Below are positions 1-64,000 of a stretch of DNA of 64,000 nucleotides, piece by piece. Made by a program: the position numbers and the translations under genes. Each line of letters opens with the position of its first letter. Within the stretch, counting starts at the first letter, position 1. Origin of the DNA: Bacteroidia bacterium (GTDB taxonomy: Bacteria; Bacteroidota; Bacteroidia; Chitinophagales; Chitinophagaceae); the NCBI GenBank assembly GCA_030427635.1, contig JAUIBA010000001.1, positions 1 through 64,000 of the forward strand, in the 5' to 3' direction. The notes under the pieces were generated by a model, which searched no databases, was not told the origin of the DNA, and was given only the letters and a program-made list of their open reading frames with translations.

Positions 1-27
1 GCTTTTTTTTGAAGTAACCATAAAGCA

Positions 28-63
28 AAGAAGTTTATTGAAACTAATTTCAATAAACTTCTT
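28..63. terminator. Perfect 16-bp hairpin at the left edge
   Basis: Positions 28-43 are the exact reverse complement of 48-63, around the 4-base loop CTAA. No long T-tract follows on either strand, so it could end a gene left of the window or be a structured leader of the methyltransferase. The rest of 1-197 shows no gene; an open frame through here runs into the hairpin and overlaps the methyltransferase. Confidence 0.5.
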
Positions 64-197
64 CCAAAATCAATGCAGTAAAGGATTACAGCAGATTTTA
101 CCAACCATTTTTGGCCTATATATCTGTTTTCTTGATATATTTTCTTTGTTAACAGGCTGGGTATTGACGGTGATAATTAATTTTACTGATAAATTAT

Positions 198-842
198 ATG
201 CACTCTTCACAACAGCAGGAATATTGGAACAGGGTTGCTACGCAAAAGACATTTACGCATCCGGTAGATATAACTATGCTGCAGCGCCATTTACAACCGC
301 ATTCCCGCATTGTTGATTATGGCTGTGGTTATGGTAGGGTAGTAAAGGAGTTGCAGGATAGCGGGTTTACTGATGTCTCAGGATTTGATACTTCAGCAGG
401 GCTGGTAGCACGTGCTCATCAGAGCGGTATAGCAGGTGTTACTGCGGTGTCAGATATTACTGCGCTTCCCGTTGCTGATAATTCTGTTGATTGTTTTCTT
501 CTCTTTGCTGTGCTTACCTGTATTCCCTCCAATGCTGAACAGGAAAAAGTTATTTCTGTACTCCACAGTAAACTGCGCTCCAGAGGCATGCTTTATATCA
601 GTGACTATTACCTGCAGAAAGACAGAACAGAAGTAGGCGATTACAAAGCTCTGGATGGCAATATGGAGAACTATGGTGTTTTTACATTGCCGGAGGGTGC
701 TACCTTCAGGCATCATACACCCCAGTGGATAGCGCACTTACTGACGCAGTTTACTATCGTAAATGAGTCTGTAGTACCTGTGCGCACTATGAATGGTCAC
801 TTTAGTGATGCTTTCCAGATTCAGGCAGTAAAGCCCGGCTGA
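198..842 (+). CDS. Class I SAM-dependent methyltransferase
   Basis: The 214-residue protein fits a Rossmann-fold methyltransferase that moves a methyl group from S-adenosylmethionine to an unknown acceptor. Residues about 36-46 hold the SAM motif VDYGCGYGR, followed by an acidic strand end (GFDTS) and a post-motif DNSVDCFLLFAVLTCI that matches motif II/III of the Methyltransf_11/25 group. There is no signal peptide, so it is cytosolic. The ATG at 198 is the first in frame. It converges on kdsB with 2 bases between the stop codons, so it is not part of that operon. The substrate cannot be told from sequence; proximity to LPS genes is on the opposite strand and weak evidence. Confidence 0.8.
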   Translation: MHSSQQQEYWNRVATQKTFTHPVDITMLQRHLQPHSRIVDYGCGYGRVVKELQDSGFTDVSGFDTSAGLVARAHQSGIAGVTAVSDITALPVADNSVDCFLLFAVLTCIPSNAEQEKVISVLHSKLRSRGMLYISDYYLQKDRTEVGDYKALDGNMENYGVFTLPEGATFRHHTPQWIAHLLTQFTIVNESVVPVRTMNGHFSDAFQIQAVKPG

Positions 843-844
843 CA

Positions 845-1582
845 TCAGGCAAACTTTTTAGCCAGCCGCTCCAGGTCTTCAGGAGTATCCACACAATGGC
901 TTTCATATTTTGTGGGTACGCATTTTATCCGGTATCCGTTTTCCAGCCAGCGTAGCTGCTCCAGCGACTCTGCTTTTTCCAGTGCCGATACAGGTAGCTG
1001 TGTGAGCGCTCGTAGTATGTCAGTTCTGTACGCATACATGCCCACATGGCGGTAATATGTATGGTGCAGGTGCCATTCTTTTTCATCCACACCCTTTATG
1101 TAGGGAATGGTCATACGGCTGAAGTATAGCGCCTCACTCTGTGTATTGAGTGTAATCTTTACCTCACCCATATCGGCCAGCTCCTCATAGCTGGTCACAG
1201 CTATCATCTGTGTGGCTATTTCGGTAGTGCCGTCATGCAGCACGGCTGCCAGCTCGTTTATCTGCTCCGGGTCTATGAACGGCTCATCGCCCTGTATATT
1301 GATGACATAGGTATAATTTCCGTCCAGCTGTGTTACCGCCTCATAGCATCTGTCTGTCCCGCTGGGGTGGTGTGCGGCTGTCATTACCACGTTACCGCCA
1401 AAGCTGCGCACATGTGCCGCTATCCGCTCATCATCAGTAGCCACAGCTACAGTAGCCAGTGCGGGGCTCTGCATGGCACGTTCATACACGCGCTGTATCA
1501 TGCTTTTGCCGTTTATTTCAGCCAGCGGCTTACCGGGAAACCGGGTAGACGCATATCGTGCGGGTATGATGCCTGCTATCAT
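845..1582 (-). CDS. kdsB: CMP-Kdo synthetase (3-deoxy-manno-octulosonate cytidylyltransferase), probably Kdo8N-preferring
   Basis: KdsB couples CTP with Kdo to make CMP-Kdo, the donor for lipid A inner-core glycosylation, in the cytosol. The 245-residue length is normal. It opens with the family signature IIPARYASTRFPGKPLAEI, followed by ATDDERI and the HPSGTDRC and NIQGDEPFI motifs. The ATG at 1582 overlaps the stop of the upstream HAD gene by 4 bases, showing translational coupling and confirming the start. As it is the last gene of a cluster that also carries kdnA and kdnB, its true substrate may be 8-amino-Kdo, as is known for the Shewanella enzyme of the kdn cluster; that preference is inferred from context, not visible in the residues. 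Confidence 0.95.
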   Translation of the reverse strand: MIAGIIPARYASTRFPGKPLAEINGKSMIQRVYERAMQSPALATVAVATDDERIAAHVRSFGGNVVMTAAHHPSGTDRCYEAVTQLDGNYTYVINIQGDEPFIDPEQINELAAVLHDGTTEIATQMIAVTSYEELADMGEVKITLNTQSEALYFSRMTIPYIKGVDEKEWHLHHTYYRHVGMYAYRTDILRALTQLPVSALEKAESLEQLRWLENGYRIKCVPTKYESHCVDTPEDLERLAKKFA

Positions 1583-2292
1583 CTGGGATTATGTTCTGTT
1601 ATTTTACCGTCTATGGTTGTGTAGAAGGCTGGTCGCGGTATATTCCGGCTGTTCAGGTAGTCGCGGTAGTGTTCTGTATATTCTGCCCGCTGCATGATGG
1701 TGTCCTCATAGCGCCCACTCAGTGCTTTCAGCAGCTCTGTGGCCTCTCTTATGGCATTGCTGCCACCATCATTGGCAGTGATATAGTCTGCCAGCCTGCG
1801 CTCCTGTGCCAGCTTATGCAGCATAGGAGTACCCGCCCGGCCTATCATTATCCGCAGCCCACACATAGAGGCTACCTGAAGGTCTGTTATATCATCAAAA
1901 AAATAGGCTACTTCCGAGGGCTGTATGTCATGAGCCTCGCAAAGGTGCATCAGTGCATCTATTTTGTTTTTGATGCCGTAGTACACCCCATGCAGGTGCT
2001 CCCGCTGTGCAAAGGTGAATGCCACCGGGTTTTTTTCTCCTGTTATAATACCTGCTATAGGATTACTGCCGTGGCGCATATAGTGGTTATACCGCAGCAT
2101 ATTAATGCCCATGGAGTCCACTTCGTTGAATGGGCTGGAGCCATCAGCCCCCTTGGAGCCATTGTTAAATACTCCGTCCCAGTCAAATATATACGCACCG
2201 ATAGCCGGCAGTGTACCGGCTATCGTGTGTGCATCAGTGACAAATGTGCCGCTGAATACACCGGATATTATTGCTGTCTCCTCTGTATTCAT
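1579..2292 (-). CDS. HAD-family phosphatase, probable Kdo-8-phosphate phosphatase (KdsC-like) with C-terminal extension
   Basis: It probably removes phosphate from Kdo-8-phosphate, the step between KdsA and KdnB. HAD motif I is FDWDGVFNN (two Asp separated by one residue), motif II lies in GIITGEK with its Thr, and motif IV is FFDDITDL. At 237 residues it is longer than a typical KdsC (about 170-190): there are about 35 residues before motif I and a C-terminal part of about 50 residues (from GRYEDTIMQRAEY) that I do not recognise. The gene lies between the aldolase-CBS gene (24 bases upstream) and kdsB (4-base overlap). The HAD call is firm; the Kdo-8-P substrate is inferred from position and from the absence of another phosphatase in the cluster. 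Confidence 0.8.
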   Translation of the reverse strand: MNTEETAIISGVFSGTFVTDAHTIAGTLPAIGAYIFDWDGVFNNGSKGADGSSPFNEVDSMGINMLRYNHYMRHGSNPIAGIITGEKNPVAFTFAQREHLHGVYYGIKNKIDALMHLCEAHDIQPSEVAYFFDDITDLQVASMCGLRIMIGRAGTPMLHKLAQERRLADYITANDGGSNAIREATELLKALSGRYEDTIMQRAEYTEHYRDYLNSRNIPRPAFYTTIDGKITEHNPR

Positions 2293-2316
2293 GTGTCGTT
2301 TGTCTGCGCTGCTGTA

Positions 2317-3330
2317 TTAGTATCCTTTCAGGTCCTGGATATCCAGCATACCTACCGGCTTATTGTTTTCAGTAGCCATCAGTGTATCCACACTGGTTTT
2401 CTTAAACAGTACAGCCGCATCATTCAGCAGTGCATTTACATCAATGCTGATAGGTGTTTTGAACTCCAGTCCGCCTATTTTCTTATCCAGTATATGCTCT
2501 CCGTCTTTCTGCAGCAGTCTGCGCAGGTCACTGTCTGTGAATACACCTACAGCATCACCGCCATCATTTACTACAGTCACACAGCCAAAGCCGTATTCTG
2601 TCATTTTTACAATAGCATCTTTAATGTTAGTACCCTCATGCACCAGCGGGTTGATGTTGTTCATAGCGTCTTTTACGCGTACGGTCATCAGGCGGGTATC
2701 AGTGAGGAACTGCTCAGTACCCAGTGCAGTGAAGTTATTTTCAGTAAGGGACTTCAGTATTTTCAGCGGTACGGTTATTGTATGCGCTCCGGCAGTGAGG
2801 GCGTTGCGTATGTGCTCTGAGTTACGCACCGAGCTGAACATGATTTTTGTATCATACTTATAGCGCTCCACAGCTTTTACACACTGTTCTACCAGTGCCA
2901 CTGCATCATGACCCTGATCCTGCAGGCGGCCCACCAGCGGACATACATAGGTAGCGCCCGCCTGCATAGCCATATATGCCTGCTGCAGGGTGTATACCAG
3001 ATGCACATTTACCAGTAGTCCTTTGTCGCGCAGCATGCGGCAGGCACGCAGCCCTTCCAGCGATACCGGTATTTTAAAAACGGTTTTTTTCGGGTCCAGT
3101 CCCAGTTCCAGCTGGCGCACGGCTTCAGCCACCACGTCTTCGGCAGTGTTGCCCAGTGCTTCTATCTGTAGTACAGGTACTATTTTAGACAGCTTTACTA
3201 TTGTGCCATCTATATCGGTAATGCCCTCACGCTGCATAAAGGTGGGGGTAGTAGTGAGTCCTGTCAGGAATCCGAGTTTAAAGCCTTCTTCTATCTCTTT
3301 GAGGTTGGCTGAGTCAAGATACAGTTCCAT
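2317..3330 (-). CDS. Transaldolase/fructose-6-phosphate-aldolase-like domain fused to a CBS pair, in the KdsD position of a Kdo8N operon
   Basis: This 337-residue protein has two parts. Residues 1-215 resemble the FSA/TalC small transaldolase fold: MELYLDSANL with Asp6, GLTTTPTF, a Gln in VLQIEA, and the Schiff-base lysine Lys86 in FKIPVSLEGL. Residues about 220-337 are a CBS pair with the signatures GVFTDSDLRR and KPVGMLDIQDL, strongly reminiscent of the CBS pair at the C terminus of KdsD arabinose-5-phosphate isomerases. Relative to E. coli FSA (from memory), Asn28 is Thr, the active-site Thr109 position is His, and Tyr131 is Leu, so the chemistry or specificity has probably shifted. It sits 50 bases after kdsA. 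No SIS-domain KdsD is in the window. It may supply arabinose-5-phosphate, but that is inference; an ordinary transaldolase regulated by nucleotides is the alternative. Confidence 0.85.
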   Translation of the reverse strand: MELYLDSANLKEIEEGFKLGFLTGLTTTPTFMQREGITDIDGTIVKLSKIVPVLQIEALGNTAEDVVAEAVRQLELGLDPKKTVFKIPVSLEGLRACRMLRDKGLLVNVHLVYTLQQAYMAMQAGATYVCPLVGRLQDQGHDAVALVEQCVKAVERYKYDTKIMFSSVRNSEHIRNALTAGAHTITVPLKILKSLTENNFTALGTEQFLTDTRLMTVRVKDAMNNINPLVHEGTNIKDAIVKMTEYGFGCVTVVNDGGDAVGVFTDSDLRRLLQKDGEHILDKKIGGLEFKTPISIDVNALLNDAAVLFKKTSVDTLMATENNKPVGMLDIQDLKGY

Positions 3331-3380
3331 TTTATATACTGTGTTGTGTTTTTCTGTTTATCGGCGAAAGATACTGCATT

Positions 3381-4217
3381 TTAGTTTGCCCTGTATTTTA
3401 CTTCTATAGCGTGCAGCTCCAGCAGGGGCTTCAGGAACTCTTCCAGGTCATATACGCACAGCTGGCTCGCTGCATCGCACAGTGCTTTCTCCGGCTCAGG
3501 ATGCGTTTCTATAAATACGCCATCCACACCGGCAGCTACACCCGCACGGCTCAGTACCGGCAGAAACTCTCTGGCGCCACCTTTTGCATCAGCGCTCGGT
3601 ATGCCATACTTGCGTATAGAGTGGGTAATGTCAAATACTACCGGATAGCCCAGCGCTGCCATATGGTAGAATGCTCTGGGGTCTACTATCAGGTCATTAT
3701 ACCCCATAGTATAGCCACGCTCTGTAAGTATTATCTGGTCATTACCGGCATCTACACATTTGCCCACCGGGTGCTTCATGTTGTCCGGCGCCAGAAACTG
3801 ACCGTGTTTTATATTAATAACCCTTCCTGTCTTTGCTGCGGCTGTCAGCAGGCCCGATTGCATACACAGGTATGCCGGTATCTGCAGCACATCGCACACC
3901 TCGCCGGCAGCAGCTGCCTGGTCGGGGTAGTGAATATCTGTAAGTATAGGAAAGCCAAACTGCTCCTTTACTTTAGCCAGCATAGCCACACCCTTTGCAA
4001 GGCCCGGCCCGTCATAATAGCTCAGATTGCTGCGGTTATCTTTCAGGAAGGAAGACTTGTAAATGACAGGGATATTCATCCTTTCACTTACTTCTTTCAG
4101 CTTTTCGGCCGTCTTCATCATTACCACCTCATCCTCTATCACACAAGGCCCTGATATCAGAAATAACTGATCATCGCCGCAGTTTATATTGCCAACTTTT
4201 ATCTTTTTTACGCTCAT
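3381..4217 (-). CDS. kdsA: Kdo-8-phosphate synthase
   Basis: KdsA condenses phosphoenolpyruvate with arabinose-5-phosphate to give Kdo-8-phosphate, the committed step of Kdo synthesis in the cytosol. The 278-residue length is standard. Family motifs are present in order: LISGPCVIED near the N terminus, YKSSFLKDNRS for PEP binding, GFPILTDIHYPDQA, DVLQIPAYLCMQ, KHGQFLAPDN, FDITHSIRKYG and the C-terminal GVFIETHPEP. The start is ATG at 4217, and a good promoter lies 53-81 bases upstream. It heads a four-gene run (kdsA, aldolase-CBS, HAD, kdsB) with gaps of 50 and 24 bases and one overlap. Its substrate arabinose-5-phosphate must come from a KdsD or from a substitute, which gives weight to the chimera next door. 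Confidence 0.97.
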   Translation of the reverse strand: MSVKKIKVGNINCGDDQLFLISGPCVIEDEVVMMKTAEKLKEVSERMNIPVIYKSSFLKDNRSNLSYYDGPGLAKGVAMLAKVKEQFGFPILTDIHYPDQAAAAGEVCDVLQIPAYLCMQSGLLTAAAKTGRVINIKHGQFLAPDNMKHPVGKCVDAGNDQIILTERGYTMGYNDLIVDPRAFYHMAALGYPVVFDITHSIRKYGIPSADAKGGAREFLPVLSRAGVAAGVDGVFIETHPEPEKALCDAASQLCVYDLEEFLKPLLELHAIEVKYRAN

Positions 4218-4227
4218 TTTATTTTAT

Positions 4228-4417
4228 TTAAACACAAGGGTCACAAAGAAATATTTTCACAAGGAGTCACAAAGTTAATTTATACAATCGGGCACAAAGC
4301 TCATTTTACGAGAGGTCATTTACAATTTGATAATCGCTTATTAATTACCTAGGCAACACCCTTTCGTAATATTATGTATATGCAGTGATTCCTTTGTGGC
4401 CTTTGTGGTTAGGTTTA
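4228..4417. repeat. Extragenic element bounded by inverted CACAAAG/CTTTGTG repeats
   Basis: The 228-base gap between kdsA and kdnB holds two imperfect direct copies of CACAAGGGTCACAAAG (4233-4248 and 4258-4274), a half copy (4293-4299), and an inverted version CCTTTGTGGCCTTTGTGGTT at 4391-4410. Read as a whole it looks like a short interspersed palindromic element. Repeats of this CTTTGTG type are, from memory, frequent between genes in Bacteroidota genomes. No coding sequence is visible. Confidence 0.55.
4270..4298 (-). promoter_or_regulatory. Predicted promoter of kdsA operon
   Basis: On the minus strand a TTTG box (4298-4295) lies 17 bases before TAACTTTG (4277-4270), an exact match to the Bacteroidota -7 consensus TAnnTTTG. 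Transcription would start near 4263, about 45 bases ahead of the kdsA ATG. The boxes are built from the CTTTGTG repeats of the extragenic element, so the element itself appears to supply the promoter. Confidence 0.55.
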
Positions 4418-4445
4418 CACATGCAGGCGCATACACAGCACGTAC

Positions 4446-5525
4446 TTACATTCTCCTGTATAGCTCCTCTATTGTTTCTATTGTTATCTTCTCCTTCCAG
4501 TCAGGGCCTATGGCATGGTTCCACATGTGGGGCAGGTTATACGCCACATGTGCCATTGCGGTTATCTGCTCATCAGTCCAGCCTGCGGCCAGTCCTGTTG
4601 GCAGTGTCACATTATGGCGGGTCAGCATCTGCTTCAGCTCACGCACTCCCTCACCGTAGTAGTCCTCCAGATGCTGGAATGCCAGGCAGTTGGCATAGCA
4701 ATGTTTTTCTCCCAGTATTTTAGACAGGCCATAAGACAGGGCGTGGCATACACCTACTTCAGAGTAGGTAAGACTCAGGCCACCCATCATACTGGCTACC
4801 ATCAGCTTATCGTCATTTTCTGCATTCTGTCCGGCATTGTCACCCAGGTATATTTCGCGGCACAGTTTCAGTGCCTGCTCGGCATAGGCATGGCTGTAGG
4901 CATTGTTCAGGGTGCCGTTTTCCGACTCTATACAGTGGATATAAGTATCCATACCTGTGTACAGCCATTTATCTGTAGGTACGGTAGCGGTAAGTTCGGC
5001 ATCCAGTATCACCTGATTAAACACGGTCCAGTCGCACTTCAGTCCCAGTTTCTTTTCTGGTCCGGTCAGTACTGCCGTCATAGATACTTCTGCACCCGTG
5101 CCTGATATAGTAGGAATGCCCAGGTGATATATGCCCGGCTTTTTTATCAGGTTCAGTCCCTGGTAAAGGGTAGAAGAGCCCTCATTGGTAAACATTAGTG
5201 ATACTGCCTTGGCTATATCCATAATGCTGCCGCCACCTATGCCTATCACACCGGCCGGTAGCCCGTGGTGCTGTAGTACTTCGTCTCTCAGGTTGTCTAT
5301 CTGGTCGGTGGTAGGCTCATGAGGGTCCACATCTATAAAGCGTACCACGTCTTTGGCCTTAGCCGGCAGGCGGCTTTCCAGCTCCTTGCCTTTGAAAAAG
5401 TTATCCACTACATACAGGAAGAAATTATCGTTCTCGTTACGCTTTCCTTCCAGGATACTTTCCAGCATGGAGAAACTCCCCCTGCCAAAGACCACTTTGT
5501 CTATATTCTTGAAATTCTTGTGCAT
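4446..5525 (-). CDS. kdnB: Iron-type (group III) alcohol dehydrogenase, probable Kdo 8-oxidase KdnB
   Basis: KdnB oxidises the C8 hydroxyl of Kdo to an aldehyde with NAD, the first step in making 8-amino-Kdo. This 359-residue protein has the group III dehydrogenase layout: the NAD-binding GIGGGSIMDIAKA (about 95-107), the loop PTISGTGAEVS, and metal ligands at Asp193 and His197 (MDTYIHCIE), His261 (CHALSYG) and His275 (EKHCYANC). The start is ATG at 5525. It lies 35 bases after an aminotransferase of the kind used by KdnA and upstream of kdsA-kdsB, which reproduces the kdn gene set described in Shewanella oneidensis. The enzyme family is certain; the substrate assignment comes from this neighbourhood. 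Confidence 0.85.
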   Translation of the reverse strand: MHKNFKNIDKVVFGRGSFSMLESILEGKRNENDNFFLYVVDNFFKGKELESRLPAKAKDVVRFIDVDPHEPTTDQIDNLRDEVLQHHGLPAGVIGIGGGSIMDIAKAVSLMFTNEGSSTLYQGLNLIKKPGIYHLGIPTISGTGAEVSMTAVLTGPEKKLGLKCDWTVFNQVILDAELTATVPTDKWLYTGMDTYIHCIESENGTLNNAYSHAYAEQALKLCREIYLGDNAGQNAENDDKLMVASMMGGLSLTYSEVGVCHALSYGLSKILGEKHCYANCLAFQHLEDYYGEGVRELKQMLTRHNVTLPTGLAAGWTDEQITAMAHVAYNLPHMWNHAIGPDWKEKITIETIEELYRRM

Positions 5526-5560
5526 TGTGTTACAATCTATCTCAGTGAGCAGGAATATTA

Positions 5561-6772
5561 TCAGGCTACGGTAGCTGTTGCCATCGCTTTACGCACACAT
5601 GCCGATATTTTCTCAGCAAGCGCTCTTACCTCATCCTCTGTCCATGTGCAGCGTACGCCAAACGATATCAGTCTGCCTATTACCTCCTGGCTTTTTGGCA
5701 GCGCTATGTTTGCATAGTCCTGTGGTAGTCCCAGTACCTGTGCAGGCAGTTTTGATGCAGTGCGCATTTCCTTTATATGGTCCCACTGATTGATGAAGTG
5801 ATACATATTCACATACCAGTAGTTAAATCCTCCTACTCCGGCTGCATTCATTTCTGCTACCACACGTCCTGCAGTTTCTGTGTCAGGCAGTAGTATGTTC
5901 AGGAATGTAGCAGAGTCTCCATCCGGGTCTGCCAGGCGGGCAAAGGATATACCTTCTGTCTGCGATAATATTGAAGTAAGCAGTTGCTTGTTTTTTCTGT
6001 TATCAGCCACTATCTGTGGCACACGGCGGGTCTGTGCTACGCCTACTGCAGCATGCAGTTCACTTATGCGGTAGTTAAAGCCCAGTATGGGGTGCTGCTC
6101 CATACCGCGGTTGCTGCCTATATGGTCATGACCATGGTCAGAGTATGAGTCGGCCAGTTTATATACCGCTTCATCATTCGTTACCAGTACACCACCTTCT
6201 CCGGCAGTTGCAATCTTGAAAAAGTCGAACGAGTAACTGCCCGCCTTACCAAACAGACCTGTATAAGTGCCTTTGTAAGATGCTCCGAATGCCTGTCCTG
6301 CATCCTCCACCAGTACCAGGTTGTGCTCGTTTACTACCTCCATTATGGCATCCATATCAGCCATGCCGCCACACATGTGCACCAGGCACACCCCTTTGGT
6401 ATTGGGGGTAATCGCTTTTCTGATACCCTCTGCACTCAGACACAGGGTTTCATCTATTTCTGCAAATACCGGTTTGGCACCTACAAAGAATACCGCCTCT
6501 ACAGTAGCTATATAGGTAAATGGTGGTACAATTACCTCATCACCTGTACCTATACCTGATGCTGCCAGTGCAGTAGCAATAGCTGTAGAGCCGCTGCTCA
6601 TAGCGTGTGCATACTTTGCATGGGTTATCTTACGCACCTCAGCTTCAAAGTCGCGCGCCTTCCATATACTATTGCGCTGTTGGTCGTGGTTATAGCGGAA
6701 TAATATGCCGGTTTCCAGCACATCATTTATTTCTTTGCGTTCTTCGTTACCGAACAGTTCAGTTCCCGGCAT
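5561..6772 (-). CDS. kdnA: DegT/DnrJ/EryC1/StrS-type PLP aminotransferase, probable 8-amino-Kdo synthase KdnA
   Basis: KdnA aminates 8-oxo-Kdo with glutamate as donor, giving Kdo8N. The 403-residue protein has the sugar-aminotransferase features: the phosphate-binding SSGSTAI (59-65), PPFTYIAT (83-90), VEDAGQAFGA with the PLP-contacting Asp157, and the Schiff-base lysine Lys186 in FDFFKIATAGEGG. A TTG 39 bases further upstream is in frame, but it lies before the predicted promoter, so I take the ATG at 6772. With kdnB only 35 bases downstream the two form a pair. Other members of the family make amino sugars for O-antigens; the neighbouring kdsA, kdsB and group III dehydrogenase point to Kdo8N instead. 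Confidence 0.85.
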   Translation of the reverse strand: MPGTELFGNEERKEINDVLETGILFRYNHDQQRNSIWKARDFEAEVRKITHAKYAHAMSSGSTAIATALAASGIGTGDEVIVPPFTYIATVEAVFFVGAKPVFAEIDETLCLSAEGIRKAITPNTKGVCLVHMCGGMADMDAIMEVVNEHNLVLVEDAGQAFGASYKGTYTGLFGKAGSYSFDFFKIATAGEGGVLVTNDEAVYKLADSYSDHGHDHIGSNRGMEQHPILGFNYRISELHAAVGVAQTRRVPQIVADNRKNKQLLTSILSQTEGISFARLADPDGDSATFLNILLPDTETAGRVVAEMNAAGVGGFNYWYVNMYHFINQWDHIKEMRTASKLPAQVLGLPQDYANIALPKSQEVIGRLISFGVRCTWTEDEVRALAEKISACVRKAMATATVA

Positions 6773-6793
6773 AATACTATAGTTTTTGGTTTG

Positions 6794-6801
6794 CAAAGAT
6801 A
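6794..6801 (-). promoter_or_regulatory. Predicted -7 box of kdnA-kdnB
   Basis: The minus strand reads TATCTTTG here, an exact TAnnTTTG match. Transcription would begin near 6787, about 15 bases before the kdnA ATG, leaving a short leader. No equally clear TTTG box sits at the best distance upstream. This placement excludes the in-frame TTG at 6811 as the start codon. Confidence 0.5.
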
Positions 6802-6941
6802 GTAACGGCAAAGCACAAACTATTGTTATAACTACCCTCTGCAGCTACAAAAAATCATGCCCGATATTGAGGTATGGCATCAGGATATGGTGGGTATCAT
6901 TTTACTACAGGCTTTTGCAGGAATATCAGAGCCGCCCATCA

Positions 6942-7436
6942 TCAGAAATACCCCAGATACAGCCTTGAGTGCGTGGTATATTGCAGGCTCACCTCATCGC
7001 CCACCTTCATAAACTGGTAGTACTCTTCCGATACCTCTATGCTCAGGGTTGTCTGTGAGTCTGTATAGAAGTGAAAGCTGTTTTTTGTAGGTATGTATAT
7101 CTTTTTGGTGATGCGGTTGGTTTCTGTGGTTTTTGTTTTCTCATTAAGGTCCATTATCAGCCCTTTATGATAGTATCTGTAGCTGCCATATGTGGCCGCA
7201 GTAACCATACTCAGCAGTATGGCGGCAGTAACAAAAAAACGCAGATAGGAAAATGCATTGGGTGCGCCCTCATAGGCCCGGTACCACGAGGTAATAAAAG
7301 GCACTACAAAGGCCAGCACCATCAGTAACTTATACACATTATAGTATTGTGTACGCTGCTGAGCTTCTTTTACTGTCAGAAAACTCACCTCATCCTCAGA
7401 AAGCGGCTCCCGGTATGTCTTTATCTGAAATGTCAC
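6942..7436 (-). CDS. Hypothetical protein with two membrane segments
   Basis: I do not recognise this 164-residue protein. It has a basic/acidic N terminus with a run about 26-45, two probable membrane helices (LLMVLAFVVPFITSWY and FFVTAAILLSMVTAATYG), and a C-terminal domain of about 70 residues rich in beta-type residues that ends FMKVGDEVSLQYTTHSRLYLGYF. The first possible start is GTG at 7436, after an in-frame stop; the next Met lies inside the first helix, so GTG is likely used. It is 169 bases upstream of kdnA on the same strand but the kdnA promoter lies between, so functional linkage is doubtful. Confidence 0.7.
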   Translation of the reverse strand: MTFQIKTYREPLSEDEVSFLTVKEAQQRTQYYNVYKLLMVLAFVVPFITSWYRAYEGAPNAFSYLRFFVTAAILLSMVTAATYGSYRYYHKGLIMDLNEKTKTTETNRITKKIYIPTKNSFHFYTDSQTTLSIEVSEEYYQFMKVGDEVSLQYTTHSRLYLGYF

Positions 7437-7574
7437 CTTTGCGGGATATACACAGCTAAGTTACTTTATATTTTTCTCCTTTATTTAACGGTACCATATA
7501 CTGCCGTAGTATGCGGCTGGACTGATACTATAGTTTGACGCAGAAACAGATAACAGGAATAGCATTAAAACAGA

Positions 7575-7600
7575 AAAGGCGACATGGAAATGCCGCCTTT
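7575..7600 (-). terminator. Terminator after the Hsp20 gene
   Basis: A hairpin with 11-base arms and one mismatch (7575-7585 with 7590-7600, loop GGAA) lies about 50 bases beyond the Hsp20 stop. On the minus strand it is followed by TTTT-containing sequence. Confidence 0.5.
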
Positions 7601-7646
7601 CAATCATCACACACCTAATTCACACTATATGAATCATTCTACCTTA

Positions 7647-8084
7647 TTAGTTCACTGATATCTCCATTGTTGCTGGTTCGCTCACTTCTTTTTTAGGAAG
7701 GTTCACCACCAGTACACCATCGGCATACTTTGCAGATATTTTTGAGGTATCTATTTTCTCATTGAGCGTGAAGCTCCTTTTGAAAGACCTCATTTTGTAC
7801 TCACTTCTCAGCCATTTGCCGTCTTCCGCAGTTTCTTTCTGCTCTTCTTTGTGGTCAAAAGATACCGTAAGGTTGTTCTTATCCACATTGATACGGAAGT
7901 CTTCTTTCTTCAGGCCGGGGGCTATCGCATGCACTTCAAATGCATCTGTAGTTTCTTTAATGTTCACGGGTACCTGTGCATAACCGGGTTCTTCACTCAT
8001 ACGGTTCAGACCGTTGAAAAAGATGTCTTCCATAAGACCATTCACTGTGCGGGGCATCATGCCGAAATTTCTTTTTGTGTACAT
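7647..8084 (-). CDS. Small heat-shock protein, Hsp20/alpha-crystallin family
   Basis: This ATP-independent holdase binds unfolding proteins as a large oligomer in the cytosol. The 145-residue protein has a short N-terminal arm, then an alpha-crystallin domain from about residue 35 (VPVNIKETTDAFEVHAIAPGLKKEDF) to 135, with the characteristic A-x-x-x-x-G-V-L motif (AKYADGVLVVNLPK) and an IXI-like tail (MEISVN). An in-frame ATG 105 bases further upstream would add a non-conserved basic stretch across the promoter region, so I choose ATG at 8084, which is preceded by AAGAG. It is monocistronic. The upstream region has a possible sigma-54 promoter and three palindromes. Confidence 0.93.
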   Translation of the reverse strand: MYTKRNFGMMPRTVNGLMEDIFFNGLNRMSEEPGYAQVPVNIKETTDAFEVHAIAPGLKKEDFRINVDKNNLTVSFDHKEEQKETAEDGKWLRSEYKMRSFKRSFTLNEKIDTSKISAKYADGVLVVNLPKKEVSEPATMEISVN

Positions 8085-8124
8085 AGCTCTTAGTTTTTTT
8101 TGTTTTCGTGTTTGCTTGTGTATG

Positions 8125-8141
8125 TACAAATGCCCTGCCAA
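8125..8141 (-). promoter_or_regulatory. Sigma-54-like promoter of the Hsp20 gene
   Basis: The minus strand reads TTGGCAGGGCATTTGTA, which matches TGGCA-N6-TTG with the GG and the TTG at the -24/-12 spacing; two consensus positions (C after TGGCA and C after TTG) differ. The start point would be near 8113, about 29 bases before the ATG. It could be chance; no matching TAnnTTTG box stands out here. Confidence 0.35.
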
Positions 8142-8157
8142 TACATTTTTAGTGACA

Positions 8158-8230
8158 AAATGGCATTTTTGATAAAAATTTAATGACATAATTTCCGATT
8201 TCTATATTTTACACACACAAAATGTCATTT
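8158..8230. promoter_or_regulatory. Three AAATGNCATTT-type palindromes upstream of Hsp20
   Basis: AAATGGCATTT (8158-8168), TAATGACATAA (8181-8191) and AAATGTCATTT (8220-8230) share the core ATG-N-CAT with AT-rich flanks. They lie about 50, 73 and 112 bases upstream of the predicted Hsp20 start point, the range where activators bind. They look like binding sites of one dimeric regulator, unknown to me. Confidence 0.45.
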
Positions 8231-8758
8231 CACAATCGGTTTTATGGTTATTGAGTATCAGAACTATTTTACTACGCCCGTCTTATAGCGCTATGTTATA
8301 AGATTGTTTGATGAGATGAAGGCAGGTTTTTTTCCTGTAGCATCATATTTTATACGACCTTTGCTATACATTTTAACCCTTCGGCCCTATGAATCTTATA
8401 ATACGTACGTTCCGCTATCATTTCTTAATGCACCACAGCAATATATTAATAAAACCACGCGAGTAATTTTCGGTAACTTTTTGTGAACTTTTGCTTGCTT
8501 ACTGTGCGTTTGTTTTTCTCTTTATTTGTTGATTATCATTTGTTTGTGTTTGTTTGATTTGGCGTTTGGTACTACGCAAAAAATAAACTGCTCACTGCGC
8601 AGATTGCTTTTGCTTATCAACCGGCATAACTACTTTAATTCGTCCAATAACCGGCATCTCATTATCGTATTTTCGTTTTAACTTCGCATCCCTGTTTATA
8701 CAGGTTGCAGCCATATTTCCAGGCTGTATTATTGTACAAAATCTAATTCTCAGGTAGC
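8231..8758. other. Gene-free stretch before ffh
   Basis: About 530 bases with no credible coding sequence; a 60-codon frame at 8304-8486 has no recognisable features. The stretch is AT-rich. A nine-base direct repeat AACCGGCAT occurs at 8619-8627 and 8649-8657, exactly 30 bases apart, just ahead of the likely ffh -7 box TAACTTCG (8679-8686). I found no SRP RNA signature. Confidence 0.5.
8679..8686 (+). promoter_or_regulatory. Possible -7 box of ffh
   Basis: TAACTTCG differs at one base from TAnnTTTG and lies 72 bases before the ffh ATG. The position fits, but the upstream TTTG-type element is not clear. Confidence 0.35.
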
Positions 8759-10090
8759 ATGTTTGAAAACCTTAGTGACCGGCTCGAGTCGGCCTTTAAA
8801 CAACTGAAAGGCGAAGGCCGTATCAACGAGATAAATATTGCCTCTACGGTAAAGGAGATTCGTCGCGCCCTTGTGGATGCGGATGTAAACTATAAGATAG
8901 CGAAAGAGTTTACTGACCGGGTAAAGGAAAAAGCAATAGGGGAGAAAGTTATTACATCTGTCAGCCCCGGTCAGCTGATGGTGAAGATTGTTAAGGATGA
9001 GCTTGCCGCTCTGATGGGGGGCAAAGAGGTAGAATTATCGCTATCTTCCAAACCTACTGTTATACTCATAGCCGGCCTGCAGGGTTCTGGTAAAACTACC
9101 TTTTCAGGAAAGCTGGCAAACTTCCTGAAAACTAAGAAAGGTCGTAATCCGCTGCTGGTAGCTGCAGATATTTATCGCCCGGCGGCCATGGAGCAGCTTC
9201 GTGTACTGGCAGAGCAGATAAATGTTCCTGTACATATAGAGCCGGATAACCGCGATGCCGTAGCTATTGCTCAGAATGCTATAAAACTGGCCAAAGAGCA
9301 GGGCAATGGAGTAGTGATAATAGATACTGCCGGCCGTCTGGCCATAGACGAGGCCATGATGACCGAGGTGGCCAATATCCGCTCTGCAGTTAACCCCGAC
9401 GAAATACTGTTCGTTGTTGACTCCATGACAGGGCAGGATGCAGTAAATACAGCCAAGGCATTTAACGACCGTCTGGACTTTACCGGTGTTGTACTTACTA
9501 AACTGGATGGTGATACCCGTGGTGGTGCGGCACTTACCATCAGCTATACGGTAGAGAAGCCTATCAAGTTTGTAAGTATGGGCGAAAAGATGGAAGCGCT
9601 CGACGTTTTCTATCCTGAGCGTATGGCACAGCGTATCCTCGGCATGGGTGATATAACTACCCTTGTAGAGCGTGCCCAGGCTCAGTTCGATGAGGTGCAG
9701 GCTAAAAAACTGGAGAAGAAAATCAAAGCAAACAAATTTGACTTTGATGACTTCAAAGAGCAGCTCAACCAGATAAAGAAGATGGGTAATGTGAAGGACC
9801 TCCTGGCTATGATACCAGGTGTAGGTAAGGCCATCAAGGATATTGACATTTCAGACGATGCATTCAAAGGTATAGAGGCCATGATTAACTCTATGACCCC
9901 TTATGAGCGTGCCAACCCTGATGTAATAGATGGTAGCCGCCGTAAGCGTATAGCCAAAGGTGCGGGTAAGGATGTAAATGAAGTTAATGCCTTTATGAAG
10001 CAGTTTGAGCAGATGAAGCAGATGATGGGTATGATGAATAAAATGAAGGGTGGGGGAATGATGCCCGGTATGTTCCCCGGTCGCCGCTAA
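8759..10090 (+). CDS. ffh: Signal recognition particle protein Ffh (SRP54)
   Basis: Ffh binds signal sequences as they leave the ribosome and, with SRP RNA and FtsY, brings membrane-protein ribosomes to SecYEG. The 443 residues show the N domain (1-90), the SRP GTPase domain with GLQGSGKTT (106-114), DTAGR, TKLDGDTRGGAAL and the insertion box, and the methionine-rich M domain that ends in MMGMMNKMKGGGMMPG. The start ATG at 8759 follows a CAGGTAG-like site. It is monocistronic and converges with the DksA-like gene through a shared terminator. Nothing unusual in the coding sequence. Confidence 0.98.
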   Translation: MFENLSDRLESAFKQLKGEGRINEINIASTVKEIRRALVDADVNYKIAKEFTDRVKEKAIGEKVITSVSPGQLMVKIVKDELAALMGGKEVELSLSSKPTVILIAGLQGSGKTTFSGKLANFLKTKKGRNPLLVAADIYRPAAMEQLRVLAEQINVPVHIEPDNRDAVAIAQNAIKLAKEQGNGVVIIDTAGRLAIDEAMMTEVANIRSAVNPDEILFVVDSMTGQDAVNTAKAFNDRLDFTGVVLTKLDGDTRGGAALTISYTVEKPIKFVSMGEKMEALDVFYPERMAQRILGMGDITTLVERAQAQFDEVQAKKLEKKIKANKFDFDDFKEQLNQIKKMGNVKDLLAMIPGVGKAIKDIDISDDAFKGIEAMINSMTPYERANPDVIDGSRRKRIAKGAGKDVNEVNAFMKQFEQMKQMMGMMNKMKGGGMMPGMFPGRR

Positions 10091-10119
10091 GCAAGCAAAT
10101 CACGACATAAGCATATACA

Positions 10120-10156
10120 AATAAAGGCTGTCAGTTATTACCTGACAGCCTTTATT
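10120..10156. terminator. Bidirectional terminator between ffh and the DksA-like gene
   Basis: A perfect 15-bp stem (10120-10134 with 10142-10156) around a 7-base loop, AT-rich at the base so that each strand ends in TTTATT. It lies between two convergent genes and can serve both. Confidence 0.85.
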
Positions 10157-10186
10157 CCCTCTTATGGTCCGGGTCTCTTCTGAGAC

Positions 10187-11350
10187 CTACCTTGTCATCA
10201 TATTTTTTGCTTCTATGCTCAGTGTAGCATGAGGCACAGCACGCAGGCGCGCTTTGTCTATGAGCTTACCGGTTACACGGCACACACCATAGGTCTTGTT
10301 CTCAATGCGTACAAGCGCCTTTTCCAGGTGGTTCATAAACTGTATCTGCCGGCTGGCCAGCTGTGCCAGTTGCTCACGCTCCATAGCGCCGCTGCCGTCT
10401 TCCATATTCATGAAGCGGTTTTCAGTATCTTCAGTGCCTGCTTCATCCTTATGAGTGATAAGCCCCTGCAGGTAATGCAGTTCTTTACGTGCAGCATCCA
10501 GTCTTGACTGTATCAGCTGTTTAAACTCGTTCAGTTCATCATCGCTGTAGCGGTACACCGTTGCTGGTACTTCCTGTACAGGCTCATCAAGTATAGAGCG
10601 GTATGCTTCTGTATGGTATGATGCAGGTGGTTCTGTATTTACTGTTTTTGCCTTCTTCGATTTGTTCTCCAGTTTACGGTGAGCAATAATCACCTGAGGC
10701 TTTTTCTCCAGTGGTCTTGCTGCCGGCGTTGCTGTAGGCTTGGGCTGAGCTGGTGCGCTTTTCAGTACCGGGAGGTTTTTAGCAGCAGCTGCTTTAGCTG
10801 CACTTGCCTTAGCTGCTTCAGCCGCTTTTCCTTTTGCCGCCGTTTTAGGTGCCGGAGTTGCTTTTACAGGAGCTTCTTTTTTGGTTGTTTTAGCAGTAGC
10901 TTTTGCAGCAGCCTGTTTTTTAGGTGCTTCTTTAGGCGCAGGAGCTGCTTTTTTAGCAGTAGCTTTTTTTACCGGTGCTGCAGGAGCTGCTTTTTTTACC
11001 GGTGCCGCTTTCTTAGTCGCTGTCGTTTTTGCCGTGGCCGTTGGTGCCGGTTTAGTATTCTTTTTCGTCACAGTCTTTTGATTGTTTGTTTTTGCTATAG
11101 ATTTTTTTACCAGTGCTTTAGGTGCAACGGTCGTCTTTGGGGTTGGGCTAGCTTTTGCAGCAGCTTTTTTCACTGTTTTTTTAGGAGCGGGAGCCTTCGG
11201 TGCAGCTTTTGTAGCAGGCTTGGGAGCAGCTTTCTTAGCTGCTGGTTTAGGGGTTGCTACTTTTTTGGCCGGTGCCGTTTTTTTCTTTCCTGCGTCAGAT
11301 GCTTTTACGCTTTTTACAGCTTTTGCTGCTACTTTTTTACTGATAGCCAT
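10187..11350 (-). CDS. DksA/TraR-like protein with a long histone-H1-like Lys/Ala/Pro tail
   Basis: The 387-residue protein is a chimera in composition. Residues 1 to about 225 are almost only Lys, Ala, Pro and Thr in AKKAAP-type repeats, like bacterial histone-H1 homologues that bind DNA without a fold. Residues 266-387 match the DksA/TraR family of Bacteroidota: a coiled coil with acidic residues at its tip (KDEAGTEDTENRF) and the finger region YGVCRVTGKLIDKARLRAVPHATLSIEAK. Only one of the usual four zinc cysteines remains (Cys357), so it is unlikely to bind zinc. DksA proteins enter the RNA polymerase secondary channel and tune transcription. The start is 4 bases after the ileS stop with TTAAAGGT ahead, so it is co-transcribed with ileS. 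The role of the tail is inferred. Confidence 0.88.
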   Translation of the reverse strand: MAISKKVAAKAVKSVKASDAGKKKTAPAKKVATPKPAAKKAAPKPATKAAPKAPAPKKTVKKAAAKASPTPKTTVAPKALVKKSIAKTNNQKTVTKKNTKPAPTATAKTTATKKAAPVKKAAPAAPVKKATAKKAAPAPKEAPKKQAAAKATAKTTKKEAPVKATPAPKTAAKGKAAEAAKASAAKAAAAKNLPVLKSAPAQPKPTATPAARPLEKKPQVIIAHRKLENKSKKAKTVNTEPPASYHTEAYRSILDEPVQEVPATVYRYSDDELNEFKQLIQSRLDAARKELHYLQGLITHKDEAGTEDTENRFMNMEDGSGAMEREQLAQLASRQIQFMNHLEKALVRIENKTYGVCRVTGKLIDKARLRAVPHATLSIEAKNMMTR

Positions 11351-11354
11351 ACCT

Positions 11355-14300
11355 TTAAGGCGTTTTTGATATGAGTATTTGTATTGTTACCTCATTAATC
11401 TCTATTGGTTTTCCTCCCTCTGCTATCGGTGCAAATTCTATCCTGTCTGCCAAAATTTCCGCGCAAATATAATTACTAAAATTAATTATGGCACTTTTTA
11501 TCATTTCGTGGTCCTCTATTGTCAGATTTATGCGGTCTGTTACGTCCAGTCCGTTGTCCTTTCTTTCCTTCTGCACCCTGTTCACAAGTTCACGCGCTAT
11601 GCCTTCCTCCAGTAGCTCCGGGGTGATAGCAATATCAAGGGCTACGGTAAGCATATCTTTATTAGCTACAGACCATCCTGGGATGTCTTCTGCTATAATG
11701 TCCACATCGCCGGGTCCTATGGTTACTGTTTCACCATTCACAGCCAGTTCGTAGCTCTTATCTCTTTCCAGCTGTGCTATCTCTGCCTGGCTCATAGCGC
11801 TTATTGCTGCAGCAGTGGCCTTCATCAGGGCACCCATGCGTGTTCCTAACGCTTTAAAGTTGGGTTTGATTTTCTTCTTTATCAGTCCTTCTGTTTCTGT
11901 TATATATTCTATAGACTTGATATTTACTTCACTCTTAATGAGCTCTTCAACTTTTGAAAGTTGCTCCTTCATGGAGCTGTTCAGCACAGGTATCAGTATC
12001 CTGCTTAGTGGCTGGCGTACTTTTATATTTACTTTTTTACGCAGTGAAAGTACCAGTGAGGAGGTATTCTGAGCCAGTTCCATACGCTCTTCCAGCATGT
12101 TGTCTATCAGCTCGCTATTGCTTACAGGGAAGTCTGAAAGGTGTACACTTTCAGCGGATAACCTGCCTGACACACTATTCAGGTTACTGTACAGCCAGTC
12201 GGCAAAGAAAGGAGCAACAGGTGCTATAAGCTGTGCCAGTGTTTCCAGACATTCATACAGTGTCTGGTAGGCGCATATCTTGTCATGCTCATACTCTCCT
12301 TTCCAGAAACGACGGCGGCACAGGCGCACATACCAGTTACTCAGCTGCTCATCTACAAAGTTTTCTATTGCCCGCCCTGCCAGTGTTGGCTCATAGTCAT
12401 TGAGGTAGTTGGTTACATCTTTTATAAGACTATGCAGAGAGGATAGTATCCATCGGTCAATTTCAGGTCTTTCACCGGCAGGTATATACTTTTCGCTGAA
12501 TGTAAAGCCATCAACATTGGCATACAGGGCAAAGAACTGATAGGTATTAAACAGTGTACCGAAAAACTTTCGCTGAACCTCTTTGATGCCTTCCATGTCA
12601 AACTTCAGGCTATCCCATGGCGAGGCATTGGTAATGAGATACCAGCGTGTGGCATCGGCGCTGTACTCATTGATGGTAGTGAATGGGTCCACGACATTAC
12701 CCAGTCGTTTACTCATTTTATTGCCATTCTTATCCAGTACCAGTCCATTACTTACCACTGTCTTGTATGCTACGCTGTCAAAGAGCATTACTGCTAATGC
12801 ATGCAGTGTATAAAACCATCCGCGTGTCTGGTCTACTCCTTCGGCTATAAAGTCGGCGGGGAAGTTGTTCTTCAGTTCTTTGAGTGGGTTATTCTCAAAA
12901 GGGTAGTGAAGCTGTGCATATGGCATAGCGCCGCTGTCAAACCATACATCTACCAGGTCAGGCTCACGCTTCATGGGCTGCCCGCTATCAGATACCAGTA
13001 TTATCTGGTCAACGAATGGCTTATGCAGGTCCAGATTTTCGTCTGTTATAAACTGATTGGTATTCAGTTTATCATTGGCTTTTGCCACTTCAGCTTTCAG
13101 CTCGGCAATACTGCCTATGCATTTGAATTCATTTCTGTCTTCTGTGACCCATACCGGTAATGGTGTGCCCCAGAAACGGCTTCTGCTCAGGTTCCAGTCT
13201 ACCATGTTTTCAAGCCAGTTGCCAAAACGACCTTCTCCGGTGGCTTTCGGTTTCCAGTTGATGGTTTTGTTCAGCTCCACCATGCGGTCTTTCATTGCTG
13301 TAGTGCGTATGAACCATGCATCCAGTGGGTAATAGATAACAGGTTTGTCGGTACGCCAGCAGTGGGGATAGGTATGTTCGTACTTCTCTACTTTAAATGC
13401 ATGGCCGCTCAGCTTTAGTTTTACCGCTATATCTACATCTACATCTTTGTAGTCAGGATCATTTTTATAGTTTTTTACATAGCGTCCGCTGAACTCTCCG
13501 GTATAGTCTGTAAACTTACCTTCTCTGTCCACCATCACCAGTATTCCTATATCGTTTTTCCTCCCTACACGGTAGTCATCTGCACCAAATGCCGGGGCTG
13601 TATGTACGATACCGGTACCATCTTCAGTAGTAACAAAGTCGCCCGTTATAACTCGCCACGGATCTCCACCTGCTATTTCGCGGGTATTTCCCTCAAATGG
13701 CAGCAGCTGGTCGTAGCGCAGTCCTTCAAGGTCACTGCCTTTATATTCACCTATTATTTTCCATGGTATCACTTTGCCATCTTTGTTATACAAGGACATG
13801 TCTGAGTTTTCGGTCTCAGCCTTAAAGTGCTTGTACATCAGTGCCTTGGCTAGTATTACATTGCATGGCTCATGTGTGTACGGGTTAAATGTCTGCACCA
13901 GTACATAGTCAATGTTAGCACCTACCGTAAGGCCGCAGTTACTGGGGAGTGTCCATGGGGTGGTGGTCCATGCTATAAAAGAAACGGTATGAGCTGATTG
14001 TGCTGACATTTCAGCTGTCAGATATGGTGCCCAAGCATTTTTTACAGTTTCTGTCAGTGCCAGTTGTAATGGATGCACCTCCTGCTGTATAGAGCCTGCG
14101 TCAGATAGGCTGAACATGGCTACAACCGTTGTGTCTTTTACATCTTTGTAGGTGCCTGGCTGATTGAGCTCATGACTGCTGAGGCCGGTGCCTGCAGCAG
14201 GGGAGAAGGGCTGTATGCTTACGCTTTTATACAGAAGTCCCTTATCAAACAGTTGTTTCAGTGCCCACCACAGTGTTTCTATATATTCATTATCAAAGGT

Positions 14301-14750
14301 TACATAAGGGTGCTGCATGTCCACCCAGTAGCCCATTTTTTCTGTTATTTCTTCCCACTTGTCTTTGTAGCGCATTACTACTTCCCGGCATTTACGGTTA
14401 TAGTCATCTACGCTTATTTTGGTACCGATGTCTTCTTTGGTTATTCCCAGTTCTTTTTCTACTCCCAGCTCTACCGGTAGTCCATGAGTATCCCATCCGG
14501 CTTTACGCTGTACCTGATATCCCTGCATGGTTTTGAACCGGCACACCAGATCTTTCAGTGTACGGGATATTACATGATGAATACCCGGCATGCCATTGGC
14601 ACTGGGAGGCCCTTCATAAAATACAAATGGCTCAGCTCCCTCTCTTTGTCCTATGCTTTTTTCAAAACTATTCTCTGCTTTCCATGCAGCAAGTATCTCC
14701 TGCTCTATAGCGGGCATGTTAAGCCCTCTTGATTCTTTATATCTGGACAT
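11355..14750 (-). CDS. ileS: Isoleucyl-tRNA synthetase
   Basis: IleS charges tRNA-Ile with isoleucine and edits valine. The 1131-residue length fits the longer Bacteroidota form. The HIGH-type motif is GMPGIHH in PPSANGMPGIHHVISR near residue 58, the editing (CP1) insertion contains FIAWTTTPWTLPSN and HTAPAFGADDY, the KMSKS loop is NKMSKRLGN, and the anticodon-binding and C-terminal domains follow. Start ATG 14750 gives MSRYKESRGLNMPAIEQEIL, as expected. It is transcribed leftward together with the DksA-like gene and stands divergent from the DUF4105 gene, with about 180 bases between the starts. A T-box is not seen in that gap. Confidence 0.98.
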   Translation of the reverse strand: MSRYKESRGLNMPAIEQEILAAWKAENSFEKSIGQREGAEPFVFYEGPPSANGMPGIHHVISRTLKDLVCRFKTMQGYQVQRKAGWDTHGLPVELGVEKELGITKEDIGTKISVDDYNRKCREVVMRYKDKWEEITEKMGYWVDMQHPYVTFDNEYIETLWWALKQLFDKGLLYKSVSIQPFSPAAGTGLSSHELNQPGTYKDVKDTTVVAMFSLSDAGSIQQEVHPLQLALTETVKNAWAPYLTAEMSAQSAHTVSFIAWTTTPWTLPSNCGLTVGANIDYVLVQTFNPYTHEPCNVILAKALMYKHFKAETENSDMSLYNKDGKVIPWKIIGEYKGSDLEGLRYDQLLPFEGNTREIAGGDPWRVITGDFVTTEDGTGIVHTAPAFGADDYRVGRKNDIGILVMVDREGKFTDYTGEFSGRYVKNYKNDPDYKDVDVDIAVKLKLSGHAFKVEKYEHTYPHCWRTDKPVIYYPLDAWFIRTTAMKDRMVELNKTINWKPKATGEGRFGNWLENMVDWNLSRSRFWGTPLPVWVTEDRNEFKCIGSIAELKAEVAKANDKLNTNQFITDENLDLHKPFVDQIILVSDSGQPMKREPDLVDVWFDSGAMPYAQLHYPFENNPLKELKNNFPADFIAEGVDQTRGWFYTLHALAVMLFDSVAYKTVVSNGLVLDKNGNKMSKRLGNVVDPFTTINEYSADATRWYLITNASPWDSLKFDMEGIKEVQRKFFGTLFNTYQFFALYANVDGFTFSEKYIPAGERPEIDRWILSSLHSLIKDVTNYLNDYEPTLAGRAIENFVDEQLSNWYVRLCRRRFWKGEYEHDKICAYQTLYECLETLAQLIAPVAPFFADWLYSNLNSVSGRLSAESVHLSDFPVSNSELIDNMLEERMELAQNTSSLVLSLRKKVNIKVRQPLSRILIPVLNSSMKEQLSKVEELIKSEVNIKSIEYITETEGLIKKKIKPNFKALGTRMGALMKATAAAISAMSQAEIAQLERDKSYELAVNGETVTIGPGDVDIIAEDIPGWSVANKDMLTVALDIAITPELLEEGIARELVNRVQKERKDNGLDVTDRINLTIEDHEMIKSAIINFSNYICAEILADRIEFAPIAEGGKPIEINEVTIQILISKTP

Positions 14751-14912
14751 TATTATATGCTGTTTATTGTTGTAGTGAGGTGCTGCCTAAACAATTCAGG
14801 ACCACAAAAATAAGGCGCAAAGGTAGCTGGTTTTCCTGTCTTTTTCCTTCATATAGTTGATAGGGTGCTGATGCAATACTCGCATTAAGGGTGTATTGCC
14901 CGTCAATAGATG

Positions 14913-14920
14913 TATCTTCG
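14913..14920 (+). promoter_or_regulatory. Possible -7 box of the DUF4105 gene
   Basis: TATCTTCG, one base off TAnnTTTG, ends 12 bases before the chosen ATG at 14933. It supports that start over an in-frame GTG at 14891. Confidence 0.4.
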
Positions 14921-14932
14921 GATATCGCTTTT

Positions 14933-16114
14933 ATGAGGTATTTAGTAACATTTGTTTTGTTTTTGTCGCTTTTCTGTGTGCATTTTGCTGTAGCACAGCC
15001 GGTTTTGCCTACAGGCACAGAAAAATTTGAACATATGCGTATCTCATATGTGATGTGCTATCCAGGAATGGAAACATGGGAAACATTCGGGCACTCCTGT
15101 ATTCGTATAGTAGATAGTACGGCAGAGGGGGCAGAAAGAGATAAAATATATAACTACGGCTTTTTTGAGGTAAGTGAGGGTAATAGTATATGGAAGCAGG
15201 TGTTTACAGGCAGGGTTATTGATCTGTTGGATACCATAACCTATGAAGAGCTTATGGCAGAATATACATTCAAAGGGCGTGGGCTGGAAGAGCTGGAGCT
15301 GAACCTGAATGCATCGCAGAAAGAAAAGGTCTATCATTATTTACGTGACAATCTCAGGCGCGAGCGGAGATATTATGAATTCGATTCATTTTATGATAAC
15401 TGTACAACCCGCATTGCCGACCTTTTTTATGACCTTTTCGGTGAGCATTTTGTGCCCGGTAAAATATTGCCGGAGGGGAAATACATTACTTACAGAGCAC
15501 TCACCGTAGGGCCGTTGTGTAGCAGGCAGCGTAAATACTGGACCGGACTAGCTACCAATCTTATATATGGAAGCCCTGCCGATAAAGTAATAAATGAGCG
15601 GGAAGCCCTTCATTTTCCACCTTTCCTGTTTGAAGCATTGCAAGGCGCATCCATAGATGGTAACCCTGTAGGGGGAGACGTGACATGGATACAGAAAGAT
15701 AAAGTACAGTGGGACAATGGGGTAAACTGGCCACTGATATTATTTAATATAACAGCTCTGCTGCTTTTGTTATCCATTGTGTATGTACGGAATCTAAGAC
15801 CACTATATTTTGTTTTAAGTAACCTAATTCTGATACTATCAGGAATAATCGGCTGCATATTGCTGTACACATCTACTTTCGACGGCGACCCTGCATGGAA
15901 GTATAACTACAACATACTGTGGGCGCTTCCTACCAATATCATTGTTCCCTTTTTGATAGCTCCTTTAAAAAAGTGGTACTGCCTCATTGCCTTGTGTGCA
16001 ATTTTTATTGTTACAGGAGTCAATCTTGCCCGTATTCAAATTATGCCTCTTGATACTATAGGTCCCCTTTTATTTTCCCTTCTTCTTGTTTATTCGTTTG
16101 AATATAAAAAGTAG
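14933..16114 (+). CDS. DUF4105-family membrane protein
   Basis: The product, 393 residues, begins with a signal peptide or anchor (MRYLVTFVLFLSLFCVHFAVAQ), followed by a periplasmic DUF4105 domain with the family hallmarks TFGHSCIRIVD and FDSFYDNCTTRIADL; these resemble NlpC/P60-like His and Cys/Asn sites, but an enzymatic role is unproven. From about residue 270 there are four or so membrane helices (WPLILFNITALLLLLSIVY, FVLSNLILILSGIIGCILLY, ILWALPTNIIVPFLIA, LLFSLLLVYSF). The family is widespread in Bacteroidota and of unknown function. I prefer ATG at 14933 because it opens a signal sequence and follows the -7 box. Confidence 0.85.
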   Translation: MRYLVTFVLFLSLFCVHFAVAQPVLPTGTEKFEHMRISYVMCYPGMETWETFGHSCIRIVDSTAEGAERDKIYNYGFFEVSEGNSIWKQVFTGRVIDLLDTITYEELMAEYTFKGRGLEELELNLNASQKEKVYHYLRDNLRRERRYYEFDSFYDNCTTRIADLFYDLFGEHFVPGKILPEGKYITYRALTVGPLCSRQRKYWTGLATNLIYGSPADKVINEREALHFPPFLFEALQGASIDGNPVGGDVTWIQKDKVQWDNGVNWPLILFNITALLLLLSIVYVRNLRPLYFVLSNLILILSGIIGCILLYTSTFDGDPAWKYNYNILWALPTNIIVPFLIAPLKKWYCLIALCAIFIVTGVNLARIQIMPLDTIGPLLFSLLLVYSFEYKK

Positions 16115-16440
16115 TACTTATTTTTCTTTTAGTTAAATATTTACTTTTCATTACTTACATTATATTATTTCATACATAAAATATGGAATAATTCGTTTGT
16201 TGGCTTGACTTTTCGTTTTTATTCTTTTTTCATTTTCTTCACATTTATTTCATAACTTACGTTTTAATATTTATTATTTCATAAATAACATTTTCTATTT
16301 TATTGAAAATCAATAATTTGTGAATTGAAAATAATAATATCTTCTATAGTTAACTTTAATTCAGTGTCTAATAAGTTATGCTATAAATTAATTTGTTGTT
16401 TAATAAAATATCATTGGTCACATTTTCTAAAACAGTCAGC
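16115..16440. other. AT-rich leader region before the giant Ig-repeat gene
   Basis: About 325 bases without a gene, visibly richer in A and T than the surroundings. The ten-base word TTATTTCATA occurs three times in the same orientation (16165-16174, 16245-16254, 16274-16283). A weak promoter, TTTG at 16317-16320 and TATCTTCT at 16338-16345, could drive the downstream gene with a leader of about 90 bases. Confidence 0.5.
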
Positions 16441-19400
16441 ATGAGAACAAAAAAAACACATTATTGTGCGTACTTAAAAGGATGGCGTCCTATGAAAAAT
16501 ACCCCAATTATCAGAGCGTTTTTTATTCTTGCCCTTTTAACGCTGTTCAGTGTACGTGGTTACTGCACTTCTACCCGATGGCAGGTAACAGCACCTTCAT
16601 CGGCACCCACTGGTGCCACCAGTTTTTGTCAGGGATCGGCAGGGTCTTATACCAACGAAGCCAATGAGACATCCTGCAGTGGTAGCGGAACTTCCAATAT
16701 TATCACCTGGCAATGGCTATATGATGGCAGTAATGTAATTTCCGGTGCCACCGGTTCATGGGATGAACAGTCAGTGTCTCCCCCAATGGTAACGTTAACC
16801 GCGGCACAGGCAAATACAATACCTGTGGGTGTACATACATTACGGGTCCGGTACTCCAAATCTCAAAGCTGGTGTACAAATGGTAGTGCTGTATATAGTC
16901 CCAATCTTACGATAACCGTCAATGCTTCACCCACTGCAGTATCTGTCTCAGGAGGTGGCACTGCATGCGGCAGCACTACGCTTAATGCATCAGGAGGTAG
17001 TGGCGGTACTATTTATTATCAGGGTACTACGAGTAATGGTACCTCTACGGGTACTGCATCATCGTCGCAGGTTATTTCTTCTTCCGGTACATATTATTTC
17101 AGGGCACGTTCATCGGCAGGATGCTGGGGAAGTCAGGGTAGTGCCGGTGTAACCATAAATTCACTCCCGGGTAGCGTATCTGTTACAGGAGGTGGAACAT
17201 TTTGTGGCAGCACTACTATCACTGCATCAGGAGGTAGTGGTGGTACTATTTATTTTCAGGGTACTACGAGTAATGGTACCTCTACTGGTACTGCATCATC
17301 GTCGCAGGTTATTACCTCTTCCGGCACATACTATTTCAGGGCGCGTACCTCTGCCGGGTGCTGGGGGCCACAGGGTAGCGTTTCTGTAACCATCAACCCC
17401 TTACCGGGAGCTATATCGGGAGCTTCATCTATCTGTTCCGGCACCAGCACTACACTTACCAGCACCGGGCCATCAGGGTCGTGGTCTGTAAGTGCACCTT
17501 CGGTAACAGGAATTGGTATTGTATCCGGTGTAGTGAACGGGCTTTCTGCTGGTACTACCATGGTTACATTTACCACCAGTGGTGGCTGTACTGATACTAT
17601 GCCTCTTGTAGTATATCCTACTCCGGGCGTGACGATTGCACCATCTGCTGATGCTGCGGTTTGCCTGGGATCAGGAACTACATTTACGGTGACTCCCACT
17701 AATACAGAAATGAATCTGTTATCGCAGGATTTCAGCTCGGGTCTGGGTAGCTGGGCAACAAACACTACTGCCGGGGCTCCGGCCAATGGTTTTCAGGTAA
17801 CAAGCTCACCAGGTGCGGCAGGTACAGTAGGTGATGGGTCTGATTTTGTACTGGCAAATGGCTTTTCCGCAACCGTGACCAGTACACTTACATCTCCTTC
17901 TTTCTCAACGGTAGGGTTTCCTGTTGTAAGACTGACGTTTAATCAGTTCCTGTTATCAGCAACTCCCGATGCTGCAGTTAATGTGGAATATTCAGTAAAT
18001 GGCAGCAGTACATGGACTGCGGTTTCACCATCTACGGTACTGCTGAATACGACGGTAGGGGATGGTACATGGGACCAGGCAACACCTCAATATAATGTGC
18101 TGCTGCCTGCCGGTGCATTGGGGCAGCCCGATGTTCGCCTGCGCTGGTCATACAGTGGTAACTATATATGGGCTTTGGATAATATCAGGGTAAGTGTGGA
18201 AATGGCCGCGCCTACGTTTGCATGGACTTCATCGTCAGACCTGTCATGTACCGGATGTGCATCGCCGGTTTTCACTCCTGCAGCAACAGGAGAAAATACT
18301 TATACAGTATCCGCAACACAGGCATCATGTACATCGGCCACAGCAACAATTACCGTGACAGCCAATCCGCTACCTGCAGCTATAACAGGTTTTCTTGACC
18401 CATGTGTAGGTACGTCGACTATGTTAAATTCCCTTACGACAAGTGGTACATGGGGTACTGCCAGTAGCGCTATAGCAACTATTAATACGACCACCGGAAT
18501 GCTTACGGCTGTGGCTACAGGTACCACACATGTTACTTACACGGCATCATCCGGCTGTTATGTTACTGCTATAGTTTCTGTACAGCCGGCACCGGCAGCC
18601 ATAAGTGGTATCGCATCTGTATGTGATGGATTTACTACTACCTTGTCACATACCTCACCGGGAGGAAACTGGGTAAGCGGCACTACTGCTGTAGCCACAA
18701 TAGATGGTTCAGGCAGTGTGTCTGCCATAGCGACCGGTATATCAGAGATTACTTATACGCTTACTTCGGGATGTACCGTATTCAGAGAAGTAACTGTTAA
18801 TGTACAGCCTGCTGCAATAACCGGCACCTCAGTAGTATGTGAGCATGCCGATGTAGTAATGACATCAGCTACACCGGGAGGTACATGGAGTACTGCCAAT
18901 ACAATGATTGCGACTGCGGCATCGGGTACTGTACATGGTGAGGGTATGGGAACAACAACTGTTTCCTACATAATGCCGGAGGGGTGTTATGTAACAACCC
19001 CGGTAACTGTAGATCCTGTGCCGGCAGATATTACCGGTACACCGGAGGTTTGTCTGGGGCTTACAACCACGCTTTCCAATACAACCATGAGTGGTACCTG
19101 GAGCACCTCTTCTGTGCCTATAGCGGCAGTAAGTGCTACGGGTGTAGTTACCGGTGCCACTGCCGGAGAGGCGACGATATCTTATACAATAGCAAACGGC
19201 TGCTTTGTAACATCGCAGGTAACGGTACATCCGCTTCCTGCCAACATTGCCGGTCCTGATAATGTATGTGTGAACAGCGATGTGACTTTAACCTGCAGTG
19301 ATGGAGGTGGTGCATGGACCAGCAGTAATACATCTGTTGCCACTGTAAACATGTTTGGTACCGTAACGGGTGTTGATGCCGGTACTGTAGCTATCACATA

Positions 19401-22400
19401 TACACTGCCTACGGGTTGTATTACTATACATGAAATGACAGTTAACCAACTACCAGCAGCTATAATAGGTACTCCCCGTGTGTGTGAAGGTAGCACTGTG
19501 CAGCTGTTTAACAGCGGTGCCGGGGGCAACTGGACCACGGGTGCAGTAGCTACAGCTACAGTGAGTACAGGCGGGCTGGTATCGGGAGTGGCACAGGGTA
19601 CTACTGATGTAACCTATACAAACCCTGTTACAGGGTGCTATCGCACAGTGAATGCAACAGTGGACCCAACACCGGCAGCAATAACCGGTGATGCCTATGT
19701 ATGTGCGGGAAGTGTTACCGATATGATGAATGCCGATGGCGGCGGCTCATGGACAGTAAGTAATTCCTCTGTAGCAGGTATTGATGTTTCAGGACATCTT
19801 ACCGGGCTGATGAGTGGTGCGGTTACTGTAAGCTATACATTGCCTGAAGGCTGTTATGCATTGCACGATGTTACGGTCAATCCGTTGCCGGCAGCTATTA
19901 CCGGTGCCAATCAGTTGTGTGCAGGCGCTGTAACTACGCTGGAAAATATTTCAGCTACGGGTACATGGTCATCAGGAGATATTACTAAGGCTACAATAGA
20001 CCCGGCTACGGGCATAGTTACCGGTATAGCTGATGGGGAAGTAAATATCAGCTACACACTTGCCACCGGTTGTAGTGTGTCTTATGTGATAACGGTAAAT
20101 CCTTTACCGGCCGACATTACAGGTATAACAGAAGTATGTAAGGGTCTTACTACCGTACTTTCTTCAGCATCGCCATCAGGAACATGGAGCAGCAGTGCCA
20201 CAGGAACTGCTACTATAAATGCTTCCGGCACTATGATTGGTATAAATGCAGGTATCACAAATATCAGCTACACATTGTCTACAGGTTGTTTTAAAGCAAC
20301 ACAGGCAACAGTTAACCCACTGCCGGCAGCTGTTACCGGGGTTCCGGTAGTATGTGAGGGTAGTACTACAGCACTTGCCAGCGCTTCTCCTTTGGGAGTA
20401 TGGGGTGTAAGTAATCCTGGTGTCATTTCGGTTGATGCATCAGGTATGGTATCCGGTATTACCGCTGGTACCGCCGATGTTACTTACACACTGCCTACCG
20501 GATGTATAGCTACCAAAACGGTTACTGTTAATCAGTCTCCGGCTGCATTCTCTGGCAATAATGAAATCTGCCCGGGAGCTACATCTGTACTCAGCAATGT
20601 AGTGTCCGGCGGTGGATGGTCAGGTGGTTCTGCCGCGGTGGCTACCGTAGCAGGAGATGGTACTGTTTCTGCTATATCGGCAGGTACCGTTATGCTTACC
20701 TATACTTTGCCAACAGGCTGTAAGGCTACCACACAGGTATCTGTTCATCCTACACCTGCTTTACTGAGCGGTACCGCTCAGGCATGCGAGGGCTTTACAT
20801 CGGTGTTGTCTTCTACAGATGCTGCAGGCTCCTGGACATCTGCCAATACGGCTGTTGCGCAGGTGGATGCTTCAGGTACTGTCTCCGCCATACTGGCCGG
20901 AAGTACCCGTATTACCTACACGCTGCCAACAGGATGTTATACCTCCAGAAACTATACGGTAAAACCATCACCGGGCACTGTTACCGGAAATATGGCTGTA
21001 TGTGAGGGGCAGAGCTTCCCGCTGGGTAATACTGTAGCCGGAGGTACCTGGACAGGTGGCAGCAGCAGCATTGCTACTGTATCATCGTCCGGCGATGTAT
21101 CCACCGTAGCTGATGGTAGTACTACGGTAACCTATACACTGCCCGGAGGCTGTAATGTGACGGCCGATGTAACAGTTAATATGCTGCCGGAAGTAATAAC
21201 CGGTGTTACACAGGTGTGTGCTGGTAGTACTACTATGCTTTCTTCTGCTACACCTTTAGGTGTATGGAGTATAAGTGGCAGTGCCGCCAGTGTTGATGGT
21301 AGTGGTAATGTATCCGGCATCTCGGCAGGTACGGGTTCTGTAACTTATACACTGGCTACCGGCTGTAATGTTATGACTACAGTTACTGTTATGCCATTGC
21401 CTGCTTCTATTACCGGCAATGCAGGTTTATGTGTAGGAGCGCAAACAACCCTCGGAAATATATCCGGTGGGGGTACGTGGTCCAGTAGCAATCCTATAGC
21501 GGCAGTTATCAGCTCACTGGGGCAGGTAAGTGGTGTCAGTGCCGGATTTACAAACATTTCCTACACACTGCCTACCGGTTGCTATAATGTATTTCCTATG
21601 AACATTATGCCGCTGCCTGCGCCTATAACAGGTACGTTTGAGGCTTGTGCAGGTGCTACATCTGATCTGGAAACAATATCTACTGGTGGCACATGGTCTA
21701 CATCATCTATGGTGGCTACGGTAAATGGTGGCGGTCTTGTATCTGCACTGGGAGCAGGTACTACAAGGGTCTCTTATACCGCTGCCAGTGGCTGTGCTAC
21801 ATCGGTTGTCTTTACGGTACATCCGCTGCCTGCGCTGGTGCTGGGTGCTACTGGTGTATGCGAAGGAGATATAGCTACCGTTCATAACAGTACCGGAACA
21901 GGTACCTGGTCATCTGCAGATGCAGGTATTCTTACTGTAGATGCATCTGGTATGATAAGTGGTATTACCCCGGGCACAGCAGCTGTTGCATACACATTGC
22001 CTACAGGTTGTGCAAGGTCCAGAGTGATTACTGTATATGATGCATTACCAGCCATTACGGGTAATGATCATCTGTGTGCCACAGCGCAGACAACTATTGC
22101 CAACAGTGTGGGAAGTGGTGTGTGGACTTCGGACAATACAACAGTGGCCACAGTAGGCGCTATCAGTGGTATTGTGTCAGGTATAGGTGCAGGAAATACA
22201 ACGCTTACTTACACTGTGCCTGCTACGGGCTGTAAAGCAGTACATCACATCACTGTCAACCCTATGCCTGCACACGTAAGTTCACAGGCTATCTGTATGG
22301 ATCAGACAGCTACTTTCTCCAGCCTTAGTGGCGGCGGTACCTGGACCATATCAGACCCCGCAGTGGCTACGGTTGATGCCGTGACTGGTGTTGTGACACC

Positions 22401-23832
22401 GGTAGCAGCAGGTGCTGCGGTGGTTTCCTATACATTGCCTACCGGCTGTGAAGTGGGCGCGGCCCTTGTGGTGAATGACCTTCCGGTAGTGCAGACGGTA
22501 TCAGGTGCAGGTACTTATTGTGCTGGTACTCCGGGGGCAGAGATTACTATGGCGTCTTCTGAGCCATCAGTGTTATACCGCCTTTACAGAGGTGCAGTAA
22601 ATATTGGAAGCTTATCGGGCACAGGATCGCCTGCCGGTTTTGGCAGCTATGCGGTTTCTGGTATTTATAGTGTGGTAGCTACTACTACTGCAGGGTGTAT
22701 GGCAGCAATGTCGGCACCGCAGGATGTAATTATACAGCCACTGGTAACACCAGTAGTAACAATTACATCAGACATTGCCGATACTGTATGTCAGGGTACC
22801 ACAGGTACATTTACCGCAGTGCCGGTGAATGGTGGCGCTACACCTGCATATAAATGGCTGGTAAACGGCAGCGAAGTAGCGGCTACTACCACTCATAGTT
22901 ATGAGCCGGTAAATGGAGATGTGATAACGGTTATTATGCATACCAGTGAGCTTTGCCCTTCAGACACGGAAGTGTCAGCATCGGCATCGGTAACGGTAAT
23001 GGAGCGTCTTACACCGGGAGTATCGGTAGTGGCACATCCCGGTGATACCGTTTGTGCCGGTGATGGTGTTTCCTATGTAGCAACACTGGTTAATGAAGGC
23101 GATAGTCCTGTTATTACCTGGTTAGTAAACGGTAGCGTTGTATCAGGGGCATCAGACGTTACATTCAGTAATTTCCCTGCCGATGGAGATGTGGTAGTAT
23201 GTCGTCTCAACAGCAGTTACAGATGCCCTGATGTTAATGATGTGCCCAGCATGCCGGTGAATATGAAAGTTTATGAGCTGGCAGTACCACATGTTACTAT
23301 AAATGCAGACCTGGGCACTACAATAGCCAAAGGACAGTTGGTGACATTTACAGCTACTGTTACTCATGCAGGCACAGCGCCGGTTTATCAGTGGCAGCTC
23401 AATGATATAGACATACCCGGAGCTACCAGCACTGTATATGCTACAGCTGCCCTTGAGGATGGTGATGTGGTGAAGTGCAATGTTCAGGCAGAAGGTATCT
23501 GTGGTAAGCAGTCTTTCAATTCAGTAACGATGCGTGTAAACGGGGAGTCTTCTGTGAGCACGATTACAGATGTTACGGATATACGCCTGCTGCCAAACCC
23601 TAACAATGGTGTGTTCACCGTAAGAGGCGATATGTCTTCTGCTGCCGGAAACGTTATTGTTGAGGTTGTGAATATAATGGGGCGGACCATTTATAAATCT
23701 ACAGAAGCATTACGCTCAGGAAAGCTGGATGCCCATGTAGCGCTGGGTAGTGAACATGCCAATGGTATGTATATGCTACGTATCAGCAGTGATAGTGGGG
23801 CACATACTATTCACTTTGTACTTAACAGATAG
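16441..23832 (+). CDS. Giant T9SS-exported protein with about 20 Ig-like (Big_2-type) repeats
   Basis: A 2463-residue secreted, probably surface-attached protein. After a signal segment (IRAFFILALLTLFSVRGYC) come two nearly identical 79-residue units (about 16936-17409), one early repeat, a jelly-roll/MAM-like domain (about 17700-18210, with SQDFSSGLGSW and IWALDNIRV), then 19 tandem repeats of about 72 residues (18367-22480) of the form PLPAAITG..VC.G..T.L....GGTWSS....VATV...G.VSG..AGT..ITYTLPTGC. Each normally has two cysteines. PKD/Ig-like domains (SDIADTVCQG, HPGDTVCAGD) follow, then a T9SS type A sorting domain (RLLPNPNNGVFTVRG to the end). Start choices are ATG 16441 or 16492, the latter preceded by AAAAGGA and leaving a cleaner signal peptide. 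Adhesion or matrix function is inferred from architecture. Confidence 0.92.
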   Translation: MRTKKTHYCAYLKGWRPMKNTPIIRAFFILALLTLFSVRGYCTSTRWQVTAPSSAPTGATSFCQGSAGSYTNEANETSCSGSGTSNIITWQWLYDGSNVISGATGSWDEQSVSPPMVTLTAAQANTIPVGVHTLRVRYSKSQSWCTNGSAVYSPNLTITVNASPTAVSVSGGGTACGSTTLNASGGSGGTIYYQGTTSNGTSTGTASSSQVISSSGTYYFRARSSAGCWGSQGSAGVTINSLPGSVSVTGGGTFCGSTTITASGGSGGTIYFQGTTSNGTSTGTASSSQVITSSGTYYFRARTSAGCWGPQGSVSVTINPLPGAISGASSICSGTSTTLTSTGPSGSWSVSAPSVTGIGIVSGVVNGLSAGTTMVTFTTSGGCTDTMPLVVYPTPGVTIAPSADAAVCLGSGTTFTVTPTNTEMNLLSQDFSSGLGSWATNTTAGAPANGFQVTSSPGAAGTVGDGSDFVLANGFSATVTSTLTSPSFSTVGFPVVRLTFNQFLLSATPDAAVNVEYSVNGSSTWTAVSPSTVLLNTTVGDGTWDQATPQYNVLLPAGALGQPDVRLRWSYSGNYIWALDNIRVSVEMAAPTFAWTSSSDLSCTGCASPVFTPAATGENTYTVSATQASCTSATATITVTANPLPAAITGFLDPCVGTSTMLNSLTTSGTWGTASSAIATINTTTGMLTAVATGTTHVTYTASSGCYVTAIVSVQPAPAAISGIASVCDGFTTTLSHTSPGGNWVSGTTAVATIDGSGSVSAIATGISEITYTLTSGCTVFREVTVNVQPAAITGTSVVCEHADVVMTSATPGGTWSTANTMIATAASGTVHGEGMGTTTVSYIMPEGCYVTTPVTVDPVPADITGTPEVCLGLTTTLSNTTMSGTWSTSSVPIAAVSATGVVTGATAGEATISYTIANGCFVTSQVTVHPLPANIAGPDNVCVNSDVTLTCSDGGGAWTSSNTSVATVNMFGTVTGVDAGTVAITYTLPTGCITIHEMTVNQLPAAIIGTPRVCEGSTVQLFNSGAGGNWTTGAVATATVSTGGLVSGVAQGTTDVTYTNPVTGCYRTVNATVDPTPAAITGDAYVCAGSVTDMMNADGGGSWTVSNSSVAGIDVSGHLTGLMSGAVTVSYTLPEGCYALHDVTVNPLPAAITGANQLCAGAVTTLENISATGTWSSGDITKATIDPATGIVTGIADGEVNISYTLATGCSVSYVITVNPLPADITGITEVCKGLTTVLSSASPSGTWSSSATGTATINASGTMIGINAGITNISYTLSTGCFKATQATVNPLPAAVTGVPVVCEGSTTALASASPLGVWGVSNPGVISVDASGMVSGITAGTADVTYTLPTGCIATKTVTVNQSPAAFSGNNEICPGATSVLSNVVSGGGWSGGSAAVATVAGDGTVSAISAGTVMLTYTLPTGCKATTQVSVHPTPALLSGTAQACEGFTSVLSSTDAAGSWTSANTAVAQVDASGTVSAILAGSTRITYTLPTGCYTSRNYTVKPSPGTVTGNMAVCEGQSFPLGNTVAGGTWTGGSSSIATVSSSGDVSTVADGSTTVTYTLPGGCNVTADVTVNMLPEVITGVTQVCAGSTTMLSSATPLGVWSISGSAASVDGSGNVSGISAGTGSVTYTLATGCNVMTTVTVMPLPASITGNAGLCVGAQTTLGNISGGGTWSSSNPIAAVISSLGQVSGVSAGFTNISYTLPTGCYNVFPMNIMPLPAPITGTFEACAGATSDLETISTGGTWSTSSMVATVNGGGLVSALGAGTTRVSYTAASGCATSVVFTVHPLPALVLGATGVCEGDIATVHNSTGTGTWSSADAGILTVDASGMISGITPGTAAVAYTLPTGCARSRVITVYDALPAITGNDHLCATAQTTIANSVGSGVWTSDNTTVATVGAISGIVSGIGAGNTTLTYTVPATGCKAVHHITVNPMPAHVSSQAICMDQTATFSSLSGGGTWTISDPAVATVDAVTGVVTPVAAGAAVVSYTLPTGCEVGAALVVNDLPVVQTVSGAGTYCAGTPGAEITMASSEPSVLYRLYRGAVNIGSLSGTGSPAGFGSYAVSGIYSVVATTTAGCMAAMSAPQDVIIQPLVTPVVTITSDIADTVCQGTTGTFTAVPVNGGATPAYKWLVNGSEVAATTTHSYEPVNGDVITVIMHTSELCPSDTEVSASASVTVMERLTPGVSVVAHPGDTVCAGDGVSYVATLVNEGDSPVITWLVNGSVVSGASDVTFSNFPADGDVVVCRLNSSYRCPDVNDVPSMPVNMKVYELAVPHVTINADLGTTIAKGQLVTFTATVTHAGTAPVYQWQLNDIDIPGATSTVYATAALEDGDVVKCNVQAEGICGKQSFNSVTMRVNGESSVSTITDVTDIRLLPNPNNGVFTVRGDMSSAAGNVIVEVVNIMGRTIYKSTEALRSGKLDAHVALGSEHANGMYMLRISSDSGAHTIHFVLNR
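16936..17409 (+). repeat. Two near-identical 237-bp tandem units inside the giant gene
   Basis: The words around GGTACTACGAGTAATGGTAC recur 237 bases apart (for example GCATCAGGAGGTAGTGG at 16987 and 17224). The two 79-residue units differ at only a few positions, far less than the 72-residue repeats downstream, which points to a recent duplication. Confidence 0.85.
18367..22480 (+). repeat. 19 tandem Ig-like repeats of about 216 bp
   Basis: Nineteen units averaging 72 codons lie head to tail inside the giant gene. Protein identity is moderate and the DNA has drifted, so the array is old. The two conserved cysteines and the GGTWSS and YTLPTGC words mark each unit. Confidence 0.85.
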
Positions 23833-23849
23833 TATTGTCGTTCATTTTT

Positions 23850-23888
23850 ACAAAAGCGGGGGTGCCGGACGGGCATCCCCGCTTTTGT
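23850..23888 (+). terminator. Terminator of the giant gene
   Basis: ACAAAAGCGGGG (from 23850) pairs with CCCCGCTTTTGT (to 23888), extended by GGTGCC/GGCAT-type partial pairing. It starts 17 bases after the stop codon and ends in a T-rich run. Confidence 0.75.
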
Positions 23889-24156
23889 TGTATAGTATGG
23901 TGCCGGCAGGTCTGGTTAAAAAAACGTTTATGGTTTATATCCAGCCACAGGAATGCCGTATAGTAGTGCCGGAGATATAGCAGGTGCACATTCTGTACCA
24001 GCAGGGACTATTTCCTGGCACTATGTTAATTGTTGCCAGAGATTGGTTATTGTTGCTAATGGTGAAATATAAAGAAAGATTTTAGTATTATTTTTCATAC
24101 CTTTGCGCCCGCATTGCCATTTGTGCATATGCATTTACAATACAAACGTTCTTTTA
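23889..24156. other. Short gene-free gap before the helicase
   Basis: Nothing coding is seen here. The only clear signal is the TACCTTTG -7 box at 24098-24105. Confidence 0.5.
24098..24105 (+). promoter_or_regulatory. -7 box of the DEAD-box helicase gene
   Basis: TACCTTTG is an exact match to TAnnTTTG. Transcription would begin near 24112, giving a leader of about 45 bases before the ATG at 24157. It overlaps an in-frame TTG at 24103, which argues against that codon as a start. Confidence 0.55.
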
Positions 24157-25887
24157 ATGACTTCATTTTCATCGTTCTCCCTCAGGGAAGAACTGACGCA
24201 GGCTATTTCTGACCTTGGTTTTGAAACTCCTACTCCTATCCAGCAGAAAGTAATTCCTACTCTTCTCACAGATCCCAAAGACATAATAGGGCTTGCGCAA
24301 ACCGGAACCGGCAAAACAGCCGCATTCGGACTGCCCTTACTTCATCATGTTGATGTATCGGTAAAACATGTACAATGTCTGGTACTTAGCCCCACAAGGG
24401 AACTATGTATGCAGATACAGGAAGAAATGAGCAAATATGGCTCATGTATGCGCGGACTCCGTATCACAGCGGTGTATGGTGGTGTGTCTATTGGTGGACA
24501 GATAAGGGACCTGAAGTCTCATCCTCAGGTGGTTGTAGCCACTCCCGGACGTCTTATAGACCTTCTGGAGCGTAAAGCTATTAACCTTGATGAGGTAGAG
24601 TATGTGGTACTTGATGAGGCCGATGAGATGCTCAACATGGGCTTCCGTGAGGATATAGACCTGATACTTAAGAATACACCTGCCCGGGAATTTACCTGGC
24701 TTTTCAGTGCTACTATGAGTAATGAAGTGAGAGGCATAGCCAAACGCTTCATGAAAGACTGGCAGGAGTTTTCTGTAGCTACAGCCAATACCACTAACGA
24801 AAATATAGATCATCAGTACTACATCACCCAGCATCACAATCGTTTTGAGGCACTTCGCCGACTGCTCGATTTTACGCCGGGTATATATGGTATCATCTTT
24901 ACCCGCACCAAGCAGGACTGCCAGGAAATATCAGAGAAGCTCATGAAGATGGGCTATCATGTAAGTCCGCTGCATGGCGATATGGACCAGAAGATGCGTA
25001 GCAAGGTACTGGAGCGCTTCAAGAATAAAACCCTGCAGTGTATCGTGGCTACAGACGTAGCCGCACGTGGTATTGACGTAAATGATATAACACACGTTAT
25101 CAATTACGAATTGCCGGACGACCCCGAAGTATATACACACCGTAGCGGCCGTACTGCACGTGCCGGTAAGAGTGGTATCTGTATGAGTATTGTTTCTCCG
25201 CGCCAGATATCAAACATCCGGCAGATAGAAAAGCTGGTTAAACAGCGTTTCCATAAGAGCGATATACCAGATGGTGCAGAGGTGATTCGTAAGCGTCTCT
25301 TTTTCTATATGGAGCAGATAGCTCATGCGGAGCCCCGTGCCGATTTTGGCCGTCTGTATAAAGACAGCATGATGGAGCAGTTTGCCGAGGTTGATAAAGA
25401 TGAACTGATACGTAAGTTGATATGGTTACAGCTGAAGGATACTATTGATGCATATCAGGAAGCAGAAGACCTTAATGCCGGCTATGAAGGGAAGGCAAAA
25501 GGTGCTAAATCTTCCAAATGGGTACGCATGTTCATCAATCTGGGAGAGAAGGATGGCTTAAATCCCCAGAAGCTGGCTCAGTTCATAGCTGACTCTACCG
25601 ATTTGGATGCCAACATCATTGAGCGTGTTACGGTAAAGGACATGAGCAGTTTCTTCAATGTGCCCGGCGATGCTGCTGAGTATATTAAAGAACACATGGC
25701 ATCGAAGAAGTTCAAAGGACGCAAGGTGCGTCTTGATGAAGCAGAGCAGCGCCGCGGTGGTGACAATAGTGGTGGCGGCAGAGAGTTCAGAAGCCGTCCG
25801 GCATCAGGTAGCAGATATAGTAGTGAGTTCCGTGGTTCTGGTCACCGTGGAGAGGGTGGTGGATATAAAGGAAGAAAGAGATATTAA
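24157..25887 (+). CDS. DEAD-box ATP-dependent RNA helicase with DbpA-like RNA-binding domain and RGG tail
   Basis: It unwinds short RNA duplexes, probably in ribosome assembly or mRNA turnover. The 576 residues contain the Q motif (FETPTPIQQ), motif I AQTGTGKTAAF, Ia PTRELCMQI, Ib TPGRLID, II DEAD, III SAT, IV GIIFTRTK, V ATDVAARGIDV and VI HRSGRTARAG. After a linker, WVRMFINLGEKDGLNPQKLA to KGRKVRLDEAEQ matches the DbpA/CsdA RNA-recognition fold, and the end is a Gly/Arg/Ser-rich tail (GGGREFRSRPASGSRY, GHRGEGGGYKGRKRY). The start is ATG at 24157; a TTG further upstream overlaps the promoter. It is monocistronic with a strong terminator. Confidence 0.95.
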   Translation: MTSFSSFSLREELTQAISDLGFETPTPIQQKVIPTLLTDPKDIIGLAQTGTGKTAAFGLPLLHHVDVSVKHVQCLVLSPTRELCMQIQEEMSKYGSCMRGLRITAVYGGVSIGGQIRDLKSHPQVVVATPGRLIDLLERKAINLDEVEYVVLDEADEMLNMGFREDIDLILKNTPAREFTWLFSATMSNEVRGIAKRFMKDWQEFSVATANTTNENIDHQYYITQHHNRFEALRRLLDFTPGIYGIIFTRTKQDCQEISEKLMKMGYHVSPLHGDMDQKMRSKVLERFKNKTLQCIVATDVAARGIDVNDITHVINYELPDDPEVYTHRSGRTARAGKSGICMSIVSPRQISNIRQIEKLVKQRFHKSDIPDGAEVIRKRLFFYMEQIAHAEPRADFGRLYKDSMMEQFAEVDKDELIRKLIWLQLKDTIDAYQEAEDLNAGYEGKAKGAKSSKWVRMFINLGEKDGLNPQKLAQFIADSTDLDANIIERVTVKDMSSFFNVPGDAAEYIKEHMASKKFKGRKVRLDEAEQRRGGDNSGGGREFRSRPASGSRYSSEFRGSGHRGEGGGYKGRKRY

Positions 25888-25933
25888 TATACTTGTTTCA
25901 TATACCCGTCAGGGTAATATAGGAATACTTTTT

Positions 25934-25961
25934 ACAAACAGCCTGCTTGCAGGCTGTTTGT
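25934..25961 (+). terminator. Terminator of the helicase gene
   Basis: Perfect 13-base arms ACAAACAGCCTGC and GCAGGCTGTTTGT separated by TT. It lies 46 bases after the helicase stop and is read through towards the receiver gene only if it fails. Confidence 0.8.
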
Positions 25962-26007
25962 GTATACAATAGAATTATGGTAGCTTTATAATCTATAAAA
26001 GCTACAT

Positions 26008-26388
26008 ATGCCATCGGAAAAGAAAATATTCATAGTAGATGACAATGAAATGTTATCTATGGCTCTTGAGGATTACCTCACACGCAGGGTAGATCATGAA
26101 GTGGCTACTTTCACTACCGGTGAGGAGTGCCTGGAGCAGATAGCTGATATGCCCGATGTGGTAGTTCTGGATTATAATCTGGATTCAGAAGATAAAAACG
26201 CAAAAAACGGCGCTCAGATATTAGCAGACATAAAGGCGTTCAATGCTGCTATTAAAGTAATCATGTTGTCCAGTAAAGATGCTCATGGTACATCATTGCA
26301 AACGCTGGCCGGCGATGCAGATTTTCATGTATTCAAAAGCGAAGAGGCTTTTGAAGAAATAGCAACTATTGTCAATGGGTTGCCATAA
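26008..26388 (+). CDS. Single-domain response regulator (receiver only)
   Basis: This 126-residue protein is one CheY-like receiver domain. The acidic pair is Asp11-Asp12 (IVDDNEML), the phosphorylation site is Asp55 (VVVLDYNLDS), then the conserved Ser/Thr is in MLSSKD and Lys in FKSEEA. There is no DNA-binding output, so it must act through a partner protein or as a phosphate relay. No kinase gene is adjacent. The ATG at 26008 is the only sensible start. truB starts 40 bases later but seems to have its own promoter. Confidence 0.9.
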   Translation: MPSEKKIFIVDDNEMLSMALEDYLTRRVDHEVATFTTGEECLEQIADMPDVVVLDYNLDSEDKNAKNGAQILADIKAFNAAIKVIMLSSKDAHGTSLQTLAGDADFHVFKSEEAFEEIATIVNGLP

Positions 26389-26413
26389 GCCATACTCTTT
26401 ACTTCCTTTAAGG

Positions 26414-26421
26414 TAACTTTG
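26414..26421 (+). promoter_or_regulatory. Possible -7 box directly ahead of truB
   Basis: TAACTTTG, an exact TAnnTTTG match, ends 7 bases before the truB ATG. If used, the truB message would be almost leaderless. The distance to any TTTG box upstream is not ideal. Confidence 0.35.
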
Positions 26422-26428
26422 CAGCCAA

Positions 26429-27142
26429 ATGCAGAAAAGACCTTTGCCCGCTGAATTGAAAAAAGGGGGCGTATTATTGTTGGATAAGCCGTATAAGTGG
26501 ACCTCTTTTGATGCCATCAATCAGATTAAATACACATTAAGAGCCAAAATAGGCCATTGTGGTACTCTTGACCCCCTTGCTACGGGACTTCTTATCTGCT
26601 GTACCGGAGAGATGACCAAAAGCATTTCGGCATACCAGAGGTTACCTAAGGAATATACAGGTATCATAAGGCTTGGGGCTGTTACTGATACCTATGATCT
26701 GGAAAGTGAACCTCATTCCGAAAAAAGTACGGAGCATATCACAGAGCAGGATATCAACGATGCTATAAGTAAATTTACCGGCGATATTATGCAGGTACCT
26801 CCTATACATTCTGCTATTAAAAAGGATGGGAAGAGAGCCTATGACCTGGCCAGAGCCGGTAAGGATATTGTACTTGAGGCCCGTCCGGTAACAATTGGTG
26901 AATTTGAAGTAACAAAAATCACAATGCCGGATATTCACTTCAGGGTTTTGTGCAGTACAGGGACATACATACGTTCCCTGGCCAATGATGTGGGTGAGGC
27001 GCTGGGATGTGGGGGCTATCTGGCAGAACTGTGCCGTACTAAAATTGGTAATTTCAGTGTTGACGACGCGCTTACTCCTGCCGACTGGAAAAAATTCTGG
27101 AATGAGTCTGCACCGCTTCACAAGGATAAAGAGGAAGCATAA
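26429..27142 (+). CDS. truB: tRNA pseudouridine-55 synthase
   Basis: TruB converts U55 of the tRNA T-loop to pseudouridine. At 237 residues it is of the shorter bacterial form. The catalytic Asp48 lies in KIGHCGTLDPLATGLL, and the other family motifs are VLLLDKPYKWTSFDA, the KEYTGIIRLG motif, PPIHSAIKKDGKRAYDLAR and the CSTGTYIRSLANDVG stretch. No full PUA domain follows, only a short C-terminal piece. Cytosolic. It stands between the receiver gene and the sulfur cluster with no obvious functional link. Confidence 0.97.
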   Translation: MQKRPLPAELKKGGVLLLDKPYKWTSFDAINQIKYTLRAKIGHCGTLDPLATGLLICCTGEMTKSISAYQRLPKEYTGIIRLGAVTDTYDLESEPHSEKSTEHITEQDINDAISKFTGDIMQVPPIHSAIKKDGKRAYDLARAGKDIVLEARPVTIGEFEVTKITMPDIHFRVLCSTGTYIRSLANDVGEALGCGGYLAELCRTKIGNFSVDDALTPADWKKFWNESAPLHKDKEEA

Positions 27143-27226
27143 ATTATTCGTTCATTTTATTGAGTAATCTATTACGTCCCGTGTATACAGAGCTGCCTGA
27201 AAAATGGGAAATGAAAATATTGAAGA

Positions 27227-27832
27227 ATGGAAGACTTTATTTTTTCTGATAAAAAGCTCATTGCAGAGATAGAGCAGTATTCCCGTGTGAAATCACTGGA
27301 TGGTGGAAGTACACTGATACAGCCTGGAGATGAAATAGTATTTGTGCCTCTGGTGCGCAAAGGTGTATTGCGCATCGTACGTCAGAATGATGAAGGAAAA
27401 GAAATATTCCTGTATCACCTGTATCCTGGCCAGACCTGTGCCATGGCTATTAACTGCTGTCAGGGACGAAAGAAAAGCAGTGTGAAGGCTATAGCTGAAG
27501 AAGATACAGAAGTGCTGCAGATACCGGTAGCAAAGGTGGAAGATTGGTTCCGGTTTGATGAGTGGAAGGCATATGTAAACAGTACATACAGCCAGCGTTT
27601 TGCCGAGCTGCTGGATGTCATAGACCTTATTGCATTCAGCAATATGGACAAGCAGGTATTGCATTACCTGCAGGAGCGGTGCAAGGCTACGGGGAGTAAT
27701 GCGCTCTTTATCACCCATCAGGCAATAGCCGACGAACTGCATACCCATCGCGAGGCTATAAGCAGACTATTACGTACTATGGAGCAGAAGCATATTCTGA
27801 AGCTGGGGCGTAACACCATAGAGCTGCTTTAG
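27227..27832 (+). CDS. Crp/Fnr-family transcription regulator with a cysteine cluster
   Basis: This 201-residue protein has an N-terminal cyclic-nucleotide-binding-type beta-roll (about 15-105), a dimer helix, and a C-terminal winged helix-turn-helix with recognition helix THREAISRLLRTME (about 173-186). In place of cAMP-binding residues the roll carries Cys71, Cys77 and Cys78 (TCAMAINCC), plus Cys152 near the hinge. It precedes a run of rhodanese, thioredoxin and CoA-disulfide-reductase-like genes, and two identical promoter units with a Crp-like palindrome lie just downstream. I infer a thiol- or persulfide-responsive activator of this cluster; redox or oxygen sensing without iron-sulfur is the alternative. 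Start ATG 27227. Confidence 0.9.
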   Translation: MEDFIFSDKKLIAEIEQYSRVKSLDGGSTLIQPGDEIVFVPLVRKGVLRIVRQNDEGKEIFLYHLYPGQTCAMAINCCQGRKKSSVKAIAEEDTEVLQIPVAKVEDWFRFDEWKAYVNSTYSQRFAELLDVIDLIAFSNMDKQVLHYLQERCKATGSNALFITHQAIADELHTHREAISRLLRTMEQKHILKLGRNTIELL

Positions 27833-27840
27833 GCTTATGT

Positions 27841-27882
27841 AACAAATGTTCCGATATATAAACTTGCGGTAACGGACCTTTA
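27841..27882 (+). promoter_or_regulatory. Operator-promoter unit 1 of the sulfur cluster
   Basis: The near-palindrome AACAAATGTTCC (27841-27852, core AACA-N2-TGTT) is followed 34 bases after its start by GACCTTT (27875-27881), one base off a -7 box. The operator centre would lie about 42 bases before the transcription start, the place where Crp-type proteins activate by touching the polymerase. The same unit recurs at 28153. Confidence 0.6.
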
Positions 27883-27910
27883 TGACTGTAAAACAAAAAA
27901 CACACAGTCT

Positions 27911-28120
27911 ATGAAAAAGAACGTAGGTACTACCGATCGCATTTTGCGCATTTTACTGGCAGCCGTAATTGCTGGCCTGTTCTTTACCAATGTAATTACG
28001 GGTACACCGGGTATAGTGCTTATGGTACTGGCCGGTATCTTTCTGGTTACAGGCTTTATTAGCTTTTGCCCGCTCTATGCAATATTCGGAATAAGCACCT
28101 GCCCCGTAAAAAAGCATTAA
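27911..28120 (+). CDS. Small membrane protein, DUF2892 (YgaP transmembrane-like)
   Basis: The 69-residue protein has two membrane helices (ILRILLAAVIAGLFFTNVI and GIVLMVLAGIFLVTGFISFCPLYAIF) and the family ending FCPLYAIFGISTCPVKKH with two cysteines. DUF2892 domains also form the membrane part of YgaP rhodaneses, which fits the rhodanese genes downstream. It is the first gene after operator-promoter unit 1. It sits in the cytoplasmic membrane; its function is not known. Confidence 0.85.
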   Translation: MKKNVGTTDRILRILLAAVIAGLFFTNVITGTPGIVLMVLAGIFLVTGFISFCPLYAIFGISTCPVKKH

Positions 28121-28152
28121 CAAAACATTTCATTACACTGGCCGTGTTATCC

Positions 28153-28194
28153 AACAAATGTTCCCGAATACACTCTGTAAACGATAGACCTTTG
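28153..28194 (+). promoter_or_regulatory. Operator-promoter unit 2 of the sulfur cluster
   Basis: AACAAATGTTCC (28153-28164) and GACCTTTG (28187-28194) repeat unit 1 with exactly the same 34-base offset, while the bases between differ. It sits 17 bases before the ATG of the DUF6132 gene, so that gene and those after it can be transcribed independently of the first small membrane protein. Confidence 0.6.
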
Positions 28195-28210
28195 TTGTAA
28201 CAAATAAGAG

Positions 28211-28417
28211 ATGCAGATGTTGCTGAAGTATAAACTGGAGTTGATAGGAATAGCTGCCGGTGCGCTGGCAGGGTGGAGTTACTGGTATTTTGTAGGCTGT
28301 GCCTCTGGTACCTGTGCCATTACTTCCAGCCCGGTAAACAGTTCAGTATATGGGGCACTCATGGGAGGGCTGCTGCTGAGCACATTCAGAAAGGATGATA
28401 AAAAACAAAACAAGTAA
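28211..28417 (+). CDS. DUF6132-like small membrane protein
   Basis: A 68-residue protein with two hydrophobic stretches (LELIGIAAGALAGWSYWYFVGC and SSVYGALMGGLLLSTF) and the cysteine motif GCASGTCAI between them, then a Lys-rich cytosolic tail. This pattern matches what I remember of DUF6132, which travels with rhodanese and thioredoxin genes in Bacteroidota. The two cysteines facing the membrane surface suggest a thiol role, unproven. Confidence 0.75.
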   Translation: MQMLLKYKLELIGIAAGALAGWSYWYFVGCASGTCAITSSPVNSSVYGALMGGLLLSTFRKDDKKQNK

Positions 28418-28440
28418 AAAACAAAATAAAAGATAGAAAA

Positions 28441-28755
28441 ATGATAGGAATGCTGAAAAGCCTTTTTGGTGGTGGTCCAAAGGTAGATATGGGACAGCTG
28501 ATAGCTGATGGTGCTGTAATAGTTGATGTGCGTACTCCTGCCGAATATGCAGGAGGCCATATTCGTGGCTCGGTAAATATACCATTGCAGAGCCTGCAGG
28601 CAGGGATGAGCAAGCTAAAGAAAGAAAAGGCGGTGATAACATGCTGCGCATCAGGTATGCGTAGTGCTTCTGCCAGAGCTATGCTGCAGTCCAATGGCTT
28701 CAAAGAAGTACATAATGGGGGTAGCTGGGTGAACCTGAAAAAATATGAAAAATGA
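28441..28755 (+). CDS. Single-domain rhodanese (sulfurtransferase)
   Basis: The 104-residue protein carries one rhodanese domain: DVRTPAEYAGGHIRGSVNIPL, the active loop CASGMR with catalytic Cys69 (a second Cys68 precedes it), and the closing VHNGGSWVNL. It accepts a sulfane sulfur as a cysteine persulfide and passes it on. It lacks a signal peptide. Its last codon overlaps the start of the next gene by 4 bases, so translation is coupled. Confidence 0.92.
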   Translation: MIGMLKSLFGGGPKVDMGQLIADGAVIVDVRTPAEYAGGHIRGSVNIPLQSLQAGMSKLKKEKAVITCCASGMRSASARAMLQSNGFKEVHNGGSWVNLKKYEK

Positions 28756-29006
28756 GTGATTTGAAAATGAAGTTAACCACCAACTGGCATGCTATGCGCA
28801 TACTGCGGCTGGGCATAGGGCTACTGCTGGTAGCATCTGCGGTTCAGAGCAAAGACTGGGTTATGGGGATGTTCGGCGCATTTTTTCTGTATCAGGGAAT
28901 AGCTGATGTTGGTTGTTGCGGTGCTGCGGGCTGTGCCCCACGCACAGGGAAAAATACAGAAAGTGTACAAGCCACAGATATGGTGGATTATGAAGAGGTA
29001 AAATAA
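28752..29006 (+). CDS. Small cysteine-bearing membrane protein
   Basis: This 84-residue protein has two helices ([17 protein letters not shown] and [19 protein letters not shown]), followed by [10 protein letters not shown], three cysteines just past the membrane, and a short acidic tail. It resembles DUF2892-like proteins but I cannot place it in a named family. ATGA overlap with the rhodanese gene before it and 10 bases to the thioredoxin gene after it place it firmly in the operon. Confidence 0.75.
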
Positions 29007-29016
29007 ACAAGATACT

Positions 29017-29322
29017 ATGCAAACAAAACCATTTGCACAATTGATAGCCGATGACAAGCCGGTGCTTGTAGACTTTTCGGCAGAGTGGTGCGGACCATGT
29101 AAAATGATGGCACCGGTATTGAAACAGCTGAAAGAGAGTATAGGTGATGGTGCTACGATACTGAAAATAGATGTAGACAGAAATCCTGCACTGGCTAATG
29201 CTTACCATATTTCAGGCGTGCCTACATTGATACTGTTCAAAAAGGGGCAGGTATTATGGAGGCAGTCGGGTGTAGTGCCTGCCAATCATCTGAAAAGTGT
29301 AATAGAGCAGCACGCAGGCTGA
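29017..29322 (+). CDS. Thioredoxin
   Basis: A 101-residue cytosolic thioredoxin with the active site WCGPC (Cys25, Cys28) in [17 protein letters not shown], the cis-proline loop [13 protein letters not shown], and no signal sequence. It reduces disulfides and can release sulfur from persulfidated rhodanese or substrates. It follows the small membrane protein by 10 bases and precedes the FAD enzyme by 60. Confidence 0.95.
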
Positions 29323-29382
29323 TATTGACAGATGTAATATCTGTACCGGAAAAGGAATTATCAATAAGAAGAATAAAGCGGA

Positions 29383-31062
29383 ATGAAGTATATAATAGTA
29401 GGTGGCGTAGCCGGCGGTGCAACCGCAGCAGCAAGACTAAGGCGTATGGATGAACATGCAGAAATTGTGCTGATAGAGCGGGGAGAGCACATTTCATATG
29501 CCAATTGCGGGTTGCCCTATTATATAGGTGATGTTATTACAGACAGGAGCAGATTGCTGGTGCAGACACCAGAAGGATTCAGGGGCAGGTTTAATGTAGA
29601 TGTAAGGGTACATGCAGAGGTAGTAGCAATAGATGCAGAAGAGCATGTGGTGGAGGTAAGGGATATGCGTACCGGGGATATATATAAAGAGCCATATAGC
29701 AAACTGATATTATCTCCGGGCGCAGAACCCTTTAGGCCGGCACTGCCCGGTATTGATATAGCCGGAATCTTTACACTGCGTAATGTGAATGATTCGGACC
29801 GTATAAAGGCATATCTGAAGCAGGTAAATGCAACACGTGCAGTTGTGGTAGGTGGTGGCTTCATTGGTCTGGAAATGGCTGAAAACCTTCATCATGCAGG
29901 ACTCAATGTAACCATTGTAGAGCTGGGTGACCAGTTGATGGCGCCACTCGATAAGCCTATGGCAGCTATAGTGCAGCAGCATGTAAGGGAGAAGGGTGTT
30001 TCCCTGCGACTACAGAGTGCAGTAACTGAGTTTGCCCATTCTGAAGATGGCAGTATATCTGTTCTACTACAAGATGGAGATATGCTGAGTGCAGACGTTG
30101 TGATACTTTCCATAGGAGTGCGGCCTGATACCCGCCTTGCAAAGGCTGCTGGTTTAAGCATAGGAAAAGCCGGAGGTATTGTTATTAATGAATATCTGCA
30201 GACATCCCATCCTGATATATATGCTGTAGGGGATGCAGTAGAGTTTGCTAACCCTGTTACCGGAAGAAGTATGTGCACCTATCTGGCTGGCCCGGCTAAT
30301 AAACAGGCCCGGATATGTGCCGATAATATTGTCCTGGGGAATAAGCATGTCTATAATGGCTCGGTAAATACCGCTATTGTCAGAGTCTTTGACCTTACAG
30401 TAGCTACAACCGGTGTAGCCTTTAAGCATCTTTCTGCGGCGGGTATGCCACACATAGTCTCTACTACACACAGCGGTTCTCATGCAGGCTATTATCCCGG
30501 GGCACAGGATATGAGTATTCAGCTGGCTTTTTCGCCGGACAGTGGCCGCCTGCTGGGTGCGCAGATCGTAGGGCATGAGGGGGTAGATAAGCGGATAGAT
30601 GTTATTTCAGCTCTTATGCAGCATAGTGGTACAGTTTATGACCTTGTTGCTTACGAGCATGCCTATGCCCCGCCATATTCTTCTGCTAAAGACCCTGTAA
30701 ATATAGCAGGTGCTGTAGCAGAAAATATACTTGCAGGACGGCACTGGATAGTTCATGTTAGTGATATGATGGATGATGAGCGCATGACCATTGTCGATGT
30801 TCGCACTCCGGAAGAGTACGCAGCAGGAAGTATCCCCGGTGCTGTGAATATTCCTATCGATGACCTACGCACATCTATAGCACAGATACCGGTACAGGGT
30901 AGGGTGGTTGTATTTTGCCATGTGGGGCAGCGTGGCTACCTTGCGCAGCGAATACTGTTGCAGCATGGCTACGAAAATGTATTCAATCTGTCTGGCGGGT
31001 ATAAATTATGGCAGTCGTACCATAAAGAAAATGTCCGTATAAACGCTGTAAAAACTATATAG
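29383..31062 (+). CDS. FAD-dependent pyridine-nucleotide disulfide oxidoreductase with C-terminal rhodanese (CoA-disulfide reductase-like)
   Basis: The 559-residue flavoprotein fits the CoADR/NADH-persulfide reductase group. The N-terminal FAD site is IVGGVAGGATAAARLRR, the redox-active cysteine is Cys42 in SYANCGLPYYIG, a second dinucleotide fold is VVVGGGFIGLEMAENL, then VGDAVEF and the dimerisation domain. From about residue 460 there is a rhodanese domain (DVRTPEEYAAGSIPGAVNIP) with Cys512 in FCHVGQRGY. Such fusions reduce CoA-persulfide or polysulfide with NAD(P)H; this is known for the family, not shown here. It is part of the sulfur cluster, with only 11 bases to the next gene. Confidence 0.93.
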   Translation: MKYIIVGGVAGGATAAARLRRMDEHAEIVLIERGEHISYANCGLPYYIGDVITDRSRLLVQTPEGFRGRFNVDVRVHAEVVAIDAEEHVVEVRDMRTGDIYKEPYSKLILSPGAEPFRPALPGIDIAGIFTLRNVNDSDRIKAYLKQVNATRAVVVGGGFIGLEMAENLHHAGLNVTIVELGDQLMAPLDKPMAAIVQQHVREKGVSLRLQSAVTEFAHSEDGSISVLLQDGDMLSADVVILSIGVRPDTRLAKAAGLSIGKAGGIVINEYLQTSHPDIYAVGDAVEFANPVTGRSMCTYLAGPANKQARICADNIVLGNKHVYNGSVNTAIVRVFDLTVATTGVAFKHLSAAGMPHIVSTTHSGSHAGYYPGAQDMSIQLAFSPDSGRLLGAQIVGHEGVDKRIDVISALMQHSGTVYDLVAYEHAYAPPYSSAKDPVNIAGAVAENILAGRHWIVHVSDMMDDERMTIVDVRTPEEYAAGSIPGAVNIPIDDLRTSIAQIPVQGRVVVFCHVGQRGYLAQRILLQHGYENVFNLSGGYKLWQSYHKENVRINAVKTI

Positions 31063-31073
31063 ATCTCATATTT

Positions 31074-31823
31074 ATGAAACAATTGATAACCATTGCTTCG
31101 GTTCTTGTATTGTCTGTAAACATGGCTTCATGCCAGGATGCCGGAAATAGTGGCACAGCAAGCAGCACTGCTGCAAGTGCAGGAACTAATAAAACAATAT
31201 CAGGTGATGAATTTGCCTCAGCTATAAATGCCGGAGGAAACATACAGCTTATAGATGTAAGGACACCGGGCGAGTATGCCGGCGGGCATATAGGCAATGC
31301 AGCGAACATTGATATTAACTCTGATGACTTTGCTCAGAAGGTGGGCGCACTGGACAAGAGCAAGCCAGTATATGTTTATTGCCTGTCTGGTGGCAGGAGC
31401 GCATCTGCAGCCAGTGCATTGCAGCAGATGGGTTTTCAGGAAATATATAACCTTGCCGGAGGTGTAATGAAGTGGAAGGCTGAAGGGAAGCCACTGGGCA
31501 ATGCTGTAGCAGCTACCGGTAACGGTATGAGTATGGATGATTTCAGCAAGGCCACATCTGAGAGTGAGTATGTATTGGTTGACTTTCATGCTACCTGGTG
31601 TGCCCCTTGTAAAAAACTTGCTCCCATTGTAGATGAAGTAATACGCACCTCAAAAACCGGAGTGAAACTGCTGAAGGTGGATGCTGACGAAAACAAAGCT
31701 GTTGTAGAAGCTAAGCGCATAGATGGCATTCCGCTGCTGGAATTGTACCATAATGGCAAGCTGGTTTGGTCTCATGCAGGTTTAATAGACAAAGATGACC
31801 TGATGAAAGAGGCTGGACTCTAG
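31074..31823 (+). CDS. Rhodanese-thioredoxin fusion lipoprotein
   Basis: The 249-residue protein has a lipoprotein signal with lipid-modified Cys20 (VNMASC), a short Ser/Thr/Ala linker, a rhodanese domain (IDVRTPGEYAGGHIGNAANI; active Cys103 in YCLSGGRSA) and a thioredoxin domain (ATWCAPC, Cys176 and Cys179; IDGIPLLELYHNGK). A sulfur acceptor and its reductase are thus joined in one envelope-anchored protein. Gln follows the lipid Cys, so it may go to the outer membrane or stay in the inner one. It ends the cluster, with its stop 1 base from that of the convergent sugar transferase. Confidence 0.92.
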   Translation: MKQLITIASVLVLSVNMASCQDAGNSGTASSTAASAGTNKTISGDEFASAINAGGNIQLIDVRTPGEYAGGHIGNAANIDINSDDFAQKVGALDKSKPVYVYCLSGGRSASAASALQQMGFQEIYNLAGGVMKWKAEGKPLGNAVAATGNGMSMDDFSKATSESEYVLVDFHATWCAPCKKLAPIVDEVIRTSKTGVKLLKVDADENKAVVEAKRIDGIPLLELYHNGKLVWSHAGLIDKDDLMKEAGL

Positions 31824-31824
31824 T

Positions 31825-32433
31825 TTATTGCTGTGTTCCGGTAAACTTTTCCATAGTGGCCGATGTGGCAGAATTGATTCCTTCTGATTTTACTACGTTG
31901 CGGATAGTCATGAAAATGATACGGATATCCAGCAGGAAGCTTATGTTGTCTACATACCATACATCATAGTCAAACTTCTGCTCCCAGCTTATGGTGTTGC
32001 GGCCGTTTACCTGTGCCCATCCCGTTATACCCGGTTTTACTTCATGCCTTCTTTTTTGGGTGGCATTATATAACGGCAGGTATTCAGGAAGCAGTGGGCG
32101 TGGTCCTACAATGCTCATGTCGCCTTTTATCACATTCAGCAGCTGCGGTATTTCATCCAAAGATGTTTTACGTACAAATTTACCGATAGGGGTAAGACGT
32201 ATTGCGTCAGGTAACAATTCTCCGTCTTTATCGCGACGGTCGTTCATGGTCTTGAACTTGATAACGCGGAATATCTTTCCACCCCTTCCCGGCCGTAGCT
32301 GGGTAAAGAAGGGTTTCCCTGAATTGGCAATGGCAAGAAAGATAACCACCAGTACGAATATGGGAGATAGCAGGGCAAATGCAATAAATGCTACCAGAAA
32401 GTCTCCTGCCGGTTTCATCAGGTCCCTGTACAT
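31825..32433 (-). CDS. Bacterial sugar transferase (polyisoprenyl-phosphate sugar-1-P transferase, PglC/WcaJ type)
   Basis: It moves a sugar-1-phosphate from UDP-sugar onto undecaprenyl phosphate to start an exopolysaccharide or O-antigen unit. The 202-residue minimal form has a reentrant N-terminal helix (MKPAGDFLVAFIAFALLSP), then FRVIKFKTM, RKTSLDEIPQLLNVIKGDMS, VGPRPLLPEY and KPGITGWAQVNGR, and ends with the DVWYVDN segment. A longer frame starts at 32490, inside the upstream gene; ATG 32433, 7 bases after that gene's stop, gives the normal N terminus. No glycosyltransferase cluster surrounds it, so its pathway is open. Confidence 0.92.
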   Translation of the reverse strand: MYRDLMKPAGDFLVAFIAFALLSPIFVLVVIFLAIANSGKPFFTQLRPGRGGKIFRVIKFKTMNDRRDKDGELLPDAIRLTPIGKFVRKTSLDEIPQLLNVIKGDMSIVGPRPLLPEYLPLYNATQKRRHEVKPGITGWAQVNGRNTISWEQKFDYDVWYVDNISFLLDIRIIFMTIRNVVKSEGINSATSATMEKFTGTQQ

Positions 32434-32440
32434 ATTTAAA

Positions 32441-33283
32441 CTAGCTTTCCTGTTCGTCTGTGAGCTGTATGCCCGTTTGTGTAAATGCAATAAGACGCTT
32501 CTTATACAAGGCCCCCAAAGCTACCTTGAATGAGCGTTTACTGATACCAAAGCGTGAATAGATTTCGTCAGGGTCCGACTTGTCATTAAAGGGCAGGTAG
32601 CCGCTATTGTTTCTGAGCATTTCCAGAATGCGCTCCTCCTCATTCTGCACACGGGCATATCCACGTGTGCCCGGCGATACATCCAGTTTGTTTCCGGGGC
32701 GTATGGTTTTAATAAATCCCCGCAGTTTTTCCCCGGGCTCCATATCGCGAAACACTTCATTGTAGTGTATTACCCCTATATGACGGTTATTGACAATCAC
32801 CTTGTACCCAATGTCCGTAAGCTGAAACACAGTAATATCTACTTCCTCATTTTCCTTTACGCTCAGGTCATAGTTACTGAGGTATTTATCTATTTTTTCT
32901 GTTGCAGTAACTCTTCCGGTTCTTTCGTCTGTAAACAATCTTACCAGCCGTTTTTCTCCCGGGCGCATGCGACGGTCCTGTAGTGCTATGGGTATAAATA
33001 CATCTTTCATGATGCCCCACTTCAGAAATGCACCCTGAGCCGTTACGTCTGCCACTTCCATCATGGCTATTTCGCCTACTGTTGCCACAGGCTTATCGGT
33101 AGTAGCTATGAGTCGACCTTCATTATCATGATACACGAATACTTTTATTTCATCCCCCTCTTGAATACCCGCGGGCATATAGCGTTTGGGGAGCAGGATT
33201 TCGTCGCCGTCACCTGTGAGGTATGCACCAAAGTCTACAATGCGGGCAACCGGAAGTATATGATAATAGCCTGAAGATGTCAT
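32441..33283 (-). CDS. CvfB-family S1-domain RNA-binding protein
   Basis: The 280-residue protein matches CvfB/YitL: tandem S1-like barrels (ILPVARIVDFGAYLTGDGDEILLPKR, then EVADVTAQGAFLKWGIMKDVFIP, then FQLTDIGYKVIVNNRHIGVIHYNEVF) and a C-terminal winged helix (YSRFGISKRSFKVALGALYKKRLI). Family members bind RNA and affect virulence gene expression in Firmicutes; the role in Bacteroidota is not established. It lies 33 bases after the DUF2520 gene and 7 before the sugar transferase, probably in one transcript. Confidence 0.9.
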   Translation of the reverse strand: MTSSGYYHILPVARIVDFGAYLTGDGDEILLPKRYMPAGIQEGDEIKVFVYHDNEGRLIATTDKPVATVGEIAMMEVADVTAQGAFLKWGIMKDVFIPIALQDRRMRPGEKRLVRLFTDERTGRVTATEKIDKYLSNYDLSVKENEEVDITVFQLTDIGYKVIVNNRHIGVIHYNEVFRDMEPGEKLRGFIKTIRPGNKLDVSPGTRGYARVQNEEERILEMLRNNSGYLPFNDKSDPDEIYSRFGISKRSFKVALGALYKKRLIAFTQTGIQLTDEQES

Positions 33284-33316
33284 GACGGGCGAAAGATACG
33301 TTTCAGATGTTGAAAT

Positions 33317-34105
33317 CTAATGCTGTTGTGGTTGTTTTGATTTTCCGGAATGCTGTATAGACTCTGTAAGTGCCTTATAAACACGCTGCCATTGCGGATG
33401 TTTGGACAGTAGTTCTATCTGCTCATCTATTGTTTTTTTATCACCACGCTGTGCAGGTCCTGTCTGTACGGTTGATGGTGATGACTGTCGGAATCTGGTA
33501 TAGGTCTGTTCTATGACCGGCACCAGGGCAGAGAATGGCAGTTTGTTGTCTATACATATGCGCTCACATATAGCCATCAGGTGGTTAGTGAAGTTGTTGC
33601 ATATCACAGCCGACAGATGCAGCCATTTACGCTGGTCATATTTTGCTTCAAAGAAAGTATCGGTAATGGCATGTGCCAGCGATAAAGTATATTTCTCTGC
33701 TTTGGGCGATGAGGCTTCCCATGCCATAGGTATATTTCTGTGAGATGGCAGATTGCCACCAGATATAGAATATACCGGCCACAGTACCGCATAGTCTGGC
33801 GCTGAGGCATTAAGTACATCAATCTCTACAGCTCCGGCAGTATGTACCAGTACGGTTTTTTTATAGGAAAGCTGTGCCGCTACTTCTGGTATAGCATCGT
33901 CAGATACAGCAATGAAGCAAACGTCAGCTTCTGTCTCTCTGGCCAGTGAAAGGTCTCCATGACAGTTACATAGTAAAGCTTCAGAAAGGCGTAATACTTC
34001 TGCTTCATTGCGGCCGAAAACACCTTTACAGAAGTGCCTGGCAGCAACCAGTCTGTTGCCTATAAACCAGGCTATGTTTCCCGTTCCTATAATGGTAAAT
34101 GTCAT
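33317..34105 (-). CDS. Rossmann-fold/DUF2520 protein
   Basis: A 262-residue protein with an N-terminal NAD(P)-type fold (TIIGTGNIAWFIGNRL, then VCFIAVSDDAIPEVA) and a C-terminal helical DUF2520 domain (HLSAVICNNFTNHLMAICERIC). It resembles 6-phosphogluconate or pyrroline-carboxylate type dehydrogenases, but the substrate is unknown. Its start overlaps the plsC stop by 4 bases, so the two are translationally coupled. Confidence 0.88.
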   Translation of the reverse strand: MTFTIIGTGNIAWFIGNRLVAARHFCKGVFGRNEAEVLRLSEALLCNCHGDLSLARETEADVCFIAVSDDAIPEVAAQLSYKKTVLVHTAGAVEIDVLNASAPDYAVLWPVYSISGGNLPSHRNIPMAWEASSPKAEKYTLSLAHAITDTFFEAKYDQRKWLHLSAVICNNFTNHLMAICERICIDNKLPFSALVPVIEQTYTRFRQSSPSTVQTGPAQRGDKKTIDEQIELLSKHPQWQRVYKALTESIQHSGKSKQPQQH

Positions 34106-34860
34106 GACAAGAGGTTTTTATTAGTGACAAAGTATGATTTCATTAAGTCGTGTACTTTCTGTTTCAGTTCCGGTACATCCTGCAGGGTAAGTCCTTCTGT
34201 AGGTATAGGTTCCAGAAAGTGTATATGTACAGGCTTGGGTCTGGCCCATCCTTTACTGTTGTGAGGCAATACCTTACCGGTATTAAATATTAGTCCCGGC
34301 ATCACTGGCTTTTGAGTACGTACGGCAGTAGAGAATGCACCATCATAGAATGGCTGCAGCGGTTCGCTGGTCTTGTTTCTTGTGCCTTCGGGGTAGAGAC
34401 AAAGATGAATACCCATATTGAGCGTATCCTGCATGAGTGAAAAGCTTTCACGACGGCTTGCTTCTTTTTTTCTGTCAACAAGGATGGAGCCGGCTCTGTA
34501 AATTACACCAAATAATGGGATACGGGACATTTCTATTTTTGCCAGTGTTTTATTAGGGCCGGGTATCCATGGCGAAGAAACAGGGATATCCATAAATGAG
34601 TTATGGTTCAGCACTACCACATAGTTTTCATTTTTCTTAAAATGTTCTTTCCCTTTACGGCGCACCGGGCATAGGATGAGCGGCATGTATACTCCCATCC
34701 ACAGCCGGAAGACTTTGTGCAGCATATGTGCGCGCATAGGCTCTTTCAATACTGAAATAATCCATACGGGAATCAGTACCACCAGCATAGTAGCAATAAA
34801 CACCAGTAGTGCATATAGTGCGTATATATAACCGGCAATAGTTTTAAGTGCTTTCATCAT
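34102..34860 (-). CDS. plsC: 1-acyl-sn-glycerol-3-phosphate acyltransferase (PlsC family)
   Basis: It probably acylates lysophosphatidic acid to phosphatidic acid in the cytoplasmic membrane. The 252 residues begin with membrane helices (YIYALYALLVFIATMLVVLIPVWIISVL); the catalytic H-x4-D motif is NHNSFMD (His86, Asp91), and the glycerol-phosphate site is YPEGTRNKT. It is first of a four-gene leftward run. Members of this family can also act on ornithine or other lysolipids, so the exact acceptor is not proven. Confidence 0.92.
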   Translation of the reverse strand: MMKALKTIAGYIYALYALLVFIATMLVVLIPVWIISVLKEPMRAHMLHKVFRLWMGVYMPLILCPVRRKGKEHFKKNENYVVVLNHNSFMDIPVSSPWIPGPNKTLAKIEMSRIPLFGVIYRAGSILVDRKKEASRRESFSLMQDTLNMGIHLCLYPEGTRNKTSEPLQPFYDGAFSTAVRTQKPVMPGLIFNTGKVLPHNSKGWARPKPVHIHFLEPIPTEGLTLQDVPELKQKVHDLMKSYFVTNKNLLS

Positions 34861-34916
34861 TTACTGGCAAAAGTAAAACGCGACAGGGAGAAATATTGGT
34901 ATAGTACAGCATAAAC

Positions 34917-34950
34917 AAAAATGACCGCTCTTTTCAGAACGGTCATTTTT
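34917..34950. terminator. Terminator after the metalloprotease gene
   Basis: An 11-bp perfect stem (34917-34927 with 34940-34950), AAAAATGACCG and its complement, with a 12-base loop. It follows the metalloprotease stop on the minus strand and ends there in TTTTT; it also insulates plsC. Confidence 0.8.
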
Positions 34951-34969
34951 ATAAAGCAACTGAATATCA

Positions 34970-37297
34970 TTAGTTGCGGATAAGATTTCCTGTATAAACA
35001 TTGTTGCCACTTACTACACGGTAGAAATACATGCCGGTAGCCAGTTCAGAAGCATTTACAGTGTTTACTGCACCTGCTCTGAGCTGCTTTATCATTGCCA
35101 CACGGCCATCTGCTGTGTAAAGCGTAAATGTAGCAATTGTGCCCAGGTCTTCATTAAGTGCTATTACCCATTCAGAAGTAGTTGGGTTTGGATAAATTTC
35201 CAGAGCGCCATTTGATTTTACATCATCAATGCCGCTTACACCATAAGCATAGAATGCGCCGCCGCCATATGGAGTTGTAGTCTGGAATGTAGCCAGCATA
35301 GTTGTTGCACTTCCTGAGCCCAGTGTAGTCCACTTGGTTGTAGATGCAGCAGTACTCTTTGTATATACATTTATGTTTGATGCAGTAGCACCAGTAAGGC
35401 CTGCCGATGGGTCAGGATTGATACTGGTGGTCTTTACTGTATACATTCTGAAGTTGGTAAATGGTGCAGTAGGACCAGGTACACTTCCGTTTACATCTGT
35501 AGTATCTGCTGCCAGCATAGGGAAGCTGATTTCTACCGGTGATGTCAGTGCAGTAGTGTTTGTTGGTGTTATCTTCCAGAACCTTCTGATGGCCCAGTTA
35601 TTGGCGCCTGTAGCTACACCTGATGTGCCTGTAGGGAATGTGATGGACTGAGCGGTACCGCCGCCATAACCGCTAAGGGTAGTAGCAGATACTGAGAACG
35701 CACTCTGGTTAAGGTTACCGATGTTATTTCCGTTTTTCTTCACCATCAGTACCAGGGTGTCATCGGCATTCTGTACGTTATTACCACTTTTCCAGTAATA
35801 AGTAACACCCGATGTGGGGTCTGTACACTCTCTGTCTGCTGTAATGGTTCTTCCGGCTTTAGCAAGTGCTACATTGGGTTTATATACCTCACCGCAGAAA
35901 CTGCTTGCAGTAGAAACATAATGACGGATAGTATCACCAGGCTGCTGACCGAAACCGTTGGCAAAGCTGATACCAATACCAGATACCAGATGGCAATAGC
36001 TCATAATAGTACCTTTTACAGTAGGGGAGGGATTGCCGGGATTAGGGCAGCTGCCTTCTATGGTATAGCAGCCGTCAATAGCGGTAGTACGTGTAGGGCC
36101 CCATTTGCATGCGTGTGTATGTGGAGAACCCAGATTGTGCCCCATTTCATGGGTTGTGGCCGATATGTCCCAGCTATATGAAGGATATACAGGCGATATA
36201 ACAGCACTTGTAGAGTTATTGATCTTACAGAATGCATATGGTCCGTAATGCTGCGGAGCACCGGCATATCCATCACAAAGCGCATTCAGCCATGCTACAC
36301 CACCCATGCTGGATGATACAGTGGTAAGAAGAATAGCAAGGTCACAGCCATGCATGGTATTCTGTGTTACCTGACCAAACTTACTGAGCCACTGGCCGGT
36401 AGAGCTGGCGCTGGTAGGCAGAGATTGGTATGCATCTGGTGCAGTATTGATCTGAACGTATTTTGATACAATAGCAAGACCTTCATTCATGTAAAGAGCG
36501 CCATTGCCATTTACCAGGGCAGTGATATAGTTGGTACAGTTTGTAGACCCTTTCTTCTGATACATGAAATAGTCACAGTTGTGGAACCAGCGTATCTGCC
36601 TGCATTGTGGGCTGCCATATACCTTATTGTTTGGCGTGGTTGTGGTTTTGCCGGCTACATCTCTTTTGTCATCCCAGTCATCAGTAAAGCAGTCGGGCAT
36701 CAGCTCTTTATGAATGATGTCCATATCATTATAAAGCAGATAGTGCTCATTATAGTTTTCTCCTCCCAGTGCCACATGTGGCTCTATAACATAGTTACCT
36801 ACACCTGGTATGGAGAAGAAGCCATATATCTGATTATTAAAAAACGAGAAAGCTGCAATAGAGCCTTCAATCCCATTTACTACACCACGGTAGTAAAGAC
36901 CGGGAGTGTAATCAATTTTAGTATCTGTGTTGTAAGCCCCCATTTCATGTACTTCAAAATCATTGGAAAGTACCTGATGCTGTGCGAGATCTAATGTGTA
37001 AGTACTGCCATCTTCTGTGGGTATTACCAGCGAGATAGCAAAATTCTTTGCGTCCATAAAGGATGCCAGTTGAGCATTACTAAGGGTAAGAGGTTGAACC
37101 TTTGTATACACCTTGTTCAGTTCTGTCTTGTCCAGATTTTTGTCGGCAGACCAGATTTCACTGACTGTTACCAGCTTACTGTTTTTCTTCACATTGTATA
37201 TGAAGGTCTCGATATGCGTACGATCTTTTGCATACCCGACAGAAGCGCCTAATAGCAATGAGGCGGCAATACCGTTAAGTAGAATTTTCCTTAACAT
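34970..37297 (-). CDS. Secreted zinc metalloprotease (reprolysin/M12B-like) with T9SS sorting domain
   Basis: The 775-residue protein has a signal peptide (LLNGIAASLLLGASVGYAKD), a propeptide of about 200 residues, and a metzincin catalytic domain: HEMGHNLGSPHTH with His383, Glu384, His387 and His393, and the Met-turn GTIMSYC. Many cysteines in the domain suggest disulfides. A beta-rich region (about 490-680) follows, then a T9SS type A domain (ALEIYPNPTTSEWVIAL to TGNLIRN). It is exported by the Sec pathway then T9SS and degrades extracellular protein. It has its own promoter and terminator. Confidence 0.95.
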   Translation of the reverse strand: MLRKILLNGIAASLLLGASVGYAKDRTHIETFIYNVKKNSKLVTVSEIWSADKNLDKTELNKVYTKVQPLTLSNAQLASFMDAKNFAISLVIPTEDGSTYTLDLAQHQVLSNDFEVHEMGAYNTDTKIDYTPGLYYRGVVNGIEGSIAAFSFFNNQIYGFFSIPGVGNYVIEPHVALGGENYNEHYLLYNDMDIIHKELMPDCFTDDWDDKRDVAGKTTTTPNNKVYGSPQCRQIRWFHNCDYFMYQKKGSTNCTNYITALVNGNGALYMNEGLAIVSKYVQINTAPDAYQSLPTSASSTGQWLSKFGQVTQNTMHGCDLAILLTTVSSSMGGVAWLNALCDGYAGAPQHYGPYAFCKINNSTSAVISPVYPSYSWDISATTHEMGHNLGSPHTHACKWGPTRTTAIDGCYTIEGSCPNPGNPSPTVKGTIMSYCHLVSGIGISFANGFGQQPGDTIRHYVSTASSFCGEVYKPNVALAKAGRTITADRECTDPTSGVTYYWKSGNNVQNADDTLVLMVKKNGNNIGNLNQSAFSVSATTLSGYGGGTAQSITFPTGTSGVATGANNWAIRRFWKITPTNTTALTSPVEISFPMLAADTTDVNGSVPGPTAPFTNFRMYTVKTTSINPDPSAGLTGATASNINVYTKSTAASTTKWTTLGSGSATTMLATFQTTTPYGGGAFYAYGVSGIDDVKSNGALEIYPNPTTSEWVIALNEDLGTIATFTLYTADGRVAMIKQLRAGAVNTVNASELATGMYFYRVVSGNNVYTGNLIRN

Positions 37298-37334
37298 TTT
37301 AAAAATTCGTGGTTTTTAAATATTAGCAGATAAT

Positions 37335-37368
37335 CAAAAATATGATTTTCAACACAATAAAGTATCAA
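37335..37368 (-). promoter_or_regulatory. Promoter of the metalloprotease gene
   Basis: On the minus strand a TTG (37368-37366) is followed after 23 bases by TATTTTTG (37342-37335), an exact TAnnTTTG. The start point would be about 30 bases before the ATG at 37297. Confidence 0.5.
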
Positions 37369-37428
37369 GTACCCATAAAAATAGAGTTAGAATTTTTTAT
37401 TGATATTATATAGGGTGTTATAACGCAC

Positions 37429-37460
37429 TTTGCATTAACAAATCGTTTTTTATATCTTTA
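37429..37460 (+). promoter_or_regulatory. Promoter of the receiver-Hpt genes
   Basis: TTTG (37429-37432) and TATCTTTA (37453-37460) are 20 bases apart, the preferred Bacteroidota spacing. An AGGAGG sequence at 37470-37475 follows shortly after the expected start point. Confidence 0.5.
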
Positions 37461-37528
37461 CCCGATATCAGGAGGTATAATTTAGTGTCTTTGGTATATG
37501 GAGTATAGTCATAGTAAATTTTCGAATT

Positions 37529-37915
37529 TTGTTGTCTGGATATAAAATACTGGTGGCAGAGGATAATCCACTTAATCAGAAAATAGCGGTATTCCTGCTC
37601 ACCAAGCATGGGGCTGATGTTACAACCGTTACTAATGGCCAGGAGGCTGTTAAGTGTGTGGAGAATGAGGACTTTGATATTGTGTTGATGGATCTGCAGA
37701 TGCCGGAAATGGATGGATTTGAAGCAGCCGGCGTTATCCGCAACACTTTGAAAAAAGATATGCCGATTCTTGCTTTATCAGCTGCCAGCTATGAAGATGA
37801 AATTGAAAAGTGTACTTTGGTAGGGATGAACGGATGTATTACAAAGCCATTGGATGCAGACCGTCTCTACGCCATTATAGTTGAGTTAGCAAATCAGAAA
37901 CGAGCTTCTGCATAA
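37529..37915 (+). CDS. Receiver-domain protein (response regulator), uncertain start
   Basis: A 128-residue CheY-like domain: acidic pair in VAEDNPLNQKIA, phosphorylation site Asp55 in IVLMDLQMPEMDG, Ser in ALSAAS and Lys in CITKPLDADRL. The sequence type is that of receivers at the end of hybrid kinases. There is no in-frame ATG; the first options are TTG at 37529 and 37532 with no ribosome site. An ATG at 37498 in another frame would join this frame by a single-base shift near the T run at 37527-37530, so a frameshift or sequencing indel is possible. An Hpt gene follows after 9 bases. Confidence 0.8.
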   Translation: MLSGYKILVAEDNPLNQKIAVFLLTKHGADVTTVTNGQEAVKCVENEDFDIVLMDLQMPEMDGFEAAGVIRNTLKKDMPILALSAASYEDEIEKCTLVGMNGCITKPLDADRLYAIIVELANQKRASA

Positions 37916-37924
37916 ACTTCAATA

Positions 37925-38299
37925 ATGATTATGCCCATTCTGGATCTTGAATATCTACAGGATATTTCCGGCGGTGACCCGAAATATGTTTATGAGGTTT
38001 TGACATTGTTTGTCGAAACATTTCCTGTCGGATTGTCTAACCTGGAAAAGCTGATAAAAAATACAGATGACTATGATGCAATACACAAGCAGGCGCATAC
38101 ATTAAAGTCCAGTGCCGGTGTAGTGCGCATTAAGAATACTTTTGATGATCTCTCCAGGATAGATATGCTGGCCAGAAATAAGGTTGGCAAAGAAGAAATT
38201 GTCAGCAGACTAGATAATATCCTGTTTAACTTCGGCAAGGCGTTACCATTTATCCAGGCCGAACGCCAGCGCTGTAGCGCGGCAGATACAAATATTTAA
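37925..38299 (+). CDS. Histidine phosphotransfer (Hpt) protein
   Basis: The 124-residue helical protein has the Hpt signature with phospho-accepting His58 in HKQAHTLKSSAGVV. It takes phosphate from a receiver domain and hands it to another in a multi-step relay. Placed 9 bases after the receiver gene, it probably works with that protein; together they correspond to the C-terminal modules of a hybrid kinase split off as separate genes. No kinase is adjacent. Confidence 0.88.
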   Translation: MIMPILDLEYLQDISGGDPKYVYEVLTLFVETFPVGLSNLEKLIKNTDDYDAIHKQAHTLKSSAGVVRIKNTFDDLSRIDMLARNKVGKEEIVSRLDNILFNFGKALPFIQAERQRCSAADTNI

Positions 38300-38392
38300 C
38301 TGCTCATCACAGGATTTGTGTATGAGTCCTATGCTATCCTCATCGGTTATTAGCACCCTAAACACTATATTCGCTTTCAGAATTGACTTGGT

Positions 38393-39037
38393 ATGGCATT
38401 GGGAAAAGACACAAAACACATTGCTGTAGCCGGAAATATCGGCTCAGGTAAAACAACGCTTACAAGTATGCTGGCGCGCCATTATAAATGGCAGCCTCAT
38501 TATGAGGATGTTGAGCACAATCCTTATCTGGTTGATTTCTATGAAGATATGCACCGGTGGTCATTCAACCTTCAGATATACTTTCTCAATAATCGTATAA
38601 AACACCTAATAGAAATTCATCAGGGTAAGGAAACTGTTATACAGGATCGCACCGTATTTGAGGATGCATACATTTTTGCTCCCAATCTTTTTGATATGGG
38701 CCTGATGACAAAACGCGACTTTGAAAACTACAGCTCCTTTTTTCAGAATCTGAAAACACTTATCCAGCCACCAGACCTCCTTATTTATCTCAAGGCCTCA
38801 ATACCTACATTGGTAGACCAGATTCAGAAACGGGGCCGTGGCTATGAGGAGAATATCCGTCTCGACTATCTTAAAAGGCTGAATGGCTTTTACAACAAGT
38901 GGATAGATAGCTATACTGATGGTCCCCTGCTGGTAATAGATGTAGACAACTGCAACTTTGCTGAAAAGGAGGAGGATTTTGCCGATGTTGTAAGGCGTAT
39001 TGACGCTCAGATACACGGGCTCTTCAGTGAGAAATAG
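38393..39037 (+). CDS. Deoxynucleoside kinase
   Basis: The 214-residue enzyme phosphorylates deoxynucleosides in nucleotide salvage. It has the P-loop GNIGSGKT (14-21), the substrate-site motif EDVEHNPYLVDFYED, the DR(T/S) motif VIQDRTVFEDAYIFA, and the lid arginines in RGRGYEENIRLDYL. Size and motifs match the dNK/dGK group common in Bacteroidota. Monocistronic; cytosolic. The preferred base is not readable from the sequence. Confidence 0.93.
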   Translation: MALGKDTKHIAVAGNIGSGKTTLTSMLARHYKWQPHYEDVEHNPYLVDFYEDMHRWSFNLQIYFLNNRIKHLIEIHQGKETVIQDRTVFEDAYIFAPNLFDMGLMTKRDFENYSSFFQNLKTLIQPPDLLIYLKASIPTLVDQIQKRGRGYEENIRLDYLKRLNGFYNKWIDSYTDGPLLVIDVDNCNFAEKEEDFADVVRRIDAQIHGLFSEK

Positions 39038-39093
39038 TATTTATGTCAGCATTGTAACTTTTCTGCTCCTTGTGCCATATAGTAGTGTAATAA

Positions 39094-41664
39094 ATGGTTA
39101 ACAGGAATTCAATGCTTAATGTGAAATATATTTACCTGCTGCTTGTTTGTTTTTTTAACTACTCCATAGTATACGGTGGTACCCTGAAAGGACGCGTTAC
39201 AGAGGATGGTGGGGCACCATTACCATATGCTACCATATACATAGAGGGTACTACAGTAGGTACCACTACTAATGGAGACGGCTATTATGAACTGTCAACG
39301 GGCAATGGGACTTTTACGGTCGTATGTCAATACGTGGGCTATAAGCAAAGCTCCGCATCCGTTACGTTAGGTGCCGGTGAGACAAAGAGTCTGGACTTTC
39401 AGTTAAGTGCAGAAGCACTGGAAATGAAAGAAGTGGTTATTAGGGCCAGTGATGAAGACCCGGCATATCGTATCATAAGGAGTACTATAGCCCGTAGAAA
39501 ACATCATCTGGAGCAGGTACGGTCATTTCAGTCATCTATTTACTTTAAAGGGGTGATGCGCTCACGGAAAATGCCTGGAAAATTTATGGGGCAGGATCTG
39601 GGACTGGCCGACCTCGGAGTGGATAGTCAGGGCAAGGGTGTATTATACCTTACAGAAGAAGAAGCAGACTATTACTCAGATGGTGAGCGGGAAAAAACTG
39701 TTATCCATTCTGTACATGAAAGCGGTGACCGCAGCGGCCTGGGGTTTTCTCAGTTCCCTTCTGTAATATCCTTCTATGAGAATAATGTTTCTGTTTTCGG
39801 GAGAACATCGCGTGGGTTTATTTCTCCCATAAGCGATAATGCACTTTTCTATTACCGCTATAAGCTACTTGGAGAGTTTCAGGAGCATGGTCATACTGTA
39901 TATAAGATTAAGGTAACTCAGAAGCGAAATTATGAACCCTGTTTTAATGGCACTATATATATAACTGATACTGATTTTGCTATTCATAGCCTGGATATGA
40001 TGCTCATAAAGCAGTCTGGTATGGATATGGTAGATACATTGACCCTTTCTCAGGTGTTTGTTCCCATAAGCAGTGATAACTGGGTCATTAAAAGTCAGGT
40101 GCTGTACTTTACCATTAAGTTTATGATGTTTGATGTAACAGCTACCGGTGTAGCTGTATATAACGGTCAGAAAGTAAATGAACAAATACCGGATAGTGTG
40201 TTTTCAGGGAAGGTGACAAGCCTTTATGATAAAACAGCCAATAAAAAAGATAGTACACACTGGGATGCGCGCCCGGTACCATTAGAGGCAGACGAGCGTC
40301 GCGACTTTGTGGTAAAGGATAGCATCAGTAAGGTTATAAACAGTCCCCGTTACCGGGATTCTGTAAGGAGGGCAGGGAATAAAGTGAAACCGATGGCAAT
40401 ATTATTGGGAGAGCCGTCTTTTACTTCCCGGGAAAACCGGCATACCTACTCATTTAATTCCCTGCTATTGGGGCTGGCAAATGATAATATACTCAACTAT
40501 AATACTGTAGAAGGGCTGAATGTGGCGCCGAAAGTAAGCATCCGTCATAAGCTGGATTCATCACACACCCTGCATACCAATGGTGCCGTACGGTATGGGT
40601 TCAGTAATAACCACTTTAATGCAATGACAGGCATTTACGTTGTTTCGCGTAACAGGGAATGGCTGGGCCGAAACTGGACATACGGGGTCGAAGGCGGTAG
40701 GTATGTATTTCAGTTCAGTCCTGAAAACCCGGTGATACCTATGTTCAATACATGGCGTACACTACTGGTGAGGGAGAATGATATGAAGCTGTATGAGCGG
40801 TGGGAACTGGCAGCTTTTCTGCGTCGCAATTATGGCAACGGACTGGAGTGGATGCTGAAAACATCATGGCAGCGGCGGCTGCCTCTGGAGAATAGTACAG
40901 ACTATACTTTAGCTGCAGAAGGTAAAGGCAGTTTTACCGAAAATAATCCTGCTTACCTTATCAATGAAGCAACCGCATGGGAGCAGCACGATGCTGCTAT
41001 CGTGAATATTCATATTTCATGGAAGCCGGGATATACCTATACGCAGTACCCCGATTATAAGGTGGCCAATGGCAGCTCATGGCCGCGCATTGCTATTGAT
41101 TATCAGAAAGGCATTCCGGGAATTGCCGGCAGTAAAACGGATTTTGATAAATGGCGGTTTGGAATACGGGACGATGTTAATCTTCATCTTCTGGGGCGGC
41201 TCAGATACCACCTTGCAGCGGGTGGCTTTCTGAATACCAATTACGTATCAGTACCCGACCTGAAGCATTTAAGAGGTATGCGTGGTATAGGCTATGCAGC
41301 GCCATATCTTACAGGGTTTCAGTTTGCACCATTCTATACGTTCAGTAATAAAGACCGGCTATATGGTGAGGCGCATATTGAGTATCACCTTAACGGATTA
41401 CTCAGTAACAAGATTCCATTGTTGCGCCAGGCTCGTTTTTATCTGCTGGTGGGGGGTAATGCTTTTTATACATCTTCCGGTAATTATTATTCTGAGGCTT
41501 TCGTCGGACTGGATAACCTGGGCTGGAAATTGCTGAGGATACTTCGTGTAGATTTTGTGCAGTCGTGGGATAGTTATATGGGGCGTAATTCAGGTATCCG
41601 GTTCGGACTGAATATGCGTGGTGTATCTGTTGTGCGCAATAATCTGTCTGAAAGTGAATGGTAA
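39094..41664 (+). CDS. DUF5686 outer-membrane protein with carboxypeptidase-regulatory-like N-terminal domain
   Basis: The 856-residue protein begins with a signal peptide (VKYIYLLLVCFFNYSIVYGG), then a carboxypeptidase D regulatory-like domain (LKGRVTEDGGAPLPYATIYIEG to about residue 110). The rest is the DUF5686 region (from DEDPAYRIIRSTIARRKHH), whose second half has many alternating strands and ends like a beta-barrel (NSGIRFGLNMRGVSVV). It lacks a TonB box and plug. It is likely an outer-membrane barrel of unknown transport or assembly role. Start at ATG 39094, or ATG 39112 just before the signal helix. Confidence 0.88.
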   Translation: MVNRNSMLNVKYIYLLLVCFFNYSIVYGGTLKGRVTEDGGAPLPYATIYIEGTTVGTTTNGDGYYELSTGNGTFTVVCQYVGYKQSSASVTLGAGETKSLDFQLSAEALEMKEVVIRASDEDPAYRIIRSTIARRKHHLEQVRSFQSSIYFKGVMRSRKMPGKFMGQDLGLADLGVDSQGKGVLYLTEEEADYYSDGEREKTVIHSVHESGDRSGLGFSQFPSVISFYENNVSVFGRTSRGFISPISDNALFYYRYKLLGEFQEHGHTVYKIKVTQKRNYEPCFNGTIYITDTDFAIHSLDMMLIKQSGMDMVDTLTLSQVFVPISSDNWVIKSQVLYFTIKFMMFDVTATGVAVYNGQKVNEQIPDSVFSGKVTSLYDKTANKKDSTHWDARPVPLEADERRDFVVKDSISKVINSPRYRDSVRRAGNKVKPMAILLGEPSFTSRENRHTYSFNSLLLGLANDNILNYNTVEGLNVAPKVSIRHKLDSSHTLHTNGAVRYGFSNNHFNAMTGIYVVSRNREWLGRNWTYGVEGGRYVFQFSPENPVIPMFNTWRTLLVRENDMKLYERWELAAFLRRNYGNGLEWMLKTSWQRRLPLENSTDYTLAAEGKGSFTENNPAYLINEATAWEQHDAAIVNIHISWKPGYTYTQYPDYKVANGSSWPRIAIDYQKGIPGIAGSKTDFDKWRFGIRDDVNLHLLGRLRYHLAAGGFLNTNYVSVPDLKHLRGMRGIGYAAPYLTGFQFAPFYTFSNKDRLYGEAHIEYHLNGLLSNKIPLLRQARFYLLVGGNAFYTSSGNYYSEAFVGLDNLGWKLLRILRVDFVQSWDSYMGRNSGIRFGLNMRGVSVVRNNLSESEW

Positions 41665-41693
41665 TACCTGTTATTTACACGAGTGATGTCATA

Positions 41694-41733
41694 AAAAAGT
41701 GCCCTGTAGTTTTTACTGCAGGACACTTTTTAT
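41694..41733. terminator. Bidirectional terminator between the DUF5686 gene and topA
   Basis: AAAAAGTG-CCCTG..AG pairs with CT.CAGG-CACTTTTT around a T-rich loop; both strands end in T runs. It lies between two convergent genes. Confidence 0.7.
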
Positions 41734-41742
41734 ACATGATTA

Positions 41743-44082
41743 TCAGCTTGATTTTTTTCTGCTTGTTTTCTTTGGAGGATTGGCTTTAGCTTCTTCTATT
41801 ATTGCTTTTACTTCTTCAATAGTAAGTGAAGCCGGGTTTTCCATTTTCTCCTTAGGCAGCTTATAATTACGCAGTCCTTGTTTTATGTAGGGGCCATAAG
41901 GGCCTTTCAGAATGCGTATTTTCTCCTTTTCAAATACTTTTATCTCACTCTCGGCTTTTGCTTTCCGTTTTTCTTCTATCAGGGGCGCTACCTCATCCAG
42001 CCCTACGGTGTAGGGGTCCATCTCTTTCTTCAGTGAGTAAAACTGTCCTGAATGCTGAGCATAGGGGCCAAAGCGTCCTATGTTCACAACCACATCAGTA
42101 TCTTCAAAAATACCCAGATTACGTGGTAGCCTGAATAGTTCCAATGCCTCTTCCAGCGATATGGTTTCTATGCTCTGGTTTTGTCTCAGCTTGGCAAAGC
42201 GTGGTTTTTCTTCCTCATCGGCATTGCCTATCTGTACCATAGGGCCAAATCGTCCCAGCCTGGCTACAACCTGTTTGCCGCTTTCAGGGTCAGTACCCAG
42301 TATATGTTCTCCTTTTGCCCTTTCCGCTGTTTCTATAGTATGTGCTACATTGTCATGAAACGGATGATAAAATTCATCTATCATAGCATTCCACTCCTTA
42401 CCTCCGGTTGCTATCCTGTCAAACTCTGCCTCAATGTTTGCGGTGAAGTCATAGTCCATCACGTTGGCAAAGTGCTCTCTCAGAAAGTCGGTGACAACCA
42501 TGCCCAGATCTGTTGGGAATAGTTTTGACTTTTCCGCTCCGGCATTTTCTGATGCTGTTCTGGATGATACTTTATCCTTTTCCAGCGTCAGTATTTTGTA
42601 TTCACGTTTTACGCCCTCTTTATCACGACGCTCTACATATCCACGCTGCTGTACGGTACTTATTGTAGGTGCGTAGGTAGATGGACGACCAATACCCAGT
42701 TCCTCCAGCTTTTTTACCAGCGATGCCTCTGTATAGCGCGGCAGGGGCCTTGTATAGCGTTCTGTTGCCAGCATCTTCTGCAGCTCAGGCTGTTGCCCCG
42801 GCGTAAGTGGTGGTAGCATGCCCTCTGCTTCATCTTCACCATCTTCCTCATCACGCCCCTCGGTATATACTTTAAGAAACCCGTCAAAACGTATTACCTC
42901 ACCTGTGGCTGTAAGCAGCTCAGATGTAGTGGAAATAGATATTTTGGCTATAGTACGTTCTATCTGTGCATCAGCCATCTGGCTGGCCATAGTACGCTTC
43001 CATATGAGCTCATACAGGCGCGATGTGTCAGCATCTCCTGCGCTCATTATGTTCATATCGGTAGGGCGTATGGCTTCGTGCGCCTCCTGTGCCGATTCAT
43101 TCTTTGTTTTATAGATACGCTGCTGGTGGTATTTAGCGCCATAATGGCTCTCTATTGCTTCACGAGCACTTTCCAGCGCCGTCTCTGACAGGTTTACAGA
43201 GTCGGTACGCATATAGGTTATATGCCCGTTCTCATATAGCTTCTGTGCCAGCAGCATTGTTTTTGAAACAGAATATCCCAGCTTTCTGCTGGCTTCCTGC
43301 TGCAGGGTAGAGGTAGTGAACGGTGCCGAAGGCGACTTCTTGCCCGGTTTTACCTGTACATCTTCTACCTTATAAGTAGCGCCTGCACATTTTTCCAGAA
43401 ATGCCTGTGCGCCATTTTCATCCTTTATTTTATCCGGGCCATCCGCCTTGAAGGATACCTTACGTTTATTGATGTCGTCGGCGCTGAATGTAGCCTCTAC
43501 TTTAAAACTGCTCGTAGTATTAAAGCGGATAATTTCCCGCTCACGCTCCACTATCAGCCGCACCGCTACCGACTGTACACGACCTGCAGACAGGTTATTG
43601 CGCATGCTCATTTTGCGCCACAGCACAGGCGATAATTCAAAACCCACTATCCTGTCCAGTACTCGCCTTGCCTGCTGCGCATTGACAAGGTCCATGTTTA
43701 CAAATCTGGGGTTTTTTACCGCTTTCTGTATAGCTGGCTTGGTAATCTCATGAAATACAATACGCTTTGTCTTATATGGGTCCAGTCCCAGTACCTCACA
43801 CAAATGCCATGATATGGCTTCACCCTCACGGTCCTCATCGGTAGCGAGCCATACATCTTCCGATTTTTTTGCCAGTGACTTTAGCTCTTTTACTACTTTC
43901 TGTTTATCGTCAGACACTACATATCTGGGCTTGTATCCATTTTTAATATCAATGCCCATGTCCTCACGCTCCAAGTCGCGGATATGTCCGTAGCACGACT
44001 TTACTTCAAAATCACTACCCAGTATTTTTTCTATGGTCTTGGCTTTCGCCGGAGACTCCACTATCAACAGGTTTTTTGCCAT
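41743..44082 (-). CDS. topA: DNA topoisomerase I (type IA)
   Basis: TopA relaxes negative supercoils through a 5'-phosphotyrosine intermediate. The 779-residue protein has the TOPRIM domain (AKNLLIVESPAKAKTIEKIL, then ATDEDREGEAISWHL), the active-site tyrosine in GHITYMRTDSVNLS, and in place of zinc fingers the C-terminal repeats of the Bacteroidota form (GRFGPMVQIGNAD, GRFGPYAQHSG, GPYGPYIKQG), with a Lys-rich end. The longer frame starting at 44238 would run through the intergenic region; ATG 44082 gives the conserved N terminus. Confidence 0.97.
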   Translation of the reverse strand: MAKNLLIVESPAKAKTIEKILGSDFEVKSCYGHIRDLEREDMGIDIKNGYKPRYVVSDDKQKVVKELKSLAKKSEDVWLATDEDREGEAISWHLCEVLGLDPYKTKRIVFHEITKPAIQKAVKNPRFVNMDLVNAQQARRVLDRIVGFELSPVLWRKMSMRNNLSAGRVQSVAVRLIVEREREIIRFNTTSSFKVEATFSADDINKRKVSFKADGPDKIKDENGAQAFLEKCAGATYKVEDVQVKPGKKSPSAPFTTSTLQQEASRKLGYSVSKTMLLAQKLYENGHITYMRTDSVNLSETALESAREAIESHYGAKYHQQRIYKTKNESAQEAHEAIRPTDMNIMSAGDADTSRLYELIWKRTMASQMADAQIERTIAKISISTTSELLTATGEVIRFDGFLKVYTEGRDEEDGEDEAEGMLPPLTPGQQPELQKMLATERYTRPLPRYTEASLVKKLEELGIGRPSTYAPTISTVQQRGYVERRDKEGVKREYKILTLEKDKVSSRTASENAGAEKSKLFPTDLGMVVTDFLREHFANVMDYDFTANIEAEFDRIATGGKEWNAMIDEFYHPFHDNVAHTIETAERAKGEHILGTDPESGKQVVARLGRFGPMVQIGNADEEEKPRFAKLRQNQSIETISLEEALELFRLPRNLGIFEDTDVVVNIGRFGPYAQHSGQFYSLKKEMDPYTVGLDEVAPLIEEKRKAKAESEIKVFEKEKIRILKGPYGPYIKQGLRNYKLPKEKMENPASLTIEEVKAIIEEAKANPPKKTSRKKSS

Positions 44083-44253
44083 CCCTACATTCAGTTTAGC
44101 TGCTTTTATACCAGCAAGAGTGTGCAATAATAGAATATTGTTTTGAAAAACAAAAAATAGGGTAGACTCATGAGGGTTTTGAAAACCAGATACTTTTATG
44201 ACTTGTCTTACCTTAAAAAATAGGATATTTATACACAAATACCTGGAGACCTG

Positions 44254-47200
44254 ATGTGTATAAACCGCCGGATAATAAGGGCAGCTGCCGGATTTATTGT
44301 GTTGCTGACATTTATATTATATGTCCATTCCTCATACGGGCAAACCGCAAAACACACTATACGAATTCAGAATAACGCTATGTCTGTTGCCAAAGCAACG
44401 GATTGGATAAGTAAGGCTAATAGTAATAGTTTACCCGCTCAGGTTATCATCAGCTTTGAGAAACTGCCCAATGCTGCAGAACGGCAGGCACTGGCCGATA
44501 ACGGGATTGTTCTACTGGATTATCTTCCTGAAAACTCATTTACTGCTGTTATTTCCCAAAAGCTGGAGCAAAGTCGTATGGCTGCTACCGGCAACATATG
44601 GAATGTTGTTGACATCCGCCCTGAGTGGAAAGCAGATAACTACTTATGGAGCCGGGCACAAGCTGCACAAAACAAGCCGGTACAGGTTATCGTATCTCTT
44701 TGTGCCGGTGCTACATCTCAGGATTTAAAAACACTGGTTGCGGCTATGGAAGGCAGTGTAACCACCTCACCGGCTACAGGACACTTACTGGTTACTATAG
44801 CCGGAAGCCATATGAAAGACCTTGCCGGGTGGTATGGCACACGCTTCATTACCCCATATTTTGAGCCGGTAGCGCTGGACCGGCAATCTGTACCTGCGGT
44901 ACATGGCAACTCAGCCATAGCCCACCCGCTGTGGGCTGGCTATGGCCTTGATGGCGACAGTGTTACTGTGGGTGTAGGCGATAATACCTCTGGTGTTTTT
45001 CATCATGACCTTGTAGACCGTATAGTGAACTTTAATCCCGCATCGGTAACTAATCATGGCATACATATAAATGGTATAACAGGAGGCGCAGCCATTATTA
45101 ATCCACTGGCGCAGAGCATGTCACCTAAAGTAAAGCTCCTGGATTTCTTCTTCAGTACGGTACTGTCTGCTACAGGTGCTATGCACGAACAGTATAATAT
45201 GACCATTACCAACAACTCTTATACGGTTGTAGCCGGTGACTGTGATTATTTTGGCACTTATGACCTTTACTCGCGCTATCTTGATACGCTGGCTTTAATG
45301 TACCCGACTGTGCAGCATGTTTTTGCCGCGGGCAATGATGGTAAAATGACCTGTGGTCCATATCCTGCGGGTTATGCTACTATGGGCGGTGGTTACCAGC
45401 CGTCAAAGAACACCCTGGTCGTTGGTAGTACTACACACAACCTGATACAGGCCGATGACCAGTCGCGCGGGCCGGTACGGGATGGCCGTATCCGCCCTGA
45501 TATTGTAGCCGTAGGTGCCAGCGTATTTTCCTGCCTGCGCTTCGATACTTATGGATGGGCAGGTGGCACCAGTATGGCATCGCCTCAGGTAGCCAGTGGG
45601 CTGGCCGTACTCACACAGCATTATAAACGAGTGAACTCAGAACAGCCACGTGCCGACCTGTTGAAAACAATACTTATCGGTACCGCTACCGATATGGGTA
45701 ATCCAGGCCCGGACTTCAGTTTTGGTTTCGGTATGATGGATGTAGGCCGTGCACTAAGGGTTGTCTCAGACAGCAGATACTTTACAGGCGATGTAACTTC
45801 CGGCGATTCTGTTTCATTTACTATCAATATCCCTGATGGAATTGCCGCAGCAAAGGTTACACTCTGTTGGAACGACCAGCCTGCCAGCCCTGCCGCAGCC
45901 ACGCAACTTGTAAATGATCTGAACCTTACTGTAAAGGGGCCGGATGGTACTAGAAGGTTACCACTGGTGCCAGACCCCGCTATTGCTAACGTATTGGTCC
46001 CTGCTACAGAGCGGGAAGACCATCTTAATAATGTAGAGCAGATTTCTGTAAGCAGTCCGGCTGCAGGCACCTATACAATAACGGTACGTGGGCATTCAGT
46101 TCCGTTTGGTCCACAACATTTTGTAGTGGTGTACGACCTGTTGCCCCGCGATGTAGAACTCACTTTTCCCCTGGGAGGGGAGCAACTGTCCAATGTTGAC
46201 AGTGTCAGGATATTCTGGAGTGCGGTTACAGATGGAAACACTTTCAAAGCGGAGTTTTCATTTGACGGGGTAAACTGGAGTGTGATAAAAGATAATATTC
46301 CTGCTGATGTCAGGTATTGCAGCTTCATGCCGTCGGGCTTTAACTCCGGCAATTGCAGAGTGCGTATCAGCCGTAATGGTACTGCTCAGTCTGTGGCTTC
46401 ACAAAGATTTGCTGTGTCTGATACTGTTCATGTGTCCTTGTCAGCCCATCAGTGTCCGGGATATATGAATATCCACTGGCATCCGGTACCTTTTGCCACA
46501 GCGTATGAGGTGTTGAAGAAAACAGGTGCAGTAATGAACATTGTGGACACAGTTACAGATACTACTTACGCTTTTGCAGGCCTGCAGGTTACAGAGCGGG
46601 CTTTCGTTGCGGTGCAGCCCATTCTGAATGGTCTCTCCGGATACCGGAGTCTGGCAGTGTCCCGTACTCCCTCCGATGGAGACTGTATGGATGCCGTATC
46701 TGTAGGCGATCTGATGATTGAAAAAGTATTATCACCGGTTGATGGACGTTTATATACATCTTCTGCCCCGGGTGTTACATACGACCTCAGAGTACGTGTG
46801 AGGAACCTGTACAGTGTCGTATGTGGCAGTTACAGGTTCTCTTATAACATAGATGGCGCCGGGTGGCAGCAGCTCACAACACCTGCAGGCATTCTCCCGG
46901 CGGGAGCGACGCGGGATATTGTGGTGCCTGGTCGTCCTACCGGTACCCCGGGAATGCATCATATTGTTGTTGCTTTGCATAATGATGCCGTAGCGGATCC
47001 CCGTACCGATAACGATACGCTGCACCACTACTATTCAATCATAGCAAATGACCCTCTTGATTTATCAATGCCATATGTAAGTGGTTTTGAAGATATGGAT
47101 GAGGCTGAGATAAGGCACGATACACTTGGTTTCACTCCCGATGGGCATTGGGACTTTTCCGACAATGATGATTCGGGTCGTATCCGCTCCTTTGTATATG

Positions 47201-49884
47201 ACAATGTAGTAATCACCGGTAGCCGCTCTATGAGTATGGACCAGTTTATGCCCTGTGCCAATGGTAGCGACAACTTTATGACAGGGACTTTCAACCTGGC
47301 TGCATATGATACTGCTGCCGATGAGGTAAGGCTGGATTTTGACTATCTCTTACACAGCATCCCTAACCATACAGATGGTAATATAGTGCAGGCCCGGGGT
47401 AACGAGAGTGCATCATGGTCTCATTTGTTCGGTTATGACTTTGATGCATATCCCGGATTCGTTCGTCAGGCCCGTTCATTGTCCGTTACAGATGCTGTGC
47501 GTAGGGGAGGATATAACTTTTCTGCAGCCACGCAGATAGCTTTCGGGCAGAATGACACTACCCTTATTGCCGGGCGCGATTATGGTAATGGTATCACCAT
47601 TGATAATGTCAGATTATATACCGTACAGAATGATGCTGTCCTGGCGGGTATTGTATCTCCTGCTACTGATAATTGTGGCCTGCCGGGAGAGGTGCCACTT
47701 ACTGTAAGGGTGCGTAATGGCGTAAATAAAACGCTTCATAACATTCAGATAAGCTATGCATTGGACGACGGTGCCGTACATACTGCTACTATAGACTCAG
47801 TTACTGCCAAAGACTCTGTTGACTTTTCTTTCCAGCAGCTGCTGGATATTTCGGTGGGTACAATGCATAAACTGAATGTGTGGCTGTCTGCCACCGGTGA
47901 CAGCTATAATGAAAATGATAGTGTCATGGGGTACCGCTTTCTTAATAGTCCGGTCATTACACAGTATCCATATCTGGAAGATTTTGAAACCGGCATGGGG
48001 GGCTTTCATGCCACTGGGTACCTGAGTAGCTGGGAGTATGGCACACCTGGAGGGAAGCGTATCAGAGGGGCTGCCAGCGGCTCTCATGCATGGAAAACCA
48101 ACCTTAATGGCGTTTATAACAGTCTTGAGCGCTCATATCTCTACTCTCCGTGTTACGATATTTCCTCCTTATCGGTACCCATGCTCAGTTTCAGCATGGC
48201 GCAGGAGCTGGAAAACTGTGGCAATATCCTGTGCGATGGTGCATATATAGAATACTCTTTCGATGGGCTGGAGTGGGAGCGGCTGGGAAAGGCCGATGCC
48301 GGTACTAACTGGTATGGCAATACTTTTAACCTGTGGAATGCACAAGCCCCCTCAAGATGGCGGGTAGCTACAATACCATTGCCGCATCCACCGGCTAATA
48401 AAGTACTGCATCTCAGGTTTGTACTTTTCGCCGACCCTGCCGTTACTTTTGAAGGAGTGGCTGTCGATGATATTCATATTTACGATATGGGACATCCCAT
48501 TCTGCCGGTTAATGAAGACCTCTACAGGATTACTATTGACCCAACCGGTGGCATATGGAAAGATGTAACCGTATCGGGGCAGATAGCTGCTTCCGTTCTG
48601 TCTCCTGCATCTATCGGCACAGTTGATGTCTCGGTGTACCGGCACGATACATTATATGACCCTGATATGCAGCAGCACATTCTGCCTCGTAGTTATAACA
48701 TTACTACAGCAACTTCACTGACCGATAGCGTAAGCCTCCGGTTGTATGTAGAAGAGAAGGATATAGAAGCCGTAATAAATGATACTTCCTGCCGTTCATG
48801 CCCTGTGCTGCGGGATGCGTATAGTTTAGGTGTTACGCAGTATATTAATATCAACAACAAAGCTGCCGAAAACGGCTGGCTGGCAGATGATACCGGAGGG
48901 GTATTTAATTACTACAGAGCCTCGGATATTCAATGGGTGCCTTATGCCAATGGCTACTACGCCAGCCTTAAAGTTCATCCTCTGTCAGAGTTGTGGCTCA
49001 ATGATGGTGGCCCCACAGGTACTTTTCCCGCAGGCGTCAGCTATTTGCGGTTCCTGGCATATCGCTCTTCCGGAGGCAGCCCTGTAGTTTACTGGCATTC
49101 ATTCATAGATACTGTCGTGTCTGATTATATACTGGAGCGTTCGTATGATGGCGTCACTTTTGCTGATGTAGCACATATCACCTCCCGGCATCAGTCTGCT
49201 GCTGCCTATCAGTATAACGATACTTCTCTTTCATCTTTACATATTACTTACTACAGACTCAGGTGGCAGGTAGATGGTGCTGATGCTATATCAAGGTCTG
49301 CTGTAAGAAAGCTGGGGGAAACGGATACACCTGAAGGTCTTGTCCACTTCACTGCGGGTATGACGGGTGCGGGAAAAGTACAGCTAGGGTGGACATCATG
49401 GATAGACGGCATGGTACAGCACTATGTGCTGGAAAGAGCTATTGGTAATGGTAGCTTTGTTCATATCAGCTCATTTACCGCCAGTGGACGATATGGGCAG
49501 GAATATGCATATACCGATATGCCCGGTGATATCTCTGCGGGTGTAAACATAAAATACAGACTTACTGCCATTATGCACGATGGTAGCAGTGTCGTGATGC
49601 CGGAAAGGACTGTTATATGGATAGACGGTGCCGCTGTAACTGGCATATATCCTAACCCTACAGCCGATGGGTTGTTTTACATACACTGGAATGCCGATGC
49701 CGGCGAGCGCATGCAGATAGTAATATCAGACCTTTCTGGTCGTAACATAGAGCAGCATGAGGTTATAGCTACCGGCTGGCAGAATATAAGCCCTGTAAAG
49801 ATGAGGGACACCGCCCCCGGCATCTATATTGTCAGGATGTCAGTAGGCTCATGGTCTGGTGTAAGGCGACTGGTACGTTATTAG
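44254..49884 (+). CDS. Large subtilisin-like (S8) protease with T9SS sorting domain
   Basis: This 1876-residue secreted protein has a signal peptide (AAGFIVLLTFILYVHSSYGQ), an N-terminal prodomain-like region (40-220), and an S8 catalytic domain with Asp243 (VGVGDNTSG), His271 or His268 (NHGIHINGITGG), Asn361 (AAGND) and Ser440 (GGTSMASPQ). After it come a P-like/jelly-roll domain (about 515-620), several Ig- or CARDB-like domains, a MAM-like domain (YLEDFETGMGGF to VAVDDIHIYD), and a T9SS type A domain (VTGIYPNPTADGLF to RRLVRY). It is probably displayed on or released from the cell and cleaves protein outside. GGAG lies ahead of the start ATG. Its stop overlaps that of the convergent gene. 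Confidence 0.94.
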   Translation: MCINRRIIRAAAGFIVLLTFILYVHSSYGQTAKHTIRIQNNAMSVAKATDWISKANSNSLPAQVIISFEKLPNAAERQALADNGIVLLDYLPENSFTAVISQKLEQSRMAATGNIWNVVDIRPEWKADNYLWSRAQAAQNKPVQVIVSLCAGATSQDLKTLVAAMEGSVTTSPATGHLLVTIAGSHMKDLAGWYGTRFITPYFEPVALDRQSVPAVHGNSAIAHPLWAGYGLDGDSVTVGVGDNTSGVFHHDLVDRIVNFNPASVTNHGIHINGITGGAAIINPLAQSMSPKVKLLDFFFSTVLSATGAMHEQYNMTITNNSYTVVAGDCDYFGTYDLYSRYLDTLALMYPTVQHVFAAGNDGKMTCGPYPAGYATMGGGYQPSKNTLVVGSTTHNLIQADDQSRGPVRDGRIRPDIVAVGASVFSCLRFDTYGWAGGTSMASPQVASGLAVLTQHYKRVNSEQPRADLLKTILIGTATDMGNPGPDFSFGFGMMDVGRALRVVSDSRYFTGDVTSGDSVSFTINIPDGIAAAKVTLCWNDQPASPAAATQLVNDLNLTVKGPDGTRRLPLVPDPAIANVLVPATEREDHLNNVEQISVSSPAAGTYTITVRGHSVPFGPQHFVVVYDLLPRDVELTFPLGGEQLSNVDSVRIFWSAVTDGNTFKAEFSFDGVNWSVIKDNIPADVRYCSFMPSGFNSGNCRVRISRNGTAQSVASQRFAVSDTVHVSLSAHQCPGYMNIHWHPVPFATAYEVLKKTGAVMNIVDTVTDTTYAFAGLQVTERAFVAVQPILNGLSGYRSLAVSRTPSDGDCMDAVSVGDLMIEKVLSPVDGRLYTSSAPGVTYDLRVRVRNLYSVVCGSYRFSYNIDGAGWQQLTTPAGILPAGATRDIVVPGRPTGTPGMHHIVVALHNDAVADPRTDNDTLHHYYSIIANDPLDLSMPYVSGFEDMDEAEIRHDTLGFTPDGHWDFSDNDDSGRIRSFVYDNVVITGSRSMSMDQFMPCANGSDNFMTGTFNLAAYDTAADEVRLDFDYLLHSIPNHTDGNIVQARGNESASWSHLFGYDFDAYPGFVRQARSLSVTDAVRRGGYNFSAATQIAFGQNDTTLIAGRDYGNGITIDNVRLYTVQNDAVLAGIVSPATDNCGLPGEVPLTVRVRNGVNKTLHNIQISYALDDGAVHTATIDSVTAKDSVDFSFQQLLDISVGTMHKLNVWLSATGDSYNENDSVMGYRFLNSPVITQYPYLEDFETGMGGFHATGYLSSWEYGTPGGKRIRGAASGSHAWKTNLNGVYNSLERSYLYSPCYDISSLSVPMLSFSMAQELENCGNILCDGAYIEYSFDGLEWERLGKADAGTNWYGNTFNLWNAQAPSRWRVATIPLPHPPANKVLHLRFVLFADPAVTFEGVAVDDIHIYDMGHPILPVNEDLYRITIDPTGGIWKDVTVSGQIAASVLSPASIGTVDVSVYRHDTLYDPDMQQHILPRSYNITTATSLTDSVSLRLYVEEKDIEAVINDTSCRSCPVLRDAYSLGVTQYININNKAAENGWLADDTGGVFNYYRASDIQWVPYANGYYASLKVHPLSELWLNDGGPTGTFPAGVSYLRFLAYRSSGGSPVVYWHSFIDTVVSDYILERSYDGVTFADVAHITSRHQSAAAYQYNDTSLSSLHITYYRLRWQVDGADAISRSAVRKLGETDTPEGLVHFTAGMTGAGKVQLGWTSWIDGMVQHYVLERAIGNGSFVHISSFTASGRYGQEYAYTDMPGDISAGVNIKYRLTAIMHDGSSVVMPERTVIWIDGAAVTGIYPNPTADGLFYIHWNADAGERMQIVISDLSGRNIEQHEVIATGWQNISPVKMRDTAPGIYIVRMSVGSWSGVRRLVRY

Positions 49885-51074
49885 GATACATTCCGGGACT
49901 CGTTCTGGCCTTCATATACCTTACCGGTACTGTCTGTAGCAGCAGTTAGTTGTATTATATGTGCTGTAATGTTATTCCATGTACTGATGCCTGAGCTGAC
50001 CTCCATTGCAGATACCGTCCCGTCATAGCGCTTCATAGCCCATGTTTCACCTGCAGATACCGGCTCTTCATACCACTTATGTATAGCAGGTATGCGCTGC
50101 ATCATGTTATCCGGCCATAGTTCCGGAAGCCTCATTTCAGAAAAAGAGCTTTTGGGGTATCCCAGCATGGTAATAGCAGCATTATTTACAGCCAGCAGCT
50201 GCAGTGTGTCTGCAGCTACAATGAGTGTTGGTTGGGGTAGGTTGTCAAACAGTGTTCGGTAGTTGTCTGTAGCCTCAGTGCTCCTGTCTTTATTCGGTGC
50301 GTCTGCTATAATTCTTATAAACCCGGTAAGGCCCATGATATTAGTATCCGTATCGCGTCTTATCACAAGCTCTGCACCTATATGTCTTATATCGCCTTGT
50401 GGAGTAATAATCCGGCATTCATATTTAAGCCGGTTCAGATTGGCAAATGCATGCTCGTGAACATCTTTTACATAGGTTACGTCTTCCGGGTGTACCCGCG
50501 ACATAAAGTTGTCAAATGAGGGGGACACTTCGCCTGTTGTATAGCCCAGTATCCTGTATTTCTCGTCCGACCATGTACTTATTCCATTCACAAGGTCTGT
50601 CTGCCAGCTACCGAAGCTTGCCAGCCGTTCGGCCTCTTTCATTAACGATTCCCGGGCTATAATATCTGTCATATGCTGCCTGCGGTCCACTGTTGCCTGG
50701 TAGCGCTCCAGCGCGCTTGTTACCGCACTGGGCAGGCGTTGTAGTCTGTCCTTTAGTATGTAGTCCCAGGCTCCTTCCTTCATCGCATTTACAGAATACT
50801 CTTCCGATACGGTACCCGTCACCAGTATCAGTGGTATGTCTATGTTTTTTTCTCTCAGTATTTTCAGCGCGTCCATTGCTGTAAATTGTGGCATAGAATG
50901 GTCTGCAAGAATGATATCGAAACTATTCATCAGTATTGCATCCATAAATGCGCCTTTGTCAGCAACAACAGTTATGTGAAATTTCAGCATTGCACGGTCA
51001 AGTACTTTTCTGACCAGATAGGCGTCCATAGACTCATCTTCCAGGTGTAATATATTGATCGTTTTTGTTGACAT
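49881..51074 (-). CDS. Receiver-PAS-PAS protein without kinase domain
   Basis: The 397-residue protein begins with a receiver (ILHLEDESMDAYLV; phosphorylation site Asp58 in IILADHSMPQ; Lys in ILKDRLQRLP), then a PAS/PAC unit (ASFGSWQTDLVNGISTWSDEKYRILGY to about 250) and a second PAS (NLPQPTLIVAADTLQLLAVNNAAITML). It ends after the second PAS with no HisKA, HATPase, GGDEF or DNA-binding domain, so the output is unclear. In-frame codons upstream of 51074 would extend into the preceding intergenic stretch; ATG 51074 opens the conserved receiver. It is the last gene of a kinase-receiver-receiver run. Confidence 0.87.
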   Translation of the reverse strand: MSTKTINILHLEDESMDAYLVRKVLDRAMLKFHITVVADKGAFMDAILMNSFDIILADHSMPQFTAMDALKILREKNIDIPLILVTGTVSEEYSVNAMKEGAWDYILKDRLQRLPSAVTSALERYQATVDRRQHMTDIIARESLMKEAERLASFGSWQTDLVNGISTWSDEKYRILGYTTGEVSPSFDNFMSRVHPEDVTYVKDVHEHAFANLNRLKYECRIITPQGDIRHIGAELVIRRDTDTNIMGLTGFIRIIADAPNKDRSTEATDNYRTLFDNLPQPTLIVAADTLQLLAVNNAAITMLGYPKSSFSEMRLPELWPDNMMQRIPAIHKWYEEPVSAGETWAMKRYDGTVSAMEVSSGISTWNNITAHIIQLTAATDSTGKVYEGQNESRNVS

Positions 51075-51121
51075 TTTACTGTTAATATTTGGTATTAGAA
51101 CATGGGGGCTGGTTGTCAGTT

Positions 51122-51556
51122 TTACCTTGCCGGCGGCCATTGGTTAAGTAACAGCCAGTATACTTTAAGATCTGACATTGCAGACACAAACGATTCGAAA
51201 TTAACTGGTTTTACGATATAACTGTTCACTCCCAGCTTATAACTCTCTATAATATCGCGCTCTTCCTTTGATGAGGTAAGCACTATGATAGGTGTCATGG
51301 CTCTTTTTTCATCGCGTTTCATCTGCTTTAATATTTCCAGTCCGTCTATTCTTGGCAGGTTCAGGTCCAGTAGTATCAGGTGCCTTTTCCCATGTGCTAT
51401 GAAGTCGTCATGCATAAGATATTCAAGGGCATCGGCGCCATCATCTATATGAATGATGGAATTACCCAGATTGCTGCTTTGCAGGCTTCGCATGGCCAGC
51501 TCTGCCTCATATGGGTTGTCTTCTATCAATACAATATTTATTACGTGATTTTCCAT
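51122..51556 (-). CDS. Rcp1-type single-domain response regulator
   Basis: A 144-residue receiver of the phytochrome-partner (Rcp1) type: acidic residues in VLIEDNPYEAEL, phosphorylation site Asp64 in LILLDLNLPRIDGLEIL, then VLTSSKEERDI and SYIVKPVNFESF. It follows the histidine kinase by 7 bases and is its likely direct partner. No output domain is present. Confidence 0.93.
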   Translation of the reverse strand: MENHVINIVLIEDNPYEAELAMRSLQSSNLGNSIIHIDDGADALEYLMHDDFIAHGKRHLILLDLNLPRIDGLEILKQMKRDEKRAMTPIIVLTSSKEERDIIESYKLGVNSYIVKPVNFESFVSAMSDLKVYWLLLNQWPPAR

Positions 51557-51563
51557 GTGATTG

Positions 51564-52826
51564 TCATTGGTCTGTTACCGGTAATGAAAAGTAAAAGGTT
51601 GCTCCCATGCCCGTGCCTGCTTCTGCCCATATATTCCCGCCATGTTTCATTACTATCCGCTTCACAGTGGCAAGGCCAGCCCCCTGTCCGGGATAAGCTG
51701 TGCGCTTATGTAATCTCTGAAATATGCCAAACAGCTTTTCGGCATACTGCATATCAAACCCTATACCATTGTCTTTTATATAATATACCACCTTATCCCC
51801 TTTTCTTTCAGAACCTATTGTTATGTGGGGAGTTGCTTCCTGTGCGGTAAACTTTAGCGCATTTGATATCAGGTGTTTCCATACACATTTTATGAGCACG
51901 CTATCGCAGCGTGTAGATATGATGTTCCCGGTCTCAATATTTATTTTATCGCTGTTATCTACTGCTGACAATTGCTCATCTGTTACAGCTTTCACAAGCG
52001 CAGGCATATCTGTATCCGTTATGAACAACTCTTTCTGGCTAATGCGGGATAGGCCAAGAACGGCTTCTATCATTTGATTCATTTGTCCGGTATTGGTCAG
52101 GATAATGTCAAATAAGCGTCTGCATTCTTCGCCCATATCGGCGCAGTAGTCTGTTTCCAGTATGTGTGCATAGCCGTTTATGATGCGTATAGGTGCCCGC
52201 ATGTCATGCGATACTGAGTATGAAAAAGCTTCAAGCTCTTTATTCACGGCCTCCAGCTGGCGGGTAAGGTCTGCTGCTTTCTGCTCCAGAGTAGCAATAC
52301 TCTTTTTTTGTGTTATATAGCTACGGTATAGCTCATCTGTATTACTTATATACAGTGCTCTATGTATATTTTTATTCCCTTGTCGGATGGTGATGTTACT
52401 CCATGCATAGCTACAGTCTTTTAATTTAAGCCTTGCCATTATGCTGCCATCATGTGTTTGTGCAGATAACGTTTCAGTTAATATGGGCCTGTCATCCGGA
52501 TGAAACAAGGATGTAACGGGCAATGATGCTGCACCTGAGGTGTCAGGTATCATGTTTATGATACCGGGACTCATATACATAACATTGTACGCCGTATCTG
52601 ATAACAGAAACGGGCCGCATATTTCTAACAGGTCAGATGTCTCAAATTCTTTTTCTGTAAACATTTGCATGATTGCATCTGTATCATTGTCATGTAAGCT
52701 GCGGGATGTTTCCCGCACCACTTGGTCACTGCCATGTCGTAATTCAGACTCACTGACGTATTCAGAATCAGGAACAATTTCATCGGCATCAGATAGCCGT
52801 CTTGTCAGACCGGATTGGCTGGTCAT
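51564..52826 (-). CDS. PAS-containing sensor histidine kinase (phytochrome-like core)
   Basis: The 420-residue kinase has a PAS-like sensory region (about 70-170), a coiled coil (TLEQKAADLTRQLEAVNKELEAF), the HisKA H-box FSYSVSHDMRAPIRII, and an ATPase domain with N box IKCVWKHLISNALKF, YYIKDNGIGFDM and GQGAGLATVKRIVMKHGG. No membrane helix or signal peptide is seen, so it senses something in the cytosol. It lacks the GAF/PHY chromophore domains of true phytochromes. Its gene leads the run with the two receiver genes. Confidence 0.92.
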   Translation of the reverse strand: MTSQSGLTRRLSDADEIVPDSEYVSESELRHGSDQVVRETSRSLHDNDTDAIMQMFTEKEFETSDLLEICGPFLLSDTAYNVMYMSPGIINMIPDTSGAASLPVTSLFHPDDRPILTETLSAQTHDGSIMARLKLKDCSYAWSNITIRQGNKNIHRALYISNTDELYRSYITQKKSIATLEQKAADLTRQLEAVNKELEAFSYSVSHDMRAPIRIINGYAHILETDYCADMGEECRRLFDIILTNTGQMNQMIEAVLGLSRISQKELFITDTDMPALVKAVTDEQLSAVDNSDKINIETGNIISTRCDSVLIKCVWKHLISNALKFTAQEATPHITIGSERKGDKVVYYIKDNGIGFDMQYAEKLFGIFQRLHKRTAYPGQGAGLATVKRIVMKHGGNIWAEAGTGMGATFYFSLPVTDQ

Positions 52827-53048
52827 AGAAATAATTAGTTTTATAGTAAAGGAGGTAATGCAATTTACTTAAGTCCGGGCAAGCATACAAGTAAAAGAAC
52901 ATATAATTAATCAATCAAATTTTATAGCTCGTTAACAAGTATTAAAAAGTAAATTTGTTTTTACTGAACATAGATAGCCTGTCGTAACATAGCAGGAATC
53001 TCACATACTGCATATAATTCTTATTTTTACTGATTATAATATCTCTTT

Positions 53049-54785
53049 ATGAAATGGATACAGACATTTTTATGCTGCATATTGGGGTATGTGGCTATTG
53101 CACAGTCGGGAATGACAAGTACTGATACTACCGCGGCAATAGTAATGATGGGAAATTATTCACCGGCAGCATACATGCCGGTTGCACCTGTCAGTGATCC
53201 ATACGCCATTGCTGCCGGTGTCCGGGACCGTATTTCTGCCGACTCACTGCATGAGTGGCTTAATGTGTTGCGCACATTCAGAAACAGGAATACAGGGTCT
53301 GACACCTCATCGGCTGAAATCGGTATAGGCGCTGCCAGGCGGTGGATATACTCAAAGTTTCAGCAGTTCAGTGCAGAAAATGAGGGAAGGTTTATACCGT
53401 CATACCTTCAGTTCAATAAGATAATATGTAGCATGGCACAGCACCGCAACGTATTTGCTGTATTGCCCGGTACTGATACGTCAGACAAGTCAGTCATTAT
53501 TATCGAAGCACATATGGATAGTCGCTGTGCAGACCTTTGTGATACTGCCTGTATTGCCGAAGGTATGGAAGATAATGGCAGTGGTACAGCACTGGTAATA
53601 GAGCTGGCCCGTGTCATGAGCCGTTATGCATATCGGCATACCATCGTATTTATGGCTACTACCGGCGAGGAGCAGGGATTGGATGGGGCGCAGGCATTTG
53701 CCATGTATTGCCAGCAGCATGGTATTAAAATAAGGGGTGTAATGAACAATGATGTTATAGGTGGCATCATTTGCGGGCATACTTCTTCGGCCCCAGGCTG
53801 CCCTTACTTCAAGCATATAGACAGTACACAGGTTCGGCTGTTTTCAATAGGCGGGTTTAATTCTCCCCACAAGGGATTGTGCAGGTTTCTGAAGCTGGAA
53901 TACAAAGAAATGCAGTTACCGTTTGCTGCAGTGCCTATGACAGTGAGCATTATGACCCCGGAAGATCGCACCGGCAGGGGAGGGGATCACATCCCATTCA
54001 GGGTGTTGGGCTATACTGCTATGAGATTTACTGCTGCCAATGAGGCGGGCAATGCAGATGTTGCAACAGGCACTTATGAAGACAGACAGCATACATCTGC
54101 CGATAGTCTGGGAATAGACACAGATGGCGACGGGATTATTAATGATTACTTCGTTGATTTTAATTACCTGGCCCGTAATACACTTATTAATGCTAACGGA
54201 GCTGCGATGATGGCTTTAGGGCCCCGCACTCCCGATTTTACCCTTACTACATCCGGCGGCAGTCTTGTTGTTACATTAACTGCAGAGACCGGTTACCCGC
54301 AGTATAGGGTGGGTGTGCGTACCACCACATTCGACTGGGATTCTGTATATACGTTTTCCGGTGGCGCTACTGCGTTCAATATTCCTTTGTCCGCTTCGGG
54401 CAACTATATCGTTAGCATTGCATCGGTAGATGATGACGGTGTGGAAAGCCTTTTTTCCAGAGAGTTGCAGGTATCGGTTGTTGTGGGGTTAAATGAAGTA
54501 GTGGCAATTACCCGCCCTGTTGCCCTGTTACAGAATAAGCCCAACCCTGCCGATGAGTCTACCATGATTAGTGTACTGGTAAATGCGGGGCTGCATTATA
54601 AAGATGCGTTTATCACTATCAGGGATATGTCAGGCAGGGAAGTCTACCGGCAGCCACTGGAGTTAAGCGAAGGCATGAATGAGATTATATACGACCATGG
54701 ATATAATATGAGCGGTACTTATTCTTACAGTCTTATTTTGGATGGCGCCATTGTAGAAACCCGGCAGATGGTATTTTCAAACTGA
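53049..54785 (+). CDS. Secreted M28 family aminopeptidase with T9SS sorting domain
   Basis: The 578-residue exported metallopeptidase starts with a signal peptide (WIQTFLCCILGYVAIAQS). The two-zinc site of M28 enzymes is visible: His155 (IIEAHMDSR), Asp175 (MEDNGSG), Glu207/Glu208 (TTGEEQG), Asp235 (NNDVIGG) and His314 (GRGGDHIPF). A fibronectin-like domain (about 405-480) and a T9SS type A domain (NKPNPADESTMISVLV to QMVFSN) complete it. It would trim amino acids or peptides outside the cell, complementing the endoproteases of this window. Confidence 0.93.
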   Translation: MKWIQTFLCCILGYVAIAQSGMTSTDTTAAIVMMGNYSPAAYMPVAPVSDPYAIAAGVRDRISADSLHEWLNVLRTFRNRNTGSDTSSAEIGIGAARRWIYSKFQQFSAENEGRFIPSYLQFNKIICSMAQHRNVFAVLPGTDTSDKSVIIIEAHMDSRCADLCDTACIAEGMEDNGSGTALVIELARVMSRYAYRHTIVFMATTGEEQGLDGAQAFAMYCQQHGIKIRGVMNNDVIGGIICGHTSSAPGCPYFKHIDSTQVRLFSIGGFNSPHKGLCRFLKLEYKEMQLPFAAVPMTVSIMTPEDRTGRGGDHIPFRVLGYTAMRFTAANEAGNADVATGTYEDRQHTSADSLGIDTDGDGIINDYFVDFNYLARNTLINANGAAMMALGPRTPDFTLTTSGGSLVVTLTAETGYPQYRVGVRTTTFDWDSVYTFSGGATAFNIPLSASGNYIVSIASVDDDGVESLFSRELQVSVVVGLNEVVAITRPVALLQNKPNPADESTMISVLVNAGLHYKDAFITIRDMSGREVYRQPLELSEGMNEIIYDHGYNMSGTYSYSLILDGAIVETRQMVFSN

Positions 54786-54818
54786 TCGTATTGTTACAGC
54801 TATTCTTAAAGTATTCCC

Positions 54819-54840
54819 AAATTCGCCTTTTGGCGTTTTT
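54819..54840 (+). terminator. Weak terminator after the M28 peptidase gene
   Basis: CGCC-TTTT-GGCG with flanking AAA/TTT and a following T run, 34 bases after the stop codon. The stem is short. Confidence 0.4.
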
Positions 54841-54875
54841 CGGATTGCTTTTGGCATTTAGCTTTAGCAGATAAT

Positions 54876-55598
54876 ATGCGTCACTGGTACCTTTCTTTTA
54901 TTGTATTGTTTTTTATACTGTCTCATGCATCTGCACAGTCAGTACAGGGAATAGTATCTGATGCTGTTACGCATAAGCCGGTATTTCCTGCCACAGTAGT
55001 TAATGTACGCACACAGCAGGCTACTTATACCGATGCCAATGGATTTTATACTATTCCTGCCGCCATGGGCGATGTTATAGCATTTACCTGTATTGGGTAT
55101 AATAGCCTGGAGCGCATAAAGCCGGTATCTGTTATTGTAGCTACGATGAATGTGCGTATGGAACATATAGAGTATCAGCTGGATGAGGTTATCCTTCGTC
55201 CCGGAGTACTCACGCCTTATCAGGTAGACTCTATAGAGCGCAGAAAAGTGTATAAGCTGCCGCTGCAGCGCACACATCCATCTGCAGTTATGAATCCGGC
55301 ATCGGCTATTGCAGAATTATTTTCTAAAAAGGCAAAACGCACATATCAGTTTCAGAAAGATTTTGCCCGGGAAGAGTTACAGAAGTTCATTGATACACGT
55401 TATTCACAGGAGCTGGTAGAAGAGCTTACAGGGCTGGAGGGCGACAGTGTTGGTTTCTTTATGTATGCATATCCCATGCCTTACGATTTTGCCCGTGCCG
55501 CTACCGATCTGGAGCTGCGCATGTGGATACGTGATAGTTATAAAACGTGGCGTAGAAAGCAAGCGCTGGATAGTGCTAAAGGCACCTCGTCAGAATAA
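54876..55598 (+). CDS. Carboxypeptidase-regulatory-like domain protein
   Basis: A 240-residue exported protein: signal peptide (YLSFIVLFFILSHASAQ), then a carboxypeptidase D regulatory-like beta-sandwich (VQGIVSDAVTHKPVFPATVVN to about residue 105, ending QLDEVILRPG), and a helical C-terminal part of about 130 residues (SKKAKRTYQFQKDFAREELQKFIDTRYS) found in many Bacteroidota envelope proteins of unknown role. The regulatory-like domain is the same kind that opens the DUF5686 protein at 39094. Confidence 0.85.
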   Translation: MRHWYLSFIVLFFILSHASAQSVQGIVSDAVTHKPVFPATVVNVRTQQATYTDANGFYTIPAAMGDVIAFTCIGYNSLERIKPVSVIVATMNVRMEHIEYQLDEVILRPGVLTPYQVDSIERRKVYKLPLQRTHPSAVMNPASAIAELFSKKAKRTYQFQKDFAREELQKFIDTRYSQELVEELTGLEGDSVGFFMYAYPMPYDFARAATDLELRMWIRDSYKTWRRKQALDSAKGTSSE

Positions 55599-55630
55599 TA
55601 ATGGCGCCCATACAAGGCGCCATTATTATT
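55594..55630. terminator. Bidirectional terminator before htpG
   Basis: A perfect 15-bp stem (55594-55608 with 55616-55630) with loop CATACAA, GC-rich at the tip and ending in ATTATTATT on both strands. It overlaps the last codons of the upstream gene and serves both convergent genes. Confidence 0.85.
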
Positions 55631-55649
55631 GTATACCAGTTATCAGGTC

Positions 55650-57545
55650 TTATATCAGACTTACACTTCTGTTTACAAACTCTGTCAGGTCAGCACCGGT
55701 TAGCATACCCTGCGATAGCATTGCCAGGTCAAAAGCCTGTTTTGCAAGACGGGACTGCTCATCGCCACTGGTATTCAGTATACGGCTTATGAGTTTATGG
55801 TTGCTGTTGATGCTTACATTGTAGCTATCAGGCAGTGAGCCGTAGAAGTTAGGTCCGCCACTCATTGCCGACATGTCTTTCATTCTGCGCATAAACTCAT
55901 CCATGGTTACGGTAACAGGCAGCTCATCAGGGCTGAGTGCTTCTACCTTCACAGTCATGTTTGGTTTATTGATAGCGCTTTCAAAAACGGTCTTTACAGT
56001 ATTGCTCTGATCTTCGGTGAGTATAGATTCCGTTTTTTCATCTTTAGCTATCAGCTTGTCTGTAACATCAGCATCCACACGCTTCATACTGGTTTTCTCC
56101 AGTTTACGCTCCAGTGTATGTACAAAGTGGTTGTCTATGGGTGAGTTCATCAGCAATACGTCGTAGCCTTTTTTATTGGCACTCTGTATAAAGGAGTCCT
56201 GCCTGGCTGGGTCTGTGGTATAGATATATACCAGTGTTCCGTCCTTGTCTTTTTGCAGGGCTTCTGTCTTTTCCTTGTATTCAGTCAGGGTATAGTGCTC
56301 TTCTTTGGTATTGGTAAGCAGTGCAAAGTCTTTGGCCCTGTCATAGAATTTCTCATCACTTATCATGCCGTACTTAACAAACAGGCCTATGTCACTCCAT
56401 TTGGTTTCATATGTGGCTCTGTCGTTTTTAAATAACTCAGCCAGTTTATCTGCAACCTTTTTGCTGATGTGGCTGTTTATCTTTTTTACATTACCGTCTG
56501 CCTGCAGGAAGCTGCGCGATACATTCAGCGGAATGTCTGGTGAGTCTATAACACCATGCAGCAGCATCAGATATTCAGGTACTATATCCTTTACCTCGTC
56601 TGTGATAAATACCTGACGGGAGAATAGTTTTATTTTATTGCGCTGAAAGTCAATGTCATTCTTCACCTTAGGGAAGTAAAGGACGCCGGTAAGTGTAAAC
56701 GGATAATCTACATTCAGATGTATCCAGAACAGAGGCTCCTCACTCATTGGGTACAAATCCCTGTAAAACTTCAGGTAATCCTCGTCTTTCAGGTCCGATG
56801 GTGACTTTGTCCATATAGGGGTAGTATCATTAATGATATTGTCTACCTCACGCTCTACCGGCTTGCTGTCTTTCTGTTCTTCTTCACCTTCGGCAGTTGT
56901 TTCAGGATAGTCATATTCCTTTTTGGTGCCAAATTTTATGGGCACAGGGAGGAATCTGCAGTATTTGTCCAGTATGCCCTGCAGTTTATGCTGGTCCAGA
57001 AACTCTTCTGAATCTCCATTTACGTGAAGTATTATAGATGTACCTCGTTCAGTTCTGTCACCTTCTGATATTTCAAACTCAGTACTGCCATCACATATCC
57101 ATCTGGCAGGTTGTGCACCTTCCTGATAGCTGAGCGACTGAATTTCTACTTTATCCGACACCATAAATGCAGAGTAGAAACCCAGGCCAAACTTACCAAT
57201 GAGCTCATTGGCGTCTTTTGCGTCTTTGAATTTCTCTACAAACTCTTCTGCTCCGGAAAATGCAATCTGGTTGATGTATTTTTTTATTTCTTCACCAGTC
57301 ATACCAATACCGTTATCCGATATGGTTATCGTTTTTGCATCTGCATCAAAAGCTACTGCTACAAGCGGTTCGCCTATAGCGCCCTGATACTGCCCCAGTG
57401 ATGACAGACGCTTCAGCTTCTGCACTGCATCCACTGCATTCGATACCAGCTCACGCAGAAATATTTCGTTGTCAGAATAAAGAAATTTTTTAATGATGGG
57501 GAATATGTTCTCCGTATGTATGGAGATGTTACCTTTTTCCTGCAT
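55650..57545 (-). CDS. htpG: Molecular chaperone HtpG (Hsp90)
   Basis: HtpG is the bacterial Hsp90, an ATP-driven dimeric chaperone in the cytosol. The 631-residue protein has the ATPase domain (FLRELVSNAVDAVQKL, ITISDNGIGMT, LIGKFGLGFYSAFMVSD), the middle domain (PLFWIHLNVDYPFTLTGVLYFP, GVIDSPDIPLNVSRSFLQ) and the dimerisation domain. An in-frame ATG at 57611 adds 22 basic residues; the ATG at 57545 gives MQEKGNISIHTENIF, the normal N terminus. Monocistronic. Confidence 0.97.
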   Translation of the reverse strand: MQEKGNISIHTENIFPIIKKFLYSDNEIFLRELVSNAVDAVQKLKRLSSLGQYQGAIGEPLVAVAFDADAKTITISDNGIGMTGEEIKKYINQIAFSGAEEFVEKFKDAKDANELIGKFGLGFYSAFMVSDKVEIQSLSYQEGAQPARWICDGSTEFEISEGDRTERGTSIILHVNGDSEEFLDQHKLQGILDKYCRFLPVPIKFGTKKEYDYPETTAEGEEEQKDSKPVEREVDNIINDTTPIWTKSPSDLKDEDYLKFYRDLYPMSEEPLFWIHLNVDYPFTLTGVLYFPKVKNDIDFQRNKIKLFSRQVFITDEVKDIVPEYLMLLHGVIDSPDIPLNVSRSFLQADGNVKKINSHISKKVADKLAELFKNDRATYETKWSDIGLFVKYGMISDEKFYDRAKDFALLTNTKEEHYTLTEYKEKTEALQKDKDGTLVYIYTTDPARQDSFIQSANKKGYDVLLMNSPIDNHFVHTLERKLEKTSMKRVDADVTDKLIAKDEKTESILTEDQSNTVKTVFESAINKPNMTVKVEALSPDELPVTVTMDEFMRRMKDMSAMSGGPNFYGSLPDSYNVSINSNHKLISRILNTSGDEQSRLAKQAFDLAMLSQGMLTGADLTEFVNRSVSLI

Positions 57546-57673
57546 AATATGATGATTTTTCTTTTTGTAGTAGTCACTCAATTTGCGTTCCAGTTTGGTT
57601 TTCGGTGACATAATGTCAGTGAAAAGACATTAACGGGGTACACTGTTTATAGCCGTATTTTGTATATTTTATC

Positions 57674-57705
57674 TATTTTTGTAACATGGGAAATTTGTAC
57701 CATGT
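57674..57705 (+). promoter_or_regulatory. Promoter -7 box and palindrome ahead of the second giant gene
   Basis: TATTTTTG (57674-57681) is an exact TAnnTTTG. Directly after it ACATGG (57684-57689) and CCATGT (57700-57705) form an inverted repeat across the likely start point near 57688, which could be an operator or a hairpin in the leader. The leader would be about 70 bases. Confidence 0.45.
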
Positions 57706-57758
57706 CCGGATAGTTATTCTTTCCCGGCTGGTAAAGGTTTGGCATTAAGCAGGAGTGA

Positions 57759-60700
57759 ATGAAGGAAACTGTGTTACGCTTTTTGTACAGTCTTGCCGGC
57801 AGGGTGGCTGACAATAGATTTTGGGGACTAATGACGCTGTTGTTGTGTAGTGTATACACAGCAGAGGCTGTTGTTTCGGTAATGCCTGCATCCGGCGGTA
57901 CGGGCATATGTTCCAATAAAGCTGTTACCGGTACCGCACCGGCATTTACGGCACTGGGTCCTATTGTTATTACAGAGGGGCTTAACAGTGATTTCAGTGT
58001 AGGTACCAATACGCTGGTACTATATCCGCCGGCGGGGTGGCAGTTCAGTACCACACTCCCCACACTTACTTATATTACCGGGTCTAATATTACGGGAGTA
58101 TCAGGCGCTGTCACATCATCGGCACTTACTGTCAATGTTACAGTGTCTGCTATTACCGGTGCCGATCAGTTCACTATCAATGGACTGCAGGTACAGCCAC
58201 TTACTACAGGTGCGGCAAGTGGTGTTATACGTGCATCTTCTGTATCCGGTATTGCCGGTATCGTTACCGGAGTTGCCGGTACTGCTTTTGCCACATTGTC
58301 TGTCAGCGCTCCTGCTACTGCCTCTGTTTCCATAGCAGCCAGCCCTTCGGGAGCATTCTGCCCGGGTACTAATGTTGTATTTACACCCACAGCTACAAAT
58401 GGAGGTACTCCTACGTTTACATGGGCGCTCAATGGTGTAGATGTTTCTATCGGTGCCACTTATTCCAATAATAGCCTCACTTCCGGCAATACGGTCTCAT
58501 GCCGCATGAATAGCAGTATTGGCTGTCTCACGGCTAATCCTGTTTTTTCAAACACAATCACAGCATCTGTGCTTCCTGCACCTGGTGCCATAACAGGCAG
58601 CAGTGCCGTATGCCCGGGCAATACAATTGCACTGGGCAATAGTACCGGTGGCGGCATATGGATTAGTTCCAACCCTGCAAAAGGTGCCATCAGCAGCAGT
58701 GGGGTAGTGACAGGCATTGCAGCAGGTACTACAACCGTATCTTATATTGTAGGCGGCTGTGCTGCTACAAAGACAATATTTGTAAATGACCATCCCTTCC
58801 CTCCGGCAGTATCACCGGTCAGTGCTACTATTTGTGATGGTACCACGCTGACTGTATCTGTTTCTGGAACGCCTGCATCACCCAACATACTTTCGCAGAA
58901 CTTCAACTCTGGCCTGGGAGCATGGGTTGTTGATACCGCAGGCAGTATCAATATTTTGCCTGGTGCCGAGTGGAAGGCCTGTGCCGACAGCTACCTGAAT
59001 GAGCAGGGCTGGTACCGCAGTCCCGACCATAGTACATTTATTATGGCAAATGCCGACACCTCAGGCTCATTGTCTACACTGGTAACAAAACTTACGTCAC
59101 CATCCTTTTCCCTTGCCGATTACAGCTCTGCTATGCTAAGTTTTCAGCATGCATATGATTACTGGCCATCCGGAGATGTATATGTAAATCTTGAGATTTC
59201 TACCGACGGCGGAGCTACCTGGAATACAATTAATAACTACAGGGGGGGCAATATTGGCACAAAGATGGGGTTCGTTAGTCAGTCGGTATCGCTCAATGCC
59301 TACCTGGGCAACCCCAATGTAAAGATTCGCTTTTACTATCATTCTGCATTTGGCTATTATTGGGCGCTGGATAATATTGTCATTACCGGTACACCGGGAT
59401 ACGTAGTTCCGGTATGGTCGCCGGTTACCTGGCTCTATATGGATGCCTCTCATACCATACCATATGTGGCAGGCACACAAGCCAGTACTGTATATGTGCA
59501 TCCCTCATCAGTGTCAGTGCCTACGCCAGTTACCTATACGGTCACAGCAGCCAGTGGTACCTGTGCCGGTGTGGCACATAGCACCGTTACTGTCAACCCA
59601 TTACCCGGGGCTATGTCAGGAACGCTCAATCTATGTGTTGGCACTACTACCACACTCAGCAACACCGCTGCAGGCGGCACGTGGTTAAGCGGTAATACCG
59701 CTATTGCTACGGTAGATGCCTCTGGTGTTGTAAGTGGTGTTGCGGCAGGCACCGCCAATATATCATATGTGCTGGGCTCATCCTGTTCATCTGTAGTTAC
59801 GGTAACGGTCAATATTACACCAGCACCTATCGATGGCAACCGTAATGTATGTCTGGGATATACTTCTGCCCTGTCCGATGTTACTACAGGCGGTGTATGG
59901 TCCAGTGATAACAGTGCTGTAGCGCCGGTCAATATTACTACCGGTGAGGTTTCCGGTCTCTCATTGGGCACTGCCAATATTACCTATTCTCTGGGCGCGG
60001 GCTGCTCTGCCACGGCTACCGTCACGGTACAGCCACTGCCTGCACCTGTTACCGGGTCTTCAGTGGTGTGCGCCACTCAGTCCATTACATTGAGTAACAT
60101 TTCCGGTGGTGGTACCTGGGTAAGCGGTAATGCAGCTATAGCTACAGTGAGTCCTTCCACGGGAGTTGTAGCAGGTGTAGCCGCAGGTACTACCGGAGTT
60201 TCATATGTATTTACAACTACAGGCTGTTTTTCATTCCACCTTGTTACCGTAAACGCACTGGCACCCATAGATGGCCCCGGCAATGTATGTGTAGGGCATG
60301 ATGTTACATTACTCAACAGTGTAGCCGGGGGAACATGGTCCAGCGCCAATCCGGGTATAGCTACTATCAATGCATCTTCAGGGTTGCTCTCTGGCATAGC
60401 GCCTGGTGTTACGGCTATTGCATACGTTTTGCCCAGCGGCTGCACCGCCAATAGCAATATGACAGTAAATCCGGTACCTACTGACATAGCCGGCCCCACA
60501 TCTGTCTGCGCTGGTAGTACCATCACTCTTTCCAATACCGTTCCCGGCGGCACATGGACCAGCAGTAATGCTAATGCTTCAGTAAGTTCCGGTGGTGTTG
60601 TATCGGGCCTGCTGGCAGGTAGTGCTACCATTACCTACACCGTTGCCGAGGGCTGTTATAAAACGCATAATATTACCATCCAGCCACTACCGGCAACCAT

Positions 60701-63700
60701 TACGGGTGGTGCTGCCGTATGTGTATCCGGTGCTACATCCCTGTCCTGCGTTTCTGCAGGTGGGGTATGGAGCAGTAGCAATACATCCATAGCCACAGTG
60801 GCAGGTGGTGCAGTAAGTGGCATAGCCGCAGGCACTGCCATCATTAGCTATACAGTACTCAGCACTGGGTGTAGCTCCGTAAGGGAAGTCACGGTCAACC
60901 CGTTGCCATCTGCCATTCTTGGTACTTTAAGTCTGTGTCATGGTGCTACATCAGTGCTTACCTGCGCGGCTCCTGGCGGCTCCTGGCTTAGCAGTAATAG
61001 TGCTGTAGCTACTATCGGTAGCACATCTGGCATCGTTAACGGTGTAGCGGTAGGTACTGCGTTTGTCACTTACACCCTTCCTACAGGATGCCGTACCACA
61101 TCTGTAGTTACGGTGAATACATTACCCGGTACGCTATCGGGGCCATCTATCGCATGTACGGGTGCTTCTGTTACATTGTCATCAGGAGTGGCAGGCGGTA
61201 CTTGGTCCAGCAGCAACGCTACGGTAGCTACGGTAGCTGCTGGTGTTGTTTCCGGCCATACAGTTGGCCTTGTAAACATTACTTATACATTATCTACAGG
61301 CTGCTTATCAGTAAAGACAATGACGGTGTATCCGTCTCCCGCATCTGTTACCGGTGTTACAGATGTTTGCGATGGGCTTTCCACCACTTTGTCCAGTCTC
61401 ACATCGGGTGGGGGATGGACATCGGGCAATACATCCATAGCTACAGTTACACCCTCTTCCGGTATCGTAACCGGCATTACACCCGGCACTACTATTATTA
61501 CCTACATGGTAGCTTCAGGCTGTACGTCTCTTGCTACTGTAAACGTAATGCCACTGCCTGCACCGGTAACGGGTGATTTCAGCATCTGTCCCGGCACCTC
61601 ATCCACACTTGCCAGCGCATCTTCCGGTGGTACATGGAGTAGTAGTTTGTCTCTGGTAGCTACGGTTGGTAGCTCGTCTGGTATTGTTACCGGAGCGCTC
61701 ACAGGTACTGCCACTATAAGCTATACGCTCCCTACAGGATGCTATAGCACTGCCACCATTCTGGTCAATCCGCCACCTTCATCTGTTATAGGTGCATCGT
61801 CAGTTTGTGTTGGCTCAGTAACCACATTTACCAGTGCCACATCAGGTGGTACGTGGGTTAGCGTCAATCCGTCAGTAGCTACCGTAGGCAGTACCACAGG
61901 ACAGGCTACCGGCATCTCAGACGGTACAGTTACTATCAGTTATGTACTTCCCACAGGTTGTGCCTCATCTAAAAACATTACTGTTAATCCATTGCCATCG
62001 CCGGTATCAGGTCCGGCTAATATTTGCCAGAGCAGTGCGTATACATACACAGCTACACCTGCCGGTGGCACATGGAACAGTAGCACCCCGGGCATAGCAT
62101 ATATAGGCACCGGTACCGGAATACTTACGGGTGCTTCTGCAGGTGCTGTAGCAGTTTCATATACTTTAGGCACAGGTTGCCGTACTACTATGCTGGTTTC
62201 TGTTACAGCGCTGCCTGCGGCACTTACAGGCTCATCTGCTGTATGTGTCGGTGGTAGTATTTTACACACCAGTACCACAGGTGGTGGCACGTGGTCATCT
62301 GAGAATCCGGGTATTGCATCCGTTTCAGCATCGGGTGTGGTTTCCGGTCTTACGGCTGGCACCTCTGTTATCACATATACAATCCCTCCCGGCTGCTATA
62401 CGGTTAAGGCAGTAACGGTCAACCCATTACCATCGCCGCTTACCGGCAATACCAGCTTATGCATTGGTACCCCATCTCCATTATCCAGTGCCCCATCGGG
62501 CGGCGGCTGGATCAGCAGTAATGCTACAATAGCATCAGTTACATCCGCAGGTGTGGTTACCGGACATGTGCAGAATACGGCACGTATCAGTTATATATTA
62601 CCTACGGGCTGCATTGCCAGTACTACTGTTACGGTCAATCTTACACCTTCGGCTATCGTTGGCGCGGGCAACCTTTGTGTGGGTGTGCCCGCTACATTTT
62701 CTAACACGGTGACAGGCGGTACATGGTCGTCTTCCCAGCCATCGGTTGCTTCCGTCTCTCTTTCTGGTGGGGTAGTATCTCCGGTCTCTGCCGGTACTGC
62801 TCATATCACATACACATTATCTACCGGTTGCTATGTTACAAAGCTGGTTACCGTATATCCTTTACCGGCAGCAGTGTCGGGTGTTCCTGCATTATGTGCA
62901 GGCTCCACCGCTACATTTACCGATGCCACTACCGGTGGCACCTGGAGCAGTAGTAATGGCGCTGTAGCATCTGCCGGTAGTACTACCGGCATTGTTGCTG
63001 GTTTGTCGGCGGGCACTGCATATATTTCATATACTTTGCCTTCAGGCTGTGCTACTACATATCTGGTTACTGTGCATCCGCTACCTTCTGGTATCACAGG
63101 CTCAGGTACGGTATGTCTTGGTAGTACATCTGTGCTGTCATCTGCATCCCCGGGTGGTACATGGTCATCTTCTGTACCGGCAGTTGCCTCAGTAGGGCCG
63201 GGAGGTTTGGTTTCAGGCATATCACTGGGTACTACCAGAATTACTTATACACTAGCCGCAGGCTGTTATGTTACCCGTTTGGTTACTGTAAGTCCTTTGC
63301 CTGCTGCCATTACAGGACCATTGACCAGCTGCCCCGGAGTAGGTTTTACATTATCCTGTGCTACAGCGGGTGGTGCGTGGAGCAGTGGGGCGCCCGGTAT
63401 CATTACTATTAATGCCACTACGGGTGCCGTTACCTCTATTGCCGCAGGTACCGCACTGGTCACATATACTATGCCTACCGGCTGTAGTGTATCTGAGACA
63501 GTTACTATTAATGCTGTACCTGATATTGCCGGGCCTTCCGGCATATGTGCCGGAGCCGCTACATCATTTACACACGCCACCCCGGGAGGCACATGGAGCA
63601 GTAGCAGTTCTTTGATAGCTGGCATCAATCCGTCTTCAGGTATTGCTGTGGGTTTTGCTGCCGGTACAGCTACTATTTCTTACACAATGCCGGGAGGGTG

Positions 63701-64000
63701 CATCGCATCAAAAACAATAACAGTTGCACCTGCCCCATCAGCCATTACCGGTACTGCATCTGTATGCCCCGGAGCATCCGTAACACTTCTTTCGGCTACC
63801 CCTGGGGGTAGTTGGAGTTCAGGAAACGTATCTGTTGTTACAATAGGCGCATCGTCAGGCATCATGACCGGAGTAGCTCCGGGCATTGCTTCCGTATATT
63901 ATACACTTCCGTCAGGTTGCGCAGTGTCGCGCACTATTACGGTGAATGCTATCCCTGCTACTATTAGTGGTAGTACATCTCTGTGTGCAGGAACTACAAC
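57759..64000 (+). CDS. Second giant Ig-repeat protein, partial (runs off the window)
   Basis: One open frame runs from ATG 57759 (AGGAG at 57751-57755) to the last base, at least 2080 residues. After an N-terminal hydrophobic segment (FWGLMTLLLCSVYTAEAVV) come a domain of about 100 residues, a PKD/Ig-like domain (SPSGAFCPGTNVVFTPTA), one 72-residue repeat, a jelly-roll/MAM-like domain (LSQNFNSGLGAW to YWALDNIVI, about 58880-59400), then from about 59590 twenty further complete repeats and part of another, of the form PLP..ITG...VC.G....L.....GGTWSS....ATV....G.V.G...GT..ITY.LPTGC. Domain kinds and repeat type match the giant protein at 16441, so the two are paralogues. The C terminus, probably a T9SS signal, lies outside. 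Confidence 0.92.
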   Translation, partial: MKETVLRFLYSLAGRVADNRFWGLMTLLLCSVYTAEAVVSVMPASGGTGICSNKAVTGTAPAFTALGPIVITEGLNSDFSVGTNTLVLYPPAGWQFSTTLPTLTYITGSNITGVSGAVTSSALTVNVTVSAITGADQFTINGLQVQPLTTGAASGVIRASSVSGIAGIVTGVAGTAFATLSVSAPATASVSIAASPSGAFCPGTNVVFTPTATNGGTPTFTWALNGVDVSIGATYSNNSLTSGNTVSCRMNSSIGCLTANPVFSNTITASVLPAPGAITGSSAVCPGNTIALGNSTGGGIWISSNPAKGAISSSGVVTGIAAGTTTVSYIVGGCAATKTIFVNDHPFPPAVSPVSATICDGTTLTVSVSGTPASPNILSQNFNSGLGAWVVDTAGSINILPGAEWKACADSYLNEQGWYRSPDHSTFIMANADTSGSLSTLVTKLTSPSFSLADYSSAMLSFQHAYDYWPSGDVYVNLEISTDGGATWNTINNYRGGNIGTKMGFVSQSVSLNAYLGNPNVKIRFYYHSAFGYYWALDNIVITGTPGYVVPVWSPVTWLYMDASHTIPYVAGTQASTVYVHPSSVSVPTPVTYTVTAASGTCAGVAHSTVTVNPLPGAMSGTLNLCVGTTTTLSNTAAGGTWLSGNTAIATVDASGVVSGVAAGTANISYVLGSSCSSVVTVTVNITPAPIDGNRNVCLGYTSALSDVTTGGVWSSDNSAVAPVNITTGEVSGLSLGTANITYSLGAGCSATATVTVQPLPAPVTGSSVVCATQSITLSNISGGGTWVSGNAAIATVSPSTGVVAGVAAGTTGVSYVFTTTGCFSFHLVTVNALAPIDGPGNVCVGHDVTLLNSVAGGTWSSANPGIATINASSGLLSGIAPGVTAIAYVLPSGCTANSNMTVNPVPTDIAGPTSVCAGSTITLSNTVPGGTWTSSNANASVSSGGVVSGLLAGSATITYTVAEGCYKTHNITIQPLPATITGGAAVCVSGATSLSCVSAGGVWSSSNTSIATVAGGAVSGIAAGTAIISYTVLSTGCSSVREVTVNPLPSAILGTLSLCHGATSVLTCAAPGGSWLSSNSAVATIGSTSGIVNGVAVGTAFVTYTLPTGCRTTSVVTVNTLPGTLSGPSIACTGASVTLSSGVAGGTWSSSNATVATVAAGVVSGHTVGLVNITYTLSTGCLSVKTMTVYPSPASVTGVTDVCDGLSTTLSSLTSGGGWTSGNTSIATVTPSSGIVTGITPGTTIITYMVASGCTSLATVNVMPLPAPVTGDFSICPGTSSTLASASSGGTWSSSLSLVATVGSSSGIVTGALTGTATISYTLPTGCYSTATILVNPPPSSVIGASSVCVGSVTTFTSATSGGTWVSVNPSVATVGSTTGQATGISDGTVTISYVLPTGCASSKNITVNPLPSPVSGPANICQSSAYTYTATPAGGTWNSSTPGIAYIGTGTGILTGASAGAVAVSYTLGTGCRTTMLVSVTALPAALTGSSAVCVGGSILHTSTTGGGTWSSENPGIASVSASGVVSGLTAGTSVITYTIPPGCYTVKAVTVNPLPSPLTGNTSLCIGTPSPLSSAPSGGGWISSNATIASVTSAGVVTGHVQNTARISYILPTGCIASTTVTVNLTPSAIVGAGNLCVGVPATFSNTVTGGTWSSSQPSVASVSLSGGVVSPVSAGTAHITYTLSTGCYVTKLVTVYPLPAAVSGVPALCAGSTATFTDATTGGTWSSSNGAVASAGSTTGIVAGLSAGTAYISYTLPSGCATTYLVTVHPLPSGITGSGTVCLGSTSVLSSASPGGTWSSSVPAVASVGPGGLVSGISLGTTRITYTLAAGCYVTRLVTVSPLPAAITGPLTSCPGVGFTLSCATAGGAWSSGAPGIITINATTGAVTSIAAGTALVTYTMPTGCSVSETVTINAVPDIAGPSGICAGAATSFTHATPGGTWSSSSSLIAGINPSSGIAVGFAAGTATISYTMPGGCIASKTITVAPAPSAITGTASVCPGASVTLLSATPGGSWSSGNVSVVTIGASSGIMTGVAPGIASVYYTLPSGCAVSRTITVNAIPATISGSTSLCAGTT
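59590..64000 (+). repeat. Array of at least 20 Ig-like repeats of about 218 bp
   Basis: Units average 72-73 codons and continue past the window edge. Each normally has one Cys in the VC.G segment and one in the PTGC segment. DNA identity between neighbours is moderate, without exact long duplicates that I could see. Confidence 0.85.

Follow-up and report, generated by a model that had tools for sequence, protein, structure and literature searches.

A transaldolase-type barrel joined to a CBS pair as a probable source of arabinose 5-phosphate in Kdo operons of Bacteroidota

Described enzymes and the fusion gene

There are three groups of described proteins with which this gene can be compared. 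KdsD/KpsF (TIGR00393), the enzyme that supplies D-arabinose 5-phosphate (A5P) to the Kdo pathway, has a SIS catalytic domain and a CBS pair, and CMP-Kdo binds to this CBS pair. Single-domain A5P isomerases exist in Bacteroides, and these too are SIS proteins. The second group is the small transaldolases (TalC) of B. subtilis (3r8r), T. maritima (1vpx), and T. acidophilum (3s0c), along with fructose 6-phosphate aldolase (FSA; FsaA, 1l6w), which has no CBS pair. The third is the KdnA (5k8b) and KdnB (5k8c) systems for 8-amino-Kdo, which we take to be of Shewanella origin. Among the papers listed in literature searches, whose scope left out preprints and most subscription papers, none describes an A5P role for a transaldolase-CBS protein.

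The window analysed here is a stretch of 64,000 nucleotides from the genome of a Bacteroidia bacterium (Chitinophagaceae). It contains the following gene.

2317..3330, minus strand: TalC-CBS fusion gene, a proposed A5P-forming enzyme; open reading frame of 337 aa, identified through Pfam, NCBIfam, and homologues
2692..3330, minus strand: transaldolase/FSA-type barrel of the fusion, residues 1-213
2320..2691, minus strand: CBS pair of the fusion, residues 214-337; among solved structures, closest to the CBS pair of 4o9k

A Pfam scan at E 0.001 found TAL_FSA (PF00923) at residues 3-202 (E 3.2e-36) and CBS (E 1.2e-14), and no SIS domain. When the C-terminal 131 residues were scanned separately, two CBS stretches were seen. 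The protein scores 161 bits with the FSA/TalC model (TIGR00875), below the equivalog cut-off of 245.95. The KdsD/KpsF model aligns with residues 213-329 only, at 57 bits (cut-off 203.7). Thus, the fusion keeps the TalC fold and stands outside standard TalC/FSA by its score and its altered site. It shares the C-terminal CBS pair, the pathway slot, and the proposed product with KdsD/KpsF and stands outside that family in having another fold in place of the SIS sugar-isomerase domain. Identity to the three small transaldolases is 33-35% and to FsaA 26%. The fusion differs from TalC in its CBS pair, its link to a Kdo operon, and residues T28, H110, C130, and L132. Tyr131 and Gln59 of FSA correspond to Leu132 and Glu57.

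The full-length form recurs in seven of 392 genomes of the phylum at 61-100% identity, so the fusion is not a chance joining. Among the matches listed in that search, all non-fusion ones are at most 38% identical and cover the barrel part, a few extending slightly beyond it by read-through of stop codons. With tblastn of genome contigs, 491 stretches were found to encode relatives, and the best 80 of these are 76-89% identical in alignments that run from residue 1 to 334-337. A first-pass annotation had described a TalC/FSA-type barrel joined to a CBS pair, and the Pfam domains and the full-length homologues confirm this. Lys86, Asp6, and the motifs GVFTDSDLRR and KPVGMLDIQDL that it named are all present in the translation. 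It had also likened the CBS pair to that of KdsD; among solved structures, the closest is indeed 4o9k (E 1.5e-11), from an arabinose 5-phosphate isomerase. The fold search lists barrel matches only, one domain filling the list.

A tree of 66 CBS rows, with 17 of the 87 fusion rows included and L118 (wrong gene) and L121 (a fusion) left out, placed the fusion rows outside the KdsD rows, with the order of the groups unresolved and some very long branches. The tree neither favors nor disfavors an origin of the fusion's CBS pair from that of KdsD. Feedback control is the probable function of the CBS pair. The KdsD-type CBS domains of 4o9k and 3k2v presumably bind CMP-Kdo, and this suggests CMP-Kdo as the feedback signal for the fusion.

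The Kdo operon and its KdsA

The fusion gene lies in an operon with the order kdnA-kdnB-kdsA-[fusion]-kdsC-kdsB.

845..1582, minus strand: kdsB, CMP-Kdo synthetase; TIGR00466, 221 bits, cut-off 155
1579..2292, minus strand: kdsC*, a divergent kdsC-like HAD phosphatase gene, the sole TIGR01670 match found in the genome
3381..4217, minus strand: kdsA of subtype KdsA* (KDNRS motif, M119, H138, R202, Y204, C247); TIGR01362, 322 bits, cut-off 314
4446..5525, minus strand: kdnB, Kdo 8-oxidase of the 8-amino-Kdo branch; 424 bits to 5k8c over residues 3-359
5561..6811, minus strand: kdnA, 8-amino-Kdo transaminase; 441 bits to 5k8b in an alignment that begins at residue 14

The solved match of KdnB, 5k8c, is a 3-deoxy-alpha-D-manno-octulosonate 8-oxidase. 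The listed kdnA frame begins at a TTG, and the true start is probably the ATG with its first base at 6772. KdsC* is 237 aa long, is extended at both the N- and the C-terminus, and scores far under the KdsC cut-offs. The kdsA gene is located 50 bases upstream of the fusion on the same strand; the first-pass annotation had placed the fusion directly after kdsA. Its reading of the operon was right about this neighbor and overlooked kdnA, kdnB, and the subtype of KdsA.

The same neighbors are seen elsewhere. Among the best 80 of the 491 loci, same-strand kdsC-like genes were identified in 61, kdsB in 55, kdsA in 48, kdnB in 43, and kdnA in 42. The contig ends within many of these loci, and some divergent kdsC genes may have escaped the search. 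In one genome (G190) the fusion does not adjoin kdsA. About 500-800 extra bases are present directly before the fusion gene, in the gap that follows kdsA, in 18 of the 48 loci where kdsA is within range (L049, L051, L052, L054-L057, L060, L063-L066, L073, L079, L086, L094, L098, and L101). Six of these inserts were read by eye and three were scanned. The scans returned a PIN domain and DUF6364 (L055), a HicA-like protein (L094), and a 23S rRNA intervening-sequence protein (L060), and the inserts of L049, L057, and L064 resemble that of L055 by eye. It seems that differing toxin-antitoxin-like modules enter one spot between kdsA and the fusion. The L060 contig, which bears this Bacteroidota-like operon, is titled Azovibrio restrictus, by name presumably a betaproteobacterium. 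That bin is probably mislabelled or mixed.

Relatives of KdnA and KdnB are present in the operon, and a role for the fusion in 8-amino-Kdo synthesis as such was considered. It was rejected, as KdnB is about equally common without the fusion. At E 1e-90, KdnB was not found in 4 of the 15 fusion genomes of a family draw and was found in 83 of the 132 fusion-negative ones. The fusion is thus not tied to the Kdo8N enzymes. KdnB is common in the family (94/147 at E 1e-90) and occurs in two forms, which are 78-100% identical to the KdnB of the window in fusion genomes and 45-54% identical in the others.

The KdsA encoded in the operon is of a distinct subtype. Seven positions differ between KdsA* and canonical KdsA in the sampled rows (52/52 vs. 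32/32), and three more nearly so. The canonical rows are those near a fetched KdsD and 14 picked by hand; the L121 row, from fusion genome G366, was excluded, which gives 32. The changes include KANRS to KDNRS, Arg119 to Met, and Lys138 (present in 31 of the 32 canonical rows) to His, and they extend to the loop that follows the metal-binding His. The residues that we take to be the metal ligands are retained by reading of the alignments. The changed positions (the Ala of KANRS, the Arg, and the metal-His loop) are presumably near the A5P phosphate and raise the question of whether KdsA* still takes A5P; its acceptor could be another compound.

The fusion travels with KdsA* in the sampled rows. 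When 30 KdsA proteins were typed, 14 were KdsA*, with 13 in fusion genomes and one in G249, and 16 were canonical. G249 is a single contig of 7.03 Mb that carries kdnA-kdnB-kdsA*-kdsC*-kdsB, with 91 bases separating kdsA* and kdsC* at the place where the fusion would be expected. A search of G249 found no fusion, the best match being 34% identical over the barrel only. A KdsD match is present at E 3.0e-95 (profile score only), and KdsA* is the sole KdsA. G501 possesses both sets, canonical KdsA with KdsD, and KdsA* beside the fusion. KdsD and the fusion can thus work with one and the same KdsA*, the simplest account being that both make A5P. From the single case of G249, the two look interchangeable.

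Distribution of the fusion and KdsD

The source genome has a completeness of 99.47%. A SIS-domain KdsD elsewhere in it would have spoken against the first-pass annotation, and none was found by profile and SIS-domain searches of the whole genome. The KdsD profile matched CBS parts only. The SIS matches were two within one frame of 627 aa, read by eye as GlmS, one in a phosphoglucose/phosphomannose isomerase that exceeds its curated threshold, and one in a GmhA-like protein, which reaches 207 bits with a cut-off of 209 and has a GmhB-like gene next to it. A SIS-only isomerase filling the A5P step was therefore rejected, since another function is likely for each of these proteins (GlmS by eye).

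In the phylum draw of 392 genomes, the threshold was E 1e-60 for KdsA and E 1e-40 for KdsD; handles were copied by hand from the search lists, and the totals of 282 and 338 match the tallies. KdsA is present in 282 genomes. All seven fusion genomes have KdsA and none has KdsD. KdsD is present in 271 of the remaining 275 KdsA genomes, although in five of these the match, with E values of 1e-44 to 1e-48, lies under the curated cut-off. Among the 110 genomes that lack KdsA, the fusion is seen in none and KdsD in four. Among 14 control genomes, four have KdsA, and the same four have KdsD at E 1e-40. The seven fusion genomes belong to four families, where they make up 4/15, 1/8, 1/3, and 1/26 of the sampled members; KdsD is present in 11, 7, 2, and 24 members, respectively. 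The fusion as a mark of one lineage was rejected, since all four families also hold KdsD genomes.

In the family draw of 147 genomes, 13 have the fusion only, 129 have KdsD only, two have both (G501 and G537), and three have neither. The fusion and KdsD thus largely exclude each other in the family. Fisher tests gave p of 1.3e-11 for the phylum draw and 4e-14 for the family draw, with relatedness ignored. For this reason, the repeated swaps within genera carry more weight: in each of three genera (g5, g188, and g253), one sampled species has the fusion only and another has KdsD only.

A wider set of 50 fusion-carrying handles was made up of 43 of the 80 loci, mostly chosen for long contigs, and the seven genomes; among the handles, G091 and G421 denote a single genome. 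In 47 of the 50, no KdsD match exceeded the cut-off, and what the KdsD profile picked up of SIS parts there was limited to weak, partial alignments at E 2.9e-5 or worse. The fusion and KdsD occur together in four distinct genomes (G428, G422, G501, and G537, which is also G419). Three of the four have KdsA* only, so KdsD and the fusion are not divided there between two KdsA types. It is possible that these genomes arose from mixed bins. Absence of KdsD is not invariably accompanied by the fusion: six genomes, four from the phylum draw (G023, G200, G268, and G284) and two from the family draw (G504 and G550), have canonical KdsA and neither a strong KdsD nor the fusion. Assembly gaps or yet another A5P source could account for them.

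Active site and proposed role

The active-site positions were set by alignment with the transaldolase of T. acidophilum. Some of the 87 fusion rows are nearly identical to one another (L009 and L094 share a genome), and the 24 single-domain TalC rows are the best-scoring search matches and the genome's own TalC, not a random sample.

3073..3075, minus strand: Lys86 codon, Schiff-base lysine position; K in 87/87 fusion and 24/24 single-domain TalC rows
3247..3249, minus strand: Thr28 codon (Asn in TalC); T 87/87 vs. N 24/24
3001..3003, minus strand: His110 codon (Thr in TalC); H 87/87 vs. T 24/24
2941..2943, minus strand: Cys130 codon (Ser in TalC); C 87/87 vs. S 24/24
2935..2937, minus strand: Leu132 codon (Phe in TalC, Tyr131 in FSA); L 87/87 vs. 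F 24/24

Asp6, Glu57, Lys86, Asn108, Arg135, Ser167, and Arg169 are invariant in all 87 fusion and all 24 TalC rows. By sequence, the Schiff-base lysine and the catalytic Asp of TalC/FSA are thus in place, and the TalC substrate-site residues N28, T110, S130, and F132 (Tyr131 of FSA) are replaced. The first-pass annotation had named three altered positions by their FSA numbers. All three are real (T28, H110, and L132 in the protein's own numbering), and it did not name the fourth, S130C. The fusion keeps the residues that align with the transaldolase phosphate site. Two Arg and one Ser are reported to bind the acceptor phosphate in transaldolase/FSA (PMC3962226).

The corresponding residues have been probed in related enzymes, as can be seen from the titles of PDB entries for variants: E60Q/F132Y of the T. 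acidophilum enzyme, Q59E and Y131F of FSA, and N35A, T156A, S176A, E96A, and D17A of TalB, where the correspondence of the TalB positions to the fusion is our assumption. Another title (3upb) describes a transaldolase in covalent complex with A5P. A5P is fructose 6-phosphate minus C1. The altered Ser and Asn presumably bind the dihydroxyacetone part, and their change fits an aldose bound at C1.

It is probable that the fusion is the source of A5P that replaces KdsD in the Kdo pathway; this applies to the role and not to the chemistry. The absence of KdsD in nearly all fusion genomes, the position in the operon, the co-travel with KdsA*, and G249 all point to this role. The catalytic lysine, the acid/base residues, and the phosphate-site residues are kept along with four invariant substrate-site changes, which also argues for it. 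The first-pass annotation had suggested a new source of A5P. The absence of KdsD and the mutual exclusion make this the best reading, and the chemistry that it proposed stays among the candidates. The fusion would form A5P in place of KdsD, and KdsA*, KdsC*, KdsB, and, where present, KdnB/KdnA would convert it to CMP-Kdo or 8-amino-Kdo.

The tentatively preferred chemistry starts from a pentose 5-phosphate: proton transfer at C1/C2 would turn ribulose- or ribose-5-phosphate into A5P. A5P may occupy the place of fructose 6-phosphate in transaldolase, with its C1 at Lys86. A simple Schiff base at C2 of ribulose-5-phosphate would give no A5P, so the lysine is placed at C1 or made an electrophile. 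Glu57 and the new His110 could serve as acid/base, Lys86 as imine former or electrophile, and the CBS pair may supply feedback. This preference comes from the swap of the fusion and KdsD in several genera without a visible linked gene for a two-carbon donor, and from the clustering of the changes at the C1/C2 end, where a His is added beside Glu57 and Lys86. A possible outcome, put forward with some reserve, is that a protein of the transaldolase fold makes A5P directly from ribose- or ribulose-5-phosphate through a lysine-bound or lysine-polarised intermediate and a new His/Glu acid-base pair. An aldolase scaffold bearing a KdsD-like feedback sensor would then have become a sugar isomerase or epimerase and replaced KdsD without homology to its catalytic domain.

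Other readings can be weighed against these. In an aldol reaction, an enamine of glycolaldehyde on Lys86 would add to glyceraldehyde-3-phosphate to give A5P. This would leave the role the same and is part of the probability given to it. E. coli FSA is reported to make A5P from glycolaldehyde and glyceraldehyde-3-phosphate and was used for this in an engineered strain (PMC6298115, PMC9947464). The 3S,4R stereochemistry of FSA/TalB (PMC3962226) matches D-arabinose by derivation, and the position described in the same paper as tuning the donor site (A129 of FSA, S176 of TalB) is altered to C130. Lys86, Asp6, Glu57, and Asn108 are all retained. The equivalent of Asp6 in transaldolase serves C-C cleavage (PMC7092467), and with Asp6 kept in 87/87 rows, aldol chemistry fits better than plain isomerisation. 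However, no gene for glycolaldehyde supply was seen among the operon genes, Tyr131 of FSA is Leu in the fusion, and the exchange with KdsD within genera suggests a substrate common to every cell. An aldol route therefore appears somewhat unlikely, if a serious contender.

It is also conceivable, and rather improbable, that KdsA* takes a sugar phosphate other than A5P, made by the fusion, and yields a modified octulosonate. This would account for the switched positions of KdsA* (seven in 52/52 vs. 32/32 rows, and nearly so three more) and for a KdsC* far under the KdsC cut-offs. G249, however, has KdsA* with KdsD and without the fusion, KdsA* is slightly over the KDO8P synthase cut-off (322 vs. 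314 bits), and the KdnB of the operon matches Kdo 8-oxidase over its full length. The fold and the catalytic lysine are those of TalC, and an ordinary transaldolase or fructose 6-phosphate aldolase with a CBS regulator could be in the operon by accident while another enzyme makes A5P. This is very improbable: the genome's second TalC passes the cut-off at 267 bits, with the fusion at 161 against 246, the four substrate-site residues are altered in 87/87 rows, and the exclusion with KdsD would be left unexplained. The CBS pair and the four altered residues could likewise suggest a protein with a regulatory or scaffolding function. In that case nothing would take the place of the missing KdsD, and the seven active-site residues listed above (Lys86, Asp6, Glu57, Asn108, Arg135, Ser167, and Arg169) would hardly be expected to stay invariant in 87/87 rows; there is very little to recommend a non-catalytic protein.

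If the fusion is the source of A5P, a missing step of Kdo synthesis would be filled in a group of Bacteroidota. There would be a second, non-homologous route to A5P, with an aldolase barrel in the place of an isomerase, together with a similar sensor domain. Genomes without kdsD would then not necessarily be without Kdo.
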